From Candidatus Eisenbacteria bacterium (GTDB lineage: Bacteria > Eisenbacteria > RBG-16-71-46 > JAFGJU01): a stretch of DNA of 64,000 nt. Shown here piece by piece: positions 1 through 64,000 of this stretch. Below the pieces are notes generated by a model that had not been told where the DNA came from, did no database searches, and was given only the letters and a program-made list of their open reading frames with translations. The stretch is from contig JAPLKG010000004.1 of NCBI GenBank assembly GCA_026388185.1, positions 1 through 64,000 on the forward strand, read 5' to 3'. Numbering within the stretch: position 1 is the stretch's first letter; every line of letters starts with the position of its first letter. The position numbers and the translations under genes are program-made.

Positions 1-2
1 GT

Positions 3-47
3 GCTCAGACAGAGGCAGCTCCGGACGAACTGAAGAAGATGTGGTAA
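3..47 (+). CDS. possible C-terminal end of a truncated upstream gene
   Basis: An open frame enters from the left edge and stops at 45-47. It reads AQTEAAPDELKKMW and then TAA. The short charged tail would suit the end of a protein, but only 14 codons are visible, so no family can be named. It is convergent with the next gene. Confidence 0.25.
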   Translation, partial: AQTEAAPDELKKMW

Positions 48-95
48 CCAACACACGAATACTAGCCTGATGATCGTCGGTAAATCGCTCTCCTC

Positions 96-1010
96 TCACA
101 CAAAAAACATACTTGACTCCAGCCAGATCCATACTACCGCACCAGCATCATCAATAACAATCGCAACCCTGTCACCTTCTAGCTTGAGATGCGAAGGAAC
201 TTCACGACCACCTGCGTCACGAACGTGAAGCTCAGCGTAACGAAGCACACGCACACTATACCCATCCATGAAATCGATAGCTCCATCCTCCGCACGAAAC
301 TCAGCCCGAAGCCCACTCCCAACGCTCCCCTCTATACAGAGGAGCCCTTCAGCCTCAGGCCTCTCCATCACCCTAAACCCCTGCTCCAACCCTTCCTTCT
401 TGTTCTCGTACCACTCATCCAAACCCTCACGGCTATATGTCACACGCGACCCGTCTGCCACAGGCTCAACGGATACCCCCGTAACATCCACCAGCCGTCC
501 TTCACGCCCCCATGCCAACGTACGCCAGCTGAAACTCCACGAATCCCCATCCTCGCCCTTACGCGGAACGACCTCAATCCCACCATCCACAAAATACGTC
601 CGCAAGTTGTGCGCACGGTTCGGCGCCTGTAACCCACGCTCATTGACCGACGCCTTGTACTCCTCACGTTCAATCTGCGCCTTCACCTTCCCCAACCAAT
701 CCTCACTCACACCAGCTCTCCGCGCTCCCACATCAATAACAGGAGCACCTGAAGCCACTGAAGGCGCTGAAGCATTTGGCCCAGCGGGCTGCGCCTGGCT
801 CCCAACGCCAGGCAGAACAAAGGTCGCGTCCTTCGCAAAGCCGCCGATACCATTGGCCAAATCATCGCCACCAGCACATCCCACACTCCCCATCGCTCCA
901 GATACCCTGACCCCATCCACACGTGCTGTACCTCCACCCACAATCAAGAACCCAAACAAGACCAAAACAAGAACGCTGAGCAGCGACACTACACACACGC
1001 GAACTGACAT
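96..1010 (-). CDS. exported protein of unknown function
   Basis: About 304 residues. The start at 1010 was chosen because AGGAGGA lies 6-8 bases before the ATG and a signal-peptide-like stretch (MSVRVCVVSLLSVLVLVLFG) follows directly. A longer frame reaching 1130 lacks such a site. After the hydrophobic N-terminus come a Gly/Ala/Ser-rich linker and a charged soluble region. The C-terminus (VWIWLESSMFFV) is hydrophobic and differs from the tag found on the exported proteins at 1501 and 5398. I do not recognise the family. The sense strand is unusually rich in G and T, unlike the core genes after 10.8 kb. Confidence 0.6.
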   Translation of the reverse strand: MSVRVCVVSLLSVLVLVLFGFLIVGGGTARVDGVRVSGAMGSVGCAGGDDLANGIGGFAKDATFVLPGVGSQAQPAGPNASAPSVASGAPVIDVGARRAGVSEDWLGKVKAQIEREEYKASVNERGLQAPNRAHNLRTYFVDGGIEVVPRKGEDGDSWSFSWRTLAWGREGRLVDVTGVSVEPVADGSRVTYSREGLDEWYENKKEGLEQGFRVMERPEAEGLLCIEGSVGSGLRAEFRAEDGAIDFMDGYSVRVLRYAELHVRDAGGREVPSHLKLEGDRVAIVIDDAGAVVWIWLESSMFFV

Positions 1011-1210
1011 GGCTCTTCCTCCTTGCCAAACGTGACGTGTACACTGAAGCGTGAACACCTCTGGCAAAAGGCTACTCTTACTTCTCCTCGGCAAAACTCC
1101 TGGCCTAACGCATGCGAGCTTGATTCGCAAGGCCTGACCGCTACTTGCTGTATCTCAAGCTACCTACCCTGCAAAGAGCACACTGCCCCGTCTGGCTCGC
1201 CTCATCACAA

Positions 1211-1240
1211 CAAAAAAGCCTCATCTCTCACCGATGAGGC
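1211..1240 (-). terminator. rho-independent terminator
   Basis: A perfect 8-bp stem (GCCTCATC/GATGAGGC) with a 7-base loop is followed on the minus strand by six T residues. It lies 260 bases past the stop of the exported-protein gene at 1501-2133 and before the start at 1010, so it probably ends transcription from the former. The rest of 1011-1500 shows nothing I recognise. Confidence 0.75.
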
Positions 1241-1500
1241 TCAAACTTCTTCGCTGGGGAGGGCACTCGAATGGGCCAAAACCTGAGCTGCACCCGTGTC
1301 TCCCACGTCAAGGTCGTTTACACAAATCTAATCTCCCGCCCCCTGAGTTAACACAACTCATATCATATCACTAACTCGTTAATAATACAAGAGAAAACGC
1401 CGTCACATGATACGGCCTCCTGCGCTGCCCTAATTCGAAACGCCCGAGCTCGCCACCAAGCAAAAAGTTCTAACATCGTCCACCCTGGGGAGGCAGTGGG

Positions 1501-2133
1501 TTATCTAAACATCGCTTTGACCTTGCCCCAGGTGGTGGATTCAATGCTGTCCCAGCCATAAACACACTCCAACTCCTGCATGCCACCCCATTGAGCCCCC
1601 ACTCCAAGTATCGACAGGTCAAATGTGTAGTCGCAGTTGACCACTTTGAAGTCAGGGAAGTCAGCATTCGGAACAATATCAAAGTAAGTAGGACCTGTGC
1701 CTGAACACACATATTCAAGATAGCCCACAGCCTCCCAAGACGCCCGGCATCCAGTAGAGGACGTGACCATAATGGCTGAAGGTATCCCCGGATTAGACAC
1801 AACTATCGAGAAACCGGGACATGGAACAAATCCAAGAAATGTCACGGGAGACCCGTTTGCACGAATACCGAACGCAACTCCAGTGAAACCGTTCGGTGCC
1901 AAACCAACGTGAACACTGAGGAAACCGAAATTCCCTGCGGTCAGCTTTTCGGCATAGCATTGCATCGGTGCTTCAGGGTTCTCACCGCGAAACGTGCATA
2001 CATCTGCCGGTGCCTCGTTGACTTCGCTATTTCGCATTATGAGCACGGGCTGCGGGTGCAGGTTTCCCTCGGCAATAACCAACGTAGGATAACAAAGGCA
2101 AATCAAGGCAATCGAGATCGCGAACGCTTTCAT
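1501..2133 (-). CDS. exported protein with ESTTWG C-terminal tag
   Basis: About 210 residues. The start at 2133 has GGGAGG eight bases upstream and gives a clean signal peptide (MKAFAISIALICLCYPTLVIA). A longer frame to 2169 would place it behind extra residues. The mature part is Gly/Pro/Ser-rich with several Cys (TFRGENPEAPMQCYAE, CPGFSIVV, TGCRASWE), which suggests a small disulfide-bonded beta-rich domain. It ends in ESTTWGKVKAMFR, nearly the same 13 residues that end the NHL propeller reading at 5398. The body has no match that I recognise, so the tag rather than a domain is the main clue; it may direct export, anchoring or processing. Confidence 0.65.
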   Translation of the reverse strand: MKAFAISIALICLCYPTLVIAEGNLHPQPVLIMRNSEVNEAPADVCTFRGENPEAPMQCYAEKLTAGNFGFLSVHVGLAPNGFTGVAFGIRANGSPVTFLGFVPCPGFSIVVSNPGIPSAIMVTSSTGCRASWEAVGYLEYVCSGTGPTYFDIVPNADFPDFKVVNCDYTFDLSILGVGAQWGGMQELECVYGWDSIESTTWGKVKAMFR

Positions 2134-2926
2134 GGTGTCGCCTCCCATTGCAGGCAATGTCCTGGACACCTCTCCGATCCCTTTAGAAGGCTGGGTTCGC
2201 TGCTGACAACATGTTCTTGACCCAATAGCACAGCCCGGAGATTTCCCAGGCGCTACCGATCAACATTCAACCTGCCCAGCCACAGCCTAAGCATAACACT
2301 CCGATAGCACGTGACGCAAGCTTGGACCCACATGAGCGCTTGGCGTGCACCGGCCTTCACCATCTGTGGTTGTGGTGAGGAAAGCATATTTGGGTACTCA
2401 TTGCCCCTTGGCAGGACAATGTTCTACCTCCCCACACCCTAATATTCGAGGAACGAACAAGTTATACACGTCTTGGTACGTCAACCCTAATGGTTCGCAA
2501 ATCGTACAACTTGAGGAGGCAAGATTCAGCGCGTCTTTTTCAGCGGTTCCGTTCTAACGCGAGATCCCGCGAGTAGATTTCCTCGAGCTCCTGTCGATTC
2601 CGTCGCGTTCACGCCTACCTATGCCGACCGGCGGGTACCCATGGGCCGCCCGCGCTCCAATCCTTGGTAATCAACGCTTGCCCGGAAGCCGCCTTCAGCG
2701 GCGGGAGCAGGAACTCCCGCAGACAAGAGAGAACTTCAGGGAGCCCCGGAACGCCCTGTTCAAGCCCGCTCTTGCGAACCGAAGGCATATCACGCCCTTG
2801 GGGACGGCTTTTCCTGCCTGCGCGAGTCCATGATGTACAGTCACTTCGGCATCTGGAAGCATGTAGCGTCCCCGCTGTTCCGGGCGTGCCATGCACAGCC
2901 TATGAGTAGTCCGCTAAGAATCGGAC
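2134..2926. other. long non-coding stretch with hairpins and a repeat
   Basis: No convincing gene. Short frames on both strands (for example 2345-2557 and 2615-2896) lack ribosome sites and recognisable motifs. The stretch holds one copy of a 37-bp direct repeat (2484-2520). It also holds two adjacent GC-rich hairpins at about 2690-2730 (GCCGCCTTCAGCGGC, then GCGGGAG/CTCCCGC). It may be the remains of a decayed gene or element. Confidence 0.4.
2484..2520 (+). repeat. 37-bp direct repeat, copy 1
   Basis: The 37 bases from 2484 are identical to 6672-6708 (key words ACCCTAATGGTTCGC and AACTTGAGGAGGC). In both places the plus-strand frame reads PNGSQIVQLEEA. The frames keep weaker similarity for about 25 bases upstream, mostly at first and second codon positions, so both may be fragments of one coding family. 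Confidence 0.7.
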
Positions 2927-2955
2927 CTGACAAGAGGACTAGTTTGAGGTACATT
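2927..2955 (+). promoter_or_regulatory. sigma70-type promoter for perR remnant and catalase
   Basis: CTGACA (2927-2932) and TACATT (2950-2955) are separated by 17 bases. This would start transcription near 2962, just before the ATG at 2967, and drive the regulator remnant and the catalase as one message. Confidence 0.5.
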
Positions 2956-2966
2956 ACTACCTACGA

Positions 2967-3107
2967 ATGAAAACGATATCGAAGAGATACGACATGAAGT
3001 CTGAGCCGGAAGTGCTGAAGAGGCGAATGACCCACTGCAAGGATGGGCTCAGGCGCTCCGGCGTGAAATTGACGCATTGCGCTTGGCGCAAGAAGGAGGA
3101 AAAATGA
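2967..3107 (+). pseudogene. truncated Fur/PerR-family regulator
   Basis: A 46-residue frame. Its segment [20 protein letters not shown] followed by LTH matches the N-terminal helix that opens Fur/PerR proteins, where the usual continuation is LTxQR. A change of one or two bases after LTH would restore HQRL in the neighbouring frame, but the sequence then runs straight into the catalase ribosome site. The winged-helix, metal and peroxide-sensing parts are all absent. Its TGA overlaps the catalase ATG (ATGA, 3104-3107). PerR is the usual repressor of such catalases, so this is probably an old perR-kat pair in which most of perR was deleted. The remnant may now act only as a leader peptide. Confidence 0.6.
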
Positions 3108-4561
3108 AGAAGAAACTCACTACCAACGCCGGCGCCCCCGTCGTTGACAACCAAAACGTAATGACCGCCGGGCGGCGCGGGCCGATGCTGTTGCAGAATG
3201 TCTGGTTCCTGGAGAAGCTCGCCCAGTTTGATCGAGAGGTAATCCCGGAGCGCCGCATGCACGCCAAGGGTTCAGGCGCGTACGGCACCTTTACCGTCAC
3301 CCACGATATAACCCGCTATACCAAGGCCAAGATATTCTCCCAAGTGGGAAAGAAGACCGAACTCTTCATCCGTTTTTCTACGGTGGCCGGTGAACGCGGC
3401 GCGGCTGACGCCGAGCGTGACATCCGAGGCTTCGCGATGAAGTTTTACACCGAGGAAGGAAACTGGGACTTGGTGGGTAACAACACGCCCGTATTCTTTT
3501 TGCGTGATCCACTCAAGTTCCCCGACCTCAACCACGCCGTCAAGCGGGATCCTCGCACTAACATGCGCAGCGCCCGCAATAACTGGGACTTCTGGACCTC
3601 GCTGCCGGAGGCGCTACATCAAGTCACCATCGTCATGAGCGACCGGGGCATTCCCTGTTCCTACCGCCACATGCACGGCTTTGGCAGCCACACCTTCAGT
3701 CTTATCAACGCGAAGAATGAACGGTACTGGGTCAAGTTTCACTTCCGCACGCAACAGGGAATCCGCAACCTGACCGACGACGAGGCCACGGCGATCATCG
3801 GCAAAGACAGGGAAAGCCACCAGCGCGACTTGTACGAAAGCATCGAGAAGGGCGAGTTTCCCCGTTGGACTCTGTCTATTCAGGTGATGCCGGAGAAGGA
3901 TGCGGCGAAATGCCCCTACAACCCCTTTGACCTTACCAAGGTCTGGTTCCACAAGGATTATCCGCTGATCGAGGTGGGTGTCCTCGAGCTGAACCGTAAC
4001 CCGGAAAACTATTTTGCGGAGGTCGAACAGTCGGCCTTCAACCCGGCCAACGTCGTGCCCGGCATCGGCTTTTCACCTGACAAGATGCTGCAGGGGCGAC
4101 TGTTTTCCTACGGCGACGCCCAGCGTTACCGACTCGGCGTAAATCACCATCTGATCCCGGTCAATGCTTCCCGCTGCCCATTTCATAGTTACCATCGCGA
4201 CGGCGCCATGCGGGTTGACGGCAACCACGGCAGCACCCTCGGCTACGAACCCAATAGTTACGGCGAGTGGCAAGAGCAGCCGGATTTTGCTGAACCACCG
4301 CTCAGCCTGGAAGGGGCCGCGGACCATTGGAATCACCGCGAGGACAAAGACTATTACTCCCAGCCCGGTCTGCTATTCCGGCTGATGAGCGCCGAGCAGC
4401 AAGCAGTGCTCTTTGCCAACACCGGCCGCGCCCTTGGAGACGCGCCGCGTGAGGTGAAGGACCGCCACATCGGCAACTGCCTGAAGGCCGATCCGGCCTA
4501 CGGCAAAGGGGTGGCCAAGGCACTGGGTATCTCCCTGAGCGAAGTCCCCACAGAAGGGTAG
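3104..4561 (+). CDS. katA: monofunctional haem catalase
   Basis: 485 residues, typical of small-subunit clade-3 catalases. It converts hydrogen peroxide to water and oxygen in the cytoplasm. The start at 3104 has AAGGAGGA directly upstream. Visible residues include distal His53 in [12 protein letters not shown], Asn127 in NNTPVFF, and the haem-ligand Tyr336 in [14 protein letters not shown]. The family hallmark [10 protein letters not shown] precedes the His. The gene follows the perR remnant with a 4-base overlap, so translation may be coupled. With the regulator destroyed, expression is probably constitutive or under another regulator. It sits alone among minus-strand accessory genes, which suggests acquisition. 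The family assignment is firm; the choice of gene symbol is by similarity. Confidence 0.95.
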
Positions 4562-4580
4562 CGCGGAGTGGAATATCGCA

Positions 4581-4630
4581 TTTGGTAGCTCAAAGGCAGA
4601 GTGTCGGTTCGAGTCCTACCTGGGGAGCCC
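4581..4630 (+). pseudogene. tRNA remnant lacking the anticodon arm
   Basis: TGGTAGCTCAAAGGCAGAG has the shape of a tRNA D-arm. It is followed almost at once by a T-arm (GTCGG, loop TTCGAGT, CCTAC, four of five pairs) and by an acceptor-like CTGGGGA plus GCC. The anticodon arm is missing and the 5' acceptor strand does not pair, so this cannot be a working tRNA. Confidence 0.45.
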
Positions 4631-4656
4631 GCGGTGGCGACGGGGGTTGCTGCATC
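4603..4656 (+). repeat. tRNA-3'-end-like repeat, copy A
   Basis: The block (GGTTCGAGTCCTACC, TGGGGAGCC, GGCGACGG, GCTGCATC) aligns with 8028-8087 over most of its length with scattered differences. The conserved part begins at the T-arm and continues past the tRNA-like end. Repeats of a tRNA 3' end often mark integration sites, but no integrase lies between the copies. Confidence 0.5.
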
Positions 4657-4699
4657 AGCGCTTGCTCCTGTGAGTATCGCATGCGGCCACCAATCGGCA

Positions 4700-5336
4700 T
4701 AGGGGTGTCGGGTATTCCCCGACATCCCCTGCCACACCACCCGGCATGCGGGTCCGCACCGGGCGGTTCAGAAAGTGAATCGTGAGGTGACCAGCCGAGG
4801 TACTCCAAGCTGGTCTCCTCCCTGAGCTTCCGGTCTCGTGTGCCGCCATCGGTACTTCCTCGCTCCGCTGGTAGTTCGGGGGTTCACCCCTGCCACCTAG
4901 CGGGAGCTCCAGTTGCCCGGACATCTGAGGCCGTGTACCTTTGAGGCCCATCGTTCCCTCTGCTCTTCTTTCTGTTCGGCCCTTCTCCGCCTGAGGCAGA
5001 TACTATGGCCTCTGCTGACTTCTTGCCTCCCACTTTTCAGCAGGGTCGCCCTTTCAGACGTAAGGCAAGATCTCCCCAGATAAGACATGCACCCTTCGCC
5101 GCACGACCGCCGGATTTACGCCGCCTGATCTTTGACCATGAGAGCTTCGCGGTCACTTGCCCGCTCGCCCTGATCGGCGTCGCCTCCAATCCGGTTTCTG
5201 TACGTCGGCCCGCGGCTTCGCTCCACGCTTCCTTCCCACGGTCAGTTACCCTTCCGCAGTTGCGCTTCGCTTCGATCGCTATGGCCAGCTCTCGGGAGGA
5301 CTTGCACCTCCAAGGTGAACATCATGCTGGGCGTAC
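4700..5336 (-). mobile_element. group II intron relic, ORF almost fully deleted
   Basis: Read on the minus strand, the 5' part has the intron domain I hallmark GGAGGTGCAAGTCCTCC and a typical beginning (GTACGCCCAGCATG). It then carries the first ~50 codons of an LtrA-type protein. The 3' part folds as domain V (4734-4769, GAACCGCCCGGTGCGG, loop ACCC, then its complement ending GGTGGTGT) and domain VI (4700-4730, GGGGATGTCGGG/CCCGACACCCC). Total length is about 640 bases against the 1.8-2 kb usual for an intact element. It lies just past a terminator hairpin, the insertion preference known for class C introns. Exact ends are estimates. Confidence 0.8.
4790..4951 (-). pseudogene. ltrA: N-terminal fragment of group II intron reverse transcriptase
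   Basis: The frame from 4951 contains PQMSGQLELPLGGRGEPP and the later EEVPMAAHE. This is the well-known leader of intron-encoded reverse transcriptase/maturases. After about 50 residues it joins the linker ahead of domain V, with no polymerase, maturase or endonuclease region. An internal deletion of more than 1 kb is the simplest explanation. Confidence 0.75.
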
Positions 5337-5342
5337 AAGCAG

Positions 5343-5369
5343 GAGGGGCCGGCGTGTGGCCAGCCCCTC
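5343..5369 (-). terminator. GC-rich terminator hairpin and intron target
   Basis: On the minus strand GAGGGGCTGGC and GCCGGCCCCTC form an 11-pair stem (one T-G pair) around CACAC, followed by CTGCTTGT. It lies 28 bases past the propeller-gene stop and directly before the intron relic, as expected when an intron has entered behind a terminator and separated it from its T-run. Confidence 0.6.
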
Positions 5370-5397
5370 GGTTGTACCCCTTATCTAAGGCAGGCGG

Positions 5398-6350
5398 TTA
5401 CCTGAACATGTTCTTGATCCTGCCCCAGGTCGTGCTCTCAACAGCTGTCTGCCCGTAGCAGAACACCTGGATGCGGTAGTTGCCTTTGTCCGCGACGTAT
5501 ACGTTGCCGCTCGCATCAAACGCGATACCGTGGGGCCCCTGGAACTGCCCCGGCCCAGTACCCAAGCCGCCCCATTCGGTGATATAGGTCCCGCTGCTTG
5601 TGAAAACCTGGATGCGATGGTTGCAGGTATCCCCGACGTAGACGTTGCCACTGGCATCTACCGCGATACCGCGAGGGTAGTGGAACTGCCCCACTCGGTG
5701 ATGTACCCGCCGCTGCTTGTGAAAACTTGGATGCGATCATTGCCTTCGTCCACGACGTAGACATTGCCACTGGCATCAACCGCGACACCATGGGGGCAGC
5801 CGAACTGCCCCGGCCCCGTGCCATAGCTGCCCCACTCGGTGATGTAACCGCCGCTACTGGTGAACTTCTGTATGCGATCGTTGTCTGGGTCTGAGACGTA
5901 GACGTTGCTACTGGCATCAACCGCGACACCGAGGGGCCCGTAGAACTGCCCAGGTCCGGTGCCCCAGCCTCCCCACTTGGTGATGTAGCCACCAATGTTA
6001 GTGAATTTCTGGATGCGATGGTTGCCTAGGTCGGCGACGTAGACGTTGCCATCGGTGTCAAGCGTGATAGCACAGGGCTCATAGAATTGCCCAGGCCCGG
6101 TGCCCTCGCTGCCCCACTGAAGGATGTACCCGCCATCGCTTCTGAACAGCTGGATGCGGTGGTTGTAAGTGTCCGCAACGTAGGTGTAGCCATCAGCATC
6201 AAGCGCGACACCTTCAGGCCAGTCGAATTGCCCGCGCCCCGTCCCCTCGCTGCCCCACTGGGTGCAGCAGGCGGGTGGCAATTGGCTCCATGCTGCGGCA
6301 GGGAGCAGAGCGCAGATGACGACGAGCGGAATCACGGCGCACTTTCTCAT
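5398..6350 (-). pseudogene. exported NHL beta-propeller gene with frameshift
   Basis: The start at 6350 follows GAGG and gives a signal peptide (MRKCAVIPLVVICALLPAAA, then WS). Six NHL repeats of about 47 residues follow (GTGPGQF, DASGNVYVxD, NxRIQxF, GGYITEWG), the right number for a closed six-bladed propeller. After blade 4 the frame breaks at 5686-5692 and stops at 5658. Blades 5-6 continue in another frame (5398-5694) and end in ESTTWGRIKNMFR. The break is explained by loss of 22 bp between two GGGGCAG copies that are intact in the neighbouring repeat. NHL propellers usually bind proteins or ligands. The gene may be recently inactivated, a phase-type variant or an assembly error. Confidence 0.75.
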
Positions 6351-6728
6351 GGCAACCTCGTGGTTAAGATTGAAACGTCCAACTATCGTCGGCACCAGCA
6401 GCTGCTGGTCGGGATGATCCGCGTGTTGGCAGGCCCACCAACCCCCGTCTAGTGCGATACTATGTGGAAACCAAGGAATCGGAAAACCGGTATTAGTTAA
6501 GTTCGCGTGCTACGGAGGGAATTATATCACCAAAATACCACCAACACAAGGGAAAACCTCTGGTGGCGTTCCATTAACTGGTGCTGTTTTGGCTTGCAAG
6601 GCTGGAAATCGGGGCATCGACGAACTGAGGCTCTATCCGACAACTATCCTGCAATACTTCTTGCTATCTCGACCCTAATGGTTCGCAAATCGTACAACTT
6701 GAGGAGGCTCCGTCCGGTGCAAGGCGGG
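6351..6728. other. intergenic region with second 37-bp repeat
   Basis: No gene is convincing here. It contains the propeller-gene leader and, near the SIR2-like gene stop, the second copy of the 37-bp repeat. A short plus-strand frame (6507-6803) has no ribosome site and overlaps the SIR2-like gene. Confidence 0.4.
6672..6708 (+). repeat. 37-bp direct repeat, copy 2
   Basis: Identical to 2484-2520. It lies 20 bases beyond the stop codon of the minus-strand SIR2-like gene. The local frame reads YLDPNGSQIVQLEEA and then soon stops, so it looks like the tail of a decayed coding sequence. Confidence 0.7.
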
Positions 6729-7766
6729 CTACATCTTAACGACAGAACGAGTGTCATGGGAAATCACGCCGTCTGTCCAGCCGAACTTAGACTCAAAGAG
6801 TAGTTCGCGGAAATGCGACCCATACTTGCTGTTTTCATCCCTCAGCCTGCGAGCTATGGCATCAGCTTCAGGGTCCACTATCACTATTCTGCTAAGGCGA
6901 GGGTTATCGACCAACGCCGTGGCAAGGAAGTACTTCATTTCCGTGTCAGACTGTGGAAAACTGTATCCGACAAACACAAGCATATCCGCCTCTCCCAGTA
7001 CTTTCCTGGCACCCGTCCAGACTTGGCCCATCGGGCCTCGCAAATTAGGTTTTAGAAACGAAGGCGCAACTATCACTGGAGAGCCTGGGACGACATAATT
7101 CTGTGAGCACACGACTGGGATGGGTCCAGTCTCCGCTGTGTTGCCTACCATCCACCGAATGCTGGTCATGCCCTCCTCCACATCGACGGTGTCTGGCTCG
7201 CCTGCTCGTTCAAACCAATTGACCGACCCATGCAGCTTGAAGACCGGTATCCCCTTTGGAGTATAGAAGTTCCCGGAACGTTGCGCTCTGCCAGCCGCGA
7301 AGTTGAAGCCTGGATTGGCGAAGACAAACATCTGACTTAGGGCACACTCTATATTCAAATCGTAGTTAGTGGTCACGAAGCATAGGCTATGAGGCGACTG
7401 CTGGAGGTCTAAGTTAAGGAACTTCTTGAAGACTTCGTATCCAGACCAGTACTTGGAGCCTAATGGAATTTGGGTGTAAATCCTATGCAGAATCATCTTC
7501 ATGAGCTCGCCTGGGCTCTCTGGACTCCCCTGAGCAGGGGTTAGGCGCTCCTTCATCAGAGCGAAGGAGAGAATATCCTCAAGATTAGTGGGCCTGCTTT
7601 GGAGAAAACTGTTCGCGCCTCGGGCTTCCAGGGTGAGGGCATCTAGAAACTTCTTCTGCTCTGGTGTGAGTCGTGGACTGGCGTTGGCAAAGCTGAGGAA
7701 CTCGTTCATAACCGGCAACCCGAAGGCCGCCGAGAAGCCCGCGCCCAGAAAGAGCACGACTTTCAT
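6729..7766 (-). CDS. SIR2-like domain protein
   Basis: 345 residues; the start at 7766 has GAGGTGA upstream. The N-terminus (VVLFLGAGFSAAFGLP) carries the GAGxS nucleotide-binding motif of the SIR2 fold. TTNYD (132-136) and FKLHGSVNW (His179) match the conserved core, and FVGYSFP (265-271) the C-terminal strand. These are the marks of stand-alone SIR2-like proteins, many of which bind or hydrolyse NAD+ and some of which act in anti-phage defence. No partner such as an HerA/DUF87 ATPase, TIR or Argonaute gene lies next to it, so a defence role is only inferred from family and from the mobile surroundings. It has its own promoter. Confidence 0.8.
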   Translation of the reverse strand: MKVVLFLGAGFSAAFGLPVMNEFLSFANASPRLTPEQKKFLDALTLEARGANSFLQSRPTNLEDILSFALMKERLTPAQGSPESPGELMKMILHRIYTQIPLGSKYWSGYEVFKKFLNLDLQQSPHSLCFVTTNYDLNIECALSQMFVFANPGFNFAAGRAQRSGNFYTPKGIPVFKLHGSVNWFERAGEPDTVDVEEGMTSIRWMVGNTAETGPIPVVCSQNYVVPGSPVIVAPSFLKPNLRGPMGQVWTGARKVLGEADMLVFVGYSFPQSDTEMKYFLATALVDNPRLSRIVIVDPEADAIARRLRDENSKYGSHFRELLFESKFGWTDGVISHDTRSVVKM

Positions 7767-7820
7767 GATGCGTTCACCTCGCTCAACCGACCAAGACATC
7801 TAGCGTGAAGAACAAGGCTA

Positions 7821-7849
7821 AGGGTACAATGGTGATATTTGAATGTCAA
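7821..7849 (-). promoter_or_regulatory. sigma70-type promoter of SIR2-like gene
   Basis: On the minus strand TTGACA (7849-7844) and TACCCT (7826-7821) are 17 bases apart. Transcription would begin near 7814, about 48 bases before the ATG. Confidence 0.65.
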
Positions 7850-8152
7850 TGAGATCTCTCGGCGTAATTAGTATCAAGGGAAGACGGTGTCTGCCTTCCA
7901 CTCACGAAGCCACTGTAGAGGTAAACCCGTCTGACTGTCATGCTGCCGCTGATATGTGATGTGGCCACGGCTGGTGCCCTCTGTGTGTAGACGACGCGGA
8001 AGCAAGAGGTGGTTTCCCGACTCTTTTCTGCGGTTCGAATACTGGCACATCTGGGGAGCCTGCCGCGGCGACGGATGTCGCTGCATCCATTTGCCGTAAT
8101 ATGTTGATATTACAGTAGTTAGTCCACAAATCCACAAAGGACCATTGAAACC
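7850..8152. other. intergenic region with tRNA-like repeat
   Basis: The only structure seen is copy B of the tRNA-like repeat at 8028-8087. The short minus-strand frames here have no support. Confidence 0.4.
8028..8087 (+). repeat. tRNA-3'-end-like repeat, copy B
   Basis: Contains TGCGGTTCGAATACTGGCA, CTGGGGAGCC, GGCGACGG and GCTGCATC in the same order as 4603-4656. The T-arm does not pair well. It is in the same orientation as copy A, 3.4 kb away. Confidence 0.5.
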
Positions 8153-9211
8153 TCAATGGTGCTCGTGTCGGTGATGAATGTCCGGCACATGCGCATGCTC
8201 ATGTTGCAATGTTTCATGTTTGTGAGCGTGCGAATGTCTCTCGGAGGAGCGCTCAACGCTGTCGTCATGTGTATGACCATGATGTTCATCGTGGGTATGC
8301 GGATGCTCATGCAGAACATTGGTATGAAGATGCAGATGACCGTGGCTTTCCCTGAGAAGCAAGAATGCCCCCAGGAGCATCACTGGAACCGAAATAAGAA
8401 ACTGCACAGAGGGCAGGTAGCGGAAAGTGATGAAGGACACAAGTGCACCCAGAAAAGGGGCCGTACCGAACAGTGCGCTTGCGCGCGATGAACCAAGGTC
8501 TCTGAGAGCGAGGATGAAGAGGAGAAGGCTTACACCGTAGCTGAGACAACCTAGTAACATGGCGAGAAAAGCAGTTGAGTACGACGTTAACGAGGAGCCA
8601 GTCCAGAAGGACAACGCCAACGCAAAGCTCCCAGCTCCTAACCCCTTGATGACAACGATCATGACCGGGTCTTTTCCCGATATATGTCTTGTCAAATTGT
8701 TGTCGATGCCCCAGAGAAAGCACGCGGTGAGCACCCCCAATGAACCAAACGACAGTCCCAATGCTGCACCTCTATCAACCGTCAAGATCAAACTTCCGAT
8801 TGTAATTACTGCAACGGCCAACCACAGACGTCGGCCTGCCTGCTCCTTGAAGAAAACAGCAGCAATAAACGTTGTGCTCACAGCTTCAAAGTTTAGAAGG
8901 AGAGAGGCCACAGCGGCGGGCGTGCTTGATAGTGAATACATCAAGACGGCAGGTGCCAGCAAGCCCCCGCATATCACAGCTCCGACCAGCCAACCAACAT
9001 CATCTCTTCTGAGAGCCGCTTGTCTGCGGTCCGGTCCGGCAAGAAACCGTTGTGACAGTCTGAAAAGGAGCAAGCCAAGACCGCTGCCAAGATACAGCAA
9101 TCCTGACAACTGCAGAGGCTGAAGGCTTCTTAGCAGTAGTTTGGCAAACGGGGCACTGGCACCGAAGAGCGCCGCCGCCAACAAAGCATAGAGTTGTGCT
9201 TTCGTTCTCAT
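8153..9211 (-). CDS. DMT-family permease with His-rich C-terminal tail
   Basis: 352 residues. Two EamA halves give about ten membrane helices (FGASAPFAKLLL opens the first; CFLWGIDNNLTRHISGKDP opens the second). The last ~65 residues are a cytoplasmic or periplasmic tail packed with His (HEHPHTHDEHHGHTHDD, and HVPDIHHRHEHH at the end). EamA proteins move small metabolites; such tails bind transition metals, so export or uptake of a divalent cation, or metal-gated transport, is plausible but not shown. The ATG at 9211 is preferred because the EamA region begins there; a longer frame reaches 9268, and the ribosome site is weak for both. It stands alone between unrelated genes. Confidence 0.85.
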   Translation of the reverse strand: MRTKAQLYALLAAALFGASAPFAKLLLRSLQPLQLSGLLYLGSGLGLLLFRLSQRFLAGPDRRQAALRRDDVGWLVGAVICGGLLAPAVLMYSLSSTPAAVASLLLNFEAVSTTFIAAVFFKEQAGRRLWLAVAVITIGSLILTVDRGAALGLSFGSLGVLTACFLWGIDNNLTRHISGKDPVMIVVIKGLGAGSFALALSFWTGSSLTSYSTAFLAMLLGCLSYGVSLLLFILALRDLGSSRASALFGTAPFLGALVSFITFRYLPSVQFLISVPVMLLGAFLLLRESHGHLHLHTNVLHEHPHTHDEHHGHTHDDSVERSSERHSHAHKHETLQHEHAHVPDIHHRHEHH

Positions 9212-9381
9212 CAATGCGCCATTCGTCTTGATAAACGCTGGGATTTGGCAGTCTCTAATCGGCACCACGCATAGGGCGCATCATATCATAGACTTCGAAT
9301 TGATGTGCAGGGTTCTCTTTACCGTCGGAAAAGGTGCAAGGTCAGTCTGCCTCGTAGGGCGATGCCCCCAATCTGTGCAAC

Positions 9382-9432
9382 AAAAAGGAACACCCCTTCC
9401 AGCTACGGTGCTAACCGAAGTTGGAAGGGGTG
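9382..9432 (-). terminator. rho-independent terminator
   Basis: CACCCCTTCCA (9391-9401) pairs perfectly with TGGAAGGGGTG (9422-9432). On the minus strand the stem is followed by CCTTTTTG. It lies 39 bases after the stop of the unknown gene at 9471-10247. Confidence 0.8.
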
Positions 9433-9470
9433 GGGGGACCTCGGCCGGGGGTGAAGGGCCGTGAGGTCAG

Positions 9471-10247
9471 CTAGTCGCTCTTGTTGATGGTGAAGTCAAA
9501 GCTTGGATCCAGCGTCCTGATCTCCCCTGCAATCTGATCGAGCTTCTTCTGGAGGTGCTCAGCCCCGGTTTTCTTCCATTCCGAGTAAACGTCGAGAAGC
9601 AAGTTCTGCTTTTGCTTTATTAGTTCCTTCTTTCCCTCTGTGTCTACGGTCCTCTCAAGGTGGTAGACCTCTCCCTTGGAAAGTTTGTTCATGATGGAGG
9701 AGTATTCGCCCCTCAAGTGCGAGAGGATTCTTGCGTATCTGTCAAAGCCCACCGAAAGTTTCTCCAGCACTTCGGAGATTGGCGGGTTTTTCTTGTGTAC
9801 TTGCTGACTGTAGGTGTACGCGAAATGGTAGTAGGCCTTTCCTCTGCCAATGGAGGCCTCTTCAGACGGTCGGGCCTTGTCTCGTGTTTTGCCCAGTATC
9901 AGTGCCGGATTGTCGAAAATTCCGACCGAGACGAGAAGAAAATCTGCGTTGGTCTTGTAGATCGTGTATTTCAGTCTCGCGTCCGTCGAGTTTGCCAGGC
10001 GCTGAAACACCTCGGTGTCGTACTTGAGGAGAGAACTCTTCGCTCTCTCAACGTACTGTGGATTGATGAACGAGTTCAATAGCTGCGCGAGATAACCGCT
10101 GACGTCTTCATCGTAGCAATCACGGTTGGGAAGAGGGCCTGTCTGTACTTTCGAGTAGAGGAGGCAGTGCATCATGAAAAGGTAAGTCGGCTGCAGTTTC
10201 CTGTTCCTGGTTGTGAGTTCTGTGTAACGTGTTCTTCTGGGTTCCAT
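9471..10247 (-). CDS. soluble protein of unknown function
   Basis: 258 residues; the start at 10247 has GGAGGAACCAG before the ATG. No signal peptide or membrane segment is visible. The sequence is helical, charged and basic (RAKSSLLKYDTEVFQRLANS; YARILSHLRGEYSSIMNKL; a Lys-rich C-terminal helix), with a short central stretch ADFLLVSVGIFDNP. I do not recognise a family. It is transcribed alone and ends at a strong terminator, which supports a real, independently expressed gene. Confidence 0.7.
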   Translation of the reverse strand: MEPRRTRYTELTTRNRKLQPTYLFMMHCLLYSKVQTGPLPNRDCYDEDVSGYLAQLLNSFINPQYVERAKSSLLKYDTEVFQRLANSTDARLKYTIYKTNADFLLVSVGIFDNPALILGKTRDKARPSEEASIGRGKAYYHFAYTYSQQVHKKNPPISEVLEKLSVGFDRYARILSHLRGEYSSIMNKLSKGEVYHLERTVDTEGKKELIKQKQNLLLDVYSEWKKTGAEHLQKKLDQIAGEIRTLDPSFDFTINKSD

Positions 10248-10814
10248 CTGGTTCCTCCGGGCTCTGCTGCAGTCAACCTGCAGAATTCCAGATTCCAAAT
10301 GGTAGGTAGAGCAACTAGCATGCCACGCGCCCTGCCCCTCCGCTTTCTACTTCCTTGTGTTGCAGCGAGTTAAGACGTCTGTATTTGGACGGAATCGGGT
10401 GCGCGCTCGAAAGAGAGGAGCAGAGCGGAACTTTCATCAATTCACTTGGAAAAATCCCGCAATGGGGTTCAGGCCGGCTTGGTTGTGATTCGTCCCGCCA
10501 CGTGTGTCGAGGAAGTTGCTCGGTTCGAAACTCGACGGCGGTCCGGCACGAGCAAAGGGCTTCTCGCCCGCCACGCTAGGCCGCCGCCGGGCCGTAGCGT
10601 TTTATGCAATCAGGCTTGCGAAGTGCAACGGACGACTCTCTCCGCGATGCGGTCCCCATAGACTGCCGCTCAGTCACGTGCGCGTAGTGTGTTGCAGATC
10701 AATGCACTAGCTTTGTCGGTCGGCGTCGCGGTTGGTGGCATACTATCTGCTACTGGTTAGAGCGTACCATTGTGTCCAGCTGATCGAGCGAGGCTTAAGA
10801 GGGGTTTCTTAGCG
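10248..10814. other. intergenic boundary of accessory and core regions
   Basis: Separates divergent genes. I find no RNA gene, repeat or confident promoter. The short plus-strand frames (10355-10710) have no motif or ribosome site. Confidence 0.4.
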
Positions 10815-11408
10815 ATGGCAACTGACGCTAACGACGTAAGCTCCGGGACAAACTCGGGTGGGCGGGGCGGCCACGCTCCTGCTCGCACTACAATAGCACT
10901 CAGAATTCGAGTCAATCGTATCTTCGTCGACGTACAATCAGTCCACGGTTGCACTGAAATCGAGAGGTTGAGCAGAATCCCCGGCGCTCCCAAGAGCGTG
11001 ACGGGCTTGATTCTTTTCATGGGTGAGGCCGTCCCCCTTATTGATCTCTTTGGAGGATCGACCGTGTGCTCGACTCCCGGCGGATTGACGCAACGGAGAA
11101 AGGCGGACGAGTACGTTGTGATCTTTTCAATAAGAGGAATCAGGTTCGCCGTTAGAGTAGATGAGCCTCCCCAAATGTGCACGGACATGAGTGCGTTTGA
11201 GATTGCCGGAGGCAACGTCTGCCATATGCGAACACGGCATCTCGAGCGCCTGTTTGATCTCCGCCTTGCTCGAGTGAAGAACATGGCTCCTGCCGAGAGC
11301 GACTCTCGCACCGGAAACAACCCCGAAGCCAAAAGCGACTCTCACGGGATAGAACAGACGGAACAAACGGCGGCGAAGTCAATCACCGATCTCTGCTGCG
11401 CTACTTGA
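10815..11408 (+). CDS. CheW-like chemosensory adaptor
   Basis: About 197 residues. The first ~30 residues are a Gly/Ser-rich lead. The segment FVDVQSVHGCTEIERLSRIP followed by GAPKSVTGLILFMGEAVPLIDL is the CheW signature. A second strand set (EYVVIFSIRGIRFAVRVDE) completes the fold. The last ~40 residues are polar and probably disordered. CheW proteins couple receptors to CheA, but no CheA lies nearby. The ATG at 10815 is preferred over an upstream TTG at 10770; AGAGGGG lies 11 bases upstream. It begins a four-gene run with the MCP-like, second CheW-like and HD-GYP genes. Confidence 0.75.
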   Translation: MATDANDVSSGTNSGGRGGHAPARTTIALRIRVNRIFVDVQSVHGCTEIERLSRIPGAPKSVTGLILFMGEAVPLIDLFGGSTVCSTPGGLTQRRKADEYVVIFSIRGIRFAVRVDEPPQMCTDMSAFEIAGGNVCHMRTRHLERLFDLRLARVKNMAPAESDSRTGNNPEAKSDSHGIEQTEQTAAKSITDLCCAT

Positions 11409-11419
11409 GGAGTGATAAA

Positions 11420-12820
11420 ATGGAAGAGGCACTGAAGAAGAGACTGATTCTGTTTGCGTTCGTACCGCTTGTGATTGTGCCCCTCGTCTTGGTTGGCACT
11501 CTGTGGTTCGCCACCGGGTGGTACCCTTCCTCGTTGTGGGTTGCGTCCAAGGGGTGGGAGACAAAAGTGGTGCTCGGAGCGCTTGCCGTTGCCGTGGCGT
11601 TTATCGTGGTCGAGCTCCTGGTGCTCCTTTACGTTGCGCGCGTCGCAGGCAGAGGAGTGAGGTGTCTTCTGAAGGTGGCGGAAAGTACGAAACTGCCCGA
11701 GAGCGGTCTGCCCGGCCCACTCAAGGAAGACGTCGAGTTCAACGTGCTTGCAAGGCGAGTTGAACAGCTCAGCAGAGGCAACAAGGATCAGGCCGCCGTC
11801 TCACGCAGACTCTCCCATCTCGAGGAAGAGCTTGCGAGGATAGGCAACTCAGTCGAAGAGGTCTTGATAGGTTCGCCGTTTGTGCCCCTTCCCGAATCGG
11901 AAGGTGCCACGGAAAGGCTTGTGTCTCTCATCAACAGGATGCTACCCGAGTTCTCCGAACTTCGCAAGGCGTCCGTGAAAGAGATGCGCACCGTCGAGAA
12001 AGACCTGGGCGAAACCAGAGAAGCCAGTCAACAACTGGCGGCTCACGCCGAAAGAAGTTTTCTCGAATCGACGGAAGTTCTCGTTGCGGCCAGAGAAGTA
12101 TCGAGACTCGTTGCCGAGGCCAGGGAGAAGCTCCACGCAATCGCAGGCAAGTCCGAAGAGAAACCGGGGGCGAAGCTGCAGAAGGAGAGCATTCGCGATG
12201 CAGTGACAAGAGTCGTCGAAACCGCCGCGAGGGGCATCGAGGAACTCAGCAAGGGACTCATGAAGGCGAGTGCCCTCTCGAGAAGCTCGGAGCGAATAGC
12301 GAACAGGGCCTCGGTTCTTGCACTCAACGTTGCAGTTGAGGCGGCGAGGGCGTCGTTGCCGGGTATGAATGTTCTGGCCGAAGAAATACGTAGGCTGGCG
12401 GAGTTCGCAAGAGGTTGTAGCGACGACAGCGCGGTTATTGTCAAGGAGATAGAAACGAAGGTTGACGCCGTGGTCCGCGCCATCCACATCTCTCAAGAAG
12501 AAGTGAGAATCAAGACGCGTACCCTCGGCTTCGGACCAGACGAGCAGGCACAGGAGAGCGGGGAAGCCGACGCCGAGCTCGAACGGATAACGTCGAGGCT
12601 CGACGATACGGTGGGAAAGCTTCTTTCCAAAGTGCAGGAGCTCTCGAGGCTCACCGAAAAGGCTTCGCGCGAGGCCGAGCGCGTGAGTCGTAAGGCCGTG
12701 GCCGTACACGATCAGACGAAGGCTCTCGCGGAAGGGGAAAGTTGGAAGAGCCCCTCCACGATGGCGGAGCCGTCTCGCATTGAAACGCTCTCCAATGATG
12801 ATTTCCTCATCGGAGATTGA
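11420..12820 (+). CDS. degenerate methyl-accepting chemotaxis-like transducer
   Basis: 466 residues; the start at 11420 follows GGAGTGATAAA. Two membrane helices (about 10-33 and 50-74) flank a very short external loop, so there is no ligand-binding domain. A long helical coiled coil follows. The tip VLALNVAVEAARASLPG, followed by LAEEIRRLAEFAR, corresponds to the MCP signalling hairpin, but the Gly-rich turn (usually GExGxGFxVVA) is altered. No HAMP domain or clear methylation site is visible. It may gather the two flanking CheW-like proteins into an array or scaffold and sense from within the membrane or cytoplasm. Confidence 0.75.
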   Translation: MEEALKKRLILFAFVPLVIVPLVLVGTLWFATGWYPSSLWVASKGWETKVVLGALAVAVAFIVVELLVLLYVARVAGRGVRCLLKVAESTKLPESGLPGPLKEDVEFNVLARRVEQLSRGNKDQAAVSRRLSHLEEELARIGNSVEEVLIGSPFVPLPESEGATERLVSLINRMLPEFSELRKASVKEMRTVEKDLGETREASQQLAAHAERSFLESTEVLVAAREVSRLVAEAREKLHAIAGKSEEKPGAKLQKESIRDAVTRVVETAARGIEELSKGLMKASALSRSSERIANRASVLALNVAVEAARASLPGMNVLAEEIRRLAEFARGCSDDSAVIVKEIETKVDAVVRAIHISQEEVRIKTRTLGFGPDEQAQESGEADAELERITSRLDDTVGKLLSKVQELSRLTEKASREAERVSRKAVAVHDQTKALAEGESWKSPSTMAEPSRIETLSNDDFLIGD

Positions 12821-12849
12821 GCAGCAGAAGAACCGGAAGGAGAGTAATT

Positions 12850-13335
12850 GTGAACGATCGTGAGTCTCTCCGGCACGACGGTGACGACGCCAAGAGAGAG
12901 AATGAAACGTATCTCGTTCTCGAGACTCATGGAGAGCTTTATGCAGTGAGGTGGGCACTCGTGAGGCAAGTAGGTATGCTGCTACAGACCGAGATTGATG
13001 CTTCGCAGGTGCCGTCACAGGTTCAGAGGGATGGCCTCGCGCTTCCGGTCTACTATCTGTGGGAGCTCGTGGGACTGAAGCCGCCGGTGGAGAAAGCGAT
13101 GGAGATTCCCGCGGTCTTTCTCGAAGAGGAAGACCGGCGGGCAGTTCTTGTTCCAGAAAGAATCCTTTGGAAACAGGAAGCAACCCTTCAGGAACTGCCG
13201 CAGTGGCTGGACAGAGCCCCCATCGTCGTGGGAGCGATAGTGCTTGGGAGCGGCGTTGTCGTCATCGTACTGGGACCAATTGGAAACAATTCTGTGTGCG
13301 AGAAGGCAGCGTGCACAACGGAGCGTAGTTCATAA
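12850..13335 (+). CDS. second CheW-like adaptor
   Basis: About 161 residues from a GTG start with GGAAGGAGAG upstream; an in-frame ATG-type extension would overlap the previous gene. The segment ETYLVLETHGELYAVRWALV with VRQVGM resembles the first strand and binding loop of CheW. The strand set ending APIVVGAIVLGSGVVVIVLG resembles its C-terminal half. Conservation is weak, so this is a divergent adaptor or a CheW-like scaffold. It lies between the MCP-like gene and the HD-GYP response regulator. Confidence 0.55.
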   Translation: MNDRESLRHDGDDAKRENETYLVLETHGELYAVRWALVRQVGMLLQTEIDASQVPSQVQRDGLALPVYYLWELVGLKPPVEKAMEIPAVFLEEEDRRAVLVPERILWKQEATLQELPQWLDRAPIVVGAIVLGSGVVVIVLGPIGNNSVCEKAACTTERSS

Positions 13336-13338
13336 CCA

Positions 13339-14931
13339 ATGACAGACGTGAAGGATAACATGGCAGTTTCCACCGGCGAGCGCTCCAAGAAGAAAAAGGT
13401 GCTCGTGGCCGACGACGACCCCAGGGTGGTCGAGCTTCTTCACATCACCCTTTCCCAGAACGGATACGATGTCCTGTCCGCGGTTGATGGGCGAGAGGCC
13501 CTGGAAGTCGCAGACAAACACAGGCCGGACGTGGTCATTCTTGACGTGAAGATGCCCAAGGCAGACGGGTATGAAGTCTGCGCGGCGCTCAAAGCAAGCA
13601 GCACCGGGTGCCGCCCGCCCGTGATACTGATCTCGGGTCAGTGCGACGCCACCTCGAGGCTCGAGGGCCTCTTGAAAGGTGCCGACGATTTTCTGATGAA
13701 ACCCTTCTCGCCGAGAGAGCTTATTGCAAAAATAGACAAGGCCTTGAAAGGCTTCGAAGACAGCAAAATCCTTACGGACGTCAGCGTCAAGCTGGAAAAG
13801 GAAATCAAGCGCGGCGAACAGGAACTCGAAAAGGTCAACAACGAGCTCAAGAGGCTGCTTTACAGCAAGGACACTCTCATAGGTCTCAGCCAGCAACTCA
13901 ACAGTTGCCTCAGACTCGAGGCCCTTCTTGACACTTTTCTTCTCACCGTCGTCGGTCAGTTGCGCGTGGAAAGCGCGTGTTTTTTCATAGCAAAGGGTTG
14001 GGATTCCAGGGTGTTGGTCCATTCTCTCTCCAAGGGTGTGAGGCCCGGGCTCGTCGAGCATCTCCAGATTCTCTTTGACAGTTCCCTCGGTTCCATACTC
14101 GCCTCGCACGAGAAGCCGCTCGGCATCGACGAGCTGGAGAGCTGTCCAGGCGCCGGCGATCAGGTGAAAGCGATTGCCGCGGCGGGCTTCATACTGTGCC
14201 ATCCCATCCACGTGAGAGGACGCTTGATTGGAGCCCTTCTGCTCGGTGAAAGGGTGCACGGGAATGGTTTCACCGAGCTTGACATGGAGATGCTGGCAAG
14301 CCTTTCCAGTTCCGCCGGCATCGCCATCGAGAACGCGCGACTCTACAACGAGCTCCAGGAAACTTACGTCGCCACAATCAAAGCCTTCGTGAACACGATC
14401 GAGGCGAAGGACCCCTACACCCGCGGCCATACGGAACGGGTTGCCGAATATGCAACGGCGATCGCGGAAGGCATGGGTCTTGGCCCCGACGAAATAGAGA
14501 ACATAAGGTTCGGTGCGATTCTCCACGACATCGGCAAACTCGGAGTCTACGAACAGATTCTCTGGAAGCCCACGGCTCTGGATGAAGAGGAGTGGAAGAT
14601 CGTGAAGAGTCACCCGGAGACGGGCGCCTCCATCCTGACCGGTATCAGGTTCCTTGAGAAAGCAATCGACATAGTGAGGCACCACCACGAACGTCTGGAC
14701 GGAAAAGGTTATCCTGATGGGTTGAAAGGGGACGCGCTTTCTCTGTACGCGCGCATAGCATGCGTGGCGGACAGCTTCGATGCCATGACGAGCGATAGAG
14801 CGTACAGGGACGCGCTTTCCGTTGAGGAAGCTCTTGCTCAGATGGTGGAGAAATCCGGCACTCAGTTCGATCCAACAGTGACCAAGGCTTTCGCTAAACT
14901 CATCAAGGCAGGCAGCGTCAAGATCGGATAG
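13339..14931 (+). CDS. response regulator with GAF and HD-GYP domains
   Basis: 530 residues. A receiver domain (VLVADDDP, phosphoryl Asp69 in VVILDVKMPKADGYE, Lys121 in MKPFSPRE) is followed by a coiled coil (~145-175), a GAF domain (~190-335) and an intact HD-GYP domain (GHTERV His364, LHDIGKLGV 395-403, HHHERLDGKGYPDG). HD-GYP domains hydrolyse cyclic di-GMP. Phosphorylation and a GAF ligand probably control that activity. As the last gene of the chemosensory-like run it is the likely output. ATG at 13360 with AAGGA just upstream is an alternative start. Confidence 0.9.
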   Translation: MTDVKDNMAVSTGERSKKKKVLVADDDPRVVELLHITLSQNGYDVLSAVDGREALEVADKHRPDVVILDVKMPKADGYEVCAALKASSTGCRPPVILISGQCDATSRLEGLLKGADDFLMKPFSPRELIAKIDKALKGFEDSKILTDVSVKLEKEIKRGEQELEKVNNELKRLLYSKDTLIGLSQQLNSCLRLEALLDTFLLTVVGQLRVESACFFIAKGWDSRVLVHSLSKGVRPGLVEHLQILFDSSLGSILASHEKPLGIDELESCPGAGDQVKAIAAAGFILCHPIHVRGRLIGALLLGERVHGNGFTELDMEMLASLSSSAGIAIENARLYNELQETYVATIKAFVNTIEAKDPYTRGHTERVAEYATAIAEGMGLGPDEIENIRFGAILHDIGKLGVYEQILWKPTALDEEEWKIVKSHPETGASILTGIRFLEKAIDIVRHHHERLDGKGYPDGLKGDALSLYARIACVADSFDAMTSDRAYRDALSVEEALAQMVEKSGTQFDPTVTKAFAKLIKAGSVKIG

Positions 14932-15452
14932 CGCTCACGTGTCCGATGGCCTCCATTCGGGAGCGTCCGCCTGCGCCAGGATCCCGAATCGAGAACAGCG
15001 TTGATACTCTTTGTGAACTCCGTTCACCGTTCAGATTCTCGACCCGCCCGCCCCGATCAGACGAGTTCCCACCCAAGGTCTCTCTTCTCAACCGTAATCC
15101 GCTGCAACTGCATTAACTAGAGAATCCACGTCCGACCCTCCACAATCGCGCCGCGCCGTTAATTTGCGCCGGAGAAAGGCACGTTTGTTGCCTTAAGGGT
15201 ATTTGTTCTTGAGGGGGCCAGGTTATCCTCTGGCAGGGTGGTTGCTGTGAACGTGGTTGGGTAGTGCTTCAGGCACGGGACGGCCTGCGCCCCCACTCTC
15301 AGAAGCTGGGGCCAAGCAAGTGGCGGATTTCTCCCAAAAACATATTGACTTTGAGACTCTTGGCGTGTATCAATGACTTCTTTGGAATGGAACCCATTTC
15401 ATCCCTGTTGCCGTACTCCAAGAAAATCTCACGCCAACGCTAACATGCGGGG
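14932..15452. other. intergenic region before the ATP synthase operon
   Basis: No gene is seen. It includes the operon promoter at its right end. No terminator with a T-run was found for the HD-GYP gene. Confidence 0.4.
15345..15373 (+). promoter_or_regulatory. sigma70-type promoter of ATP synthase operon
   Basis: TTGACT (15345-15350) and TATCAA (15368-15373) have 17-base spacing and lie about 80 bases before atpZ. Confidence 0.6.
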
Positions 15453-15707
15453 ATGCAAACAGTTATGGGGAAGAAGCCAGACGAGCGATATGCCATGCTT
15501 CGGCAGGCAGGGCTAGTCACGCTGATACCCTTTCTTCTCCTGGTCTCTCCTGTTGTGGGCTACTACATAGGGCGGTTTCTCGACAAGAGATTCCACACCT
15601 CTTTTCTGTGGATTGCGTTCCTCGTGCTGGGCTTTGTCGCCGGCGCGAGGGAGGTTTACAGAGTCATTGTGAGGGTCGGCAGAGAAACCGAGTCCGGTGA
15701 TCAATGA
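15453..15707 (+). CDS. atpZ: AtpZ-like ATP synthase accessory protein
   Basis: 84 residues with two membrane helices (LVTLIPFLLLVSPVVGYYIG and TSFLWIAFLVLGFVAGAREV). This is the AtpZ/AtpQ type found ahead of atpI and proposed to help c-ring assembly or cation supply. An in-frame ATG at 15465 is an alternative start; neither has a strong ribosome site. First gene of the operon. Confidence 0.75.
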   Translation: MQTVMGKKPDERYAMLRQAGLVTLIPFLLLVSPVVGYYIGRFLDKRFHTSFLWIAFLVLGFVAGAREVYRVIVRVGRETESGDQ

Positions 15708-15737
15708 ACCTGCCCGTGGATCGCGGAGCTTCCCGAT

Positions 15738-16130
15738 TTGGATTCTGAGTTTTTGACAAGGGTCGTCAGAACAAGCGCGCTGGTTGCACCCCTGGTTGCT
15801 CTTTTCCTTGCGACCTACGTTTCTCCAGCAAGCGGATCAGGTTTTCTCCTGGGGGCGCTCTGGGGCATGCTCAATCTTCTCGTCACCGTCTCTCTGGTCG
15901 AAACCCTGTTTGGCAGCGAGAACCCCGGCACGGCCAGGGTCGCAGGGATCGCGCTTGTCAAGTTTCCGGTCCTCTATTCTTCAGGTTTTCTCCTCATGAG
16001 AGTCGGGGTTTTCCCGGTCGGGAGCCTCGTCTCGGGCTTTTCTCTGGTGTTGTCGATTATTCTCCTCAAGGCTTTAGGCACTCTTGCAGCCGAGCGAGTT
16101 GGCGCGAGGAGACGGCGAACGTACGCCTGA
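15738..16130 (+). CDS. atpI: AtpI-like ATP synthase assembly protein
   Basis: 130 residues from a TTG. Four hydrophobic segments and the conserved Gly-rich GFLLGALWGMLNLLV match the ATP synthase protein I fold, which helps build the c-ring. It is encoded just before subunit a, its usual place. Sequence conservation of this family is low, so position carries much of the assignment. Confidence 0.7.
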   Translation: MDSEFLTRVVRTSALVAPLVALFLATYVSPASGSGFLLGALWGMLNLLVTVSLVETLFGSENPGTARVAGIALVKFPVLYSSGFLLMRVGVFPVGSLVSGFSLVLSIILLKALGTLAAERVGARRRRTYA

Positions 16131-16140
16131 ATGTTCAGGC

Positions 16141-16974
16141 ATGGTCCTGCTCTGTGACGGAGGAACGGTGCCTCTTCTCGACATAGTCGCGGCTTCAGAG
16201 AAAACGGGAGCGGGTCCCCAGGGTCCGCCGGAGCTTCCGAACATAGTCACAATCATCTACGACAAGTTCGGTTCCGCGCCCTTTGCCCAGTTCCTTCACC
16301 ACTGGGAAAACGTGGTCTTTTCGTTTCTCATCGCCGTTTTTCTCGGCGTGCTGTGCTTTCTTGCTTCCAGAAGGCCTCGAGTTGTCCCCGGGGGTCTCCA
16401 AAACCTCCTGGAAATGATCGTCGAAGGGATCAGCAATTTTGTGTGTGGCATACTCGGAGAGGAAGGGAAAAAGTACGTTCCCTTCCTGGGGACCTTGTTC
16501 ATTTACATTTTCTGCATGAACATGTTTGGACTCATCCCGGGAATGAAATCGCCCTCTTCGAGCATCAACACGACCGCGGCGCTGGCCATCACAGTTTTCA
16601 TCTACGTTCAGTACACGGGAATAAGGAATCTTGGCGTTCTGGGGTACATCGATCATTTTGCGGGACGTCCGCGCGACGTTGCCGGCATCTTGCTTGTTCC
16701 GCTGATGTTGCCTATGCACGTAATCACGGAGCTGGCGAAGCCGCTCAGCCTTTCGGTGCGACTTTTCGGCAACATTCTGGGAGAAGACGTTCTCATCGCC
16801 GTTTTCGTGGGGTTGGGAATCAGTATCATGGCATTTCTGAATCTGCCCGTCGGAATCCCGCTTCATTTGCCGTTCGTGTTTCTTGCCATGTTGACGGGCG
16901 CCATCCAAGCGCTTGTGTTTTCTGTTTTGAGCACTATATACTTCCTCATGATGTTTCCTCACGACGAGCACTAG
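16141..16974 (+). CDS. atpB: ATP synthase F0 subunit a
   Basis: 277 residues. Membrane stator subunit that forms the two proton half-channels. The essential Arg is visible in LAKPLSLSVRLFGNILGED, and the family segment NMFGLIPGM occurs in the middle. The ATG at 16141 is preferred; a longer frame from 16084 would overlap atpI. Six or so hydrophobic segments are present, with a short N-terminal region facing the periplasm. Confidence 0.93.
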   Translation: MVLLCDGGTVPLLDIVAASEKTGAGPQGPPELPNIVTIIYDKFGSAPFAQFLHHWENVVFSFLIAVFLGVLCFLASRRPRVVPGGLQNLLEMIVEGISNFVCGILGEEGKKYVPFLGTLFIYIFCMNMFGLIPGMKSPSSSINTTAALAITVFIYVQYTGIRNLGVLGYIDHFAGRPRDVAGILLVPLMLPMHVITELAKPLSLSVRLFGNILGEDVLIAVFVGLGISIMAFLNLPVGIPLHLPFVFLAMLTGAIQALVFSVLSTIYFLMMFPHDEH

Positions 16975-16991
16975 CGAAGGGAGGTTGGAAA

Positions 16992-17225
16992 ATGACTTTT
17001 CAGAGTGCGCTCGGCTTTTCAGTTCCGCTGGCTGTCTCTATAGCCGCGTTGGGTTCCGGACTGGCGCTCGGGAAGATGGGTGCGGCGGCGATGGAAGCCA
17101 TAGGAAGGCAACCCGAGGCTGCCGGGAAGATCCAGCTCGGCATGATCATCGGTTTCGCCTTCATCGAGGCTCTCACGATCTACGCGCTTGTGACGATGTT
17201 CGTTCTTCAAGGCAGGATCGGTTAG
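16992..17225 (+). CDS. atpE: ATP synthase F0 subunit c
   Basis: 77 residues, two helices joined by the RQPEA loop. GGGAGG precedes the start. The ion-binding Glu is in GFAFIEALTIYALV. The Gln and the Ser/Thr after Glu that mark sodium-binding rings are replaced (Leu and Ala), so the ring should use protons. It forms the rotor ring. Confidence 0.95.
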   Translation: MTFQSALGFSVPLAVSIAALGSGLALGKMGAAAMEAIGRQPEAAGKIQLGMIIGFAFIEALTIYALVTMFVLQGRIG

Positions 17226-17329
17226 AGCATTTCGATCGACGCGTCTGGACGTGCTTCCTACGCGATGTTCGGCGACGTTGGCGCCATTCTAACAGAAAGG
17301 CGGCAGGGCTTGCCCTGTTGAAGTGATTC

Positions 17330-17833
17330 ATGCAACTTGAGTATGGTCAGATAGTGACCCAGATCCTCGGCTTCTTGATTGTCCTCTGGATAATGAAGCG
17401 ATTCGCCTGGAAACCTCTGCTGCGAATGCTTGAAGATAGGAAAGAAAGGATTCGCTCGGAGCTGGAAGAGGCGGAACGGCGAAAGGAGGACGCGGGAAAA
17501 CTCCGGCAGCAATACGAGGACAAGCTCAAGTCAATCGATGCGGAAGCCAGGGCAAGACTCCAGGAAGCCGTGAAGAATGCGCAGAAGGTCGCTTCCGAGA
17601 TAAAGGAGGAAGCACGCGCCGACGTCAAGGAGATGCTTGGTCGCGCGCGCGATGAAATCGAACGAGACCGTGCCCAGGCGCTCGCGGAGTTGAGAAACGA
17701 AGTCGTGAACATGGCCGTCAGAGCCTCCGAGAAGATTCTGCGAGAGACTCTGGATGTCGAGAAACACAGAAAGATGATTGCTGATTTCATAGAGAATCTG
17801 GAACAAGTAGATGCAAAGTCGAAGCGCTTCTAG
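17330..17833 (+). CDS. atpF: ATP synthase F0 subunit b
   Basis: 167 residues. One N-terminal membrane helix (IVTQILGFLIVLWIMKRFAW) is followed by a long charged helix forming the peripheral stalk. It overlaps the atpH start by 23 bases, which suggests coupled translation. Length is normal. Confidence 0.92.
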   Translation: MQLEYGQIVTQILGFLIVLWIMKRFAWKPLLRMLEDRKERIRSELEEAERRKEDAGKLRQQYEDKLKSIDAEARARLQEAVKNAQKVASEIKEEARADVKEMLGRARDEIERDRAQALAELRNEVVNMAVRASEKILRETLDVEKHRKMIADFIENLEQVDAKSKRF

Positions 17834-18359
17834 GAAATACGCGGAGGCACTGTTTCGCTTCGCCGACGATACAGACGACATCGACGCGGTGCGAGCGGAC
17901 CTGGAGAGTCTTGCCGGCCTGCTCCGTCGCACGCCCGCGCTGCACTTGTTCGTCGAGTCTCCGGACGTTAAGGACGCGGAGAAGGTGGCCCTCTTTGAGA
18001 GCACATTCCAGGGGAGAGTGAAGAACTCGACGTGGCTATTTTTGCTGCTGCTCCTCAGGCGAAAGAGGATTGCCTTGCTTCCCGAGATTCTTTCAGAGTA
18101 CACGCGGATGGACGAAGAAAGAAAGGGCATCAAGAAAGTCTTGATTGTGTCCGCCGTGCCTCTGGAAAAGAAGGAGACGGAGCTTCTGACCTCGAGGCTA
18201 CAGACCTTGACCGGCCAGACCATACTGATCGACACAAAGGTGGATCGCTCCATAATCGGTGGCATCGTTGTTTATCTGGACGGAAAAGTCATAGACGGAA
18301 GCATGCGCACAGAACTGGAAGAGTTGAAGGGTAAGCTTCTTGCCGCGTCAATGAACTGA
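17811..18359 (+). CDS. atpH: ATP synthase F1 subunit delta
   Basis: 182 residues. N-terminal SRKYAEALFRFAD and C-terminal DRSIIGGIVVYLDGKVIDGS are family hallmarks. It joins the peripheral stalk to the F1 head. A gap of 118 bases to atpA holds no second gene; a GGAG precedes the atpA start. Confidence 0.93.
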   Translation: MQSRSASRKYAEALFRFADDTDDIDAVRADLESLAGLLRRTPALHLFVESPDVKDAEKVALFESTFQGRVKNSTWLFLLLLLRRKRIALLPEILSEYTRMDEERKGIKKVLIVSAVPLEKKETELLTSRLQTLTGQTILIDTKVDRSIIGGIVVYLDGKVIDGSMRTELEELKGKLLAASMN

Positions 18360-18477
18360 AGGGACCGACGCGGGGAGAGAGATTGCGGTTGCGCGGACAC
18401 AGTGAAATTACAATTGCGTGGGTACCCCGAGCTTACAGTTGCAGACGAGTTGAAGAAGATAACTCCAAGGAGAGTCC

Positions 18478-20043
18478 ATGGCGTTTAGACCCGAAGAGGT
18501 AAGCACGGTCATCCGGCAGGAGCTCGACAAGTACAGAGGCAAGCTCGAAATGAAAAGCGTCGGCACCGTCGTTCAGGTGGGCGACGGCATAGCCAGAGTC
18601 TGGGGCTTGGACGACGTCATGATGGGAGAGCTTGTCAAGTTCTCGGATGGCACGATGGGGATGGTGCTCAACCTTGAAATAGACACCGTCGGGCTCATCC
18701 TGTTCGGCTCGAACGAGAAGATCAGGGAAGGCGACATCGCCACAAGGACCGGCACCGTCGCTCAGGTTCCCGTCGGTGAAGAACTGTTGGGAAGGGTCGT
18801 GAACGCGCTCGGCCAGCCGATCGACGGAAAGCGACCCCTGGCGACCAAGAAATTCCGGCCGCTCGAATTCAGGGCTCCCAACGTGATCGAACGAAGACCC
18901 GTCCAGCAGCCGGTCCAGACGGGAATCAAAGCAATAGACTCTATGATTCCGATCGGACGGGGGCAGAGGGAGCTTATGATAGGTGACAGGCAGACCGGGA
19001 AGAGCGCGATCGCCATAGACGCCATCATCAATCAAAAAGGGCAGAATCTCTATTGCATCTATGTGGCCATCGGCCAGAAAGAATCCAACGTCGCCCGAAT
19101 AGTCAAGATTTTGGAAGACCGCGGGGCGATGGAGTACACGATCGTGGTCGTGGCCACGGCCAGTGAACCCGCTCCGATGCTTTACATTGCGCCTTACGCC
19201 GGTTGCGCGATGGGAGAAGAATTTCTTTACACCGGCAGGGATGCCTTGATCATATACGACGACCTCTCCAAGCACGCACAGGCCTACAGACAACTCTCCC
19301 TGCTCTTGAGAAGGCCGCCGGGAAGAGAGGCATACCCCGGTGACATTTTCAATCTGCACGCGAGACTCCTTGAACGTTCTGCGAAACTGAGCGACGAACT
19401 TGGAGGAGGTTCCCTGACCGCCATTCCCTTTATCGAAACCCAGGCGGGTGATATCTCTGCATACATTCCCACCAATGTCATCTCGATAACCGATGGACAA
19501 ATATATCTTGAGAACGACCTTTTCTATTCTGGTGTAAGACCTGCCATCAACGTCGGAATATCCGTATCGAGAGTCGGAGGCAAGGCTCAGACCAAGGCCA
19601 TGAGAAAGGTGGCCGGCAGGTTGAAGCTCGACCTCGCCCAATACTACGAACTCGCAGCCTTCGCGCAATTCGGCGCAGACCTGGACAGAGTGACGCTTTC
19701 GCAGCTTGGGAGAGGGCAGCGAGTGGTCGAAATACTGAAGCAGCCGCAGTACGAACTAATGTCGCTCGAGAGGCAGGTGGCGATAATTTACGCCGTCGCG
19801 GGGGGGCACCTCGATGAACTGCCGGTTGATTCCGTGAGGCAATTCGAGAAAGAGTTCCTGGCCTTTCTGGACAACGAATTTCCCGACGTACCACACGAAA
19901 TAAGAAGATCGAAGGATCTGACCGAGGAAGTGGAGACAAAACTCAAGAAGGCTCTCGTCGAATTCACTGCGAAATTCAAGGCGAACCTCCAATTCGCGGC
20001 CCAGGCGGAAAAGGCGTCTGAAGAAGGTACGGTACGTGCCTGA
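18478..20043 (+). CDS. atpA: ATP synthase F1 subunit alpha
   Basis: 521 residues, full length. Walker A is GDRQTGKSA, and the family motif [13 protein letters not shown] near the catalytic interface is intact, including the Arg finger. Together with beta it forms the alternating head; alpha sites are regulatory. AAGGAGAG precedes the ATG. Confidence 0.97.
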
Positions 20044-20095
20044 TAGATAGACGACTCCAGATTCCGAGTTTCAACAAAGAGGACGGGCAGAAAAC

Positions 20096-20995
20096 GTGCA
20101 GTCTCTGCGCGACATACGAAGACGCATCAAGAGCATAAGTAGTACGCGCCAGATCGCCAGGGCCATGGAGATGGTTTCCGCGGCAAGGTTCAGACGCGCG
20201 CAGGAACGCCTTCTCTCGGCGCGACCCTACGCGGAAGGTCTGGAGGCCATGGTGAAACGAGTGTGCGCGAAGTCTGCCGACGCGACTCATCCGCTTCTTG
20301 TCCGGAGAGACAAGAAATCTGTCGGGATTTGCGTCGTCGCCTCGGACAGAGGGCTGTGTGGCGCGTTCAATGTAAATGTGATTCGCGAGGCGGAGCGGCT
20401 CGCGCGCCAGATCGTGAGAGATGCGGTCCGGGAGGGAACTAACGCAGGAGACAAGCAGCCCACGCAAGTTCGCTTCCTGCCGGTTGGGAGGAAGGCCCTG
20501 CTGCATTTCAGACGAAAGGAAGCGAGACTGTTGCACTCCGTCCCAGAGATCGGTGCTTTCGCGGATGGAAGTCTGGCGACCACGTTCACGAGCAAGTTGA
20601 TCGACTTCTACGTGGGAGGAATGCTCGACGAAATATGGCTTGTGTTCACACATTTCATTTCCTCCGGTTCGAGGCAGGTCATTACGTCCCGGCTCCTTCC
20701 TCTCGACCTCGCAGGCAGCGAAACCGCCGGCGGCGGGTATGAATATATCTACGAGCCGGACGCCCGGATGCTTCTGCAAGCGCTTCTGCCGAAGTACGTA
20801 ACAACGAAAGTGTTTACGACGTTTGCCGAGTCTTGTGCTTCCGAGCATTCGGCGCGCATGGTGGCGATGAGCTTTGCGACCAAGAACGCCGACGACATGG
20901 TCGACACTCTGACGCTTCTTGCCAACAGAGCTCGACAGAGTTCGATCACGAGAGAGATAGCAGACATCGTCGGAGGGGCGGAACTGCTGAGATAG
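20096..20995 (+). CDS. atpG: ATP synthase F1 subunit gamma
   Basis: 299 residues from GTG, slightly longer than average. N-terminal LRDIRRRIKSISSTRQIARA with AMEMVSAARFRRAQ and C-terminal NRARQSSITREIADIVGGAE are the two helices of the central shaft. SDRGLCGAFN is the conserved middle motif. It couples ring rotation to catalysis. Confidence 0.95.
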   Translation: MQSLRDIRRRIKSISSTRQIARAMEMVSAARFRRAQERLLSARPYAEGLEAMVKRVCAKSADATHPLLVRRDKKSVGICVVASDRGLCGAFNVNVIREAERLARQIVRDAVREGTNAGDKQPTQVRFLPVGRKALLHFRRKEARLLHSVPEIGAFADGSLATTFTSKLIDFYVGGMLDEIWLVFTHFISSGSRQVITSRLLPLDLAGSETAGGGYEYIYEPDARMLLQALLPKYVTTKVFTTFAESCASEHSARMVAMSFATKNADDMVDTLTLLANRARQSSITREIADIVGGAELLR

Positions 20996-21024
20996 ACTGA
21001 CAACGTAAAAAGAACTCATTGTGA

Positions 21025-22485
<1,461 letters not shown>

Positions 22486-22534
22486 TCGGTCGGACGGGAA
22501 CGCTAGTTTTTGGGCCGGCGGCACGAGACACACG

Positions 22535-22810
22535 ATGAGTGATGTTTTTCACCTAAGAATGCTCACGCTCGAAAAAGTGATCTACGAAGGCAACATCATT
22601 TCTCTTGTCGCGCCTGGCTTGGATGGCTACTTCGGAGTCCTGGCGCATCATGCCCCTCTTATCGCGGCCCTCAAACCAGGCAAGCTAAGCCTGAAGGCCG
22701 ACGAACGAAGCGCCGAAAGAGTCTACGCCGTGAGCGGCGGTTTTGTCGAAGTGTCGGCAAACTCGGCCGTCCTGCTCGCCGATGCGATTGAAGAAATTCG
22801 TGACATCTGA
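22535..22810 (+). CDS. atpC: ATP synthase F1 subunit epsilon, short form
   Basis: 91 residues against about 130-140 in most bacteria. The beta-sandwich is present (EGNIISLVAPGLDGYFGVLA, then HHAPLIAALKPG), but the C-terminal two-helix arm that inhibits ATP hydrolysis is absent. The frame ends at EEIRDI without sign of a frameshift. The enzyme may lack epsilon inhibition. Confidence 0.92.
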   Translation: MSDVFHLRMLTLEKVIYEGNIISLVAPGLDGYFGVLAHHAPLIAALKPGKLSLKADERSAERVYAVSGGFVEVSANSAVLLADAIEEIRDI

Positions 22811-22836
22811 GCACGTTCCGAAAGTGTGGGTCACCC

Positions 22837-23853
22837 TTGCTCGTCCTGGGAATCGAAACCTCGTGTGACGATACCGCTGCGGCTGTAGTGCGCGACGCCC
22901 GACACGTACTTTCAAGCGTGGTTTCCTCGCAGTCGATACACAGGCTCTACGGTGGAGTTGTCCCGGAGATTGCCTCGAGACAGCACGTGAGACTCATTGT
23001 TCCCACGGTGAGGACGGCTCTTGCCGAAGCAGGTGTGGAGCTTGAGAACGTCGATGCCATCGCCGTCACCAAGGGTCCCGGCCTCATTGGTTCCCTCTTG
23101 GTGGGACTTTGTTTTGCAAAAACCCTGTCCTTTGCACAGGGGAAACCCTACATTGGTATCAATCACATTGAAGCTCATCTCTTTGCTCCGTTGGTGGAAA
23201 CAGATCAGCTTGAGCCGCCTTTCGTCGGTCTTTGCGTTTCAGGTGGTCACACAGAGCTCATGTACGTCAGAGGATTCGGCGACTATGAACTACTCGGTTC
23301 CACCGTGGACGATGCTGCCGGTGAGGCAATAGACAAGGTCGCCAAGATGCTCGGACTCGGTTTTCCCGGAGGGCCCGAGATTGAGGCTCTTTCGTCTTGT
23401 GGCGATCCCGACCGGATAGCTTTTCCCAAAGCCAGGCTCAAGCGCAAGGGATTCGACATGAGTTTCAGCGGCATCAAGACCGCCGTCAAGTACTTCATCG
23501 AGCGTGAGGCGCCGCTTGACGAAAAACTGAAGGCGGACGTGGCCGCCTCGTTTGAGAAAGCCATAGTTGGTGCTCTCGTCGAGAAGCTCGTCGAAGCGTG
23601 TCGTTCAAGAAACGCGACACGAGCAGTGGTCGCCGGAGGTGTGGCCCGCAACCGTGCTCTCAGAGAGGCGGCACAGAGGGCCTGCGCGGCCCTCGGCGTG
23701 CGATTGATAGTGCCTTCGCGCGAGCTTTGCTCTGACAACGGCGTCATGGTGGCAGTCGCCGGCACTCTCAGACTGTGTCGGGGAGAAACCTCCTCTCTTG
23801 CTCTCGCAGCCTCTTCCACCTTCGAGGAACTTCTTGAAATAGAACGAAGTTAG
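22837..23853 (+). CDS. tsaD: tRNA threonylcarbamoyladenosine synthase subunit TsaD
   Basis: 338 residues from TTG. Transfers threonylcarbamoyl to A37 of ANN-decoding tRNAs, with TsaB and TsaE. LGIETSCDDTAAAVV is the ASKHA start; the metal-binding His pair is in NHIEAHLFAP, and SGGHTELM and FSGIKTAVKY are intact. It follows atpC after 26 bases and is probably co-transcribed; tsaB and tsaE are not in the window. Confidence 0.96.
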   Translation: MLVLGIETSCDDTAAAVVRDARHVLSSVVSSQSIHRLYGGVVPEIASRQHVRLIVPTVRTALAEAGVELENVDAIAVTKGPGLIGSLLVGLCFAKTLSFAQGKPYIGINHIEAHLFAPLVETDQLEPPFVGLCVSGGHTELMYVRGFGDYELLGSTVDDAAGEAIDKVAKMLGLGFPGGPEIEALSSCGDPDRIAFPKARLKRKGFDMSFSGIKTAVKYFIEREAPLDEKLKADVAASFEKAIVGALVEKLVEACRSRNATRAVVAGGVARNRALREAAQRACAALGVRLIVPSRELCSDNGVMVAVAGTLRLCRGETSSLALAASSTFEELLEIERS

Positions 23854-23925
23854 CCTCCCGCGTTGCGTCATGCGATGTGACTTGCAACCTGCAACACCTA
23901 CCTCGCCAAAACGGCCTTCCGGTTC

Positions 23926-23954
23926 TCACAAATCCCGTTCTAGTATCTTATAAT
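23926..23954 (+). promoter_or_regulatory. possible promoter for signalling operon
   Basis: A perfect -10 box TATAAT lies at 23949-23954, 148 bases before the receiver-GGDEF-like gene. The -35 side is weak (TCACAA at 17-base spacing). Confidence 0.4.
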
Positions 23955-24101
23955 TCGTTGTTAATGAAATAGATACGTCGGGTCGCCAGCAAAGACACCG
24001 GAGACTGCGGCTGGCACGGATATTGCGTTCCCAAAACTACGGCGCTAAGACAAAATCTATACAGCGATCATATGGGGACTTCCGTTTTTGGAGGATACGT
24101 T

Positions 24102-25064
24102 GTGGCCCAGAGAATACTTGTGGTCGAGGATGACCCGAACATCCGCCAAGTGCTAAAGCTACAGCTCGAAGGCGCGGGCTACGATGTCGGAGCCGTTGAG
24201 GACGGCCTGAAGGCCATCGAAGAAGTCTCACGCCTCGTTCCCGAATTGATACTGCTGGACGTCATGATGCCCAAGATGGACGGCTACGAGGTGTGCAGGA
24301 GGCTCAAGGCCAAGTTCGAGACGAGCCGTATTCCGGTCATAATGCTCACGGCCAAGTCTACACCGATCGAGAAGGTAGAAGGCTTTGAGTCCGGAGCCAA
24401 CGACTACGTGACCAAACCGTACGCCGTGAAGGAACTGCTGGCTCGCGTCAAGGCCGTACTACACTGGAGCAAATTACAGCGCGAGGCGAATCCGCTCACC
24501 GGTCTTCCGGGAAACTTCTCGATTGAGAACGAGGCCAACGCGAGAATCAATTCCGGAGCACCTTTTGCGTTCGCAGTCTGTGACATAGATTCCTTCAAGG
24601 CCTTCAACGACTTCTACGGCTACCACAGGGGCGACGATGCCCTGAAGATGACGGCCGCCATCTTGCTGAAGGCCGTGGAGGAAAAGGGCACCGGCAAGGA
24701 TTTTGTCGGTCAAATCGGCGGTGACGATTTTGTTTACATAACGTCGCCGCACAACGCCGAACTGATAGGTGAGCAAGTAACGGCTGAATTCGACCAGAGG
24801 GTTCAGTTCCTGTACAACAGCGAGGATCGTAGGAAAGGTTACCTCGAAGTCAGAAACCGTCGCGGTGAAATAGAACGCTTTCCGATCATTTCGATAACAA
24901 TCGCCGTGGTCAAGAGTGATCGCTACGTCATAGAGCACGTTGCAAAGCTCAGCGACATTGCCTCGGAACTCAAGACCTACGGGAAGTCTCTGCCCGGTAG
25001 TGTAGTCGTAAGCGAGAGAAGAACCGAACAACAGAAGGCACCTGCCTCGAAGACTGGAACATAG
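24102..25064 (+). CDS. response regulator with GGDEF-like output domain
   Basis: 320 residues from a GTG with TTGGAGGA nine bases upstream; a longer frame begins at 24072. Receiver domain: VVEDDPN, phospho-Asp in LILLDVMMPKMDGYE, Lys in VTKPYAVKE. The output half has NPLTGLPGN and CDIDSFKAFNDFYGYHRGD, but the signature loop reads GGDDF rather than GGDEF and the usual His after Gly is Tyr. It may be a weak or inactive diguanylate cyclase, or a nucleotide-binding sensor. It is followed after 12 bases by a histidine kinase, with a lone receiver after that. Confidence 0.85.
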   Translation: MAQRILVVEDDPNIRQVLKLQLEGAGYDVGAVEDGLKAIEEVSRLVPELILLDVMMPKMDGYEVCRRLKAKFETSRIPVIMLTAKSTPIEKVEGFESGANDYVTKPYAVKELLARVKAVLHWSKLQREANPLTGLPGNFSIENEANARINSGAPFAFAVCDIDSFKAFNDFYGYHRGDDALKMTAAILLKAVEEKGTGKDFVGQIGGDDFVYITSPHNAELIGEQVTAEFDQRVQFLYNSEDRRKGYLEVRNRRGEIERFPIISITIAVVKSDRYVIEHVAKLSDIASELKTYGKSLPGSVVVSERRTEQQKAPASKTGT

Positions 25065-25076
25065 GAAGGTAACGAG

Positions 25077-27812
25077 ATGTTCGCGCACGCGCCCTTCGGT
25101 CTTACATCAGGACTGGTCCCTTCGCTGCTATTGCTGTTCGATATAGTCCCGGGCGGTCGCTCTCCCCTGGCGTCTACTACATTAGCGGGTGTTGCTCTTG
25201 TTCCGATAGTCGTCATGCTCGCCGTCTGGGTCGCGATAGTGCAGGGCAAGAACAGAAGGCTCATCGTCACGAAGTCCGGGCTTGACGAGAGATGTATGAA
25301 GCTTCTGCACCTCACTGACGAGCTCGAGCTTGCGAGAGAAAGAATCGCGGAGCTTTACAAGTACCAACTGAGCGGGAGCAGGAAACGGGCCGAGAAGCTG
25401 ACGGGCATCATAGAGGTGGCCTCGACAATAAATTCCAACCTGGATCTCGAGACCGTGCTTCAGGCAATCGTGTCCGCCGTGCGCGAGACACTTGGCTTCA
25501 AGATAGTGCTCCTTCGAACACTGAACCCGCAGGAGAATTGCCTTGAGGCAAAGGCGTTCGCGGGACTTGGGTTGGACGCGATGAGAAAGCTCGAGAGCCA
25601 TCCCGTCAAGACTGAGGAGTTCGAAAGTTGGCTAAGGCCCGAGTTCAGAATAAGTCACTCCTACTTCATCAGCCACAAGTGCAATTTCTGGGACGGCAAG
25701 AACGACACGGGCGGGTACGTACCGGACCTGGGCCCGAGAGAAGAAGGTGAATGGCACGAAGAGGACGTTCTCTTCGTCCCCCTCGTCACGAGAGACGATC
25801 ACCTCATCGCCTATCTTTCCGTTGACGACCCGGCCGACCGAAGGATTCCGTCCATAGAGACGATCGAAATGCTGGAGATCTTCGGTTCTCAGGCGGTCAC
25901 AGCGATTGAAAACGCCAGACTCTACAGAGAGCTCGAGGAACACGCGAAGCGCGTGGAAGAGGCGGCTCAGAGGATGAAAGAGCTCAACGAGCTCAAATCC
26001 AATTTCGTTTCAACGGTCTCGCATGAGCTGAGGACGCCGCTCACGTCGATAAAGGCATACGTTGAGACTCTCATCGAGAACGTTGGTGCCAAGAACGCAA
26101 CGATGCAGCGCGAATTCTTGGGGATAATCAACGAAGAGACTGAGAGGCTGGCGAGGCTGATCGACGCGATTCTGGATCTTTCGCAACTGGAATCCGGCAC
26201 GTTCCGGATTCGCAAAGAAGTGTTTGACGTCAACAAAGTCGTAAAGGAAGTGGCAGACATACTTCATTCGATCGTTCAGAAGAGAAACATCACACTGAAC
26301 GTCGAGTTGCCCGAGAAGGCGGTTCTGCTGGAAGCCGACAGAGACCTGGTGAAACAGGTGATCATCAACCTCTCTGGAAACGCGACCAAGTTCACGCCCG
26401 AAGGTGGCAACGTGTATCTGGCAGTGCATTCGGAAGGTCCGATGGTGCGCGTCGTCGTGCAGGACACCGGCGTGGGCATACCGGTGGAGCATCTGGGCAA
26501 GATATTCGACCGTTTCTATCAAGTCGACAGCTCCATGGCGAGGGAATACGGCGGGGCGGGGTTGGGCCTCACGATCTGCAAGAGCATCATGGAATGGCAC
26601 GGAGGCTCGATAGAGGTTGAAAGTCAAGAGGGACAAGGCTCGAAATTCATCGCCGTCTTCCCGCAAAAGGCTTCCGAATCAAAAGCGGTAGCCAACGTTA
26701 CCGACGATGAAGACCGTACCTCGGAAAGCATAGTGAAACTCACGGTCGAGATGATTGCGGAGGTCATGAACGCCAAGACGGCATCTCTGATGCTGGTCGA
26801 CGAGGACCTGCAGGAGCTCACGATAAAGGCCGCCCTCGGTCTGGACGACCACGTAGTCAAGAACGCGAGGATAAAGATCGGGGAAAGCATATCGGGTTGG
26901 GTTGCCAAGAACGGGAAACCGCTCCTTATCACAAATATCGAGGAAGACCGGAGGTTCGGCAAGGCCAATCATCCGCAGTACGAGACGAAGTCGCTTCTGA
27001 GTGTACCGGTTAGCCACGACGGCAAAGTGATCGGAGTACTCAACATAAACAACAAGGTATCGTGCGCGCCATTCACAACCGACGACTCGGTTTTGCTCTC
27101 TTGTTTGGCCGAGAGGGTCGGACTCGTTTGCAGTAACATCGAGTCGTACAAGGCGATCAAGCAGCTCGCAGAGAACACGGGCCACGCCCTCAAGGCTCTC
27201 ATAGTCAACATGCGCAGGAACCGCCTGAAGCTGTGCTCCGGCGCTTTCGTGAACTACGCGGTGGAAGTAGCGAGGCGCATGGGGATGCGCGGGCAAGAGC
27301 TGGGTGTGATGGCTTACGTTGCGAGCATACACGACGTGGGAATGGTCAAGATTGGGCGGCGACTCGTCGAAAGCTCGTCTCGGTTCGGTGAGAAGGAGCT
27401 GGAATTGCTTCGGAAACATCCGGAAGAAGGCATTGAAATCATGAAGCCCATAGAATTCATGGGACAGGTGAGCGAGCTCATCCTTTGCCACCATGAGAGG
27501 GTGGACGGTACCGGCTATCCAAGAGGGCTGCGCGCCTATCAGATTCCACTCGGCTCGAGAATCATGGCCGTCGTGGATGCTTTTGAATCCATGCGCATAG
27601 GTAGACCATATCGCGAGCCGCTTGATGAGCTGACCGCCATCGAAGAACTCCGCAAGTGCGCGGGCACCCAGTTTGATGAGGAAGTGGTGGAGACTCTGGC
27701 ACAGGCTGTGGAAGAAGAGAAGATTGCGGGTGCCGTGGGCATCAAAGTTGCAAGGCATCAAGAGGGTTCGCATGACCGCAAGACGGTTGAAAGCTTGACG
27801 GAAGGAGGTTGA
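25077..27812 (+). CDS. sensor histidine kinase fused to HD-GYP domain
   Basis: 911 residues. Two N-terminal hydrophobic stretches (~8-23, ~34-57), coiled coil, GAF domain (~110-285), second coiled coil, HisKA with His316 in FVSTVSHELRTPLTS, ATPase with NATKFT, DTGVGIP and GAGLGLTI, a second GAF (~550-690), and a C-terminal HD-GYP-like domain (HDVGMVKIG 752-760, HHERVDGTGYP 805-815). The first metal-ligand His of HD-GYP is Cys720, so phosphodiesterase activity is uncertain. One protein thus joins phosphorelay input to a cyclic di-GMP-type output. It is followed after 4 bases by a receiver gene, its likely partner. Confidence 0.9.
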   Translation: MFAHAPFGLTSGLVPSLLLLFDIVPGGRSPLASTTLAGVALVPIVVMLAVWVAIVQGKNRRLIVTKSGLDERCMKLLHLTDELELARERIAELYKYQLSGSRKRAEKLTGIIEVASTINSNLDLETVLQAIVSAVRETLGFKIVLLRTLNPQENCLEAKAFAGLGLDAMRKLESHPVKTEEFESWLRPEFRISHSYFISHKCNFWDGKNDTGGYVPDLGPREEGEWHEEDVLFVPLVTRDDHLIAYLSVDDPADRRIPSIETIEMLEIFGSQAVTAIENARLYRELEEHAKRVEEAAQRMKELNELKSNFVSTVSHELRTPLTSIKAYVETLIENVGAKNATMQREFLGIINEETERLARLIDAILDLSQLESGTFRIRKEVFDVNKVVKEVADILHSIVQKRNITLNVELPEKAVLLEADRDLVKQVIINLSGNATKFTPEGGNVYLAVHSEGPMVRVVVQDTGVGIPVEHLGKIFDRFYQVDSSMAREYGGAGLGLTICKSIMEWHGGSIEVESQEGQGSKFIAVFPQKASESKAVANVTDDEDRTSESIVKLTVEMIAEVMNAKTASLMLVDEDLQELTIKAALGLDDHVVKNARIKIGESISGWVAKNGKPLLITNIEEDRRFGKANHPQYETKSLLSVPVSHDGKVIGVLNINNKVSCAPFTTDDSVLLSCLAERVGLVCSNIESYKAIKQLAENTGHALKALIVNMRRNRLKLCSGAFVNYAVEVARRMGMRGQELGVMAYVASIHDVGMVKIGRRLVESSSRFGEKELELLRKHPEEGIEIMKPIEFMGQVSELILCHHERVDGTGYPRGLRAYQIPLGSRIMAVVDAFESMRIGRPYREPLDELTAIEELRKCAGTQFDEEVVETLAQAVEEEKIAGAVGIKVARHQEGSHDRKTVESLTEGG

Positions 27813-27816
27813 GAAT

Positions 27817-28212
27817 ATGTCAAAGGGGAAGATTCTAGTAGTGGATGATGAAGTCTATATCGTCCACATACTGGACTTCAGCCTAGGCATGGAAGGTTAT
27901 GAGGTTGTAACTGCGCTGGACGGCGAGCAAGCGCTCGGCAAGGTCAAGGCAGAAAGACCCGACCTCATAGTTCTAGACATCATGATGCCTAAGCTAGACG
28001 GATACGAAACGTGCAAGATACTCAAGGCTGACCCCGAGACAAAGCACATTCCGGTGATTCTTCTATCTGCGAAGGGAAGAAATGTTGACCAACAGATGGG
28101 CTTCCAGGTCGGGGCTGACGACTACATCACCAAGCCATTCAGCCCGAGGAAGCTTGTCGAGAGAATAAGTCTGATCCTCGGTCAACCCACCGCGCAACAG
28201 GCTGCGAGTTAG
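27817..28212 (+). CDS. single-domain response regulator
   Basis: 131 residues, receiver only. ILVVDDEVYI, phospho-Asp in LIVLDIMMPKLDGYE, and ITKPFSPRKL with the conserved Lys are intact. GGAGG precedes the start. With no output domain it probably acts by protein contact or relays phosphate, and by position it is the cognate partner of the kinase just upstream. Confidence 0.92.
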   Translation: MSKGKILVVDDEVYIVHILDFSLGMEGYEVVTALDGEQALGKVKAERPDLIVLDIMMPKLDGYETCKILKADPETKHIPVILLSAKGRNVDQQMGFQVGADDYITKPFSPRKLVERISLILGQPTAQQAAS

Positions 28213-28541
28213 CCGGACAGGGGGCATTATGCAGGGACTGCGAACGAGAACCGCGGCTGTTTGGCCTGAAAGAGTCGGCCCGGCCATCAAGCACTTCATT
28301 GCGGATCTCGCTACTGCAAGAATCCCAAACTTGGTCCTCTGTCCGGTTTCCGTCTGTCATTTCCTTCCGCCCGAGGGTCGCATAGATACTCGCGACCATC
28401 CAGAACCCAGTACTCTACGCTGAGAATCGCAGGGACACCTGCGATCATCCCTCACCCAGTCTTTCGAAGCCGCTCTCCTCTCTATCCTCCCTGTACACAA
28501 CTTCCTTGTGTTTGGTGAGACTCAACGATAAACTCGACTCC
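28213..28541. other. intergenic region with small hairpin
   Basis: No gene is seen. A perfect 8-bp stem (ATCGCAGG, GACA, CCTGCGAT; 28426-28445) has no T-run after it, so it is not a classical terminator. Two loosely similar stretches ending in ACCCAGT flank it. Confidence 0.4.
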
Positions 28542-30638
28542 GTGGCAGAAAACGAGTACGTACAAGTAGCCTTTCCAATACCAATTCTCGACACCTTCAC
28601 TTACATCGTGCCTGAGCACCTTAGGGGCAAGGTTGTGCCGGGTTCTCACATCACAGCCTTTCTCGGCAGGCGCAGGCTCTCCGGATTTGTCGTCGGCACC
28701 GAACCGCGCAGTGAGCTCAAAAGCGTGAGACCGATCGAATCGCTCGTAAGGCCGGAGCCCGCCATCGACGCTACCACGCTCGAGCTTGCAGGAAAGGTTG
28801 CGGACTACTATCTGTGCCCGTTGGGAGAGATTCTGGCCGCCGCGTATCCCGCCCACGCCGACAAGGGTTTGCGTACTCAGGCCAAAGGGGAAGGAGCGCC
28901 TGGCGACGAGACTGTCGCCGGGGCGATCAGCGGGATCGAGGTGGGGCGCAGGATGGGGACAGTCAGCGGGACGACAGTCGGGCGTAGGGTCGCGGTTTCC
29001 TCCAAAGACTTCCCGCGCGACCACGATATGGAATCGGATTTGGCGACATATTTTAAGCCACTCCTCGACGCCTCCGGACGAGGAGCACATCGCGTCTTTC
29101 TCCTCACTTTGCCAGACCGAGTTCGAGAGAGAATGTATCCCTTCTTAGTCAGTCAGGTCAGACAGGCCGGTGGAAGTGTGATCTTTCTGGTACCGGAGAT
29201 CTCTGCCTCCGGTGACCTGGTGGAGCTCTTGAAAGAGCGCTTCGGGGACGAAGTGGCGCTCTTCCACAGTAGGCTCAAAATCTCGGAGAGAAAGGCAATC
29301 TGGGAGAATACTCGCTCCGGCATGCTGAGAGTTCTAATCGGAACACGCTCGGCAGTCTTTCTTCCCGCTCAAGACCTCAGGCTTATTGTTGTTGAAGACG
29401 AGCATGCTGAGCCGTTCAAGCAGGAAGAAACGCCGCGCTACAACGCGAGAGACGTGGCCATTATGAGAAGCCGCCTCGCCGGAATACCTCTGTTGCTGGC
29501 TTCCGCCACGCCTTCCGTTGAGAGTTTCTGGGCCGTCAGGCAAGGCGAGTTTGAGCTTCTCGGCGGTGCACCTCTCAAGGCGACCCAGCCAGGAATCAAC
29601 GTCGTTGACATGAGGAACAGGGAGAACGTGATTCCCCAATCGGAGGAGCTTTCCGTGCCTCTCATTTCGGCAATGGAGAAAGCGCTCGAAGCCCGCAAGC
29701 GAGTCCTGCTTTTCTTGAATCGGCGGGGGTTCCACAGGTGGGTGCAGTGCCAGGAATGCGGATTCCTGGAAGTCTGTCCGCGTTGCGAGCTTCCTCTCAT
29801 CTTTCACTCTGACACCAAGAAGATGGCTTGCCACCACTGCTCCCACGAGATGGAAGCACCGTCCTCTTGCGGAAAATGCGGCGGCACCCGCTTTCGATAC
29901 GTCGGGGCAGGCGTGGAAAAAGTGCAGACCAGACTCAAGAGATTCTTCCCCGACGCCAAAGTGGCGAGGATCGATCTTGACTCTGCAAGAACCAGAGCCG
30001 AAGCAGTTCGGATCGCCGGGAATTTCTCGGGAGGCGAGCTCGACATTCTCATCGGAACGACGATGGTGACCAAGGGGCTGGATCTGGGCGAGATCTCTCT
30101 TGCGGGGGTGATTCACGCGGAGGCGCAGCTCAACTTGCCCGATTTCAGGTCGGGAGAAAGGGCCTTTCAGCTTCTCTCGGACGTTGTGTCTTTGGTAGGA
30201 GACACATCCGGCGAGGTCATCATCCAGACTTTCAACCCCGACCATCACAGTGTGCGGGCGATATCGCAGCACGAGCCCGGCCTTTTCTACGAACAAGAGT
30301 TGAAAGAGCGAGAAGAGCTTGGCTACCCCCCCTTCTCCACGTTGATTGATTTCCACGTGAGTGGTCCCAAGGAGCCGCAAGTCGTGAAAGTAGTGAAGCA
30401 GATGAGCACTCGCGTCGCGTCTGTCTGCGACAAGGCCGGGGAGGCGATTCACGTCTTGGGGCCGTCTCCTGCAGTTCCCGCCAGGCTCAAGGGACGCTTC
30501 CGCTGGCACATGAGTATGAGGGGCCAAGCGCGGGATGACGTCGTCGATGCGGCGAAGGAAATCCTGTCGGAGTTCGGTGGAAAGCATGAGGTAGCAGGAG
30601 TTACCATAAGTGTAGACGTGGACCCGGTGGGGAGTTAG
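28542..30638 (+). CDS. priA: PriA-like primosomal protein, ATPase motifs lost
   Basis: About 698 residues. PriA normally restarts stalled forks by loading DnaB. The N-terminal DNA-binding domain (VAFPIPILDTFTYIVP), the eight Zn-binding Cys (CQECGFLEVCPRCE, ACHHC, CGKCGG) and the C-terminal domain are present. The Walker A loop, usually GxTGSGKT, reads LLTLPDRVRERM, and the motif VI Arg pair, usually QVAGRAGR, reads DVVSLVGD; motif II is VEDEH. It should therefore not hydrolyse ATP, as also known for actinobacterial PriA, and may act as a structural loader. The GTG at 28542 is a guess; the frame extends to 28506. Confidence 0.88.
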   Translation: MAENEYVQVAFPIPILDTFTYIVPEHLRGKVVPGSHITAFLGRRRLSGFVVGTEPRSELKSVRPIESLVRPEPAIDATTLELAGKVADYYLCPLGEILAAAYPAHADKGLRTQAKGEGAPGDETVAGAISGIEVGRRMGTVSGTTVGRRVAVSSKDFPRDHDMESDLATYFKPLLDASGRGAHRVFLLTLPDRVRERMYPFLVSQVRQAGGSVIFLVPEISASGDLVELLKERFGDEVALFHSRLKISERKAIWENTRSGMLRVLIGTRSAVFLPAQDLRLIVVEDEHAEPFKQEETPRYNARDVAIMRSRLAGIPLLLASATPSVESFWAVRQGEFELLGGAPLKATQPGINVVDMRNRENVIPQSEELSVPLISAMEKALEARKRVLLFLNRRGFHRWVQCQECGFLEVCPRCELPLIFHSDTKKMACHHCSHEMEAPSSCGKCGGTRFRYVGAGVEKVQTRLKRFFPDAKVARIDLDSARTRAEAVRIAGNFSGGELDILIGTTMVTKGLDLGEISLAGVIHAEAQLNLPDFRSGERAFQLLSDVVSLVGDTSGEVIIQTFNPDHHSVRAISQHEPGLFYEQELKEREELGYPPFSTLIDFHVSGPKEPQVVKVVKQMSTRVASVCDKAGEAIHVLGPSPAVPARLKGRFRWHMSMRGQARDDVVDAAKEILSEFGGKHEVAGVTISVDVDPVGS

Positions 30639-30643
30639 TCCGC

Positions 30644-30672
30644 TTGACAGTCTGCCCGGCCGGGTGTAGGCT
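30644..30672 (+). promoter_or_regulatory. sigma70-type promoter
   Basis: Consensus TTGACA (30644-30649), 17 bases, TAGGCT (30667-30672). It begins just after the priA stop and would drive the HD-domain gene and perhaps the TPR and KARI-like genes. Confidence 0.65.
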
Positions 30673-30718
30673 ATAGCGATTTCTTTTCGTGCATCACCCT
30701 TGCGGCTGGCGCCGCCGG

Positions 30719-31423
30719 ATGAGCTTTAGAGAGTGGCTTCCCTGGGTCAGGTGGTCAAGAAAATTGGTTACGCTTGAACAAGTCAGGCTATATCCCACAG
30801 TGAGGGCCTTGATCGAGAAGGCCGACAAGCAACTGGGTGTAATAGGTTACACCGAGCACGGCGAACGGCATGCAGGCCTCGTTGCCAATATCTCGTCCAA
30901 CATTCTCAAGCGACTGGGACGGCCTGAGCGCGTGGCAGAACTCGCTTCCGTCGCCGGTTATCTGCACGACATCGGCAACGTCATCAATCGGCAATATCAC
31001 GCCCAATCAGGTGCAGTCATAGCGTTTACTGTCCTGAGAGAACTCGACATGCCCATCGACGAAGTGGCGGAGATCATCGCGGCGATAGGCAACCACCACG
31101 AGGAGCAGGGCGAATCGGTCAGCGACATAAGTGCCGCGATCATCCTCGCAGACAAGAGCGACGTCCACCGGACGCGGGTGCGAGCCCCCGGAACGATCCT
31201 ACTTGATATCCACGACAGGGTGAATTACGCCGCGAAGAACTCTTTTTTGAGGGTTCATGAAAACAAGAAGCTGATTTCTCTCGAGGTCACGATTGACACC
31301 TCGATTTCCCAGGTGATGGAGTATTTCGAAATTTTCCTTTCCCGTATGTTGGTGTCTCGAAAAGCCGCCAATTTTCTCTCTTGCTCTTTCGAGCTCATCA
31401 TTAACGACAACAAGATGTTGTAG
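30719..31423 (+). CDS. HD-domain phosphohydrolase-like protein
   Basis: About 234 residues. The ATG at 30719 gives a 40-base leader from the promoter above; a GTG at 30689 would leave only 10. The HD core is HGERHAGLVAN, YLHDIGNVINRQYHAQSG, GNHHEEQ and LADKSDVHR. A polar C-terminal domain follows with no motif I know. HD proteins hydrolyse phosphate esters of nucleotides or related messengers; the substrate cannot be told. No signal peptide. Confidence 0.8.
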   Translation: MSFREWLPWVRWSRKLVTLEQVRLYPTVRALIEKADKQLGVIGYTEHGERHAGLVANISSNILKRLGRPERVAELASVAGYLHDIGNVINRQYHAQSGAVIAFTVLRELDMPIDEVAEIIAAIGNHHEEQGESVSDISAAIILADKSDVHRTRVRAPGTILLDIHDRVNYAAKNSFLRVHENKKLISLEVTIDTSISQVMEYFEIFLSRMLVSRKAANFLSCSFELIINDNKML

Positions 31424-31537
31424 GCGCCGGTCTCGGCCTTCTTGATTCCTTGTTGGAGCGGCATCAGCGTTGAAGAGGCTTCGAGGCGTTTGCGAAGCCT
31501 CCTGACATAGACCTTAACCCTATCTTGGAGGAGAAGG

Positions 31538-32899
31538 ATGAAAGCGATTCTCAAATCCATCGTGGCGGTAATTGCCTTTTCTCTTGCGGCGACCGGGACT
31601 CTGATCCTGAGCGGGTGTGGGCAGAATCCTCATCTCTCGGGAGGCAGGCTTTACCTGAGTCAAAAGATTTACCCGAAGGCCGTAAGAGAGCTGGAACTGG
31701 CGGTGCAGGAAGAACCGAAGAACGGACTTGCTCATCTCGAGTTGGCAAGGGCCTACGCCGAGCTCGACTCGACAAAGAAGGCCGGACTGCACTTCGACGA
31801 AGCCGCTCAAGTTGAGCCCAAGCGCAAGAAGGACTCAGACATCAACAGGAAGCACTACGCGATTCTGCATTTCAATGAAGGCTTGAGGCTGTCCCAACAG
31901 GAACAGAAGTTCGACGAGGCCGCGGTGGAGTTCGAAAAGGCGATAGATCTTGACGCAAGCGATGCGGGCACTTACATGAATCTGGGTTTCGCTTACGGTC
32001 AAATTGGCAGGCGCGAGGACGCTCATGCTGCGTACGAGAAGGCCATCGTGCTGTACGAGAAGGTGATACAACTGAACGCCGCCGATCCGATCGCTTACAA
32101 GAATCTGGGTCTGGCATATGCACAACTCGGCCGGCACGATGAAGCCAGTGCCATGTTCGAGAAGGCCGCCGCCCTTGCACCGACAGACGAAAAAGTGAAG
32201 AAGAACCTCGCGACAGTCTACATAGAGCGCGGCAACGACAACTTCAAGAAGGAGAACTACGCGGAGGCTATCAAGTCCTACGAGAAGGCCCTGGGACTCG
32301 GAAGTGACAGCGTCAACGTCATGTTCCAGCTCGGGAACTGCTATTTCCAGCAAGCTGCTGCAGAGACGAGCGCGGCTACCGCAAATGCCCTGTTTGAGAA
32401 ATCCGGGAGCTTCTACGAGAACGTGCTGAGAAAGTCACCCGATGACATCGACGCCATGACCAATCTGGGCATGGTCGAATTCAGACTTGACAGAATGGCT
32501 GAGGCGATTCAGTTGTTGCGCAACGTTGAAGAGCGAGACCCAAAGGCTCACGAAGTCCACAAGATACTGGGGGGCGCCTACGCCAGGACCGGAGAGAAGG
32601 AAATGGCGGTGACCGAGATTGTCTTCTCGAAAGCCCTTGATCCCAACAGGGGAAAGCGCACGAGCGATTTGGACAGCTGGCTTTCTCCGGATGGTTTGAA
32701 GGCGAGGTATGGCGACACCTCAGAGGTCGCGAAAGTCATTCAGGAGAGAGGTGTTCCCCAAGAGGTTTATGTTTACGAGGAGTCGGGCAGCCTGGTGGAA
32801 ACCTGGTTCTATTGGTCACAGGGGAAGGCCATGTATTTTGTGAACGGCAGGATTCCTCCCAAGAGCGAGTTCACTTTCTTTCCCATTGTAGAGAAGTGA
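31538..32899 (+). CDS. TPR-repeat lipoprotein
   Basis: 453 residues. The signal peptide ends in the lipobox LSGC (Cys27), so the protein should be anchored to a membrane facing the periplasm. Eight or so TPR units follow (AVRELELAVQEEPKNGLAHL; NLGLAYAQLGRHDEASAMFE). The last ~100 residues form another domain (VYVYEESGSLVETWFYWSQG, FVNGRIPPKSEF) like a small SmpA/Bam-type beta unit. It may serve envelope assembly as a scaffold. GGAGGAG precedes the ATG. The KARI-like gene starts one base later. Confidence 0.85.
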   Translation: MKAILKSIVAVIAFSLAATGTLILSGCGQNPHLSGGRLYLSQKIYPKAVRELELAVQEEPKNGLAHLELARAYAELDSTKKAGLHFDEAAQVEPKRKKDSDINRKHYAILHFNEGLRLSQQEQKFDEAAVEFEKAIDLDASDAGTYMNLGFAYGQIGRREDAHAAYEKAIVLYEKVIQLNAADPIAYKNLGLAYAQLGRHDEASAMFEKAAALAPTDEKVKKNLATVYIERGNDNFKKENYAEAIKSYEKALGLGSDSVNVMFQLGNCYFQQAAAETSAATANALFEKSGSFYENVLRKSPDDIDAMTNLGMVEFRLDRMAEAIQLLRNVEERDPKAHEVHKILGGAYARTGEKEMAVTEIVFSKALDPNRGKRTSDLDSWLSPDGLKARYGDTSEVAKVIQERGVPQEVYVYEESGSLVETWFYWSQGKAMYFVNGRIPPKSEFTFFPIVEK

Positions 32900-32900
32900 C

Positions 32901-33884
32901 GTGGCCAAGTTCTACCTAGACGCTGACTGCGATAGATCCCTGCTCGAGGGCAAGACGGTCGCGGTTGTCGGTTACGGCAGCCAGGGGCGCGCTCAGACGC
33001 TGAATCTTCGTGACAGCGGGCAGACGGTGAGAGTGGGGCTGAGAGAAGGGAGCGCTTCTCGCGCGAAAGCAAGAAGCGAGAGTGTCGATGTAGCGACTAT
33101 CGAAGAGGCCGTCAGGGACGCGGATGTGGTCTCCCTCCTCATCCCGGATGAGGTGCACGGACCGTCTTTTAAAGAGCGCATAGCGCCGCACATGAAGGAA
33201 GGCGCCGCCCTGTGTCTGGCCCACGGGCTCAGCGTTCACTTCGGGCTTTTCGAACCCACGAAGAACATAGACGTAATCATGGTTGCGCCTTTGGGAGCAG
33301 GAAATCTCCTCAGGCGCCTTTACCAAGAAAACAAGGGTCTCCCCAGCTACGTCGCTGTACACCAGGACCGCAGCGGAGAAGCTCTCAAGATTGCCCTCGC
33401 TTATGCATCCTTGGCGGGTTGTGCAAGACCGGGGATGATCGAGACGACCTTCAAGGAAGAAACCGAGGTGGATCTTTTTGGCGAGCAGGCGGTTCTCTGC
33501 GGTGGGTTGAGCTTCCTGTTGCTTCGCGCATTTGACACCCTGGTGCACGCCGGTTATCAGCCTGAAGTGGCATACCTGGAGTGCATCAACCAGCTTAAGG
33601 CTTCGGCGGACTTGATGAGCCTTGTGGGGCTGGAAGGTCTCCCTGACAGCATAAGCAGCCCCGCACTCTACGGTATGCTGACCCGAGGAAAGCGCGTCAT
33701 AGGGGAAGAGGCAAAGCAGGCAATGGGGGAGTTGCTGCGCGAGATTCAATCGGGACAGTTTGTCAGGGAATGGATGAGAGAAGGAACGAGAGACAATCCC
33801 GGAATTCTGAAGTTGATCGAGGGATGGAAATCTCTCAAGATGCACGAGGTGGGTCGCAATCTCAGAAAGTTTACGAGACTCTGA
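32901..33884 (+). CDS. ketol-acid reductoisomerase-like protein, altered active site
   Basis: 327 residues, the length of class I enzymes, from GTG. The NAD(P)-binding start (VVGYGSQGRAQTLNLRDSG), His108 (LAHGLSVHFG), Asp191/Glu195 (DLFGEQAVLCGG), Glu227 and Ser252 (DSISSPALYG) are conserved. But the catalytic Lys131 is Leu and the usual PxxPGH reads PLGAGN; the metal ligand Glu231 is Gln (LECINQLK). IlvC needs both for branched-chain amino acid synthesis, and no ilvB, ilvN, ilvD or leu gene is near. It is better seen as a paralogue with changed chemistry or a non-catalytic role. Confidence 0.75.
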   Translation: MAKFYLDADCDRSLLEGKTVAVVGYGSQGRAQTLNLRDSGQTVRVGLREGSASRAKARSESVDVATIEEAVRDADVVSLLIPDEVHGPSFKERIAPHMKEGAALCLAHGLSVHFGLFEPTKNIDVIMVAPLGAGNLLRRLYQENKGLPSYVAVHQDRSGEALKIALAYASLAGCARPGMIETTFKEETEVDLFGEQAVLCGGLSFLLLRAFDTLVHAGYQPEVAYLECINQLKASADLMSLVGLEGLPDSISSPALYGMLTRGKRVIGEEAKQAMGELLREIQSGQFVREWMREGTRDNPGILKLIEGWKSLKMHEVGRNLRKFTRL

Positions 33885-33897
33885 AGCCGACAGTGCG

Positions 33898-33919
33898 GCA
33901 TGTTCGCGAGCGAACATGC
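33898..33919. promoter_or_regulatory. perfect 22-bp inverted repeat
   Basis: GCATGTTCGC, GA, GCGAACATGC. It lies 14 bases past the KARI-like stop and 36 bases before the rho -35 box. There is no T-run, so it is either an operator or a terminator stem working without one. Confidence 0.5.
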
Positions 33920-33955
33920 TCAGGCAAGGCATGCGCCGTGGCCAAAAATAGTATC

Positions 33956-33984
33956 TTGACAAGTCCATGTTTTCGCCTTAATAT
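33956..33984 (+). promoter_or_regulatory. sigma70-type promoter of rho
   Basis: Consensus TTGACA (33956-33961), 17 bases, TAATAT (33979-33984). The only gene downstream is rho. Confidence 0.75.
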
Positions 33985-34256
33985 AGTCGGCGACGATCTG
34001 GCAATAAACCTGTCCGGAGTTTTTCTTGCCTGTCGGCCTCGTTACTGTCTCTCGTGAGTGGCATCATTTGTGCTTAATTTGTGGTGGGGGCTGTGTCCCA
34101 GTTCCAAGATCCTCATGGCTTACTCTTAGTGCAATGAACCCCTTCGAGATAACTCATTATTTTCTTCACCAGAAGGTTTCTTAGACCCATCAGTATGTGA
34201 CACCAATTACTTTTTCCATCTTGTCTTGTGCGGTCCGAAAGTGAGGAGTATGACGT

Positions 34257-35504
34257 ATGGGCATCGCGGAAATGAAGGGCAAAACGGTTCCTGAGCTGGT
34301 CCAAGCAGCACAGGAGCTAAACATCGCTGGCGCCAGCGGAATGCGCAAGCAGGAACTCATGTTCAAGATTCTGGAGGCTCAGACCCAGAAGAACGGCTTG
34401 ATTTTTGCCGAAGGCGTGCTTGAGATTCTGTCAGAAGGATACGGCTTCCTTAGGTCGCCAGACTACAACTACCTGCCTGGACCGGATGACATTTATGTCT
34501 CACCCTCACAGATAAAGAGGTTTGACTTGAGGACGGGTGACACCGTCTCCGGTCAGGTCAGACCTCCCAAGGATGGGGAGAGGTACTTTGCGTTGCTGCG
34601 CGTAGAGGCGGTGAATTTCGAGAGCCCCGAAGTTGCAAAGGAGAAGATTCTCTTTGACAACCTGACCCCTCTTTATCCTCAGGAGAAAATCCGGCTTGAG
34701 AACAAGAGCCGGGACATTTCAACCAGGATAATGGACCTCTTGGCGCCGATAGGCAAAGGGCAGAGAGGTCTAATCGTTTCCCCGCCCAGAGCCGGGAAGA
34801 CCATCCTTCTTCAAAAAATCGCCAACAGCGTTACCGAGAATCATCCCGAGATTATTCTCATCGTCCTGTTGATAGACGAGCGGCCCGAGGAAGTCACCGA
34901 CATGGAACGTTCGGTGAACGGAGAGGTCGTCAGTTCGACGTTTGACGAACCGGCGGAACGTCACGTTCAAGTTGCGGAGATGGTTCTCGAGAAGGCGAAG
35001 CGTCTCGTCGAACACAAGAGAGACGTCGTCGTTCTTCTGGACAGCATAACCAGACTGGCCAGGGCGCACAACACCGTGGTTCCTCACAGCGGAAAGATCT
35101 TGTCCGGTGGAGTCGATGCAAACGCTCTGCAAAAACCCAAGAGATTTTTCGGCGCCGCGCGCAACATAGAAGACGGAGGGAGCCTCACAATTGTCGCCAC
35201 GGCCCTGGTCGAAACGGGAAGCCGCATGGACGAGGTCATCTTCGAAGAATTCAAGGGCACGGGCAACATGGAACTCGTGCTCGACAGGCGTCTGAGCGAC
35301 AAGAGAATATTCCCCGCCCTGGATATCAACAAGTCCGGGACGAGGCACGAAGAGTTGCTGCTGTCACCGGAGGAACTGAACAAGATCTGGATATTGAGGA
35401 AGTTCCTCAACGAGCTTAACTCCGTTGAAGCGATGGAATTCCTCGTGGACAAGATGGGCCAGACAAAAACCAACAAGAAATTCCTTGAATCCATGAACAC
35501 TTAG
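34257..35504 (+). CDS. rho: transcription termination factor Rho
   Basis: 415 residues. N-terminal helix bundle ([20 protein letters not shown]), RNA-binding fold with [13 protein letters not shown], Walker A SPPRAGKT, Walker [15 protein letters not shown] and the Q/R-loop regions are intact. Rho is a hexameric RNA translocase that ends transcription. No insertion is seen. GTGAGGAG lies ahead of the start. Confidence 0.97.
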
Positions 35505-35577
35505 CTTCAAGATAGATGGTTCTTGCGCGCGGCCTATTGAGACCGCGGAAGAGAGAGTTTCACTAGGGAGACGCTGA

Positions 35578-35808
35578 ATGAAAAAGGGAATTCACCCACC
35601 GTATCATGACACGAAGATCGTCTGCGTTTGCGGGAACGTCATAGAAACCCGCTCAACGGTAAAGGACATCCGCATAGAAATCTGCTCAAACTGCCACCCA
35701 TTCTTTACGGGCAAGCAGAAGCTTGTTGACACTGCCGGCAGGGTTGAGAGATTCAGGAAGAAATATGCCCGAGGTGCCAAGTCAGGGGAGAGCAGCAAGG
35801 CTAGTTAG
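35578..35808 (+). CDS. rpmE: 50S ribosomal protein L31
   Basis: 76 residues. The zinc-binding form with Cys in VCVCGN and CSNCHPF. The core KGIHPPYHD to [13 protein letters not shown] is typical; the last ten residues are a polar extension. GGGAGACGCTGA precedes the ATG. It overlaps the DUF1385 gene by 44 bases if that gene starts at 35765. Confidence 0.96.
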
Positions 35809-36838
35809 TCCGAGAGCTCGCCGGCCTGAAAAAAAGTCCATTCCGTTATCCCTGCCGTGCCCTTTCCTGCCAGCTTTAGCTCGTGAGAAAACAGCCGTTG
35901 GTGGCCAGGCAGTCATAGAGGGCGTGATGATGCGCTCGCCGACTGTCGTGGCAACGGCGGTGCGCCGACCCGACGGGGAAATAGCAGTCAGAAAGACAGG
36001 CTTTGTTTCCATTTCCAAGAGAAGAAAGCTACTGGGATTTCCTGTGATCAGGGGAGCCGTCGTCCTGATCGAAACCTTGTCCCTCGGGATAAGTGCGCTC
36101 ACGTACTCGGCCGAGGAGGCCATGCGAGAAGAGGGGACGGGTGGCAGGAAGGCGGCCGGTAGAGATGAGGGCGTCGTGGACAAGGAAGGGAGCGACGGCA
36201 AGGGGGGGGCCGCAGAAAAGAAGCCGGCGAACGAAAAAAGGGCAAGCGTGATGACGAACGCCGGTATAGTCGTGACGGTCATCATCTCCCTCGGGCTAGG
36301 CTTTCTCCTCTTTTTCTACCTGCCCCTTTTCATCGCCGAAAGATTGGGTGTGAAGAGCGGTTTTTGGTTCAATCTCGTCGACGGTGCAGTGAGGCTGGTG
36401 GTGTTCGTCCTTTACATCGCGCTCGTCGGGCTCTGGGGGGAAATGAGAAAGCTCTATCAATATCATGGAGCAGAGCACAAGTCCATATACACCTTCGAGG
36501 CCGGAGAGGAACTGACCGTGGAGAACGCGATGAAGCACAGTACTCTCCACCCCAGGTGTGGGACCAGCTTTCTTCTCGTCGTTGTGGTCGTAAGTCTTGT
36601 CGTGTTCATCGCGCTTGGCAAGCCGGAGAGCTGGGGCGAGCGAGCCGTGCGCTTTCTTTTCGTGCCCGTCATAGCGGGCGTGGCCTTTGAGTTCACCAAG
36701 CTTTCCGGGAAGTACGCAGATAATCCAGTGGCTTCCGTGCTGATCAAGCCGGGATTGTGGCTGCAGAAAATGACTACCAGAGAGCCTGCACCAGAGCAAA
36801 TCGAAGTAGCTCTCAGGGCGCTTCGAGAGGTTCTCTGA
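35765..36838 (+). CDS. DUF1385 membrane protein
   Basis: About 357 residues from the ATG at 35765 with AGGA upstream; a TTG at 35723 is open. The family start is [15 protein letters not shown], and the later [20 protein letters not shown] and [11 protein letters not shown] are hallmarks. Several membrane helices follow. A charged Gly/Lys-rich insertion (~130-175) is unusual. DUF1385 genes commonly sit between rpmE and prfA in many phyla, and the function is unknown. Its TGA shares one base with the prfA ATG. Confidence 0.85.
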
Positions 36839-37905
36839 TGGCCATCTTTGAAGACATTCAAAACATAAAAGCCAGGTTCGATGAGCTCACGCATAAGCTT
36901 GCCGACCCTGCCGTGCTTTCCGATTCCAATCGGCTCAGAGAGGTGGCGAAGGAACGGGGTGGACTGGAGCCGATTGTGCAAAAATGGAACGAGTACAGCG
37001 CGCTGGCGCAGAGCATCGCGGACGACAAGCAAATCATAGAGAGCTCGAAGGACCAAGAGCTGGTCGCGATAGCAAGGGGAGAAGTGGAAGAGCTTCGGGC
37101 GAGGCTCGAAGCTCTCGACAGGGAGCTCAGAGAACTTCTTGTGCCGAAGGATCCCAACGACGAACGCAACGTGATTGTTGAGATAAGAGCCGGTACGGGA
37201 GGAGAAGAAGCGGCCCTTTTTGCCGCAGACCTCTCCAGAATGTACATGAAATACGCCGAGTCAAAGGGTTGGAAGATTGAGATAATGGACACGAGCCCTA
37301 CCGGCGTGGGCGGTCTCAAGGAGATCATATTCCTCGTGGAAGGCAAGGGAGCCTTCAGCCACCTAAAATACGAGAGCGGCGTTCACAGGGTCCAGCGCGT
37401 GCCCGCCACCGAGGCGAGCGGGCGTATCCATACCTCTGCGGTTACCGTGGCCATATTGCCTGAAGCCAAGGAGGTAGAAGTGGAAATAGACCCGAAGGAT
37501 CTCGAGACCGACGTCTTTCGTTCCTCCGGGCCCGGCGGACAGAGCGTGAATACGGCCGATTCGGCCGTGAGGATACGACACCTACCGACAGGCCTTGTCG
37601 TTCAGTGCCAGGACGAGAGATCTCAACTCAAGAACAAAGCCAAAGCGCTGAAAGTCTTGAGAGCAAGACTCCTTGCGATGAAACAGCAGGAACAGGAACT
37701 GGAAATCGCGAAATCCAGGCGAGCTCAGGTCTCTTCCGGAGATCGAAGTGCCAAGATACGGACTTACAATTTCCCTCAGGGACGGGTGACCGACCACAGG
37801 ATAGGTCTGACTCTCTACAGGTTGGCCGACATGTTGGAAGGCCACCTGGATGAGCTCATGGAAGCCCTCAGGGCGGCGAGGGACAAACTCCAGCCGGCGG
37901 CGTAG
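36838..37905 (+). CDS. prfA: peptide chain release factor 1
   Basis: 355 residues. Recognises UAA and UAG and releases the peptide. The GGQ loop is in RSSGPGGQSVN and the codon-reading tripeptide is PAT in RVQRVPATEASGR, which marks RF1 rather than RF2. The ATG overlaps the DUF1385 stop (TGATG). Confidence 0.97.
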   Translation: MAIFEDIQNIKARFDELTHKLADPAVLSDSNRLREVAKERGGLEPIVQKWNEYSALAQSIADDKQIIESSKDQELVAIARGEVEELRARLEALDRELRELLVPKDPNDERNVIVEIRAGTGGEEAALFAADLSRMYMKYAESKGWKIEIMDTSPTGVGGLKEIIFLVEGKGAFSHLKYESGVHRVQRVPATEASGRIHTSAVTVAILPEAKEVEVEIDPKDLETDVFRSSGPGGQSVNTADSAVRIRHLPTGLVVQCQDERSQLKNKAKALKVLRARLLAMKQQEQELEIAKSRRAQVSSGDRSAKIRTYNFPQGRVTDHRIGLTLYRLADMLEGHLDELMEALRAARDKLQPAA

Positions 37906-37996
37906 CGCAAGACCCAAGGTAGTCTCGCAGAGCAAGCGCTGGAATCCATCTTCCGCGACTGCGCGTCTCTAAGATCACCTTCGAGGCCAACGAAGC

Positions 37997-38854
37997 TTGC
38001 GAATATCCGAATTCCTATCCACCGCAGCGCAGATCCTTCGGCAAGCCGGCGTCGACAGCCCCCGATTGGAAGCAGAGCTTCTCCTTGCGACGGCGCTTGG
38101 TATCGAGAGGAAGAGACTTTTTCTTGAGGCGAACGCTCTGCTCACAAACGCCGAGGTCACAAAAGCGAACGAACTCGTCGAGCTCAGAGCCGCGCGTTTT
38201 CCTCTGCAATACATAACCGGGAAAATCGAGTTCCTCGGCCTTGAGTTTTCGGTGAGGCCCGGTGTCTTTATTCCGCGGCCCGAGACGGAGCTTCTCGTAG
38301 TCGAGGCCGGGGCGCTCCTGTCCGGACTTGTTTCACCCGTCGTTTTGGACGTGGGCACTGGGAGCGGAGTGATCGCGATCGCTCTTGCGGTCGGCAGTCC
38401 GACGGCGCAAGTTCATGCCCTCGACGTTTCGGCCAGGGCAATCGAGGTTGCCGGGACCAACGCCGTCAAGCACGGTGTGGCCGACAGGGTCTCTCTTCGC
38501 CTCGGGGATTTCTCTTCCGTAATCGGGCCGGAATTTACTCCGGGTACCGCGGACCTCATAGTGTCAAACCCTCCCTACGTACCGAGTTCTCAGATTCCCT
38601 CCCTCGCCCCGGAGATCAGTAAGCACGAACCGATCGAGGCACTCGACGGGGGACCGGACGGGCTCTTGTTTGTCCGCGCAATCCTCGGGTGGGCCGCGAC
38701 TTTGCTGAAGCCGGGACGTTGGGTATTACTCGAGATGGGGGCGGGCCAAGCGGAAGCTGCAAGAGAAATCGCCACTTCAGTGGGTCTCGCAAACGTGCGA
38801 ACAGTCAGGGATCTGGCGGGAATCGATAGGGTGCTTGTCGCACGAAGGGTGTAG
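37997..38854 (+). CDS. prmC: release factor glutamine methyltransferase
   Basis: 285 residues from TTG. Methylates the Gln of the GGQ loop in RF1 and RF2, so it works on the product of the gene just upstream. SAM motif VLDVGTGSGVIAIALA, substrate motif IVSNPPYVP and the N-terminal helical domain with PLQYITGKIEFLGLEF are intact. Confidence 0.95.
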   Translation: MRISEFLSTAAQILRQAGVDSPRLEAELLLATALGIERKRLFLEANALLTNAEVTKANELVELRAARFPLQYITGKIEFLGLEFSVRPGVFIPRPETELLVVEAGALLSGLVSPVVLDVGTGSGVIAIALAVGSPTAQVHALDVSARAIEVAGTNAVKHGVADRVSLRLGDFSSVIGPEFTPGTADLIVSNPPYVPSSQIPSLAPEISKHEPIEALDGGPDGLLFVRAILGWAATLLKPGRWVLLEMGAGQAEAAREIATSVGLANVRTVRDLAGIDRVLVARRV

Positions 38855-38868
38855 GTCGAAGCCCGCAA

Positions 38869-38897
38869 TTGCGGCCCCACAAGCGTTGTGCTAACAT
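38869..38897 (+). promoter_or_regulatory. possible promoter of murA
   Basis: TTGCGG (38869-38874), 17 bases, TAACAT (38892-38897). The -35 matches the consensus at only three positions. It lies in the palindrome CCGCAATTGCGG. Confidence 0.35.
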
Positions 38898-38961
38898 CGT
38901 GAGCCTATGACAGCCTGAATGCCCCGTTAGGATTTCGTTCTCAATCCGCGGAGAAATTGAA

Positions 38962-40215
38962 ATGCAGAAAATAGTCGTCGAGGGAGGCAACAGACTCAGA
39001 GGAAAGGTCGAAATAGCAGGATCGAAGAACGCCACTCTGCCCATCATGGCCGCCACCCTTCTGGCTTCTGGAACAAGCGTCCTCACTAACGTTCCCTCGC
39101 TCAAAGACGTGACGACGATGAAAGAAATGCTGGAAACACTCGGGAGTAAGGTGTCTCTCAAGGACAAGAGGCTCGCGATCGACTCCAGCGGATGCGATTC
39201 GTACGACGCGCCGTACGAACTCGTGAAGACGATGCGCGCCTCCATCTACGTTCTCGGCCCGTTGCTTGCGCGTTTCAAGAGAGCCCGAGTCTCGTTGCCG
39301 GGCGGATGCGCGTGGGGCCCGAGACCCGTGGATCTTCACATAAAGGCGATGCAAGAGCTTGGCGCGCGCATAAGCATAGAGCACGGCTACATCGTGGCTG
39401 AAGCGAAGCAATTGAAAGGAAAAGAGATTCACTTCGAGATTTCCAGCGTGGGCGCGACCGGCAACGCCATGATGGCGGCGTGCCTCGCCAAGGGCAAAAC
39501 GGTCCTTCACAACGCGGCGTGTGAGCCCGAGATAGAGGCCCTGGGTCTTTTTCTCAGCAAGATGGGTGCGGAGATTTCGGGGGCGGGGACCAAGATAGTC
39601 GAAATCGAGGGAGTCAAATCCCTGAGGCCCGCCCAGGCGGCGATTATTCCCGACAGGATTGAGGCGGGGACCTACATGGTTGCGGCGGCGATCACGAAAG
39701 GTACCGTGCGCATCGAAAACTGCAATCCCGCTCACTGTGCGTCTGTGATTTCCAAGTTGACCGAATGCGGCGCCGCTGTCATGCACGAGGATTCGGAGCT
39801 AGTCGTGTCCGCAAGCAGAAGGCCCGAGTGCCTGTCGGTAACGACGGCGCCTTACCCTGGATTCCCTACCGACATGCAGGCTCAGATGATGGCGCTCATG
39901 TGCGTGGCTCGGGGGACCAGCGTCTTTGTCGACAGCATCTACAAGGATCGCTTCACTCACGTGCCCGAGTTGAGGAGAATGAGCGCCGTTATAGAGGTCG
40001 AAGGAAACGTGGCCACCGTGAAGGGAATGCGCAAATTGAGCGCCGCACAGGTCATGGCCACTGACCTGAGGGCCAGCGCCGCGCTCGTGCTTACGGGGCT
40101 CGTGGCGGAAGGAAGAACGGAAATCTCCAGGATCTACCATATCGACAGAGGCTACGAGGCAGTCGAAAAGAAGCTTTCCAGCCTGGGTGCCAAGATCTGG
40201 CGCGAGGAGGAATGA
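38962..40215 (+). CDS. murA: UDP-N-acetylglucosamine 1-carboxyvinyltransferase
   Basis: 417 residues. First committed step of peptidoglycan synthesis: transfers enolpyruvate from PEP to UDP-GlcNAc. The N-terminal IAGSKNATLPIMAATLL and the fosfomycin-reactive Cys in LPGGCAWGPRPVDLH are intact (Cys, not Asp, so fosfomycin sensitivity is expected). The protein is a single unbroken EPSP-synthase fold. Confidence 0.97.
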   Translation: MQKIVVEGGNRLRGKVEIAGSKNATLPIMAATLLASGTSVLTNVPSLKDVTTMKEMLETLGSKVSLKDKRLAIDSSGCDSYDAPYELVKTMRASIYVLGPLLARFKRARVSLPGGCAWGPRPVDLHIKAMQELGARISIEHGYIVAEAKQLKGKEIHFEISSVGATGNAMMAACLAKGKTVLHNAACEPEIEALGLFLSKMGAEISGAGTKIVEIEGVKSLRPAQAAIIPDRIEAGTYMVAAAITKGTVRIENCNPAHCASVISKLTECGAAVMHEDSELVVSASRRPECLSVTTAPYPGFPTDMQAQMMALMCVARGTSVFVDSIYKDRFTHVPELRRMSAVIEVEGNVATVKGMRKLSAAQVMATDLRASAALVLTGLVAEGRTEISRIYHIDRGYEAVEKKLSSLGAKIWREEE

Positions 40216-40259
40216 CGGGGGCCGACGGCCGATCGTGCGCCTCCGCCTGGTAACACTTG

Positions 40260-42176
40260 ATGTCCAGAAAAAGCGTAGTCATAGGGACTGCAGGTCACAT
40301 CGATCACGGGAAAACGGCCCTCGTGAGGCTGCTCACCGGTATTGATACGGACCGATTGAAAGAAGAGAAAGAAAGAGGCATTTCAATCGACCTCGGTTTT
40401 GCGCATCTTTCCCTTCCCTCCGGCATAGAGGCCGGGATAGTGGACGTGCCGGGGCATGAACGTTTCGTGCGAAACATGCTGGCCGGAGCCGGCGGCATCG
40501 ACATCGTTCTATTCATCGTGGCTGCGGACGAAGGCGTGATGCCGCAGACTCTAGAGCATCTCAACATAGTCAATATACTTCGCGTCCACGGCGGCGTAGT
40601 TGCCCTCACCAAGATTGACCTCGTCGACGCCGCCTGGGTGGAGATGGTTCGTGCGGACGTGGCGTCGCTTGTCGCAGGCACGGTGCTCGAAAATGCACCC
40701 ATTGTTTCCGTCTCTTCCACCTCGGGAGAGGGAAAAGAGCAGATTGTGAAGGCTCTCGATGCGGCTGCCGGCAAGGTCCCGGAAGTTTCGACTGCCGACT
40801 TTGTTCGGCTGCCGATTGATAGGGTCTTCACCGTCGAGGGGTTCGGGACGGTGGTCACCGGCACGCTCTGGAGCGGTCGAATCAAGGTCGGAGACAATCT
40901 GGAAGTAATTCCCCGGGACAAGAAGGTCAGAGTCAGAAACGTTCAGGTTTTTGGAAGAGACGTACCAGACGTGCTCGCGGGTCAGAGAGTGGCGCTCGCC
41001 CTGCATCCGATCTCTCGTGAAGAGCTGGTACGCGGAGACTGGCTTGTGACACCGGGGGCCGCGAGTCCCACGTCTATGGTTGACGTGAGATTCGAGTTTC
41101 TCAAAGATGCTCCCAGGCCCCTCAGGACCAAGAGCAGACTCAGGTTTCATCTGGGGGCGAGCGAAGTCATCGGCAGAATCTATTTTCTCGATAGGGAAGA
41201 GCTGAGATCCGGAGAGAGTTCGTTTGCGCAGTTGAGACTCGAATCTCCAGTTCTGACGGCGGAAAGCGACCGATTTGTGATTCGTTCCTACTCTCCACAG
41301 ATCACCATCGGCGGAGGCAATGTCCTTGTCTCTCACAGTTCGAAGCACAAGAGTGGCGACACGGGCGCGGTCGATACCCTCACGCTCATCGAGCGCGGTT
41401 CTCCTCTGGAAAGAGTGGAGCACGCGGTCAGGGTTTCGGCAGAGAAGGGAGTGGACATTTCTGCACTTCCACGCCTGGCCGGCGTCGAGGCTTCGCGAGT
41501 GGACGAAGCCCTGCGGATGCTGAGCGAAGAAGGGAGACTGCACGCGGCCGGAAACGTCTTTCTGCATCGTGATTCTCTCCACGCGCTCATGGATGAGGTC
41601 GCCGGCTGCCTCAGGGAATATCAAGAACAACATAGGTCCAGGTGGGGAATGACGAAGGGAGAGCTCAGGAACAGATTCGGAAGAATCTCCGGCGACGTTT
41701 TTTCGAGCGTTCTTGATGGCCTGGTGGCAGAGAGGAAGCTCTTCGTCAAGGAAGACAAATTCAGAATGGACTCCCCCGGCTTCAGTCTTTCCGAGGAAGA
41801 GACTCGGCTCAAGAACCAGATCGAACAGAGGCTCGCGCAAGCCGGCTTCAACGTACCTTCCGTGAAGGAACTCGCGCCTCCCGAGAGGCAGCGTGAGGCC
41901 GGCGATCTCCTGCAGATTCTCGTCGAGGAGGGGAAGGTCGTCAAGGTGACGGCGGAGCTGTTTTTCCATTCGGCGGCGCTGACGGAAGCGGAAAAGCGCG
42001 TCAGAGAATTCCTCTCGAAGAACGAAAAACTCCAGGTCGCCGACTTCAAGGATTTGATAGGCGTGACGAGGAAGTTCGCGGTCCCGATTCTCGAACATTT
42101 TGACAGGAAGGGCATAACGAGGAGACAGGGAGACGTGAGGGTCGCCGCGGATGCTAGAGCGACGGGTCGAGGGTAG
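40260..42176 (+). CDS. selB: selenocysteine-specific elongation factor SelB
   Basis: 638 residues. Carries Sec-tRNA to UGA codons marked by a SECIS element. G1 is [15 protein letters not shown]2 lies in [14 protein letters not shown]3 is [10 protein letters not shown] and G4 is [11 protein letters not shown]-Tu-like domains 2-3 and the C-terminal winged-helix array (~370-638) that binds the SECIS are present, so it is full length. No selA, selC or selD and no recognisable selenoprotein lies in this window. Next to it, ispG starts right after the stop codon. Confidence 0.95.
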
Positions 42177-43337
42177 ATGGTCGTGAAGAAAGAAGGGTCA
42201 ACGCACCGTGGTGGGAGGCCGCTCCGCGGCGGGAAACCACTCCTGGAGCGCAGAAAATCGTTGCCCGTGAGAGTCGGCAACGTCATCGTTGGTGGGGGCG
42301 CCCCCATTGTTGTTGAATCAATGACAAAGACGGACACGCGCGACGTTGCCGCAACGGTAAGACAGATTCGCGCGCTTGAGCGGGCAGGTTGCGAGCTCGT
42401 GAGGGTGGCGGTGCCCGACCGGAGAGCCGCGAGCAGTCTGGGGAAGATAGTGTCGCGCTCGAGAATACCAATAGTCGCAGATATTCATTTTGATCACAGG
42501 CTGGCGCTCATTTCGCTTGAGGAAGGCGTGGCGGGAATAAGATTGAATCCGGGCAATATCACGAATCGAAAACGAATCGAAGAAGTGGTCCGTTCCGCCG
42601 CTTCCAAGAGAGTCTCCATCAGGATTGGCGTGAATGCCGGCTCACTTCCGAGGAGGCTCATCGCCCGCCCCGGTGGTGACGCCGTCCACGAGGCCATGGT
42701 AGAGAGCGCCGTGGAGCACATCGGCATCTTGGAGGACGTTGGTTTCAGAAGCATCATTGTGTCGGTCAAATCGGCCGACGTTGCCACCACGATACTGGCT
42801 AACAGGGAACTGGCATCTCGTGTCGATTACCCTCTTCACATCGGTATCACGGAATCCGGCACAATGCTTAGAGGTTCCGTCGTCTCCGCGGCGGGGATCG
42901 CGATTCTTCTTTCGGAAGGTATCGGCGATGCCGTGAGAGTGTCACTCGCGGCGAATCCCGGTAGGGAGGTCGAAGTCGCCTTTCACGTGTTGAAAGGCCT
43001 TGGGTTGCGGGCGGCGGGCCCAACGGTGATATGCTGTCCAACTTGCGGTAGATGCGAGATAGACATACAGAAAATCGCGGCGGCGGTTGAGAGAAAAGTG
43101 AAGGGTCTCAAGCATCCGGTCAGGATTGCCGTGATGGGGTGTGCCGTCAACGGACCCGGCGAAGCGAGGGACGCCGACGTGGGTGTGGCAGGGGGAAAGG
43201 GTGAGGGGCTTCTTTTCAGGAGGGGAGTGATCGTGGGCAAGGTCAAAGAGAAGGGGGTCGTCGAGGCCCTCATTGCGCTCGTGAGGCTTTTTGTAGAGGA
43301 GGAAACGCCTGGCGGGACAAGGGGTTGGAATCAATGA
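42177..43337 (+). CDS. ispG: 4-hydroxy-3-methylbut-2-enyl diphosphate synthase
   Basis: 386 residues; the ATG is adjacent to the selB stop. Reductive step of the MEP pathway, converting MEcPP to HMBPP with a 4Fe-4S cluster. Cluster Cys are in CPTCGRCEID and in VMGCAVNGPGEA. An N-terminal extension of ~35 residues is basic. The window also has ispD and ispF, 20 kb away. Confidence 0.95.
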   Translation: MVVKKEGSTHRGGRPLRGGKPLLERRKSLPVRVGNVIVGGGAPIVVESMTKTDTRDVAATVRQIRALERAGCELVRVAVPDRRAASSLGKIVSRSRIPIVADIHFDHRLALISLEEGVAGIRLNPGNITNRKRIEEVVRSAASKRVSIRIGVNAGSLPRRLIARPGGDAVHEAMVESAVEHIGILEDVGFRSIIVSVKSADVATTILANRELASRVDYPLHIGITESGTMLRGSVVSAAGIAILLSEGIGDAVRVSLAANPGREVEVAFHVLKGLGLRAAGPTVICCPTCGRCEIDIQKIAAAVERKVKGLKHPVRIAVMGCAVNGPGEARDADVGVAGGKGEGLLFRRGVIVGKVKEKGVVEALIALVRLFVEEETPGGTRGWNQ

Positions 43338-43660
43338 CACTAGCGTCAATAGTCAGCCTGTTGCCGAACTCATCATTTTAGGCGTTGCATCTCTTGGTTT
43401 CTGTTATCATCTGGATTGTGGAACAGCAAAGTAGAAATAGGAAGCAGCTCATGGGTACCCTGGGAAGAGAGTTGGGTCTGATGATTCAGGGTAGTTTGGT
43501 GAAGATCAGGGCGCTGTGGCAAGCCGACTTGTGCGTGCGCACACGACCGCAGGCGTGGACACCGACGAAGTGCTCCTGCTGCAGGTATTCCAGGGAGTAC
43601 TACGAACCGGCGAGTCTGGATTTATAGACGATCGTATGGTATTCTTTGCGGGGGTGCTTT
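43338..43660. other. intergenic region
   Basis: I see no gene or RNA here. A possible extended -10 (TGTTATCAT) occurs near 43399-43407, 255 bases before the next gene. Confidence 0.3.
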
Positions 43661-44707
43661 TTGCAGGACACAAACTTCGATGTCTCAGGTCTTTCGTTAG
43701 TCTCAGCGCATTCCCTAGACGAGAAGCTGTTGCTCGACTTCTACGACAGGATGTACGGCGAACGAGGTCGTGCTCTTGCGCGCGTCTGGAAGTGGCTCAG
43801 TCGGCCCGGATTTCGCGATTGGGCTGGGCCTATAGTCGCCTTGCAGAACGGTCGGATAGTGGCGCACCTCGCGCTTGTGCCTTTCCGTCTTTCCTTTGAT
43901 GGACAGCTTCGCGTTGTGATCCGGGGCGGTGATTTAGCTGTGTTACCGGAAATGCGAGGACAGGGCCTCGCGATTCGCCTCCTTAGGAAACGGATGGAGA
44001 TCCCGACCTTGCACGTAGGGTGGCCGAACAAGAAAGCAATAGGCATATATTGGAAAACACAATGGAGTGAATCGCGAGATTCATATCTGCATTTCTATCT
44101 CTTGAGGCCGTTCGACCATCCGAGATTCATCGGTTCCATTTCCCCTGCGCTGCGCGGAATGCTTAATGCTCCGAGCAAACAGTTCTTAAGATTGCTCTAT
44201 CGCCCGTACGCTTCCTCCGTCAAGGGCTTAAGCCCTGTGAACCCAACACTCGCTTCCGTGGCACGCTTGGTGACGAATTCCCCCGTCCCGAACGGGCTTC
44301 TGCAGTCGGTTCACGATGAAGAATATCTGAGATGGCGGTTGATAGAATCGCCAGAGGCCTCCAGGTACAAGATCTTCAACGTCGGTGACCTTGCTATGGC
44401 GGTGAAACTGTGCGAGAAGCGTGGCCACAAGTACATCGACCTCCTGTGTGTGCCCTCCGGCTGCAGCGGGCGCGACACAAGACTTCTCATTTCAACACTC
44501 GCAATCTGGGGCATGAAAGAAGGCTACTCGTACCTTCGCTATTATACCAACAGCAGAAGCGTCACGGAGTACTTGCGCCGGTCACTGTGGGGCATAGTGA
44601 AGCGTAGCGATTTTGTATTTCACTCTCCTGACCGAAGTCTCGCGGAGAAGCTGAGGAAGTCGCAATGGCATCTAGAGCTCATAGAAGGTGACTTCGAGGA
44701 GTTCTGA
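43661..44707 (+). CDS. GNAT-like acyltransferase
   Basis: About 348 residues. The TTG at 43661 with GGGGGTG upstream is chosen; the frame opens at 43646. The N-terminal half has a GNAT core (IVALQNGRIVAHLALVPFRL, then GDLAVLPEMRGQGLAIRLLR, the acetyl-CoA loop). The C-terminal half (EYLRWRLIESPEASRYKIF; TSRSVTEYL-like region) is similar to the second fold of FemAB/MPTase-like double-GNAT proteins. It is followed 2 bases later by a polysaccharide deacetylase, so modification of a surface sugar or lipid is likely. Confidence 0.7.
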   Translation: MQDTNFDVSGLSLVSAHSLDEKLLLDFYDRMYGERGRALARVWKWLSRPGFRDWAGPIVALQNGRIVAHLALVPFRLSFDGQLRVVIRGGDLAVLPEMRGQGLAIRLLRKRMEIPTLHVGWPNKKAIGIYWKTQWSESRDSYLHFYLLRPFDHPRFIGSISPALRGMLNAPSKQFLRLLYRPYASSVKGLSPVNPTLASVARLVTNSPVPNGLLQSVHDEEYLRWRLIESPEASRYKIFNVGDLAMAVKLCEKRGHKYIDLLCVPSGCSGRDTRLLISTLAIWGMKEGYSYLRYYTNSRSVTEYLRRSLWGIVKRSDFVFHSPDRSLAEKLRKSQWHLELIEGDFEEF

Positions 44708-44709
44708 AC

Positions 44710-45702
44710 TTGCATCCACTGAGTCTATTTGCCTCAACCAACCTGATACTTCTCTTCCACGCAGTGCCTTCAAAGGACTGGTTTGCCGACACTCTTCGCC
44801 GCGTCAGGCAGTTCTACAACTTCGTATCTGCTGAGGACATCGAGTTGTATTACTACGGTGGAGGGATCCTTGGCAACTCGTGTCACGTCACCTTTGACGA
44901 CGGCAAGCGCACTGTCTACGAGAATGCGTTGCCAGTACTCAAGGACATGAACATCCCTGCGACAGTGTTTGTCTCACCGAGGGTCGTTACCGAGGGTCGA
45001 AACTACTGGTTTCAGGAACTAAGGATAATCAGATCCATCATAGGAGATGCGGAAGTCAAGGAGGCGATATGTGACTCGATAGGGTGCAGTCTCGCGGATA
45101 TTCAGAAGTACCGTGTTCTTTCGATACTGAAGTGCATGAAGCTCGCTGATATAGCGAGCACGATCGACTCTCTCAAGGCAAGGCATGACATTAGGATTAA
45201 GGAACGGTTCAACATCAGCGTGGCCGAACTGCATGAGATGATTGATTCGGGCGTGTTTGCAGTCGGCGGCCACACGATGAACCACGCCATATTGAGCAAC
45301 GAAAGCGAGGAAACCGCGGAGAAGGAGATACGCGAATCCCTCGAAGGACTCTCTCGAATGACCTCCTCGCGCACCAGGTACTTCTCTTACCCCAATGGTT
45401 CGAAGCTGGACTATGGAGAGAGAGAAATTGCTATTCTCGGACGCAATGATATCAAGCTTACCTTCGCGTACAACACGGAATTCTTTGGCAAGAAGAGCAA
45501 TCCGATGTCCCTACCCCGAGCAGCGTTCGCAATATCAGGCAGCGGCGAGAACCCCGCGATAGTGCCCAAGATCTTGCTTGTGCCGATCTGGGAAGGAGTC
45601 CGGAGTCTTGTGAGACTTGGTCGGACCGAGGAACGGGAGAGGACTGAAATCAGAAGACATCTCCTGCTGCCCAGACACGGCTCGTCCTCTCACAGTGAAT
45701 GA
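44710..45702 (+). CDS. polysaccharide deacetylase (NodB-type)
   Basis: 330 residues from TTG with GAGGAG eight bases upstream. NodB motif 1 is VTFDDGKRT, motif 2 is GGHTMNHAIL (the metal-binding His pair), and motif 3 is FSYPNGS. These enzymes remove N-acetyl groups from envelope sugars. No signal peptide is obvious, as in cytoplasmic enzymes acting on lipid-linked precursors. Paired with the GNAT-like gene before it. Confidence 0.87.
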   Translation: MHPLSLFASTNLILLFHAVPSKDWFADTLRRVRQFYNFVSAEDIELYYYGGGILGNSCHVTFDDGKRTVYENALPVLKDMNIPATVFVSPRVVTEGRNYWFQELRIIRSIIGDAEVKEAICDSIGCSLADIQKYRVLSILKCMKLADIASTIDSLKARHDIRIKERFNISVAELHEMIDSGVFAVGGHTMNHAILSNESEETAEKEIRESLEGLSRMTSSRTRYFSYPNGSKLDYGEREIAILGRNDIKLTFAYNTEFFGKKSNPMSLPRAAFAISGSGENPAIVPKILLVPIWEGVRSLVRLGRTEERERTEIRRHLLLPRHGSSSHSE

Positions 45703-46032
45703 TAGTTAGATGAGGATACACCCAGCTTGTTTCTGCTCAAGCCCCCGATTTCCCCACAATACCGTACACAATTCCATCCTGATTTGGTGTTGCTTCTTGG
45801 CCAAAGACGTGATATCATTATGTTGGTTTGGGGTCGGTACGTGTTGACGGCGGATAGTATTATTAATTAGTTCACTCACGACGCCGGCGGAAAAACCAGA
45901 AGGTCGCCCACGACGGGTGATTCTGTATACTTTTCTTGACCGCATTCTGATGCGAAGACGATTTTTGTTACTCTGCCTGGGTAACAACAGCGTAAGGCGA
46001 CGTTGACGGTGGCAGGTCTCCGGAGGTTCATG
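45703..46032. other. intergenic region
   Basis: No gene is seen. An AT-rich stretch lies at about 45857-45871. I could not place a promoter with good spacing. Confidence 0.3.
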
Positions 46033-49000
46033 ATGCGTCTTTCAAGCGCGCGTGGCAGGCGTACGCCTGTGTTCTCGCGGCTGGCGAGACTTCTCTCTCC
46101 TCTCGTTTCCCCTCTTGTCTTGTCCTGGATTTCCCTCCTCCTGCTCATCCTTGTCGCCTCTCAGCCAAGGGAGGTCAGGGCAGATAGCGCGACCTGGTGG
46201 AACTACTCGTATGGGTACCGACAGCAGCTGACTATTTCCAACAATAGTACCTCTGTCCTGCCGGCCGGCTATTCGGTTTCTTTGTCTTTGGATCATTTCT
46301 CGCTGGTCGAAGCAGGCAAGTCCTTGGCCAATGGTAACGATGTCAGAATAGTCTATTGGAATGGCTCAACTCATACGGAGCTGGACCGAGTCAATGAGCT
46401 AGGCTGGAACACGGCAGGAACCAATGCTCAAATCTGGTTCAGGATCCAGGCCGACATTGTGGGAAGTGGCACGGATGACGGCTATTTTCTCTACTACGGG
46501 AACAGAGATGCAGGTGCGCCGCCAGCGGACAGGAAAAACGTCTACGAGTTCTTTGACAATTTCTCAGACTATGACACAAGACAATACGACACCTCGGTGC
46601 CCGGAACCACCGACGTGATAGGAAACGGAGACGAACAGGCTTGGAAGGTTCAGTCAGGGACCTGGAACATCGAGAACGATGCGCAAGCTGACGGGACAAC
46701 GGGCAAAGTCCTCAGTAGCGATTGTGTCTCCGGGCTTTACGACTACGCTTACGTGCTGAACAAAAACTACGACAACGTCCTGGTCGAAGTGAAGATGAGA
46801 ACTAAGAGTGGGGAGAATGGCGGGTATTGGCCCTTCGGCGCCCGTCTTGATACGTTGACTGGAGCCAACTACACCGCTTGGAGCTATGCCACTTACAGCA
46901 AGATGTTCCGGTACTCAAGTTGGTCGTCACCCACCGCTTTGGTTACGGGTACGACACGGTCGGGTATGAGCAACAATTGGCACACTCTTAGATTCACGCT
47001 GGACGGGACAAAACTCAATCTGTACTTCGATGGCGTCAGCTACGGCTGTTATGTGGAGGACGCGACTTTAACTTCGGGCACCATCTTTGCCGTGGGGTCT
47101 GCCAGCCGGAAGATGCACTTCGACGACTTCAAGGTGAGGAAATACGTGACCGACGAGCCAAGCGTTTTGGCCGCCGCGGAAGAGGAGGGCTTGGCAAGAC
47201 CGATAGTCTCCTTGAACAAGAAATGGCGCCTGAAGGGCGATCTTCACACACCCACCGATCAATACGTCAGTTTCAGTGTCAGCTTCCCCGAAGGTGAAGG
47301 AATGACAGAGGCGCAGGGAAGCTACGAAATTCTCGAAGCAGACCTGAGCGGCGCACTCTCACGCACCGGTCCAACGAGCTGGGAAGGCCAGGCAGACATT
47401 TCGGGTCTGGAGACGGGGACTTTTCATCTGGTGGTCACAATAGGCGACGCGACCCAACAATCCAGCTCGGACCCGGCCGTTTTTCGTATCTCCTATCCCT
47501 TCTACCACGTCTGGACGATTGACTGGGAAGGGGGATACGTGCCCACGTTTCCCTATCTGGACAGCCTGGCTGCGCTGGCGGACGAGCACGAGATGCCTGT
47601 GTGTCAGTTTTTCAATCCGCGCATCTATGTGTATCCATATCTGGCTGAGTGGCAGAGGGCTCAGATGACGCAGTGGGTCTTGCAGAGGGCGCAGACCAGG
47701 GGAGACGAGATCGGCCTCCACCTGCACATGTACGCCGACTACGTGGAAGCCGTGGGCATCACACCGATCATGTCTCCTCACTGGGCTAATCATTCTGACG
47801 GGTACGACGTTCCTTTCGCCGCCTACGATTACGAGCAAAGCCTTGCTCTTCTTGACTTGGCTGTGTCGCTGTTTCAGGCAAAGGGTCTTGGTACGCCTTC
47901 GTCTTTCAGAGCCGGCGGCTGGTTTGCCGACGAAGAGAATCTGCAGGCGCTCTGCGAGCGGGAGTTCCTCATAGATGCCTCCGGGTGTATTTCCAGTACG
48001 ACGGGCAGCCTTCCCAATTTATGGAGCCTTGGCGTCACGTCCCAGCCGTACCATCCCTGCCCGGAAGACAAGAACACGTCAAGCTGCCAGCCGGAAGACG
48101 CTAATCTTGTGCTCTTGGAGACACCGAACAATCTCGGCGTAACTAGCGGCACAGTGGACCGAAGACCGTACTTTAACGCGAATTATTCCGGCGCCCCTCT
48201 TGCCTCCGTGCGCGTCGGAGTGCTCCTCAGTCACGCCACGTCAGCCACCGGGGCCGAGGGGGCGATGATCGAGCAGTACTTCGCTCATGTTGATAGCTTC
48301 CTCTACGCCGCCGACAAGGGCGCCGTAGTATATGTCACACTAGCCGACGTGAGGGAGGCGCTTTCGGTTTTGCCTCTCGAGCCGCCAGATTTCCTGGGGC
48401 CGCCGGATCTTGTCTCGGGCGAACTCATCCAGCAGATCGGCGAGTCGTTCACTTTTCGGATTTACGAACCTGACTCTCTCGAGTTGGTGAAGTATCGAAT
48501 CCAGATATCGCAGGCTCCCGACTATGACTACGACACTGGCATGGTTGTGGATTACGTGAGCGGACTCGACCCGCAAGGGACCTTCGGCTTTGCAGTGGGC
48601 CAGTCCGAGTCGACCGGCACCTATCATCGCGGGGCCGAGTGGCAGAGTCTCTCCCCTGGGTCTTACTATTGGAGAGTGATGGCGATTGATTCCGAAGGAC
48701 ACTACTCGCGGTGGAGTCTGGCCCGCGATGGCAACGTGGCATTCATGATCGAACAGCCGGAAGGTGTTGAAGGCGGACAGAATGCAAGCCCGGTTCCACT
48801 CGCTGTCAGTTTCTGTAACCCATCCGGACCGAGTGTATTCTTGAAAGCCCAAGTTCCCGTCGCGGGTAAAGCAACCTTGAGAATTTTCAACTGCTCGGGC
48901 AGACTAGTACGCACGCTGCCTCTGGACGGCCTTTCTGCCGGTGCGTCCGGTCACTACTGGGATGGGAAGAACTCCGAAGGGCTGTCGGTCTCGTCGGGCG

Positions 49001-49065
49001 TTTATCTCGTTGAACTGAGTCAGAGCGGACGGGCGGTGACCAAGAAGCTCGTGCTGGTGAAGTAA
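46033..49065 (+). CDS. large exported protein: DUF2341, deacetylase-like, FlgD-like
   Basis: About 1010 residues. The ATG at 46033 has GGAGG six bases upstream; the ATG before it is also possible. A long signal peptide precedes WWNYSYGYRQQLTISN, the start of a DUF2341 domain. Next is a lectin-like region (NWHTLRFTLDGTKLNLYFDG). The middle ~300 residues look like a NodB/GH57-type deacetylase (TIDWEGGYVP, GLHLHMYADY, FRAGGW). The C-terminal ~70 residues are a FlgD/T9SS-like Ig unit (KATLRIFNCSGRLVRTL; DGKNSEGLSVSSGVYLVEL). Probably a surface enzyme acting on polysaccharide. Confidence 0.85.
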   Translation: MRLSSARGRRTPVFSRLARLLSPLVSPLVLSWISLLLLILVASQPREVRADSATWWNYSYGYRQQLTISNNSTSVLPAGYSVSLSLDHFSLVEAGKSLANGNDVRIVYWNGSTHTELDRVNELGWNTAGTNAQIWFRIQADIVGSGTDDGYFLYYGNRDAGAPPADRKNVYEFFDNFSDYDTRQYDTSVPGTTDVIGNGDEQAWKVQSGTWNIENDAQADGTTGKVLSSDCVSGLYDYAYVLNKNYDNVLVEVKMRTKSGENGGYWPFGARLDTLTGANYTAWSYATYSKMFRYSSWSSPTALVTGTTRSGMSNNWHTLRFTLDGTKLNLYFDGVSYGCYVEDATLTSGTIFAVGSASRKMHFDDFKVRKYVTDEPSVLAAAEEEGLARPIVSLNKKWRLKGDLHTPTDQYVSFSVSFPEGEGMTEAQGSYEILEADLSGALSRTGPTSWEGQADISGLETGTFHLVVTIGDATQQSSSDPAVFRISYPFYHVWTIDWEGGYVPTFPYLDSLAALADEHEMPVCQFFNPRIYVYPYLAEWQRAQMTQWVLQRAQTRGDEIGLHLHMYADYVEAVGITPIMSPHWANHSDGYDVPFAAYDYEQSLALLDLAVSLFQAKGLGTPSSFRAGGWFADEENLQALCEREFLIDASGCISSTTGSLPNLWSLGVTSQPYHPCPEDKNTSSCQPEDANLVLLETPNNLGVTSGTVDRRPYFNANYSGAPLASVRVGVLLSHATSATGAEGAMIEQYFAHVDSFLYAADKGAVVYVTLADVREALSVLPLEPPDFLGPPDLVSGELIQQIGESFTFRIYEPDSLELVKYRIQISQAPDYDYDTGMVVDYVSGLDPQGTFGFAVGQSESTGTYHRGAEWQSLSPGSYYWRVMAIDSEGHYSRWSLARDGNVAFMIEQPEGVEGGQNASPVPLAVSFCNPSGPSVFLKAQVPVAGKATLRIFNCSGRLVRTLPLDGLSAGASGHYWDGKNSEGLSVSSGVYLVELSQSGRAVTKKLVLVK

Positions 49066-49113
49066 AGGTTTCTGCGTCGATCCCGACTGCGGGTCGGTTC
49101 CAATGAATAAACC

Positions 49114-49959
49114 ATGCCTGTGAAGGTGCCGCGAGACGAGAAAAGAACACCCGAGCAACTCCGAGAGCATTATGTAATAGAGAAGGAGTTGGCACGTAGG
49201 CTGCGCAGCGCCGCGAAAGAGGAGAGGAAGCATCTATATACCGCGCTCTACGATGAGCTCTATCGGCGCGTGCCGCTGCATCCTCAGTTGACTCAGAAAG
49301 CTGACGCCCAGTCTCGGCTCCAGGCAGTATCGACACAGATGAGGCTGCTTGGACGTTACCTGCACCCCGATTCCATATTCCTTGAAATCGGAGCCGGCGA
49401 CTGCAGTTTGTCGCGCGAAGTGTCCAGGCGTGTGCGCAAAGCCTATGCAGTTGACGTCTCAGAAGAAATCACCAAGGGCGAGAGCTTTCCCCAGAACTTC
49501 GAGCTGATCATATCCGACGGTTCCTCGATTCCTGTCCCCCGGGGTAGCGCGACTCTCGCTTACAGTCGCAGGCTGATGGAGCACTTGCATCCGGATGACG
49601 CCGTCGATCAACTCAAGAACGTTTACGTGGCGCTGGCTGAGGGAGGGAAGTACATCTGTATAACGCCCAATTCGCTCTCGGGCCCGTACGATATTTCAAG
49701 GTATTTCGATGAAGTGGCGACAGGATTTCACCTCAAGGAATATACTTTCACCGAACTCGACGAGCTCTTCCGGAAGGTTGGATTCTCCAGGATAGACGCC
49801 TATGCCGGAGGGCAGGGCACGTACGTCAGGATCCCGCCATCCGTGATTCTGCGGTGCGAGAGGATTCTTCGGAGGTTGCCGCCTTCACTGCGAAGAACGA
49901 TAGCCAGTACGCTGCCTCTGAGGGCCTTGCTCGGTATAACAATGGTCGGCACGAAATAG
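49114..49959 (+). CDS. SAM-dependent class I methyltransferase
   Basis: 281 residues. A helical N-terminal part (LYDELYRRVPLHPQLTQKAD) is followed by motif I, FLEIGAGDCSLSREV, the acidic ribose-binding turn AYAVDVS, and YSRRLMEHLHPDDA like motif IV. Such enzymes occur in glycan and lipid clusters; the neighbours suggest a surface polymer. It is convergent with rqcH. No membrane segment. Confidence 0.85.
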   Translation: MPVKVPRDEKRTPEQLREHYVIEKELARRLRSAAKEERKHLYTALYDELYRRVPLHPQLTQKADAQSRLQAVSTQMRLLGRYLHPDSIFLEIGAGDCSLSREVSRRVRKAYAVDVSEEITKGESFPQNFELIISDGSSIPVPRGSATLAYSRRLMEHLHPDDAVDQLKNVYVALAEGGKYICITPNSLSGPYDISRYFDEVATGFHLKEYTFTELDELFRKVGFSRIDAYAGGQGTYVRIPPSVILRCERILRRLPPSLRRTIASTLPLRALLGITMVGTK

Positions 49960-50012
49960 TGCGTGGGCAGGTGAGCAAGGCTTGTCGGGAAAGGTCCGGG
50001 AGTGTTGAGCCA

Positions 50013-51881
50013 TCAGGGTGGGGTCGATTTCGGTTTTCGCGGCGTGACCATCAGAAACCTCTCGCGAGCACAAGTGGCGAGGCCCGGGCGCGCGCCTCTT
50101 GGCTTGTGCACATATTTCTTCTCGGTGTAGATGACCGGCACACCCGAGGAGGTCCTTCCCTTGCTGAAATAGGCCGCAACGGAGGCGGCCTCTTCTATTG
50201 CCCTGCGCGACGGCGCGGACTTTCCCTTCTTCTTCAGCACCACGTGCGAACCCGGCATGGCCGATGCGTGAAACCAGAGGTCTTCGGGCTTTGCCAGATG
50301 GTGGGTGACGTAGTCGTTTTCCTTGTTGTTCCTTCCAACAATTATGGTCATGCCGTCTGAAGTCTCGAAGGTGCGAGGGTTGAACGTGGCCCCGGATTTC
50401 ACCTCGGCTCCGGGTTTTCGCGCAGCCGTTGAACCGCGCACTCGCCCGGAGAGTCGGTCCAATTCGCGAGAGACTCTTTCGGACTCCTCTGCGTCAACCT
50501 GTTCGGGAATGTCTTCGCTGAATTCCTCAATTACCTGGAGCGAGCGCTCCACGGAGGCAGCTCTCTTCTTCAAGAGAGCGAGCGCCCTCTCTGCCTTTCT
50601 GGCCTTCTTGAAGTACCGCTCGGCGTTATCCGTGAGAGAAAGCGCGGGGTCGAGCTTGACCTTGACCAGAGACTGTCCGTCCACGTGAATGTCCTTGAGT
50701 TCGACAAGAGTGCTCCCTCGTCTCAAGGTTCCAAGATTGGCAAGGATCAGTTCTCCCGTCCTTCTGAACTCGTGAGCTTGCTCGGCTGACGAGAGATCTT
50801 CCAGAAGTGAGGCCCTCAGCCTGCCCAGTTTGTCTGAGAGAGCTGCTGCATGCTCCTTGAGTCGCGCGGCAGAAAGGCCCCTGTACCAGCGGCACAGCCC
50901 GAAGAACGAGAAACGCACGGCCTCCGACGCCGCCGGAAAGCACTTGAGAACACTTGTGGCTGCCGGCGTTGTGTCAGTGCTCCCCGGTTCTGTCTCTGTG
51001 AGCGAGGGTCTTGTCTTGACATACACGGGCAGCAACGAAGGGGGTTCAATCAGGCCTGACGCGGCAATCTTGCCTGAGCGCCGAGAATGTTCGTCCGGCC
51101 GAGCAGCGGTTTCCATGACCGCGGGGCAGAAATGCCTGTCTGGTTCGGCAAGAGCTTCCCCGAGCCCTTTACGTAAGTCTTCCGGCGTGAGGCGTCCGCA
51201 TGAATGAAGATATTCGATGACACCCTCGGCAGCGTGCGGACTAAGCCCCTTGAGTCGCCGCGAAAGGGCGAGACACAACTCTCTGCGGCCCGCCTCCGAA
51301 TCAGCTCCTTCCATCAGTGTGTGCAGGGCGTTGAGTGAGAGTTCTCCAATGCTAAGTTTGTGTTCTTGCGAAGGAGGCGCGTACTTCTCTCCGGGCCGTA
51401 GAAGAATGCCGGCCGAAGACGTTGTCCCCTCGCGGCTACAGGCTTCTATCGCATTTCCATCACTCCTTACAAGAACTGCGCTGGGCCTTCGGCCGAAAAG
51501 TTCAAGCCAGAGCGAGAAGAGGGGCCGGTCCTTGTTTGAAGCCGCGGCAAACTCTATCTTCACCACTCTGTCTGCGTCGTGTTGCTCCAGGGCGTGGAGA
51601 ACGGTTCCGCGCAGTCTCTCCGACGCCGACTGGACGAAGCCCTCGGGCAGAGTCTCGGCGGGCGTACTCAATACGAGTCCGAGTGCCGGCGCCTCGAGGG
51701 AAAACAGTGCGGGAAAGCGCGAGGCGAGACAAATCACCAGCAACGAAGAGGTGTCGTGCCCCTTCTTTTCTAGCTCGACGGCGAAACTCATGGGCGCCAG
51801 ACCGGTGACGGCCTTCACGGTCGAGCCCAACAATTCGTTCGAGAGTTCCTTCACGAGCAAGGCCAGGATCAGGTTTTCCAT
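50013..51881 (-). CDS. rqcH: RqcH/NFACT ribosome quality-control protein
   Basis: 622 residues; the start at 51881 has AGAGAG upstream and skips a longer frame to 51968. The N-terminal NFACT-N segment is MENLILALLVKELSNELLGS. A central coiled coil (FKKARKAERALALLKKRAAS) and the C-terminal NFACT-R domain (GRNNKENDYVTHHLAKPEDL, then WFHASAMPGSHVVLK) are present. RqcH binds 50S subunits with stalled chains and adds C-terminal Ala tails. Also annotated as a fibronectin-binding protein. It is the only minus-strand gene between 10 and 64 kb. Confidence 0.93.
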   Translation of the reverse strand: MENLILALLVKELSNELLGSTVKAVTGLAPMSFAVELEKKGHDTSSLLVICLASRFPALFSLEAPALGLVLSTPAETLPEGFVQSASERLRGTVLHALEQHDADRVVKIEFAAASNKDRPLFSLWLELFGRRPSAVLVRSDGNAIEACSREGTTSSAGILLRPGEKYAPPSQEHKLSIGELSLNALHTLMEGADSEAGRRELCLALSRRLKGLSPHAAEGVIEYLHSCGRLTPEDLRKGLGEALAEPDRHFCPAVMETAARPDEHSRRSGKIAASGLIEPPSLLPVYVKTRPSLTETEPGSTDTTPAATSVLKCFPAASEAVRFSFFGLCRWYRGLSAARLKEHAAALSDKLGRLRASLLEDLSSAEQAHEFRRTGELILANLGTLRRGSTLVELKDIHVDGQSLVKVKLDPALSLTDNAERYFKKARKAERALALLKKRAASVERSLQVIEEFSEDIPEQVDAEESERVSRELDRLSGRVRGSTAARKPGAEVKSGATFNPRTFETSDGMTIIVGRNNKENDYVTHHLAKPEDLWFHASAMPGSHVVLKKKGKSAPSRRAIEEAASVAAYFSKGRTSSGVPVIYTEKKYVHKPRGARPGLATCARERFLMVTPRKPKSTPP

Positions 51882-52326
51882 TCGGTCTCTCTTCTCGGCG
51901 AAGCAATGTCGCAAATCTTCAGGCCGTGGAATCAAGCGACCCGGGTACGCCGCCGCTTGGTTTACCAAAGCAGTCTATCAAAGCCGCGGTTCGGTGACTA
52001 GTCCCTGTCTCAAGATTGCGCGCGAGCCGAGCCGTTCACGTGGCAGTCTGACACGGACTCCGAAACCACGCGGGAACTCCACGGCCAACTTTCGGATTGA
52101 CACGTGGCTCCACGTCTCTTACAGTAAGTAGGTCGACGCTTTGCGAGAAGTTGCCGCCGCGTGCGAAGTGGGTGCGTTCCCGGCTCTCCTCGTGAGGCCC
52201 ACGTTTTCTGCTATCATAGGCCTCTCCTTGGAGTTAACCTCCGATTGCGGGTGCGACGGTACAGGAGTCTTCGGCTCAAGTCTTCCAGTCTGAGGGAGCA
52301 CGACGAGCCCGGGGAGGAAAGCTTCT
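51882..52326. other. divergent intergenic region
   Basis: Between rqcH and yicC, read outward. A TATCAT (about 52213) could be a -10 for yicC, but no -35 fits. No RNA gene or repeat is seen. Confidence 0.3.
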
Positions 52327-53202
52327 GTGATTAGAAGCATGACTGGTTTTGGCAGGAGCGAGATTCAACGCCAAGGCGTTCTTCTCGTGACCGAAATCCG
52401 TAGCGTGAACAACAAGTTCTGCGACGTTTCCTTGAGGTTGCCGAAGTGGCTCGCGCACTTTGAGCCCAAGGTGCGCGCCCTCGTTCAACAGAGGATACTG
52501 AGAGGAAAGCTTGCCGTCTTCGTCACTTGGAACGGAGACGACGGCGATCTTACTCTCGGCCTCGACGCTAACGCGGCTGACAGGTACTTTGGCCTGCTAA
52601 AAGCACTCAAGGAACGATATAACCTTTCCGGAGAGATAACCCTCCAGATGCTCATGAGTTTTCCGGACCTCTTGTCCCCCGAAAAGGGACCGGCCGCAGA
52701 CGAAATGGGCTGGAAGCTTGTGGAAGAAGGAGTGACGAAAGCCATCGATGACGTCGTCTCCATGAAAGAGGCGGAAGGGAAGAGTCTGTCCGAAGACCTG
52801 AGGGCTCGGGTGAACGTTCTTTTGGAGTACGTGGCCAGGGTAGAAAAGAGAGCACCCGTTCGCGTCGGAGAGGCCAAGGAGAAACTTCGAACCAGGCTTT
52901 CCGAATTGCTAGGTCGGGGAGAGATACCGGAAGATCGGTTGGCCCTCGAGGTGGTTATCTTCACCGACAAGCTGGATTGCACCGAAGAATGCGTCAGACT
53001 CAGGGCGCACGCGAAGCAGTTCGTCGCACTGATCGATGGACCCGAGTTCGCGGGGCGCAAGCTACATTTCCTGCTTCAGGAAATGAACCGTGAGGCCAAC
53101 ACCATCGGCGCCAAGGCGGCGGACGTCGAAATCGTCAACGAAATTGTAAGCATCAAGGACGAGATAGAGAAACTCAGAGAACAGGTGCAGAACGTAGAGT
53201 GA
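52327..53202 (+). CDS. yicC: YicC-family endoribonuclease
   Basis: 291 residues from GTG. MIRSMTGFGRSE is the family hallmark, and the C-terminal HFLLQEMNREANTIGAKAAD the second. YicC is a hexameric RNase that takes part in sRNA decay. It commonly precedes gmk and rpoZ, as it does here. GGAGGAAAGC lies before the start. Confidence 0.93.
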   Translation: MIRSMTGFGRSEIQRQGVLLVTEIRSVNNKFCDVSLRLPKWLAHFEPKVRALVQQRILRGKLAVFVTWNGDDGDLTLGLDANAADRYFGLLKALKERYNLSGEITLQMLMSFPDLLSPEKGPAADEMGWKLVEEGVTKAIDDVVSMKEAEGKSLSEDLRARVNVLLEYVARVEKRAPVRVGEAKEKLRTRLSELLGRGEIPEDRLALEVVIFTDKLDCTEECVRLRAHAKQFVALIDGPEFAGRKLHFLLQEMNREANTIGAKAADVEIVNEIVSIKDEIEKLREQVQNVE

Positions 53203-53225
53203 GAGCCCAGGCATAACAAGGGCCG

Positions 53226-53903
53226 TTGGAACGGGAGCCCGGGCCTCCCGGACGCTTGAGTCAAGTGGGTAGAAGTATTATCCTTCCTGAAGGGAAAAGT
53301 AAGAACGTTGCGTTTCCCGTGGTCGTCTCCGGTCCCTCGGGAGTCGGCAAGACCTGCCTTTGCCGTGGGGTCCTTGCGGATTGCGACGACGTGGCGTACT
53401 CGGTTTCTGCCACGACCAGGAACAGAAGGGACAACGAAGTGAACGGCAGGGACTATCACTTCGTCGAACCCGATCGCTTCAGGGCAATGGCTCAGGCAGG
53501 CGAACTCCTTGAATGGGCGGAAGTGCACGGCGACCTTTACGGAACTCCTCGCCATTCCGTGCTGCCCTTTCTTGCCCAGGGCAAACTTGTGATAATGGAC
53601 CTGGACGTTCAGGGAGGACTCAGTATGAGGAAAGTGTTCCCTGGCGGTGTGTTCGTGTTCGTTGTGCCTCCCTCATTCGAAATTTTGGAGGAGAGGCTGA
53701 GGACGAGGAGGACGGAATCAGAGGACGCGCTTGAAACCAGGCTACGAAACGCGCGCGAGGAAATGAAGTTCAGAAAGCATTATGACTACATGGTAGTGAA
53801 TGACGATCTCGATGACGCGCTCAGCCGACTGAAGAGCATCATCGCAGCAGAGAAGTGCTCGATGCAGAGGCTTTTCCCTTGCGACGGGGAAGGCGTGGCG
53901 TGA
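53226..53903 (+). CDS. gmk: guanylate kinase
   Basis: 225 residues in the open frame from TTG; a GTG at 53265 may be the real start, as the family begins just before VVVSGPSGVGKTCLC. Walker A GPSGVGKT, the GMP-binding STxTRxxR-like SATTRNRRDNEVNGRDYHF and the lid region are intact. Phosphorylates GMP to GDP. The C-terminus has two extra Cys. Confidence 0.93.
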   Translation: MEREPGPPGRLSQVGRSIILPEGKSKNVAFPVVVSGPSGVGKTCLCRGVLADCDDVAYSVSATTRNRRDNEVNGRDYHFVEPDRFRAMAQAGELLEWAEVHGDLYGTPRHSVLPFLAQGKLVIMDLDVQGGLSMRKVFPGGVFVFVVPPSFEILEERLRTRRTESEDALETRLRNAREEMKFRKHYDYMVVNDDLDDALSRLKSIIAAEKCSMQRLFPCDGEGVA

Positions 53904-53949
53904 GAGACGTTTGGTCGAAGGGCGGGATGGTTTCTCGGAGTGAGACGTT

Positions 53950-54207
53950 ATGAAGGACAAGAGAAGCAAGGATAAGGCACGCAAGAAGGAGGAAGATCGG
54001 ATGGAAGCTTCCGGCGGGAACACGGTCAGTTCCTTTCCGAACAAGTACGAGGCGGCAATAATCGCGGCAAAAGAGGCCAAGCGCATAAATGAGATCATGA
54101 AGATCTCCGGAGAAGACCCGAAGGTAAAGGTCACACTTACGGCCATCGACAGAGTGGCGAAAGGAAAAGTCAAGTTCGCGTACGGAGAACCGGAGGGAAG
54201 GCGCTAA
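53950..54207 (+). CDS. rpoZ: RNA polymerase omega subunit
   Basis: 85 residues. The helix NKYEAAIIAAKEAKRINEI is the omega core that clamps the beta-prime C-terminus. A charged Lys-rich N-terminus (~20 residues) is extra. It shares one base with the coaBC ATG (TAATG). Confidence 0.88.
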   Translation: MKDKRSKDKARKKEEDRMEASGGNTVSSFPNKYEAAIIAAKEAKRINEIMKISGEDPKVKVTLTAIDRVAKGKVKFAYGEPEGRR

Positions 54208-55460
54208 TGAGCCCGGCCGACCAGTCGGTGTTGAAGGGGAAACGAGTATTACTCGGAATAACCGGCAGCATTGCGGCTTACAAGGGAGTCGAGCTCCTGA
54301 GAGAGCTTACCAAGCGCGGGGCGACGGTCACCGTGTGTATGACCAGGGCGGCGAGGGAGTTTGTCACCCCTCTCACGTTCGAGGTTCTTTCCGGGGGGAG
54401 GGTTCTTACCGACCTCTTCGGAGGTTCCGTGGAGAATACCGCGGGCCTCGGCCCGGAGGGAGCGCCTTCGGCGGTTCAGCACATCGAAGCGGCCGCAGGC
54501 TCCGACCTGATTCTCGTGGCTCCCGCGACGGCCAACATCATCGGAAAGGTTGCCGCCGGAATCGCGGACGATCTTCTCAGTTCTATTGTCATGGCGGCCG
54601 GGGGCAAAGTCCTTCTTGCCCCGGCGATGAACGTGCGCATGTGGGAAAACGAGGTGGTTCGGCAGAACGTAGCGAGGCTCCGCTCGCTCGGTTACAAGTT
54701 TGTGGAACCCGAGAGCGGAGCTCTGGCGTGCGGCGAGAAGGCGAAGGGTAGGCTGGCTTCAGTCGAGACCATTCTTAGAGAGGTCGAGCTTGTCCTTGGA
54801 GGAACGAAGCCTCTTTCCAACGTCAACGTGCTGGTTACGACGGGAAGAACCGAGGAGCCGATCGACGACGTGAGGTATATCTCAAACAGATCGAGCGGAA
54901 AGATGGGTCACGCGATTGCCTCCGCAGCGAGAGACATGGGAGCGAGGGTAACTTTGATAAGCGGCCGTGTCTCGGTGGAATCTCCCCGCGGAGTCAGGCT
55001 CGTGAATGTCAGAACCTCCGCCGAAATGAGAAAGGCGGTGCTGTCGAGCGTTCGCAATGCCGACCTTGTGATTATGGCGGCGGCGGTGAGTGATTTTGCT
55101 CCTGCGAGTGTGGAGAGAGGCAAGATACCGCGAAGCGCCGAAGGTTTCACTCTCAAGCTTCGAGGGACCAGAGACATCCTCGGCGAGTTGGGACAGAAGA
55201 GGGGGAAGGAAGTTCTAGTAGGTTTTGCGGTCGAAGTGAAGGATGAGCTCGAGAGGGGCAAAGCAAAACTCAGGAAGAAGAATCTGGATCTCATAGTCGT
55301 CAATAATCCTCTCCTGAAGGGAGCGGGCTTCGAAGAAGACACAAACATCGTCACGATGATCGATCGAAGGGGAAGCGTAGAGAGACTCCCTCTTCTCCCC
55401 AAGTACGAGGTGGCGAGAGAGATTCTCAAGAAGGCGCTGGCGCTCAGAAAGAAGAGATGA
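54207..55460 (+). CDS. coaBC: phosphopantothenoylcysteine synthetase/decarboxylase
   Basis: 417 residues. N-terminal FMN-dependent decarboxylase half (GITGSIAAYKGVELLRELTK; PAMNVRMW substrate-binding motif) and C-terminal CTP-dependent synthetase half (TTGRTEEPIDDVRYISNRSS; KxxKK in AKLRKKN). Makes 4'-phosphopantetheine, the precursor of coenzyme A. No fusion break is seen. Confidence 0.96.
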   Translation: MSPADQSVLKGKRVLLGITGSIAAYKGVELLRELTKRGATVTVCMTRAAREFVTPLTFEVLSGGRVLTDLFGGSVENTAGLGPEGAPSAVQHIEAAAGSDLILVAPATANIIGKVAAGIADDLLSSIVMAAGGKVLLAPAMNVRMWENEVVRQNVARLRSLGYKFVEPESGALACGEKAKGRLASVETILREVELVLGGTKPLSNVNVLVTTGRTEEPIDDVRYISNRSSGKMGHAIASAARDMGARVTLISGRVSVESPRGVRLVNVRTSAEMRKAVLSSVRNADLVIMAAAVSDFAPASVERGKIPRSAEGFTLKLRGTRDILGELGQKRGKEVLVGFAVEVKDELERGKAKLRKKNLDLIVVNNPLLKGAGFEEDTNIVTMIDRRGSVERLPLLPKYEVAREILKKALALRKKR

Positions 55461-55490
55461 GGTTGCACTGAGAGAAGAAGGGGCGGTCGC

Positions 55491-56177
55491 GTGAAGGAGC
55501 TTGATGGGTTCACAAACGTTGTTTCTGCAGCAAGAAGCTACTTCCAAACGCGTCTCGCCGCGGGAGAAGACTCCATCGTGTTGAGCTTGGCGAAGGGACG
55601 CCTGCGGAACGCAGTCAGATCGCCCGAAGAGGCGTTGGTTAAACTTCAGAAAAAAGTCGCGGCGTGCAAGAAATGCCCGCTTCACAGAACAAGAACAAAC
55701 GTGGTTTTTGGAACGGGAAGTGGGAAGACGGGCCTCGTATTTGTGGGCGAGGCGCCCGGCAGGGACGAAGATCTTCAAGGAAAACCCTTCGTCGGCAGAG
55801 CGGGGCAGCTTCTCACGCGGATAATAGAAGCCGTCAAGCTTGATCGCGAAGACGTCTACATAACGAACGTCATCAAGTGCCGGCCGGAGGGTAACAGGGA
55901 CCCCTTGCCTCAGGAAATAGAACTCTGCTCCGTCTACCTCGCGGAGCAGCTTGAAATCCTGAAGCCAAAGGCCATCTGCGCACTGGGACGCTTCGCCGCC
56001 CAGGCCATGAGCGGACTCAAACTCTCAATGGCAGATTACAGGAACGAGAGTCTTTTTTACGGGGGGACTAGAGTCATTGCAACGTATCACCCGGCTGCCT
56101 GCCTGCGAAACCCCTCTCTCAAACGGCCTGTTTGGGAGGACGTCCAGAAGCTCATGGAAGTGTGTAAGAACGCGTGA
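55491..56177 (+). CDS. udg: type-4 uracil-DNA glycosylase
   Basis: 228 residues from GTG. Four Cys for the 4Fe-4S cluster lie in AACKKCPLH, in NVIKCRPEGN and near ELCSVYL. The catalytic motif is FVGEAPGRDEDLQGKPFVGR and the second is ATYHPAACLRNP. Removes uracil from deaminated DNA. A helical ~50-residue N-terminal extension is unlike most members. In run with coaBC and dnaB. Confidence 0.92.
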   Translation: MKELDGFTNVVSAARSYFQTRLAAGEDSIVLSLAKGRLRNAVRSPEEALVKLQKKVAACKKCPLHRTRTNVVFGTGSGKTGLVFVGEAPGRDEDLQGKPFVGRAGQLLTRIIEAVKLDREDVYITNVIKCRPEGNRDPLPQEIELCSVYLAEQLEILKPKAICALGRFAAQAMSGLKLSMADYRNESLFYGGTRVIATYHPAACLRNPSLKRPVWEDVQKLMEVCKNA

Positions 56178-56267
56178 GAACGGTCCGTGACCCTCGGGCA
56201 ACGTGCGTTACAGGGAACATGCTCTGAACACTGATCACGAAACGAATTCGCAAGCGGAGAAAGCACG

Positions 56268-57632
56268 ATGAAAGCTCAGGAACTCGACACAACGCTGGGT
56301 AGGGTGCCGCCGCAATCCATAGAGGCCGAGCAGAGTGTACTCGGTGCGATGCTCATCGATGCAAATGCCGTGGGCAAGTGTCTCGAGCTCATCAAGGAAG
56401 ACGGTTGTTTCTACCGCGAAAGCCACAGAAGGATCTTCCGCGCCATCACCACCATCCATGACAGGGGAGAACCGGTAGACCTAATCACGCTCGGGGAAGA
56501 GCTCAAGAAGAAGGGAGAGCTTGAGCAAGTGGGCGGCGCTTCGTATCTGGCCTCACTCTTTGAAGAGGTGGGCACCGCCGCAAACGTCGAGTACTACTGC
56601 CGCATAGTCTTGGAAAAGGCCACTCTCAGAAAACTCATTGACGCCGGAACGACAATCGCGACCGACGCTTACAGCTCGAAAGAAGAGTCGGTTTCGATTC
56701 TCGACAGAGCCGAGCAATTGATATTCGGGATATCCGATACCAAGATGAGGCGCGGCTTCGTGGCCCTTCGCGACATCCTGGGACACAGTTTCGAAGTGAT
56801 CCAGGAACTTTACGACAAGAAGAAACATGTCACAGGAGTGGAGTCAGGCTACATCGAGCTCGATTCGATGACGGCCGGCTTTCAGTCCTGTGATTTCGTG
56901 GTCGTCGCGGGGCGGCCTTCAATGGGCAAGACCAGCCTTTGCATGAACATAGCCGAGCACGCCGCGATCAGGTCCAAGGTGCCGGTGGGAATATTCAGTC
57001 TGGAAATGTCCAGAGAGCAGGTGGTCTTGAGGATGCTCTGCTCCGAGGCGCGCGTGGATGCGCACAGACTGAGAACCGGATATCTCAAGGAAGCAGAGTG
57101 GCCTCTTCTGACTACCGCCGCGGGCCAACTTGCAAAAGCCCCCATTTACATTGACGATACACCCGCCATGAGCGTGCTCGAGATGCGCTCTAAATCCCGC
57201 AGATTGAAGACGGAAGCGGACGTGGGACTCATAATCATCGACTATCTCCAGCTCGTCAGAGGTTTCGGCGGCGCCGAGAATAGACAACAGGAGATCTCGC
57301 AGATTTCGAGGGCGCTGAAAGCTCTTGCCAAGGAGTTGGAGGTGCCGGTGATTGCTCTTTCGCAGCTTTCGAGAGCAGTCGAGTCGAGAGGCGGAGACAG
57401 AAGACCCGTGCTCTCCGACTTGAGAGAATCGGGTGCGATCGAACAGGATGCGGACGTTGTGATCTTTATCTACAGACCGGAGGTCTACGAGCGTACGGAC
57501 GAAAACAGGGGTAGAGCGGAGCTCATCATCGGCAAGCAGAGGAACGGCCCGATAGGCACCGTAGGCCTCACGTTCATAAGTGAGTACACGCGATTTGAAA
57601 GCATGTCCAGGCTTCCCGAGGAGCCCTTCTAG
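56268..57632 (+). CDS. dnaB: replicative DNA helicase DnaB
   Basis: 454 residues. N-terminal helical domain with PPQSIEAEQSVLGAMLID, linker, and RecA-like motor with Walker A GRPSMGKTS, Walker B LIIIDYLQL and the Arg finger region. Hexameric helicase that opens the fork. No intein is visible. Interesting here because its usual loader partner PriA in this genome has lost its ATPase motifs. Confidence 0.96.
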   Translation: MKAQELDTTLGRVPPQSIEAEQSVLGAMLIDANAVGKCLELIKEDGCFYRESHRRIFRAITTIHDRGEPVDLITLGEELKKKGELEQVGGASYLASLFEEVGTAANVEYYCRIVLEKATLRKLIDAGTTIATDAYSSKEESVSILDRAEQLIFGISDTKMRRGFVALRDILGHSFEVIQELYDKKKHVTGVESGYIELDSMTAGFQSCDFVVVAGRPSMGKTSLCMNIAEHAAIRSKVPVGIFSLEMSREQVVLRMLCSEARVDAHRLRTGYLKEAEWPLLTTAAGQLAKAPIYIDDTPAMSVLEMRSKSRRLKTEADVGLIIIDYLQLVRGFGGAENRQQEISQISRALKALAKELEVPVIALSQLSRAVESRGGDRRPVLSDLRESGAIEQDADVVIFIYRPEVYERTDENRGRAELIIGKQRNGPIGTVGLTFISEYTRFESMSRLPEEPF

Positions 57633-57676
57633 TTGCACCAGACGCACGCCGGCAATCAACCGGAGGTCGGCAATCC

Positions 57677-58477
57677 TTGAACGGTAATCACACGCTTGTT
57701 GGGGCCGAGGCTCTCGGCAAGAAAATGGTAGGAGGCGTGGAGGAGATCGGCAAGGTCTTTCTTTTTCTGCTCACCATACTGAGAGCCACACCGGGTTTCT
57801 GGAAGAAGGGACACTTGGTTGTCGAGCAGATGATGGCAATGGGCATAGAGTCTTTGCCGCTTGTCCTCGTCACCTCGTTGTTCACGGGAGGCGTCGCGGC
57901 AGTGCAGGCGGCGTACCAGTTCCAGGATTACGTACCGATGAGATACCTCGGCTCGGTCATCGGTAAGAGTGTTGTGATCGAGCTCGGCCCCGTTCTCACC
58001 GCACTCGTAGTGGCGGGCAGGGTGGGAGCCTCCATCGCGGCCGAGCTGGGCACGATGAAAGTGACGGAGCAGATAGACGCTCTGGAGACGATAGGCATAA
58101 GTCCCATAAGATACCTGGCGGTCCCCAGATTCATCGCAGGAATGGTAATGCTCCCGGTGGTGACGATTTTCTCTGATTTTCTCGCCATCGCCGGAGCATA
58201 CGCGGTCGCGTACTTCTCTCTCAACGTGAGCTCGAACGTTTTCATGGAGGGTCTGCGACTATTCTTTCACCTGCAGGACGTGTTCGGTGGACTCGTGAAG
58301 AGTCTCTTTTTTGGCGTCGTAATAGCCACGATGGGTTGCTACTTTGGGTTTAACGCCGAGGGTGGTGCGGAAGGCGTTGGGCGGGCCACGACGAAGGCCG
58401 TCGTGGGATCCTGCCTGCTCATACTTGTGCTCGACTACTTACTTGCCTCATTACTCTTCAGAGTAATATTCGCGTGA
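57677..58477 (+). CDS. mlaE: MlaE-type ABC permease
   Basis: 266 residues from TTG with CGGAGG ten bases upstream. Five or six membrane helices with the family segment LGPVLTALVVAGRVGASIAAELGTM, given here as LGPVLTALVVAG and RVGASIAAELGTMKV. Permease of the MCE system that moves phospholipids between inner and outer membranes. First gene of mlaEFD; supports a two-membrane cell. Confidence 0.94.
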   Translation: MNGNHTLVGAEALGKKMVGGVEEIGKVFLFLLTILRATPGFWKKGHLVVEQMMAMGIESLPLVLVTSLFTGGVAAVQAAYQFQDYVPMRYLGSVIGKSVVIELGPVLTALVVAGRVGASIAAELGTMKVTEQIDALETIGISPIRYLAVPRFIAGMVMLPVVTIFSDFLAIAGAYAVAYFSLNVSSNVFMEGLRLFFHLQDVFGGLVKSLFFGVVIATMGCYFGFNAEGGAEGVGRATTKAVVGSCLLILVLDYLLASLLFRVIFA

Positions 58478-58484
58478 CAGTGAC

Positions 58485-59267
58485 ATGATAGTAATTGAGA
58501 AATTGGAAAAGAGTTTCAACGGGCAGCGCGTACTGAGAGAGCTCGACCTGACGATCCAGTCTCGAGAATCGCTCGTCGTCATAGGCAGGAGCGGATGCGG
58601 CAAGAGTGTTCTTCTCAAGCACGTCATAGGGCTCATGCGGCCGGACAGCGGGCACGTCTACATCGATTCTGATGATGTGACGGCGATGAGCGAAACCGAG
58701 CTTAACGTACTCCGAAAACGATTCGGCATGGTCTTTCAGGGTGCGGCCCTCTTTGATTCTCTCACGGTGGGGGAAAACATTGCTCTGCCTCTTCGAGAAC
58801 ACACTACTCTTTCGGAAGACGAGATCCTGGACCGCGTGAGGGGAAAGCTCCGATTGGTGGGGCTGGAGGGCATCGAGGCAGCAAGTCCGGCCAGCCTGAG
58901 CGGCGGCATGAAAAAGAGGGTCGGCCTCGCGAGAGCCATAGCCATGGATCCTGAGTTCGTCCTTTACGATGAACCGACTACGGGGTTGGACCCGATAATG
59001 GCAGACGCAATAAACAGTTTGATAAGGACCCTGCAGAAGCAGCTTTCTATCACGTCAGTGGCAGTGACGCACGACATGAGAAGTGCCTACAGGATCGGAG
59101 ACACGATCGCAATGCTGCACGACGGGAAGATAATATACAAGGGCACACCCGACGAGATCCGCAAGTGCGAAGATCCCATAGTGTGCCAATTCATTACGGG
59201 GAACGCATCCGGTCCGATGTCTCAGTCACAGGAGACGAAAAATTCCATGGGTAACAGGAGGAGTTGA
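58485..59267 (+). CDS. mlaF: MlaF-type ABC ATPase
   Basis: 260 residues. Walker A GRSGCGKSVLL, signature LSGGMKKRVGLARA and Walker B FVLYDEPTTGLDP are intact. Powers the MlaE permease. Its TGA overlaps the mlaD ATG by one base. Confidence 0.95.
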   Translation: MIVIEKLEKSFNGQRVLRELDLTIQSRESLVVIGRSGCGKSVLLKHVIGLMRPDSGHVYIDSDDVTAMSETELNVLRKRFGMVFQGAALFDSLTVGENIALPLREHTTLSEDEILDRVRGKLRLVGLEGIEAASPASLSGGMKKRVGLARAIAMDPEFVLYDEPTTGLDPIMADAINSLIRTLQKQLSITSVAVTHDMRSAYRIGDTIAMLHDGKIIYKGTPDEIRKCEDPIVCQFITGNASGPMSQSQETKNSMGNRRS

Positions 59268-60163
59268 TGGACAGAAGAGGAGCAGAGCTTAAGGTCGGGA
59301 TAGCCGTGATATTTGCTCTCGTTGTCCTTGTCGGCGGGATCATCTGGATAAAGGGTTTCAAGATTGCCAGCCAGAGCTATCCCGTCAGGATAGCTTTTGA
59401 CGAGGTGGGTGGCCTCGGTACGGGTGACCCCGTGACAGTGCAGGGTGTGACCAAGGGCTCCGTCAAGAACATAGAACTTGGGAGGGCACTGGTGTACGTG
59501 GACATTTCCATGGACAAGAGCATCGTAATAACCAACGACACACAGTTTGTCATCAGGAACATCGGCCTCATGGGCGAGAAGTACGTGGCGGTCAAGCTCG
59601 GGAAGTCTCAGCAGAAGGTTCGAGAAGGCCAGATTCTTCGCGGCGCGTATGAGAGTGGAATCCCCGAGGTGGTCGGCGAACTCGGCGTGGCGCTCAAAGA
59701 ATTCGAACGGACCGTGAGCACGGTACGCAACGCGGTGGAAGAAATCGAGACGGAGGGGGAAGTCAAAGCAACCTTTGGAGATCTGAGAGCCTTCAGTTCT
59801 GAGATGAGAGGTACGATCGAGGAGAATCGAGACAATCTTCGCGCCGCCATAGAAGACATGAGATACGCAAGCGGAAAGCTCAAGGAGTTTGCTCAAGTGA
59901 GAGGGCCCGAGATTGACAACATGGTTTCGAGACTGACCACGACGTCGGAGAGCATAGAGGAGCTCGTCGGGCAACTCGAGAAGTTGAGCAACTCGATGGA
60001 GCTTGTCCTCAGGAAAGTAGAAAGGGGCGAAGGCTCGCTCGGGAAACTTGTGAACGACGAGTCGTTGCACAGAGAGATGACGGCCACGCTGGAGGACACG
60101 AGAGCTCTCATAGCCGACATAAAGCTGCATCCGAAGCGCTATTTGAAAGTCAGTATTTTCTAA
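59267..60163 (+). CDS. mlaD: MlaD-type MCE substrate-binding protein
   Basis: 298 residues with AGGAGGAG before the ATG. One N-terminal membrane helix (VAVIFALVVLVGGIIWIKGF region) and an MCE domain (YPVRIAFDEVGGLGTGDPVT) follow, with a long C-terminal helix bundle. Forms the periplasmic ring of the lipid transporter. The mlaC and mlaA genes are not in the window. Confidence 0.92.
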   Translation: MDRRGAELKVGIAVIFALVVLVGGIIWIKGFKIASQSYPVRIAFDEVGGLGTGDPVTVQGVTKGSVKNIELGRALVYVDISMDKSIVITNDTQFVIRNIGLMGEKYVAVKLGKSQQKVREGQILRGAYESGIPEVVGELGVALKEFERTVSTVRNAVEEIETEGEVKATFGDLRAFSSEMRGTIEENRDNLRAAIEDMRYASGKLKEFAQVRGPEIDNMVSRLTTTSESIEELVGQLEKLSNSMELVLRKVERGEGSLGKLVNDESLHREMTATLEDTRALIADIKLHPKRYLKVSIF

Positions 60164-60202
60164 AGAGGGCCCGCGCCCTCTCGCGGCAGGATATTTAGAG
60201 AG

Positions 60203-61591
60203 ATGAAAGTCCAGAAGAAGATAGTCTTTGTTTGCCAGAATTGCGGTTACGAAAGCGGGAAGTGGTTCGGGAAATGCCCCACCTGCGGCGAGTGGAACTC
60301 CTCCATCGAGGAGGAGAGAAGAAAGACTAGAGAAAAGTGGGTGGAGGGCGGCATCGCCCTGAAGCAACCCAGGCGTCTCGAAGACATTTCTGACTCGGAA
60401 GTCGAGAGAATTGCCACTGGGATCGACGAGTTCGACCGGGTACTGGGCGGTGGCCTTGTGCACGGCGAGCTCGTGCTGGTTGGTGGTGACCCCGGCATCG
60501 GAAAATCCACGCTCTTGCTGCAGGCGCTAAGCAAGCTGGTCGAGAACGGACAGGCCGGCTTCTATGTTTCCGGCGAAGAGAGCGAAGCGCAGACGAGGAT
60601 GAGAGCTCGAAGGCTCGGCGCGCTTGCCAAGGATCTGTACGTAAGTTGCGAGACTGACGTTAGCGTGATCCTGAACCAGCTTTCCGAGCTCAAGGTGGCT
60701 GCTGCGGTCATCGATTCCGTCCAAACGGTATACGATCCCGACCTCGACGGCTCTCCTGGGAGCGTGGGCCAGATCAGGGAATGCGGCCTCAAGTTTCTGA
60801 ATTTCGCAAAGGCCCATTCCACCGCCATTTTTCTCGTAGGACACGTGACGAAGGAAGGCGCCGTGGCGGGCCCGAGAGTGCTCGAGCACATGGTGGACGC
60901 GGTGCTCTATCTCGAAGGAGAAAGGTATCAGAACTATCGGGTATTGCGGGCGGCCAAGAACAGATTTGGCTCGACAAACGAGATAGGCGTTTTCGAAATG
61001 GACCAACGCGGACTCAGGGAGGTGACAAATCCCTCCCGGGTCTTTCTTTCCGAGAGAGACTCGGGTGTTTCCGGTTCCGTCGTGGTTAGCAGCATAGAGG
61101 GAACAAGGCCTTTGCTGGTCGAGCTTCAGGCTCTGGTGTCGCGCTCTGGATATGGTTTTCCTCAAAGAGCGGCCACGGGCTACGATGCCAGGAGGCTTTC
61201 GGTACTCCTGGCGGTGCTCGAGAAAAGAATGGGGCTCAGGTTGGGTTCCATGGATGTTTTCATAAACGTGGCCGGCGGGATAAGGCTTGACGAGCCAGGC
61301 AGCGATCTCGGACTTGTTGTCGCAGTCGCTTCCAGCTACAAGGACACACCAGTCAAGGCTCACACGGCGATGGCCGGGGAAGTCGGGCTCGGCGGTGAAG
61401 TAAGAAGAGTGTCACAGATCGAGCAGAGGGTCAAGGAGGCCGCAAAGCTTGGATTCGAGAGAATAATCGTTCCCTCCGGCAATGTTTCCGACGTCAGTTC
61501 GATCAAGGAAATCGAAATCGTGGGTGTGGACGACGTGAGAGGTGCAATCAACCGGACTTTGGAGAAATCGAAAGTTGAAAAGAAATCCTGA
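60203..61591 (+). CDS. radA: DNA repair protein RadA
   Basis: 462 residues. N-terminal zinc finger (CQNCGYESGKWFGKCPTCGE), RecA-like core with Walker A GGDPGIGKST, the KNRFG motif in AAKNRFGSTNE, and a C-terminal Lon-protease-like domain without protease function. Promotes branch migration in recombination. Overlaps the likely ispD start. Confidence 0.96.
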   Translation: MKVQKKIVFVCQNCGYESGKWFGKCPTCGEWNSSIEEERRKTREKWVEGGIALKQPRRLEDISDSEVERIATGIDEFDRVLGGGLVHGELVLVGGDPGIGKSTLLLQALSKLVENGQAGFYVSGEESEAQTRMRARRLGALAKDLYVSCETDVSVILNQLSELKVAAAVIDSVQTVYDPDLDGSPGSVGQIRECGLKFLNFAKAHSTAIFLVGHVTKEGAVAGPRVLEHMVDAVLYLEGERYQNYRVLRAAKNRFGSTNEIGVFEMDQRGLREVTNPSRVFLSERDSGVSGSVVVSSIEGTRPLLVELQALVSRSGYGFPQRAATGYDARRLSVLLAVLEKRMGLRLGSMDVFINVAGGIRLDEPGSDLGLVVAVASSYKDTPVKAHTAMAGEVGLGGEVRRVSQIEQRVKEAAKLGFERIIVPSGNVSDVSSIKEIEIVGVDDVRGAINRTLEKSKVEKKS

Positions 61592-62321
61592 AGTTGCCGC
61601 ATCTTTGAGACGTCGAGAGCTGAAAGACCGTTCCGGAGTGGCTGCGATTGTGGTGGCCGCCGGCGCCGGGCGAAGGATGGGTACAAAGCGCGAGAAGGTC
61701 TTTGTAACGCTCGGCGGGAAGCCTCTCCTCTTCTACAGTCTCAAGGCGCTCGAAGTCTCGCCGGAGATAGAGCGGGTAGTGATAGTCGTGAGGAAGGAGT
61801 CTCTTGAGGAATGTCGCGAATTCGTCAGGCGTTTCCGCTTCAAGAAAGTGCAAGCCATCGTGGCTGGAGGCAAGAGAAGGCAGGACTCGGTGGAGAATGG
61901 TCTGAGATTCGTCGGAGAGTCCAGATTTGTCCTCGTCCACGACGGAGCGAGACCATTCCTCAGCAGGCGGCTCGTGTCGAGAACTGTCGCGGCGTGCAAG
62001 AGGGCAGGCGCCGCGATTGCTGCGCTCCCCGTAACGGACACCCTGAACAGGGTGAGCGGAGGCGCGATAGAGAGAACACTCCCCAGAGAAAACCTGTGGT
62101 TGGTCCAGACACCTCAGGTTTTCGGAAAGAAGATCATCGAAGATGCCTTTCGGCGCTGGCCTCGACGCGTGACCGCCACGGACGACGCTTCCATGGTGAA
62201 GAAGAGTGGGAAGCGGGTCACCGTCGTGGAGGGGGATTCGTTCAACATCAAGGTCACGTTCCCCGGCGATCTTGCGCTTGCCGAATCGTTGCTTCGACTG
62301 AACAGGAGGCCGTGGGACTAG
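61575..62321 (+). CDS. ispD: 2-C-methyl-D-erythritol 4-phosphate cytidylyltransferase
   Basis: About 248 residues. The TTG at 61575 is chosen because GGAG precedes it; a GTG at 61638 just before VAAIVVAAGAGRRMGTKREK is also possible, and the frame opens at 61542. CTP-binding AAGxGxRMG, VHDGARPFLS and VQTPQVF are family marks. MEP pathway step joining CTP to MEP. Confidence 0.93.
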   Translation: MKRNPEVAASLRRRELKDRSGVAAIVVAAGAGRRMGTKREKVFVTLGGKPLLFYSLKALEVSPEIERVVIVVRKESLEECREFVRRFRFKKVQAIVAGGKRRQDSVENGLRFVGESRFVLVHDGARPFLSRRLVSRTVAACKRAGAAIAALPVTDTLNRVSGGAIERTLPRENLWLVQTPQVFGKKIIEDAFRRWPRRVTATDDASMVKKSGKRVTVVEGDSFNIKVTFPGDLALAESLLRLNRRPWD

Positions 62322-62383
62322 CCTTGAGCGATCCCGGTAGCGGTCTCAATAAGAGCTGCGAACCTTAGGGCGGGTTATTCCAC

Positions 62384-62884
62384 ATGGAAGTTGGTCACAA
62401 AATTGGCCTAGGCTACGATGCTCATCCCTTTGCAGATGCGCGCGCCCTGGTTTTGGGCGGTGTCACGATACCGTATTCGAAGGGGCTATCGGGTCACTCG
62501 GACGCCGACGTTCTCTGCCACGCAATCGCGGATGCCATTCTCGGAGCAATGGCCGCGGGGGACATAGGCCAGCTATTTCCGGACACCGACGCGAAATACA
62601 AGGGCATATCCAGCCTCGCACTTCTCTCCAGTGTCGCAGAGTTGTTGAAGTCCAAGGGCGGGCGGATAGTCAATCTGGACGCGACGATAATTCTGGAAGA
62701 ACCTTGCGTTTCCCCCCATTTCGGCGAGATGAAAGAGAACATCGGCAGAGCCCTGGGCATTGACGCTCATACGGTTTCAATCAAGGCCACGCGAAACGAA
62801 GGCATGGGTTTCGTCGGCCGAGGAGAAGGTGCCGCCGCACTCGCCGTGGCGCTGGTGACGTGGAAAGTGAGGCCCCAATCTTGA
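62384..62884 (+). CDS. ispF: 2-C-methyl-D-erythritol 2,4-cyclodiphosphate synthase
   Basis: 166 residues. Zinc ligands in GYDAHPF and in LSGHSDADVLCHAI; DIGQLFPDTDAKYKG is conserved. MEP pathway step after ispE. It follows ispD by 62 bases and its stop shares TTGA with the gltX start. Confidence 0.96.
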   Translation: MEVGHKIGLGYDAHPFADARALVLGGVTIPYSKGLSGHSDADVLCHAIADAILGAMAAGDIGQLFPDTDAKYKGISSLALLSSVAELLKSKGGRIVNLDATIILEEPCVSPHFGEMKENIGRALGIDAHTVSIKATRNEGMGFVGRGEGAAALAVALVTWKVRPQS

Positions 62885-64000
62885 GCGAGACTCGCGTTCG
62901 CTTTGCACCCAGCCCCACTGGAAGCCTTCACGTCGGAGGCGCGAGGACCGCTCTCTACAACTGGTTCTTCGCAAGGGGTAGGCGCGGGAGCTTCGTTCTC
63001 AGGATGGAAGACACGGACGTTACCAGGTCTTCGCCGGAGTCGGAGGCCGGCGTCATCGAGGACCTGAAGTGGCTCGGCGTCGAATGGGAAGAAGGACCCG
63101 ATTGCGGAGGGAACTACGGCCCTTACAGACAGTCGGAGCGGAAGGATCTGTACAAGGATTTCGCGCAAAGACTCGTTGATTCAGGAAGAGCGTATCGCTG
63201 CTACTGCACTCCGGAGGAACTGGAACAGAGGAAGCAGAGCCGCCTTTCCGAGGGCCGGTCTGCACACTACGACGGCCACTGCCTCGATCTTTCCGGCGAG
63301 AAGCTCTCTCAATTCGAGAACGAAGGCAGACGTTCGAGCATCAGGTTCAAGGCGCCCGACAGGGAGTTTGTCCTCGATGACGTCGTGAGGGGAGAAGTGC
63401 GATTCCCCAAGGAAATGGTCGGGGACTTCATCATTCTTCGCTCTGACGGAATGCCGACCTACAATTTCTCGTGCGTCGTCGATGACCATCTCATGAAGAT
63501 AACTCACGTCATAAGAGGCGAGGAGCACCTCTCCAACACGTTGAGGCAGCTCATGCTTTACGAGACCCTCCGGATCGAGCCTCCGACGTTCGCGCATCTT
63601 TCGATTCTTCTCAATCGCGCCAGGGCCAAGCTCAGCAAGAGAGAAGGCGCCGCGTCGATTTCGGAGTTCAGAAAGATGGGCTACGTTCCGGAAGCCATCG
63701 TCAACTACCTGGCCCTTCTCGGCTGGTCGCCCGGCCACGACAAAGAGATTATGAACAGAGAAGAGATGATCAGGGATTTCTCTCTCGAGAGGGCCGCGAA
63801 GTCGGCCGCCGTCTTTGACGTCGAAAAACTGGACTGGATGAACTGTCACTACATCAGGACACTCGATTTGGACTACGTCTTTGGTCTGAGCGCTCCTTTT
63901 TTCGCGCAGAGTTCACTCAAGGACGCCGGCAGAGAGACGCTCAAGAAGATTCTGGCTGCCACGAGAAGAGGTCTGGTAAAACTCTCGGACTTGCAGTACC
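62881..64000 (+). CDS. gltX: glutamyl-tRNA synthetase, 3' end outside window
   Basis: 373 codons visible from TTG overlapping the ispF stop. HIGH-type motif in RFAPSPTGSLHVGGARTALY, zinc-like region YRCYCTPEELEQRK, and KMSKS-type motif KLSKREGAASI. Charges tRNA-Glu (or both Glu and Gln if GatCAB is used). The frame is open at the right edge and breaks off in the anticodon-binding part. Confidence 0.95.
   Translation, partial: MSETRVRFAPSPTGSLHVGGARTALYNWFFARGRRGSFVLRMEDTDVTRSSPESEAGVIEDLKWLGVEWEEGPDCGGNYGPYRQSERKDLYKDFAQRLVDSGRAYRCYCTPEELEQRKQSRLSEGRSAHYDGHCLDLSGEKLSQFENEGRRSSIRFKAPDREFVLDDVVRGEVRFPKEMVGDFIILRSDGMPTYNFSCVVDDHLMKITHVIRGEEHLSNTLRQLMLYETLRIEPPTFAHLSILLNRARAKLSKREGAASISEFRKMGYVPEAIVNYLALLGWSPGHDKEIMNREEMIRDFSLERAAKSAAVFDVEKLDWMNCHYIRTLDLDYVFGLSAPFFAQSSLKDAGRETLKKILAATRRGLVKLSDLQY

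Follow-up and report, generated by a model that had tools for sequence, protein, structure and literature searches.

A predicted PriA pseudohelicase in a Candidatus Eisenbacteria family and evidence for repeated loss of the PriA motor

We analysed a 64,000-nucleotide stretch of DNA from Candidatus Eisenbacteria bacterium (the window), which carries a full-length priA gene of 698 codons at 28542-30638 on the plus strand, with a GTG start at 28542 and a stop codon that ends at 30638; the open frame around the gene extends back to 28506. The 698-aa product scored 473 bits against the TIGR00595 (priA) profile, for which the cut-off is 230, and this places it in the PriA family. Its score against NF004066 was 548 bits (cut-off 813), compared with 193 bits for the best of the PRK14873-type models, which we take to be actinobacterial PriA, a helicase-deficient form according to the first-pass annotation, and the narrower equivalogs of the NF004066 type all scored below their cut-offs. 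PriA_3primeBD, Zn_ribbon_PriA and PriA_C followed one another in that order, each above its Pfam gathering score. A second, canonical priA, which the first-pass annotation had raised as a possibility, did not appear above the TIGR00595 cut-off in a profile search of the whole genome (a 20-contig draft of 2.62 Mb that is 97.9% complete), and the remaining matches to this profile were short and below the cut-off.

Two other genes for replication proteins lie in the window. The replicative helicase DnaB, presumably the final client of PriA-dependent loading, is encoded at 56268-57632 (+; PF03796 and PF00772), and the fork-processing helicase RadA/Sms at 60203-61591 (+; TIGR00416, 592 bits). dnaB had been described as near priA; it is indeed in the window, but about 26 kb away rather than adjacent. 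Three genomes of the family were compared: that of the window (G000), a draft that is 88% complete (G001) and a single-contig assembly (G002), in which dnaB is syntenic and 85% identical. MlaE and MlaD genes in the window, together with Omp85/BamA-family proteins in both G000 and G002, make the lineage look diderm, as had been proposed. In each of these two genomes an Omp85-family match adjoins a UvrD helicase match (G000:C11:390008-391375 and G002:C1:1363918-1365510). The window also encodes a SelB elongation factor (40257-42176), suggesting selenocysteine use, an NFACT (RqcH-like) protein on the minus strand of a mostly plus-strand stretch (50013-51968) and a 1020-residue protein (46003-49065), its only match being to a FlgD-type Ig domain at the C terminus; tRNA genes were not found in this stretch.

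The motifs with which PriA binds and hydrolyses ATP are damaged. Motif I reads FLLTLPDRVRERMYPFL, compared with FLLxGVTxSGKTEVYL in the class (over a shorter stretch, FLLTLPDRVRERMY compared with FLLxGVTxSGKTEVY). The former Walker A within it, LLTLPDRVRERM at 29100-29135 (+), contains no G-x4-GK[ST]; GxxGxGK[ST] is absent, the loop has a one-residue deletion, and the columns for S193, G194, K195 and T196 are all lost. At the former Walker B (motif II; 29394-29405, +), EDEH replaces DEEH through D285E and E286D. Position 167 no longer holds the glutamine of the Q motif. Motif alignment of the former motif VI (30180-30203, +) placed DVVSLVGD opposite QVAGRAGR with a two-residue deletion; the stretch is LLSDVVSLVGDTSG, compared with LLTQVAGRAGRG in the class, and departs from the consensus Q-V-x-G-R-[AS]-G-R. 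Motif V is also changed (GTTMVTKGLDLG), with Q507 and F515 lost, but much of it is retained, as are motif III (SATPS), motif Ia (PEI) and E287 and H288 of the DEAH box. The first-pass annotation had reported the losses in Walker A and motif VI, which the alignment confirmed and which recur in G002, but had not listed those in the Q motif or Walker B. A search of every forward frame of the gene found neither GxxxxGK[ST] nor GR[AST]GR, which excludes misalignment or a hidden frameshift, and we rejected the idea that a P-loop lies elsewhere in the gene. Given the alteration of all motifs needed for these two steps, we predict, in agreement with the first-pass annotation, that this PriA lacks normal ATP binding and hydrolysis.

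The 3' DNA-binding, zinc and C-terminal domains are preserved, and the retention of DNA-binding and zinc regions reported in the first pass held up under domain scoring. The 3' DNA-binding domain (3'BD; 28563-28856, +; residues 8-105) matched PF17764 with 73 bits over residues 8-103 and was modelled with a PriA-like order of strands and helix, with pLDDT mostly 76-94. Y21, G34 and G48 of this domain are retained, along with R299, Y300 and R309 of the loop after motif II. The Cys-rich region (CRR; 29748-29879, +) exceeded the cut-off for PF18319 and retains all eight zinc cysteines (residues 403, 406, 412, 415, 430, 433, 443 and 446), which were invariant in every group that we counted, dead or canonical. 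The C-terminal domain (CTD; 30267-30632, +; residues 576-697) matched PF18074 with 63.7 bits. An AlphaFold model of the whole protein (pLDDT 80, pTM 0.82) preserved the two-lobe PriA fold, and its closest PDB structure was the fork-bound E. coli PriA 8fak (TM 0.78/0.85). The window PriA thus shares with canonical PriA from E. coli and Klebsiella (8fak, 4nl4 and 6dgd) the 3'BD, two helicase lobes, the eight-cysteine CRR, the CTD and the fold of the whole protein, and differs from it in having neither an ATP site nor a winged-helix domain. The winged helix, a common but not universal domain between the 3'BD and lobe 1, is replaced by a short disordered linker (28857-29066, +; residues 106-175; pLDDT below 50 at 108-159). 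It looks absent from the canonical PriAs of the class too, in which the end of the 3'BD and motif I are mostly 43-52 residues apart, compared with about 100-200 in most other PriAs, and its absence would therefore not be diagnostic of the family. This spacing is short in the canonical class PriAs L003, L005 and L016 and also in the dead PriAs of Atribacterota. Loss of the winged helix may have preceded loss of the motor.

The only other family genome with a priA match was G002, in which gene order is conserved, the protein is 58-60% identical and the motif losses are the same. A profile search of the G001 draft found no match. In that genome the copy of the upstream sensor-kinase gene stops 225 bases from a contig edge, and as the assembly is 88% complete, its priA most likely lies outside the assembly; we therefore set aside a loss of priA in G001. 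Between the two family PriAs pN was 0.26 and pS 0.74, and in each domain pN was far lower than pS, from which we conclude that the gene is maintained; we report pN and pS rather than a dN/dS ratio because synonymous sites were saturated. Purifying selection still acts on priA, including its DNA-binding, zinc and C-terminal parts. The losses are concentrated at the motor: among 104 columns with 95% or higher conservation across 35 canonical PriAs, 18 were lost in both family PriAs, comprising 10 of the 11 ATP-site columns, as we ourselves assigned them, and 8 of the other 93 (Fisher p 1.7e-8). Identity between the family pair was 58% in helicase lobe 2 and 65% in the DNA-binding domains, whereas 35 canonical pairs with similar identity in the DNA-binding domains had a mean of 80% and a minimum of 73% in lobe 2, indicating that constraint on the motor has relaxed while the binding domains hold. 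PriA also diverges faster than most of its neighbours (other window genes are 43-93% identical between G000 and G002, with a median of about 73%), and part of its divergence could be from general relaxation. This faster divergence, like the missing match in G001, would be expected if priA were a decaying gene on its way to loss in a lineage that restarts replication without PriA. We consider such decay quite unlikely, because the 698-codon frame is intact, the cysteines are invariant and synteny is kept, in addition to the selection seen in all domains.

A natural PriA without a motor has a biochemical precedent. The PriA of D. radiodurans has no ATPase or helicase activity, yet binds forks and DnaB (Lopper et al. 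2015, PMC4504706); like the window PriA, it has damaged Walker A and B motifs, keeps its DNA-binding parts and belongs to a diderm host. The first-pass annotation, which implied that a diderm example was new, was thus anticipated by these assays of 2015, and the Atribacterota PriAs, dead by sequence, are a further case. The two proteins differ in the extent of damage: Walker A changes from GKT to GRT in Deinococcus-Thermus PriAs, whereas in the window PriA replacement extends to the entire loop, the Q motif and motif VI. The activity assays belong to the Deinococcus protein, and the window PriA is known from its sequence and predicted structure. In E. coli, PriA without ATPase activity can still assemble primosomes (PMC4504706), and PriA-PriB restart in vivo needs neither the ATPase nor the helicase (PMC10175261, PMC4504706).

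Some degenerate P-loop enzymes bind or use ATP at a rearranged site, and the window PriA could conceivably still do the same. The retained SATPS, PEI, E287, H288 and much of motif V could be read in this way, as could the partial conservation of the lost loop between the two family PriAs (LPD..RE.MYP). However, Walker A has lost its lysine and threonine, Walker B its aspartate, the Q motif its glutamine and motif VI its arginine, all at once; the loop is also one residue shorter and motif VI two residues shorter, and the single change K230R is enough to abolish the ATPase of E. coli PriA (PMC4504706). We therefore regard continued ATP use as very improbable. We think it quite probable instead that this PriA was inherited vertically, that its ATPase went in the ancestor of the family and that the protein was kept as an ATP-independent scaffold for replication restart. 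The purely structural restart role proposed in the first-pass annotation is the best account of these data, and we infer it by analogy with the assayed proteins.

If this PriA acts as a restart scaffold, the pseudohelicase would recognize an abandoned fork, with the 3'BD on the end of the nascent leading strand, and the helicase lobes, CRR and CTD would close a pore round the single-stranded DNA of the lagging strand. In 8fak, lagging-strand DNA runs through a pore made of the CRR, lobe 2 and the CTD, and the docking face for PriB is exposed on the CRR (PMC10175261). The zinc region of the window PriA would likewise expose a docking surface, and DnaB would be recruited and loaded with DciA. 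Any unwinding of the nascent lagging strand that is needed might be carried out by other helicases (of the UvrD/PcrA type, RecG or RadA), and UvrD-family helicases are present. DciA was found in G000, in G002 and in all five other genomes tested; its carriers include the controls Thermus and Deinobacterium. The first-pass annotation had suggested looking for an extra loader; a domain search found no DnaD/DnaB-Bsu-type domain, and nothing unusual was seen. Nearly all bacteria keep the PriA helicase, although E. coli can live without it, and independent natural losses offer a comparative test of the purpose of the motor and of which parts of PriA are essential. The evidence suggests that what is essential is fork recognition together with the zinc docking region, and that restart runs through DciA without a PriA motor.

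Where the motor was lost was addressed within the class. Outside the family, 42 of 44 class genomes had a PriA match; motif I was intact in all 40 in which the stretch is assembled, and the other two matches are fragments in which motifs II and VI are intact. In a tree built without the motif columns, the family falls inside its own class (the starred branch, 17 rows). As the motors of the class are intact and the family lies inside it, the loss of the motor is the family's own. The family could also have received an already dead PriA, by descent or by transfer, from a different lineage without the motor, for example Atribacterota, in which three compared PriAs (L036, L041 and L042) have lost 9 of the 18 conserved columns that the family has lost. 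A single clade of the window family and the dead Atribacterota PriAs was rejected by an AU test (p 0.011), although the same test was marginal with one extra long-branch row (p 0.058). The shared losses are mostly at the ATP site, as convergence would give, and together with the position of the family inside its own class this leaves an origin from another dead lineage a very small chance. Between the convergent and inherited origins that the first-pass annotation had offered, the convergent one stood relative to the other dead groups. An artefact of sequencing or assembly, to which the 20-contig draft might be thought prone, deserves next to no credence, since it is refuted by the same changes in the independent single-contig G002 and no P-loop appeared in an alternative frame. 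A big tree joined the most degraded PriAs at its base, a placement that carries a long-branch warning and is unreliable, so the count of losses is only a lower bound. These comparisons support at least two independent losses of the motor; further losses are likely but not proven.

Recurrence was apparent in other bacterial groups. The Atribacterota PriAs L036, L041 and L042, and their relatives, resemble the window PriA in having lost Walker A, the Q motif and motif VI, in keeping the CRR cysteines and in having no winged helix; they differ in their separate place in the tree and in that the Walker B aspartate survives in some of them (DQEH). We searched 101 genomes centred on one Atribacterota. 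Within roughly the first 50 genomes of the list, each PriA that we examined had dead motifs. PriAs from L064-L081, nearer genome relatives of Atribacterota, are without Walker A and motif VI, and in L092-L108 the helicase core is scrambled (FDPEEKG at Walker B) while all eight cysteines are present. The rest of the sample, 51 genomes that include some related at the level of the 'same domain', yielded readable sequence from 46: 40 canonical PriAs, four clearly dead PriA-family proteins (L083, L111, L118 and L119), one that is dead and weakly PriA (L117) and one that is mixed. Three of the four clearly dead proteins are above the TIGR00595 cut-off, and L118 matches the three PriA Pfam domains.

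Beyond the Deinococcus precedent, these sequences add two points: recurrence, as dead PriAs also occur in Atribacterota and in about five scattered genomes, and the fact that the zinc cysteines do not vary in any group counted. A literature search, incomplete in coverage, found no paper on both Atribacterota and PriA, which is a weak sign of novelty. On balance, we lean slightly towards the view that bacteria have repeatedly ended up without a PriA motor. Restart with DciA and DnaB on a PriA scaffold that uses no ATP would then have evolved many times, one case being an entire group related to Atribacterota, some members of which show extreme decay of the helicase core; the unchanging eight-cysteine zinc region may be the irreplaceable function of PriA. 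Some of the scattered genomes with dead PriAs may belong to groups with known loss, such as Deinococcota or Actinobacteria. The mixed protein, L082:1465-3537, keeps a P-loop (GPPRTGKT) but has a changed Walker B (DGEE) and has lost motif VI, and it possibly represents an intermediate stage.
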